Assembly: GCA_946403565.1 (NCBI GenBank)
Contig: CAMJAJ010000127.1
Coordinates: forward strand, 1-5,161
DNA: 5,161 nt
Direction of reading: 5' to 3'
From: an uncultured Treponema sp.
Lineage (GTDB): Bacteria; Spirochaetota; Spirochaetia; Treponematales; Treponemataceae
Each line of letters begins with the position of its first letter. The first letter of the stretch is position 1. A program made the translations under genes and the position numbers. Positions 1 to 5,161 of the stretch are shown in pieces. The notes under the pieces were generated by a model that searched no databases, was not told the DNA's origin, and saw only the letters and a list, made by a program, of their open reading frames with translations.

Positions 1-188
1 ACGGACAGCTTGAGCTTCACAGAGAAGCTTCCGTCCTTTTCCTGCTTGAGCGGCGTCTCAGTGCTGGACCAGTTGTTGAAATCTCCAGCAATCGTTACTT
101 CCTTTGCTCCGTGCGCGGCCTCTTTTGAAACAGAGAACGTAACCGTGCAGCTTGTCTTATCCTTAGAGTAACTCTTTTTTAAAGCCAT
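1..188 (-). CDS. Partial CBM48/AMPK-type glycogen-binding (isoamylase early-set) protein, 5' end only
   Basis: The reading frame starts at ATG 188 and runs off the left edge after 62 codons, so only the N-terminus is seen. Residues 31-40 read VTIAGDFNNW, the hallmark of the carbohydrate-binding module 48 / AMPK-beta / isoamylase N-terminal fold, in which the conserved W contacts alpha-glucan. It is followed by a TPL-x-x-x-x-DGSF segment (45-55) typical of the next strands. The basic N-terminus (MALKKSYSKDK) matches stand-alone small proteins of this type, usually around 100 residues, found in spirochaetes and other phyla. It has no signal peptide, so it is probably cytoplasmic. A role in binding glycogen or starch is expected from the family; no catalytic domain is visible. 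The start is supported by AAGGGG (minus strand, 197-202) eight bases upstream. It could instead be the N-terminal module of a longer branching or debranching enzyme. Confidence 0.8.
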   Translation of the reverse strand, partial: MALKKSYSKDKTSCTVTFSVSKEAAHGAKEVTIAGDFNNWSSTETPLKQEKDGSFSVKLKLS

Positions 189-238
189 ACAAAAAACCCC
201 TTATGATTCGTCGGACATAGTTCCAACGTTTTTCACAG

Positions 239-265
239 TTTATAATAAAACGAGAAATTAGTAAA
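239..265 (-). promoter_or_regulatory. Possible promoter of the glycogen-binding gene
   Basis: On the minus strand a TTTACT (260-265) and a TATAAA (239-244) lie in a locally AT-rich patch about 50 bases upstream of the ATG at 188. The spacer is only 15 bases, shorter than ideal, and an overlapping TATTAT (242-247) is an alternative -10. The patch is a plausible promoter, but the exact elements are uncertain. Confidence 0.35.
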
Positions 266-327
266 GCCCCCTCGTAAAAACTGATTGGGCGCATCCGGCA
301 AGGTGGTGAGGCGCTTTCGGAAGTCGA

Positions 328-339
328 GAAAACGTTTTC
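328..339. promoter_or_regulatory. Perfect 12-bp palindrome GAAAACGTTTTC, cre/LacI-type operator candidate
   Basis: GAAAACGTTTTC is perfectly symmetrical around a central CG. LacI/GalR-family operators and CcpA cre sites share this design. Against the cre consensus WTGNAANCGNWNNCW it fits all fixed positions except the first two. It lies about 140 bases upstream of the glycogen-binding gene start and downstream of the cytidine deaminase stop, in otherwise gene-free sequence. A related, less symmetric minus-strand GAAAAACGTT is present near 227-236. Control of a glucan-related gene by a sugar-responsive LacI-type regulator is a reasonable guess, not a demonstration. Confidence 0.3.
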
Positions 340-422
340 AAACGAGCGATACCCCCTCCCGAGGCCGGGCGGTTGCCACAGTAATGCGCCACGATTGCCG
401 CCGCGTGCCTCATGTCCGTCGC

Positions 423-854
423 TTAGAGCGAGAAGCTTTCGGGCAGCAGCTCCGCAAGGGTCTTTACCTTGTACTCCGTCCTGCTTTTCGGGATGATGAC
501 GAGGAAGTCAGGCTTGCAGAACTCGGCGAGCACCTGCCGGCATACCCCGCAGGGAGGGCAGTAGCTTTCCACCTTGCGCTCATGTCCGCCGACAATCACG
601 ATGGCCTTGAATTCCCGCACGCCTTCGCTGACCGCCTTGAACACCGCCGTGCGTTCGGCACAGTTGGTCGGCCCGTAGGCCGCGTTTTCCACGTTGCAGC
701 CGCCCCATATCCTGCCGTCTGACGAAAGCAGTGCCGCCCCCACCGTCCAGTGCGAGTAGGGCGCGTACGAGAAGTCCATCATTGACCACGCCTTGTCCAT
801 CATCTGCTCAAGCGGCAGCTCCGCCAGCAGGGCCTTCTTTTCGTTCTCTTCCAT
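423..854 (-). CDS. cdd: Cytidine deaminase (homotetrameric, zinc-dependent)
   Basis: This 143-residue protein has the expected length for the small tetrameric cytidine deaminase, which hydrolyses cytidine and deoxycytidine to uridine and deoxyuridine in cytoplasmic pyrimidine salvage. The substrate-binding segment GCNVENAAYG spans 52-61 (N54 and E56 contact ribose). C65-A-E67 supplies a zinc ligand and the catalytic glutamate. PPCGVCRQ (100-107) supplies the other two ligands, C102 and C105. AYAPYS-like FSYAPYSHWTVGAAL (28-42) is the usual N-terminal signature. A GTG at 884 opens the frame ten codons earlier, but ATG 854 is chosen. An AGAGGTG ribosome site (863-869) precedes it by eight bases, and the predicted -10 at 875-880 would leave the GTG outside the transcript. 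The gene is probably monocistronic and is transcribed divergently from the gene at 1046. No clear terminator is seen downstream. Confidence 0.95.
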   Translation of the reverse strand: MEENEKKALLAELPLEQMMDKAWSMMDFSYAPYSHWTVGAALLSSDGRIWGGCNVENAAYGPTNCAERTAVFKAVSEGVREFKAIVIVGGHERKVESYCPPCGVCRQVLAEFCKPDFLVIIPKSRTEYKVKTLAELLPESFSL

Positions 855-862
855 AAATAGTA

Positions 863-869
863 CACCTCT
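863..869 (-). promoter_or_regulatory. Ribosome binding site that fixes the cdd start
   Basis: Minus-strand AGAGGTG sits eight bases before ATG 854 and lies downstream of the alternative GTG at 884, so it selects the shorter protein. Confidence 0.7.
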
Positions 870-874
870 ATTGA

Positions 875-903
875 ATTTTACCACGAAGGAATAGCGCCGT
901 CAA
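875..903 (-). promoter_or_regulatory. Sigma70-type promoter of cdd
   Basis: On the minus strand TTGACG (898-903) and TAAAAT (875-880) are separated by exactly 17 bases. They match the consensus at five of six positions each. The predicted transcript start (about 867-869) falls at the ribosome site, giving a very short leader of about 14 bases. Confidence 0.7.
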
Positions 904-984
904 GGAATCACTTTTGGGAACCTTCTTTGCGCATAAACCCCTCCTGTACGGGCCCCCTCGTTGTGCATGCAGCACCCTTGCGCG

Positions 985-1006
985 GGAACTGCTCTTGCAC
1001 AGTTCC
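985..1006. promoter_or_regulatory. Operator-like inverted repeat over the -35 of the 1046 gene
   Basis: GGAACTG (985-991) and CAGTTCC (1000-1006) form perfect 7-base arms around an 8-base centre. The centre and right arm cover the candidate -35 box (995-1000), the position expected of a repressor site. The arm spacing does not match a LexA box. No regulator can be named. Confidence 0.35.
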
Positions 1007-1023
1007 AGAAGATGGCCTATACT
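995..1023 (+). promoter_or_regulatory. Promoter of the gene at 1046
   Basis: TTGCAC (995-1000), a 17-base spacer and TATACT (1018-1023) form a good -10 with a moderate -35. The predicted start near 1030 gives a leader of about 16 bases carrying the AGGAGG ribosome site. Confidence 0.55.
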
Positions 1024-1034
1024 GCCTTGTACTC

Positions 1035-1040
1035 AGGAGG
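1035..1040 (+). promoter_or_regulatory. Ribosome binding site AGGAGG setting the start at 1046
   Basis: A full AGGAGG lies five bases before ATG 1046. It rules out the in-frame ATG at 914, which has no ribosome site and lies upstream of the promoter. Confidence 0.85.
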
Positions 1041-1045
1041 TTTCC

Positions 1046-1624
1046 ATGAACATTCAGAAGGCCATGCGGATCAGGGCGGAGCTCAAGGTCGCGGCATCTA
1101 AGCTCAGCAACATGATGGAGAACGTGCCCTACGTCATACCCTTCGAGGGGGAGGAGGCGGATGCCGCAGTCCTTGCGGAGAAGCGGGGCGAGAAGCTCAA
1201 CAAACTGGACGGGCTTTCCTACGACGAGGCCGTCAGGCGGCTTTTCGCCATCACGGACGCCTGCCTTTCGCTCAATATGGCGATAGAGTCCTGCAACCAG
1301 CGGGGGCACGAGCTTCTGTTCAAGGAGACCGCCGTCAAGTCCAAGCTCCTGTACGTGGAGCGCCTGCTGGAAAAGGAACGGCAGATTTCGGCGACCACGA
1401 CGGAGACCCGGGTGGACTACGAGACCTCCGACAACAAGGGCAACTTCCGGCGTTACGACGTCACCATCTACAACTACCCCATGCTGGACGAGTCCGCCCT
1501 GGGCATGAGCCTCGTGCAGCTCAAAAAGAAGCTGACCAAGGAGCTTGAGGAGGTCCGCGACGAGATTTCGGCATTCAACGCCACCCAGAAGGTGGACTGG
1601 GAGATGCCGGAGGACCTGCTCTAG
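1046..1624 (+). CDS. Helical protein of unknown function, possibly DIP1984/DUF6847-like
   Basis: This 192-residue soluble protein has no signal peptide or membrane segment. It begins MNIQKAMRIRAELK and is predicted to be mostly helical. Charged helices lie at about 60-125 and 155-180, the latter with heptad-like LVQLKKKLTKELEEVRDEI, and the protein ends in an acidic tail. A central segment (about 129-152) is rich in T, Y and N and may form a beta hairpin. The order of features resembles the DIP1984 / DUF6847 family: an A-x-x-x-RAEL start, an N-x-x-x-x-x-x-EGE region, a CN segment mid-protein, and a terminal E-x-R-x-x-I-x-x-x-N before the final W. That match is by eye and weak. The sharp wobble-position GC bias and the AGGAGG site five bases upstream make it a real gene. 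It appears to be transcribed alone, from the promoter at 995-1023. The function is unknown and no enzymatic motif is visible. Confidence 0.85.
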   Translation: MNIQKAMRIRAELKVAASKLSNMMENVPYVIPFEGEEADAAVLAEKRGEKLNKLDGLSYDEAVRRLFAITDACLSLNMAIESCNQRGHELLFKETAVKSKLLYVERLLEKERQISATTTETRVDYETSDNKGNFRRYDVTIYNYPMLDESALGMSLVQLKKKLTKELEEVRDEISAFNATQKVDWEMPEDLL

Positions 1625-2057
1625 GCTTTACTATTGGAGGAAAATCGCGCGGCCCGTCCGGGGCGACCTGGGCGGAACCGCGTCTTGGCTGCGGTCTGGA
1701 AAAAGGCTTGGCCGGCGACCGGTTTGTCCGGCTGTTCGGTTCTGGCCGGCTTCCTGCCTGTCCTGAGGCGACTCCGGGCGGGGATTTCCGGTGATGGAGG
1801 TGATTACACGTAAAACGGTAATCAAGAAAGCTGTACGCCTTTGGCTTGCCAAGGACGATAGCACTCCCCTCTTACGGGTCTGGTGCGGGCGGCGCACTGA
1901 CGCTTCCCGACCTTCTGTGCCGTTATCGCTGCAATCCTGTATCGCTTTATAATCATTGATTTTGGGATCAGTCTTTTTCGGCAGTTTAACAGTCTAAGAT
2001 TCTAACGGTTGAATGCTTCAACGCTTCATAGACGAAGTCACCAGGAATGCCGCAGTC
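1625..2057 (+). other. 433-base stretch without a convincing protein gene
   Basis: No frame here shows coding character. The first half (to about 1900) is GC-rich and full of CCGG and GCCGG words. From 1712 to 1754 CCGG recurs at 7- to 9-base spacing as a degenerate 9-base pattern. A small hairpin (CTTTGGC/GCCAAGG) sits at about 1839-1854. A 52-codon ORF at 1794-1952 has only a poor ribosome site. The second half (about 1930-2050) is more AT-rich and holds a TATAAT (1948-1953) and short hairpins. The stretch could be a long 3' UTR, remains of a decayed gene, or a small-RNA locus. Confidence 0.5.
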
Positions 2058-2092
2058 CGCACCGGTAGTGAATGCTGCCGGTGCGTTTTTTT
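1960..2092 (+). ncRNA. Candidate small RNA ending at a strong terminator
   Basis: A perfect TATAAT (1948-1953) is followed by about 130 bases without a plausible ORF that finish at a strong intrinsic terminator. Small hairpins lie in between: GTTGAA/TTCAAC with a TGC loop (2008-2022) and CTTC/GAAG (2024-2037). The -35 is weak; TTATCG at 1923-1928 would need a 19-base spacer. The sequence does not match SRP RNA, tmRNA or 6S RNA as far as can be seen. The alternative is that this is the end of the mRNA starting near 1030. Confidence 0.25.
2058..2092 (+). terminator. Strong rho-independent terminator
   Basis: CGCACCGGTAG (2058-2068) pairs with CTGCCGGTGCG (2075-2085), an 11-base stem with one G-T wobble and a six-base loop TGAATG. 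Seven T residues follow (2086-2092). It works on the plus strand only. It isolates the ATPase operon downstream from whatever is transcribed upstream, either the 1046 gene or a small RNA. Confidence 0.9.
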
Positions 2093-2104
2093 GCGCCTGT
2101 GAAT

Positions 2105-2150
2105 CCGCCCGCCGGGGGCGGGGAGGTGCCGCAGCGTTTTTGGGCCCCCG
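2105..2150. other. GC-rich nested inverted repeats upstream of the tandem palindromes
   Basis: CCGCCC (2105-2110) and GGGCGG (2116-2121) form a 6-base stem around GCCGG. Alternatively CGGGGGC (2113-2119) pairs with GCCCCCG (2144-2150) across 24 bases. The two foldings share bases and exclude each other. No T-run follows either of them, so this is not a typical terminator. A function is not apparent. Confidence 0.4.
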
Positions 2151-2152
2151 TT

Positions 2153-2193
2153 CTATTCGCCAAACACTGCAACTTGCAGTAAATGGCGATTAG
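2153..2193. promoter_or_regulatory. Palindrome copy 1, operator candidate over the -35
   Basis: This imperfect palindrome is centred on C2173. The core ACTGCAACTTGCAGT (2166-2180) has perfect 7-base arms. After three unpaired positions on each side the symmetry resumes (ACCGCT against TGGCGA), then one mismatch and three more pairs, for 16 of 20 symmetric positions. It overlaps the predicted -35 TTGCAG of the ATPase promoter. Two arm blocks separated by an internal gap suggest a dimeric or tetrameric DNA-binding protein. Confidence 0.7.
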
Positions 2194-2202
2194 TGATACA
2201 CT
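2174..2202 (+). promoter_or_regulatory. Predicted promoter of the ATPase operon
   Basis: TTGCAG (2174-2179) lies in the right arm of palindrome 1. After 17 bases comes TACACT (2197-2202), preceded by an extended TG (2194-2195). The -10 occupies the eight-base spacer between the two palindromes, so both palindromes touch promoter or leader DNA. The predicted start is near 2209, inside palindrome 2. The -10 hexamer itself is only a 4 of 6 match. Confidence 0.5.
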
Positions 2203-2203
2203 T

Positions 2204-2244
2204 CTATTCGTCAAACACTGCAACTTGCAGTAAATGGCGATTAG
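2204..2244. promoter_or_regulatory. Palindrome copy 2, covering the mRNA leader and ribosome site
   Basis: This copy has the same structure as copy 1 and is centred on C2224. Its single base change (T2211) turns a C-G pair into a T·G pair with G2237, so an RNA hairpin would still form. The last bases TTAG run into the AGGAGG ribosome site (2243-2248). It could act as a DNA operator, an RNA structure limiting translation, or both. Confidence 0.65.
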
Positions 2245-2248
2245 GAGG
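2243..2248 (+). promoter_or_regulatory. AGGAGG ribosome site, unusually close to the ATPase start
   Basis: A full-strength AGGAGG is only three bases from ATG 2252, which is shorter than the usual five to nine. The other in-frame start, ATG 2234, has no ribosome site but immediately follows a TAA (2231-2233) of the repeat frame. Start choice is therefore not settled; 2252 is preferred. Confidence 0.6.
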
Positions 2249-2251
2249 CCT

Positions 2252-3514
2252 ATGCAGGAACTTTTGGACCGCCCGACGTACCTCAAGAAGCTTACCGACC
2301 GCATGCACAACGGCGAGGTGAAGATCATCACCGGCCCCAGACGGTGCGGCAAATCTTGGCTTTTGAAGAAGGTGTTCAGGGCCTATTTGCTCTCACAGGG
2401 CGTGAAAGACGAGAACATCATCATCGTGTCGCTGGACTTGGAGGACGAAGACGGCGACGAAGACATGAGCGACCGCGAGCTGCTCAAGAAATACCTGTAC
2501 GGCAGGATAGGGTCAGAAAGCGAGCAGTACTACGTGATTCTGGACGAAATTCAGGAGGTCGAGGGCTTCGAGCGGCTGGTCAACGGGCTTGCGGCACGTG
2601 AGAACGTCGATGTGTACATCACCGGCAGCAACTCCCGCTTCCTGTCGCAGGACATACGGACAATCTTCCGGGGCCGGGGGGACGAGGTGCGCGTGTACCC
2701 GCTTTCTTTCTCCGAGTTCTGCCAGGGCAGGACGGAGGATCGGGCCAGCCTCTGGAAAGAGTACTATACATACGGGGGTATGCCCAGACTGCTCCGGCTG
2801 GGGACTCCGGAACAGAAGGCCCGCTACCTGCAGCAGCTGTGGAACAAGACTTACATCGACGACGTGGTTGAGCGCAACAATGTCCGCAACAAGACGGCCC
2901 TTGAGTCTATGGTCGATGTCCTCTGCTCCTCTGTCGGCTCCTTGGTCAATCCCAGCAAGCTCAGGAACACCTTGCAGTCCGTCCAGAAGGTCAAGCTGGA
3001 CGACGAGACCGTGGCAAGCTACATCTCCTGTTTGGAGGGCGCGTTCCTCTTTGAAGGCGCGAGGCGTTACAACATCAAGGGCAAAAAGTATTTCGACGCG
3101 ATCAAAAAGTATTATGCGGCGGACGTGGGACTTCGGAACGCACGGCTGAATTTCCGCCAACAGGAAGTGACCCATATAATGGAAAACATCGTCTACAACG
3201 AGCTGCGTTCCCGCGACTATCTGGTGGACGTGGGACTGGTGGAGTCGCGCGAGATGCACGATGGCAGGCAGCAGTTCATCCAGCGTGAGGTCGATTTCAT
3301 CGCGACCAACGGCATAGACAAGTTCTACATACAGTCGGCATACGCCTTGGACACAGAAGAAAAGAAGTCGCAGGAGCTGGCCTCCCTGCTCAAGATTGAC
3401 GACTCCTTCCGCAAAATCGTCGTTGTCGGCAGCGATATCGAGAGCTACACCGACGAGCACGGAATCACCTTCATGGGCCTGTTCCAGCTGCTGCTGGGGA
3501 ATGTGGGCTTGTAA
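2252..3514 (+). CDS. AAA-type ATPase with C-terminal DUF4143 domain
   Basis: The protein is 420 residues from ATG 2252, or 426 from ATG 2234. The N-terminal AAA_14 P-loop domain carries Walker A GPRRCGKS (28-35), Walker B YYVILDEIQ (93-101, D98 and E99) and a sensor-like YITGSNSRFLS (122-132). YYTYGGMPRLL (171-181) follows, then a winged-helix-like linker. The C-terminal DUF4143 domain has ENIVYNEL (311-318), EVDF (346-349) and YIQSAYAL (359-366). That arrangement recalls a PD-(D/E)xK nuclease fold, but the usual active-site lysine is missing, as in most of this family, so cleavage is not expected. An acidic run, LEDEDGDEDMSD, lies at 63-74. The cellular role of these widespread ATPases is poorly defined. 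The protein is cytosolic, without membrane segments. It is first in a probable operon with the polymerase 34 bases downstream and has the tandem palindromes at its promoter. Confidence 0.92.
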   Translation: MQELLDRPTYLKKLTDRMHNGEVKIITGPRRCGKSWLLKKVFRAYLLSQGVKDENIIIVSLDLEDEDGDEDMSDRELLKKYLYGRIGSESEQYYVILDEIQEVEGFERLVNGLAARENVDVYITGSNSRFLSQDIRTIFRGRGDEVRVYPLSFSEFCQGRTEDRASLWKEYYTYGGMPRLLRLGTPEQKARYLQQLWNKTYIDDVVERNNVRNKTALESMVDVLCSSVGSLVNPSKLRNTLQSVQKVKLDDETVASYISCLEGAFLFEGARRYNIKGKKYFDAIKKYYAADVGLRNARLNFRQQEVTHIMENIVYNELRSRDYLVDVGLVESREMHDGRQQFIQREVDFIATNGIDKFYIQSAYALDTEEKKSQELASLLKIDDSFRKIVVVGSDIESYTDEHGITFMGLFQLLLGNVGL

Positions 3515-3548
3515 TCAAAGTGGGCGGCCTCACAGCCTGTTGGTGAAA

Positions 3549-4913
3549 ATGGAACGAACCTATCTGGCCATAGACTTGAAGTCATTTTATGCCTCCGTTG
3601 AATGTGTCGAGCGGGGACTCGACCCCTTGACCACCAGCCTTGTCGTCGCCGATGAGTCCAGGACGGAAAAGACGATCTGTCTGGCCGTTACCCCGCCATT
3701 GAAGGCGTACGGGCTTTCCGGGCGCAGCAGACTCTTTGAGGTCGTCCAGAAGGCGCGGGAGGTGAAGGCCCGGACCGGCAGGGAGCTGGAATACATAATC
3801 GCGAAGCCCCGCATGGCCCTGTACCTGGAATACTCGGCCCGCATCTATGGCATCTACCTGAAATACTTCAGTCCCGACGACATACACGTCTACAGTATCG
3901 ATGAAGTCTTCATCGATGCGACCTCATACCTGGGCCTGTACGACATCAACGCCCACGCTTTGGCCCGCAAGGTAATCAGGGACATCCTGTCGCAGACGGG
4001 AATCACGGCGACGGCGGGAGTCGCGCCGAACCTGTACCTGGCAAAGATTGCGATGGACATTGTCGCCAAGCATGTCGAGGCAGACGAGGACGGCGTTCGC
4101 ATTGCGGACCTCTCCGTGCGGGAATACCGGCGGATGCTCTGGGCCCATACCCCCATCACCGATTTCTGGCGGGTGGGGAAGGGTGTCGCGGGGCGGCTCG
4201 CCGACCTGGGGATCCATACGATGGGTGACATCGCCCGCCAGTCAATCAGGAACGCGGAGGTTCTGTACAAGCTGTTCGGAATCGACGCGGAGATCCTGAT
4301 CGACCATGCGTGGGGGCTGGAGCCGTGTACGATGCGGGACATCAAGGACTACAGGTCCTCCTCCAAAAGCCTGAGCGCGGGACAGGTCCTGCAGTCGCCG
4401 TATACGGCGGACAAGGCCCGCATTGTCGTCCGGGAGATGGCGGAGGTCATGGCCCAGAACCTGCTTTCAAAAGGGCTGGCGGGGGACTGCTTCAGCGTCT
4501 TTATATCCTACGACAGGTCGTCGATTACGGACGGCTACGAGGGGGATGTCGAGCAGGACTTTTACGGGAGGCCCGTACCCAAACCGTCCCACGGCAGCGT
4601 AAGCTTTCCGACAGCTACAGCCTCCCTGCACCGGATCAGCGAAGGTATCCTCTCGGTGTACGACCGGATCGTGGACAGGAGCCTGTATGTGCGCAGGTTG
4701 AGCGTCAGCGTGGGCGGCGTGGTTGCGCAGCAGGGGGAGCAGCCCGAGCTGTTCACGGATGCCGCGGCCCAGGAAAAGGAGCGGTCGCTCCAGAAGACGA
4801 TGCTGAAGATTCAAGGCAAGTTCGGCAAGAACGCCATCCTGAAGGCGAGCGACTATGAGGAAGGTGCGACGCTGCGGGACCGCAACGGGCAGATAGGAGG
4901 GCATAAGGCATGA
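3549..4913 (+). CDS. Y-family translesion DNA polymerase (UmuC/UvrX-like)
   Basis: This 454-residue error-prone polymerase is predicted to copy past damaged bases. The palm/finger region has D9 in AIDLKSFYASVE (7-18, with Y14 as likely steric gate) and the catalytic SIDEVF (116-121, D118 and E119). AVTPPLKAYGL (46-56) fits the nucleotide-pocket loop. A helix-hairpin-helix thumb spans about 207-230 and the little finger about 275-390. QPELF (398-402) matches the QxxLF sliding-clamp motif. The conserved tail, ending in RNGQIGGHKA, is intact, so the gene looks functional. ATG 3549 fits the family N-terminus. TTG 3540 and GTG 3543 are alternatives, and the ribosome site is weak (GGTG is three bases away). 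The gene sits 34 bases after the ATPase with no clear promoter or LexA-type box between. Its stop overlaps the YolD-like start. It is the UvrX/UmuC type of Gram-positives and some spirochaetes rather than classic DinB. Confidence 0.95.
   Translation: MERTYLAIDLKSFYASVECVERGLDPLTTSLVVADESRTEKTICLAVTPPLKAYGLSGRSRLFEVVQKAREVKARTGRELEYIIAKPRMALYLEYSARIYGIYLKYFSPDDIHVYSIDEVFIDATSYLGLYDINAHALARKVIRDILSQTGITATAGVAPNLYLAKIAMDIVAKHVEADEDGVRIADLSVREYRRMLWAHTPITDFWRVGKGVAGRLADLGIHTMGDIARQSIRNAEVLYKLFGIDAEILIDHAWGLEPCTMRDIKDYRSSSKSLSAGQVLQSPYTADKARIVVREMAEVMAQNLLSKGLAGDCFSVFISYDRSSITDGYEGDVEQDFYGRPVPKPSHGSVSFPTATASLHRISEGILSVYDRIVDRSLYVRRLSVSVGGVVAQQGEQPELFTDAAAQEKERSLQKTMLKIQGKFGKNAILKASDYEEGATLRDRNGQIGGHKA
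4895..4900 (+). promoter_or_regulatory. Ribosome binding site of the YolD-like gene, inside the polymerase gene
   Basis: AGGAGG lies nine bases before ATG 4910, within the last codons of the polymerase. Together with the ATGA stop-start overlap it indicates coupled translation of the two proteins. Confidence 0.85.
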
Positions 4914-5125
4914 TCCGGAAGAAGTATGATGACATGCTGGACTACGAGTGGACGGGTTCTCCGTCGCACCCAAAGATGCCCCTGTCCAGCCGGGCCAAGA
5001 TCTTCATGCCCTTTGCGGCGCTCAAGGGCTACGAGGAGCTTTTGGCGCAGGTGAGGCTCCAGGCCGAGGCGGAAACAGCTGGCGGCCCGCAGTCACCAGG
5101 TGGCCAGCCGGAGGGGCTGGACTGA
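4910..5125 (+). CDS. YolD-like small protein, partner of the Y-family polymerase
   Basis: This 71-residue protein starts with ATG overlapping the polymerase TGA. The core HPKMPLSSRAKIFMPFAAL (20-38) followed by KGYEELL matches the YolD-like pattern (HP-x-M-x-x-x-x-RA-x-x-F-x-PFAAL-x-GYE). Such proteins are regularly encoded directly beside UmuC/UvrX-type polymerases in Firmicutes and related bacteria. They have been compared to UmuD-like accessory subunits, but a defined biochemical function is not established. The last ~18 residues (AGGPQSPGGQPEGLD) are low in complexity and probably disordered. It has no membrane segment or enzymatic motif. The gene context, a 4-base overlap with a good ribosome site, strengthens the assignment. 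The remaining 36 bases of the window after its stop hold no recognisable feature or terminator. Confidence 0.85.
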   Translation: MIRKKYDDMLDYEWTGSPSHPKMPLSSRAKIFMPFAALKGYEELLAQVRLQAEAETAGGPQSPGGQPEGLD

Positions 5126-5161
5126 CTTTGCCGCGGCCGCCGACGAGCGGACTGCCGGAGC

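Follow-up and report, generated by a model that had tools for sequence, protein, structure and literature searches.

Within the 5,161-nt window that we analysed, a stretch of DNA from an uncultured Treponema, two near-identical palindromes surround the promoter of an ATPase gene, and the question that they raise is what reads them and to what effect. Our favoured reading, which we judge reasonably probable, is that the palindromes form an operator dedicated to one self-contained module, and that the ATPase binds them through its winged helix and represses its own gene.

Tandem palindromes around an ATPase promoter

Two minus-strand genes come first in the window, specifying a CBM48-type protein that is cut (assigned from its ORF and a family search) and a cytidine deaminase, followed by the gene for a 192-aa protein without a family match. 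The ATPase gene lies at 2252..3514 on the plus strand and encodes a 420-aa protein of AAA_14/DUF4143 class and PDC-S01 type, as determined using Pfam, PADLOC and a structure model. Directly after it comes a gene for a Y-family DNA polymerase (3549-4913), whose end is overlapped by a small 71-aa ORF (4910-5125) without a Pfam or NCBIfam match; the place and start of this ORF presumably recall the YolD-like partners of Y-family polymerases. A terminator-like hairpin followed by a T run is located 5' of the ATPase promoter, at 2058-2092, and is the sole one of its kind in 1600-2400, where shuffles average 1.2. No Rfam family matched above its gathering score anywhere in the window.

The initial annotation had described two 43-base units with a single difference, and these are indeed present at 2151-2193 and 2202-2244 (42/43 identical, 51 nt from start to start), forming the only direct-repeat pair of this kind. 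Each contains a 41-bp palindrome with an odd centre. Copy 1 (2153..2193) has 16/20 arm pairs and copy 2 (2204..2244), 51 bp from copy 1, has 15/20, and the core ACTGCAA-C-TTGCAGT is perfect in both, as had been noted. The 8-base spacer of the same description separates the 43-mers, but 10 bases lie between the 41-bp palindromes. A symmetry scan of the whole window found no further palindrome of at least 15/20. Because first-order Markov resamples of the window rarely reach such symmetry (at least 16/20 in 1/300, at least 15/20 in 19/300), two near-identical copies in register are not attributable to chance. The observation of tandem 41-bp palindromes around the ATPase promoter is confirmed, and the interpretation first placed on the pair is partly supported.

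A consensus promoter scan, which demands 9/12 matches, found no promoter in the window, and the promoter proposed in the initial annotation is weak by that standard (3/6 at -35 and 4/6 at -10); comparison of all eight Treponema loci nevertheless supports it. The -35-like TTGCAG (2174..2179, plus strand) is located at the centre of copy 1 and occupies the same place in four relatives (L001, L006, L028 and L032). It is separated by 17 bp from the -10-like TACACT (2197..2202, plus strand), which is one base 5' of copy 2 and has an extended TG at 2194-2195. In 8/8 Treponema loci, window included, a -10-like hexamer (4-6/6) ends 0-3 nt 5' of the last palindrome and a TTGNNN hexamer (3-4/6) lies exactly 17 bp upstream of it, coinciding with the centre of the upstream copy in those loci where that copy is full; the comparison is a best fit over spacers of 16-18 and gaps of 0-4, without a shuffled control. 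Copy 2, as originally claimed, covers the presumed transcript start and the first two bases of a ribosome-binding AGGAGG, seen by eye at 2243..2248 on the plus strand, those two bases being the last two of copy 2. The AGGAGG suits the ATG at 2252 better than an in-frame ATG at 2234, inside copy 2, that would lengthen the ATPase by six residues.

Recurrence and specificity of the site

We collected relatives by a genome scan with the window ATPase and retained the best 80 of 484 loci, the closest of which is from an uncultured Treponema MAG (L032, 88%); this match makes a rumen-type Treponema the likely source of the window. Symmetry was evaluated in 77 of the 80 (L022, L024 and L026 left out) and in the window, giving 78 loci that include near-duplicates (L010/L029; L016 and L018-L020). 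The expectation that the palindrome would recur directly upstream of DUF4143 ATPase genes was borne out, with a homologous site in the window and in 27/27 evaluable relatives of at least 60% identity. By symmetry alone, 26 of these 28 close loci reach 14/20; L023 and L025 have a symmetry of 13/20, yet agree with the consensus at 33 and 34 positions out of 40. Palindromes of at least 15/20 are present in 33/78 ATPase loci versus 18/336 upstream regions of other ORFs (mechanical ORFs of at least 200 aa), and in 80/3,940 other windows of the same loci.

Seven Treponema relatives (L001, L002, L003, L006, L022, L028 and L032) carry one to three copies directly 5' of the ATPase, and in L022 the site is kept although the ATPase is without its first part. 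CG and TGCA are invariant on both sides in the 14 Treponema copies that we aligned, and Bacteroidota-type relatives have an even-centred, 40-bp version of the palindrome. L014, a 4.7-kb contig labelled Lachnospiraceae with a Bacteroidota-like ATPase and site, may be mis-binned. Counting copies at least 70% identical to the best copy, we found a period of 50-52 bp in 21/30 multi-copy loci, which fits the idea that five helical turns would place two bound proteins on the same face of the DNA. The period is 73-76 bp in seven others, 82 in one and 203 in one, and in L064 an additional copy is located 117 bp upstream.

In order to search for the site elsewhere, covariance models were used of the Treponema site (R1) and of the Bacteroidota-type site (R2). 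In its seven source genomes, R1 matched at this promoter and nowhere else (24 matches in 12 places at E up to 1, with 150 candidates scored per genome). At E 0.001, at least 10/196 Treponema-group genomes contain a match, namely the seven source genomes together with G187, G267 and G281; further sites may be missed here, since this search scored 33 candidates per genome under strict filters. The match lies beside a close ATPase in eight of the ten, beside a remnant in one and is an orphan in one. The G187 match adjoins an ATPase fragment of 72% identity that contains a stop and sits at the end of a contig. In G267, two palindromes precede an ATPase remnant with a recognisable C-terminal end, and G281 has a weak match with no ATPase within 3 kb around it. 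By eye, the start of the G267 remnant also resembles the ATPase. The site is present in 8/8 genomes with an ATPase match of at least 65% identity, including three in which the ATPase is broken (G005, G006 and G187). At E 0.01 in nine genomes, R2 found ATPase promoters and a copy after the ATPase stop codon in L011. Its other matches were a site in L276 that precedes another DUF4143 ATPase, an orphan in L275 and three weak places. Around position 1501, L275 and L276 share the same divergent gene beside a Bacteroidota-type palindrome, which a different DUF4143 ATPase follows in L276 and none follows in L275.

Simpler searches were less informative. The core with up to two mismatches was rejected as a search pattern because it is too loose, its 9-18 forward places per genome overlapping the 2-13 of the reversed pattern. 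At least 120 stretches of a viral set match the 15-base core, a scan that we set aside because such a pattern is expected often by chance (an estimate, made without a control). Searching plasmids (217 records) and phages (15 records) with the ATPase by tblastn found relatives below 60% identity only.

The possibility, raised at the outset, of palindromes at random positions unlinked to ATPases was not observed, apart from two clear orphans (G281 and G016), the L276 copy that serves another DUF4143 ATPase and three weak matches. Palindromic repeats of such size are common in bacteria, and the two orphan copies in G281 and G016 would suit a dispersed repeat, REP or MITE-like, that lies 5' of the window ATPase by chance. 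However, within the candidates scored by R1 and R2 the site occurs almost solely at ATPase promoters, and homologous sites precede the same gene amid different neighbours, which makes a dispersed repeat a very improbable explanation.

Does the site follow the protein or the host? Among 41 loci with sites, half-site distance correlated with ATPase distance (r 0.67, Mantel p 0.001), a value that holds for loci with sites because those without a clear palindrome were left out. The palindromes of this set were listed by hand, and some near-duplicates as well as L028, which has a broken frame, were also omitted. With host phyla assigned from record labels, the tie of site to protein persisted given host phylum (partial r 0.63, p 0.001), and that of site to host phylum given protein was slight (partial r 0.07, p 0.12). 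As judged by these correlations, the sequence of the site tracks that of the ATPase more closely than it tracks the host, although joint vertical inheritance of promoter and gene would equally tie site to protein. The statistical tie to the recognition helix appears weak (partial r 0.17, versus 0.21 for residues 176-195 and 0.19 for 216-235).

These results bear on the alternative that a host-encoded regulator, of the DNA-damage response for example, binds the palindromes and has both the ATPase and the Y-family polymerase as its targets. Y-family polymerase genes are often damage-regulated, and in the window one directly follows the ATPase gene. By tblastn, however, the polymerase adjoins the ATPase in 0/80 loci, as is the case for the small ORF, the 192-aa protein and the deaminase, which lowers our estimate of a host or damage regulon. 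Moreover, the site would be expected at further positions if it served a host regulon, yet R1 matched only this promoter in the seven genomes, with 150 candidates scored in each; given the protein, host phylum accounts for little of the site. We therefore regard a host regulator as unlikely. Since the ATPase is the sole protein common to the loci among those tested, self-binding and autorepression are the simplest reading.

More distant relatives, at about 46-53% identity, have palindromes of the same length but with other letters in many cases, under record labels that include Bifidobacterium, Muribaculaceae, Lachnospiraceae, Elusimicrobiaceae and Methanoplasma. A symmetry of 14/20 is reached by 26/50 of these loci and 15/20 by 11/50, and 24/50 have no 14/20 palindrome. 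In L053, whose archaeal label is the record's own, the four neighbouring ORFs have no NCBIfam match at 1e-20. Among distant Treponema ATPases, 16/23 reach 14/20 versus 41/336 other ORFs (p 2e-9), in a scan that extended closer to the start codon than did the control scan; the copy mostly ends 3-20 bp 5' of the start, and no 14/20 palindrome was found in 7/23. These 23 loci are mostly new, one or two of them possibly coinciding with the 80-locus set, and contain the near-identical pairs L386/L388, L387/L392 and L394/L395. For other DUF4143 subfamilies, we hand-picked 60 paralogues from the listed matches of five genomes and G001 and dropped eight with no readable Walker motif. A palindrome of at least 15/20 was found in 10/52 of them versus 18/336 controls (p 0.0016), and 10/52 have a flanking repeat. 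Four Treponema-group loci encode other DUF4143 ATPases of ~400 aa with their own 41-bp odd-centred palindromes in other letters, which end 11-19 bp 5' of the start in L325, L326 and L359 and at the start itself in L328. The pairing profile is a weak argument for a fixed length, as control palindromes chosen by the same score behave alike, falling similarly but more softly.

DNA operator or RNA hairpin

The presumed leader of the ATPase message contains copy 2, which ends at the ribosome site, an arrangement that would also suit palindromes acting as RNA, with a hairpin at the message start controlling translation or stability. As RNA the copy 2 leader folds at -15.4 kcal/mol (z -1.98; 8/200 shuffles at least as stable), and the halves of the palindrome covary beyond shuffles in both alignments (A1, 3/500 for pairs changed on both sides; A3, 0/500 for covariation score). 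Covariation of this kind would, however, be expected of a dimer site and a hairpin alike. Also in line with RNA is the excess of G-U over A-C, 41 to 9, in the last copies of Bacteroidota-type loci. Yet this ratio is 14:10 in the upstream copies of the same loci and 11:15 in Treponema, and the excess is largely tied to a promoter element within the last copy. Furthermore, 9/14 Treponema sequences leave positions 11-13 and 29-31, at mid-arm, unpaired, and upstream copies are equally conserved even though they precede the presumed transcript start.

The promoter element in question is TAnnTTTG, which we take to be the consensus of the Bacteroidota -7 box. Within the 31 copies of 18 Bacteroidota-type loci from which both wobble and -7 box were counted, the core of the last copy spells this motif in 14/18 loci and that of upstream copies in 0/13 (p 2e-5). 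Because the box is found in last copies and never in upstream ones, we favour a DNA operator over an RNA hairpin, which we think improbable; so weighed, a symmetric protein would recognise the site in double-stranded DNA. Provided that the ATPase is the regulator, the palindromes constitute a dyad that overlaps the promoter from which the regulator itself is expressed. The exceptions to the last-copy box are L012, L016, L018 and L021, of which L016 has a -7-type box downstream instead (seen by eye). As the placement of the site relative to the promoter differs between Treponema, most Bacteroidota-type loci and these four, a single mode of repression fits the loci unequally.

The ATPase, its possible mobility and known systems

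The ATPase matched the PADLOC PDC-S01 profile PDLC04787 over residues 1-416 (389.8 bits), as well as Pfam PF13173 (116.8 bits, cut-off 27) and PF13635 (63.5 bits, cut-off 28.1), placing it in both PDC-S01 and AAA_14/DUF4143. Its structure was modelled with confidence (pLDDT 89.5, pTM 0.89), and the domain limits that we read off the secondary structure of the model delineate an AAA core (about 1-185), a helical linker (186-209), a winged helix (about 212-289) of the sort anticipated by the initial annotation, and a C-terminal nuclease-like domain (about 292-415) that is DUF4143 in Pfam. PD-(D/E)XK nucleases carry a lysine at a set motif position, where the window ATPase reads YIQSA. The C-terminus of the L276 ATPase, from another subfamily, reads EEVDFVLVKDTKVVAIEVKSN, with the lysine present; since the window subfamily lacks this lysine, nuclease activity may be present in one branch and absent from the other. 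By fold, the closest solved structures are 2qen and 2fna, with NLR, CED-4 and Orc1/Cdc6 chains next, and the matches extend well over model residues 1-304. No solved structure was significantly similar by sequence (best E 0.25). In the available parts of two published accounts, PDC-S01 is given as a fusion of an ATPase with a PD-(D/E)XK domain, with no trigger or action stated (PMC12988326, PMC13356809). It is there an untested single-gene defence candidate of PADLOC-DB, validation being pending for most such candidates, and the fourth most common defence type across prokaryotes (PMC12988326), as well as the most frequent individual defence locus in a rumen survey (PMC13356809).

Long imperfect direct repeats flank the palindrome-ATPase module in L012 (187 bp, 94%), L013, L017, L035 (162 bp, 96%), L047 (242 bp, 91%), L056, L060 and others, and in several loci the host sequence 5' of the palindromes recurs 3' of the ATPase stop. 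Such repeats flank 16/73 ATPases versus 15/199 other ORFs (p 0.002). Five of these 15 control ORFs resemble DUF4143 or other AAA ATPases by their first residues, and their post hoc omission gives 10/194 (p 1e-4); in an earlier control, 25/237 random placements had a direct repeat at E 1e-2. The clearest case is L047, labelled Bifidobacterium colobi, for which two genomes of the same group hold one copy of the 242-bp stretch, with flanks matching both sides and no ATPase within 13 kb. This single copy has about 110-120 bp extra inside it. The comparison points to insertion of the L047 module, with loss elsewhere the less likely alternative, and to a long duplication of the target. The long direct repeats, present around a minority of modules, suggest that the module can move; the window ATPase has no such flanking repeat.

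Might the palindromes then serve chiefly in recombination, or as the ends of a mobile ATPase cassette, their overlap with the promoter being secondary? In addition to the excess of flanking repeats and the filled and empty L047 loci, copies occur 3' of the stop codon in L011, L017, L069 and L033. Most loci, however, have palindromes on the 5' side only. The repeats vary from 23 to 242 bp, their ends lie mostly outside the palindromes, three of the 16 (L011, L033 and L069) are or contain palindromes themselves, and there is one filled/empty pair. Neither helical spacing nor promoter boxes are required of end sequences, and we give this explanation little credence.

The operator that we favour would work as follows. 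One to three palindromes around a promoter would make up the 5' part of the module, and the gene of a STAND-like AAA+ ATPase (PDC-S01 type) the rest. A symmetric protein dimer would recognise each 40/41-bp dyad, touching every half-site in two zones about one helical turn apart, and tandem copies five or about seven turns apart would put two dimers on one face of the DNA. Bound dimers would cover the -35/-10 region in Treponema, or the -7 box in the Bacteroidota type, together with the start, and the gene would stay off until the protein lets go, either through a change of nucleotide state or because a target draws it off. The likeliest binder would be the ATPase itself, through its predicted winged helix. 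We infer each of ATPase binding, repression and release tied to defence. A broader proposal, which we put forward as speculative, is that PDC-S01 ATPases are STAND-like sensors that rest inactive as dimers on their own tandem 40-bp palindromes, the promoter serving as both operator and resting place. Being pulled off by a phage product, foreign DNA or nucleotide state would at once derepress the gene and free the effector, and the module would spread with its operator and could insert with long target duplications.

We found no description of a palindromic operator before such ATPases in the open-access literature (PubMed Central). The conserved, subfamily-specific 40-bp site is a concrete candidate ligand for PDC-S01, and the match between site and protein predicts which ATPase should recognise which site. 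Accompanying the ATPase gene in many microbes, these sites are probably its own on/off switch.

By fold, the archaeal AAA+ ATPases 2qen and 2fna and Orc1/Cdc6 share the AAA core and winged helix with the window ATPase, at a sequence identity of 13-18%, and the structure entry titles describe Orc1/Cdc6 as binding origin DNA. 2qen and 2fna are compared here by fold, and the comparison shows no promoter role for either. Toxin-antitoxin operators and the controller proteins of restriction systems exemplify autorepression in defence-type modules. The likeness, as far as the accessible part of one account describes it, is that a small defence-type module controls its own promoter via overlying DNA sites (PMC12255303). 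Unlike in those systems, the sole shared candidate regulator of the ATPase loci is the large ATPase, with no partner gene conserved among those tested. The descriptions of PDC-S01 concern the same ATPase and, in the parts available, mention no operator (PMC12988326, PMC13356809). RptR offers a further parallel, in that repeated palindromic sites over a defence promoter are bound by a homodimer and the promoter is repressed; as portrayed in the portion of the source available, RptR regulates a restriction-modification island as a small helical protein in its own right and recognises the 6-bp TAGCTA (PMC12255303). The ATPase loci, in contrast, have no conserved separate regulator gene and present a 40/41-bp dyad in copies 50-76 bp apart.
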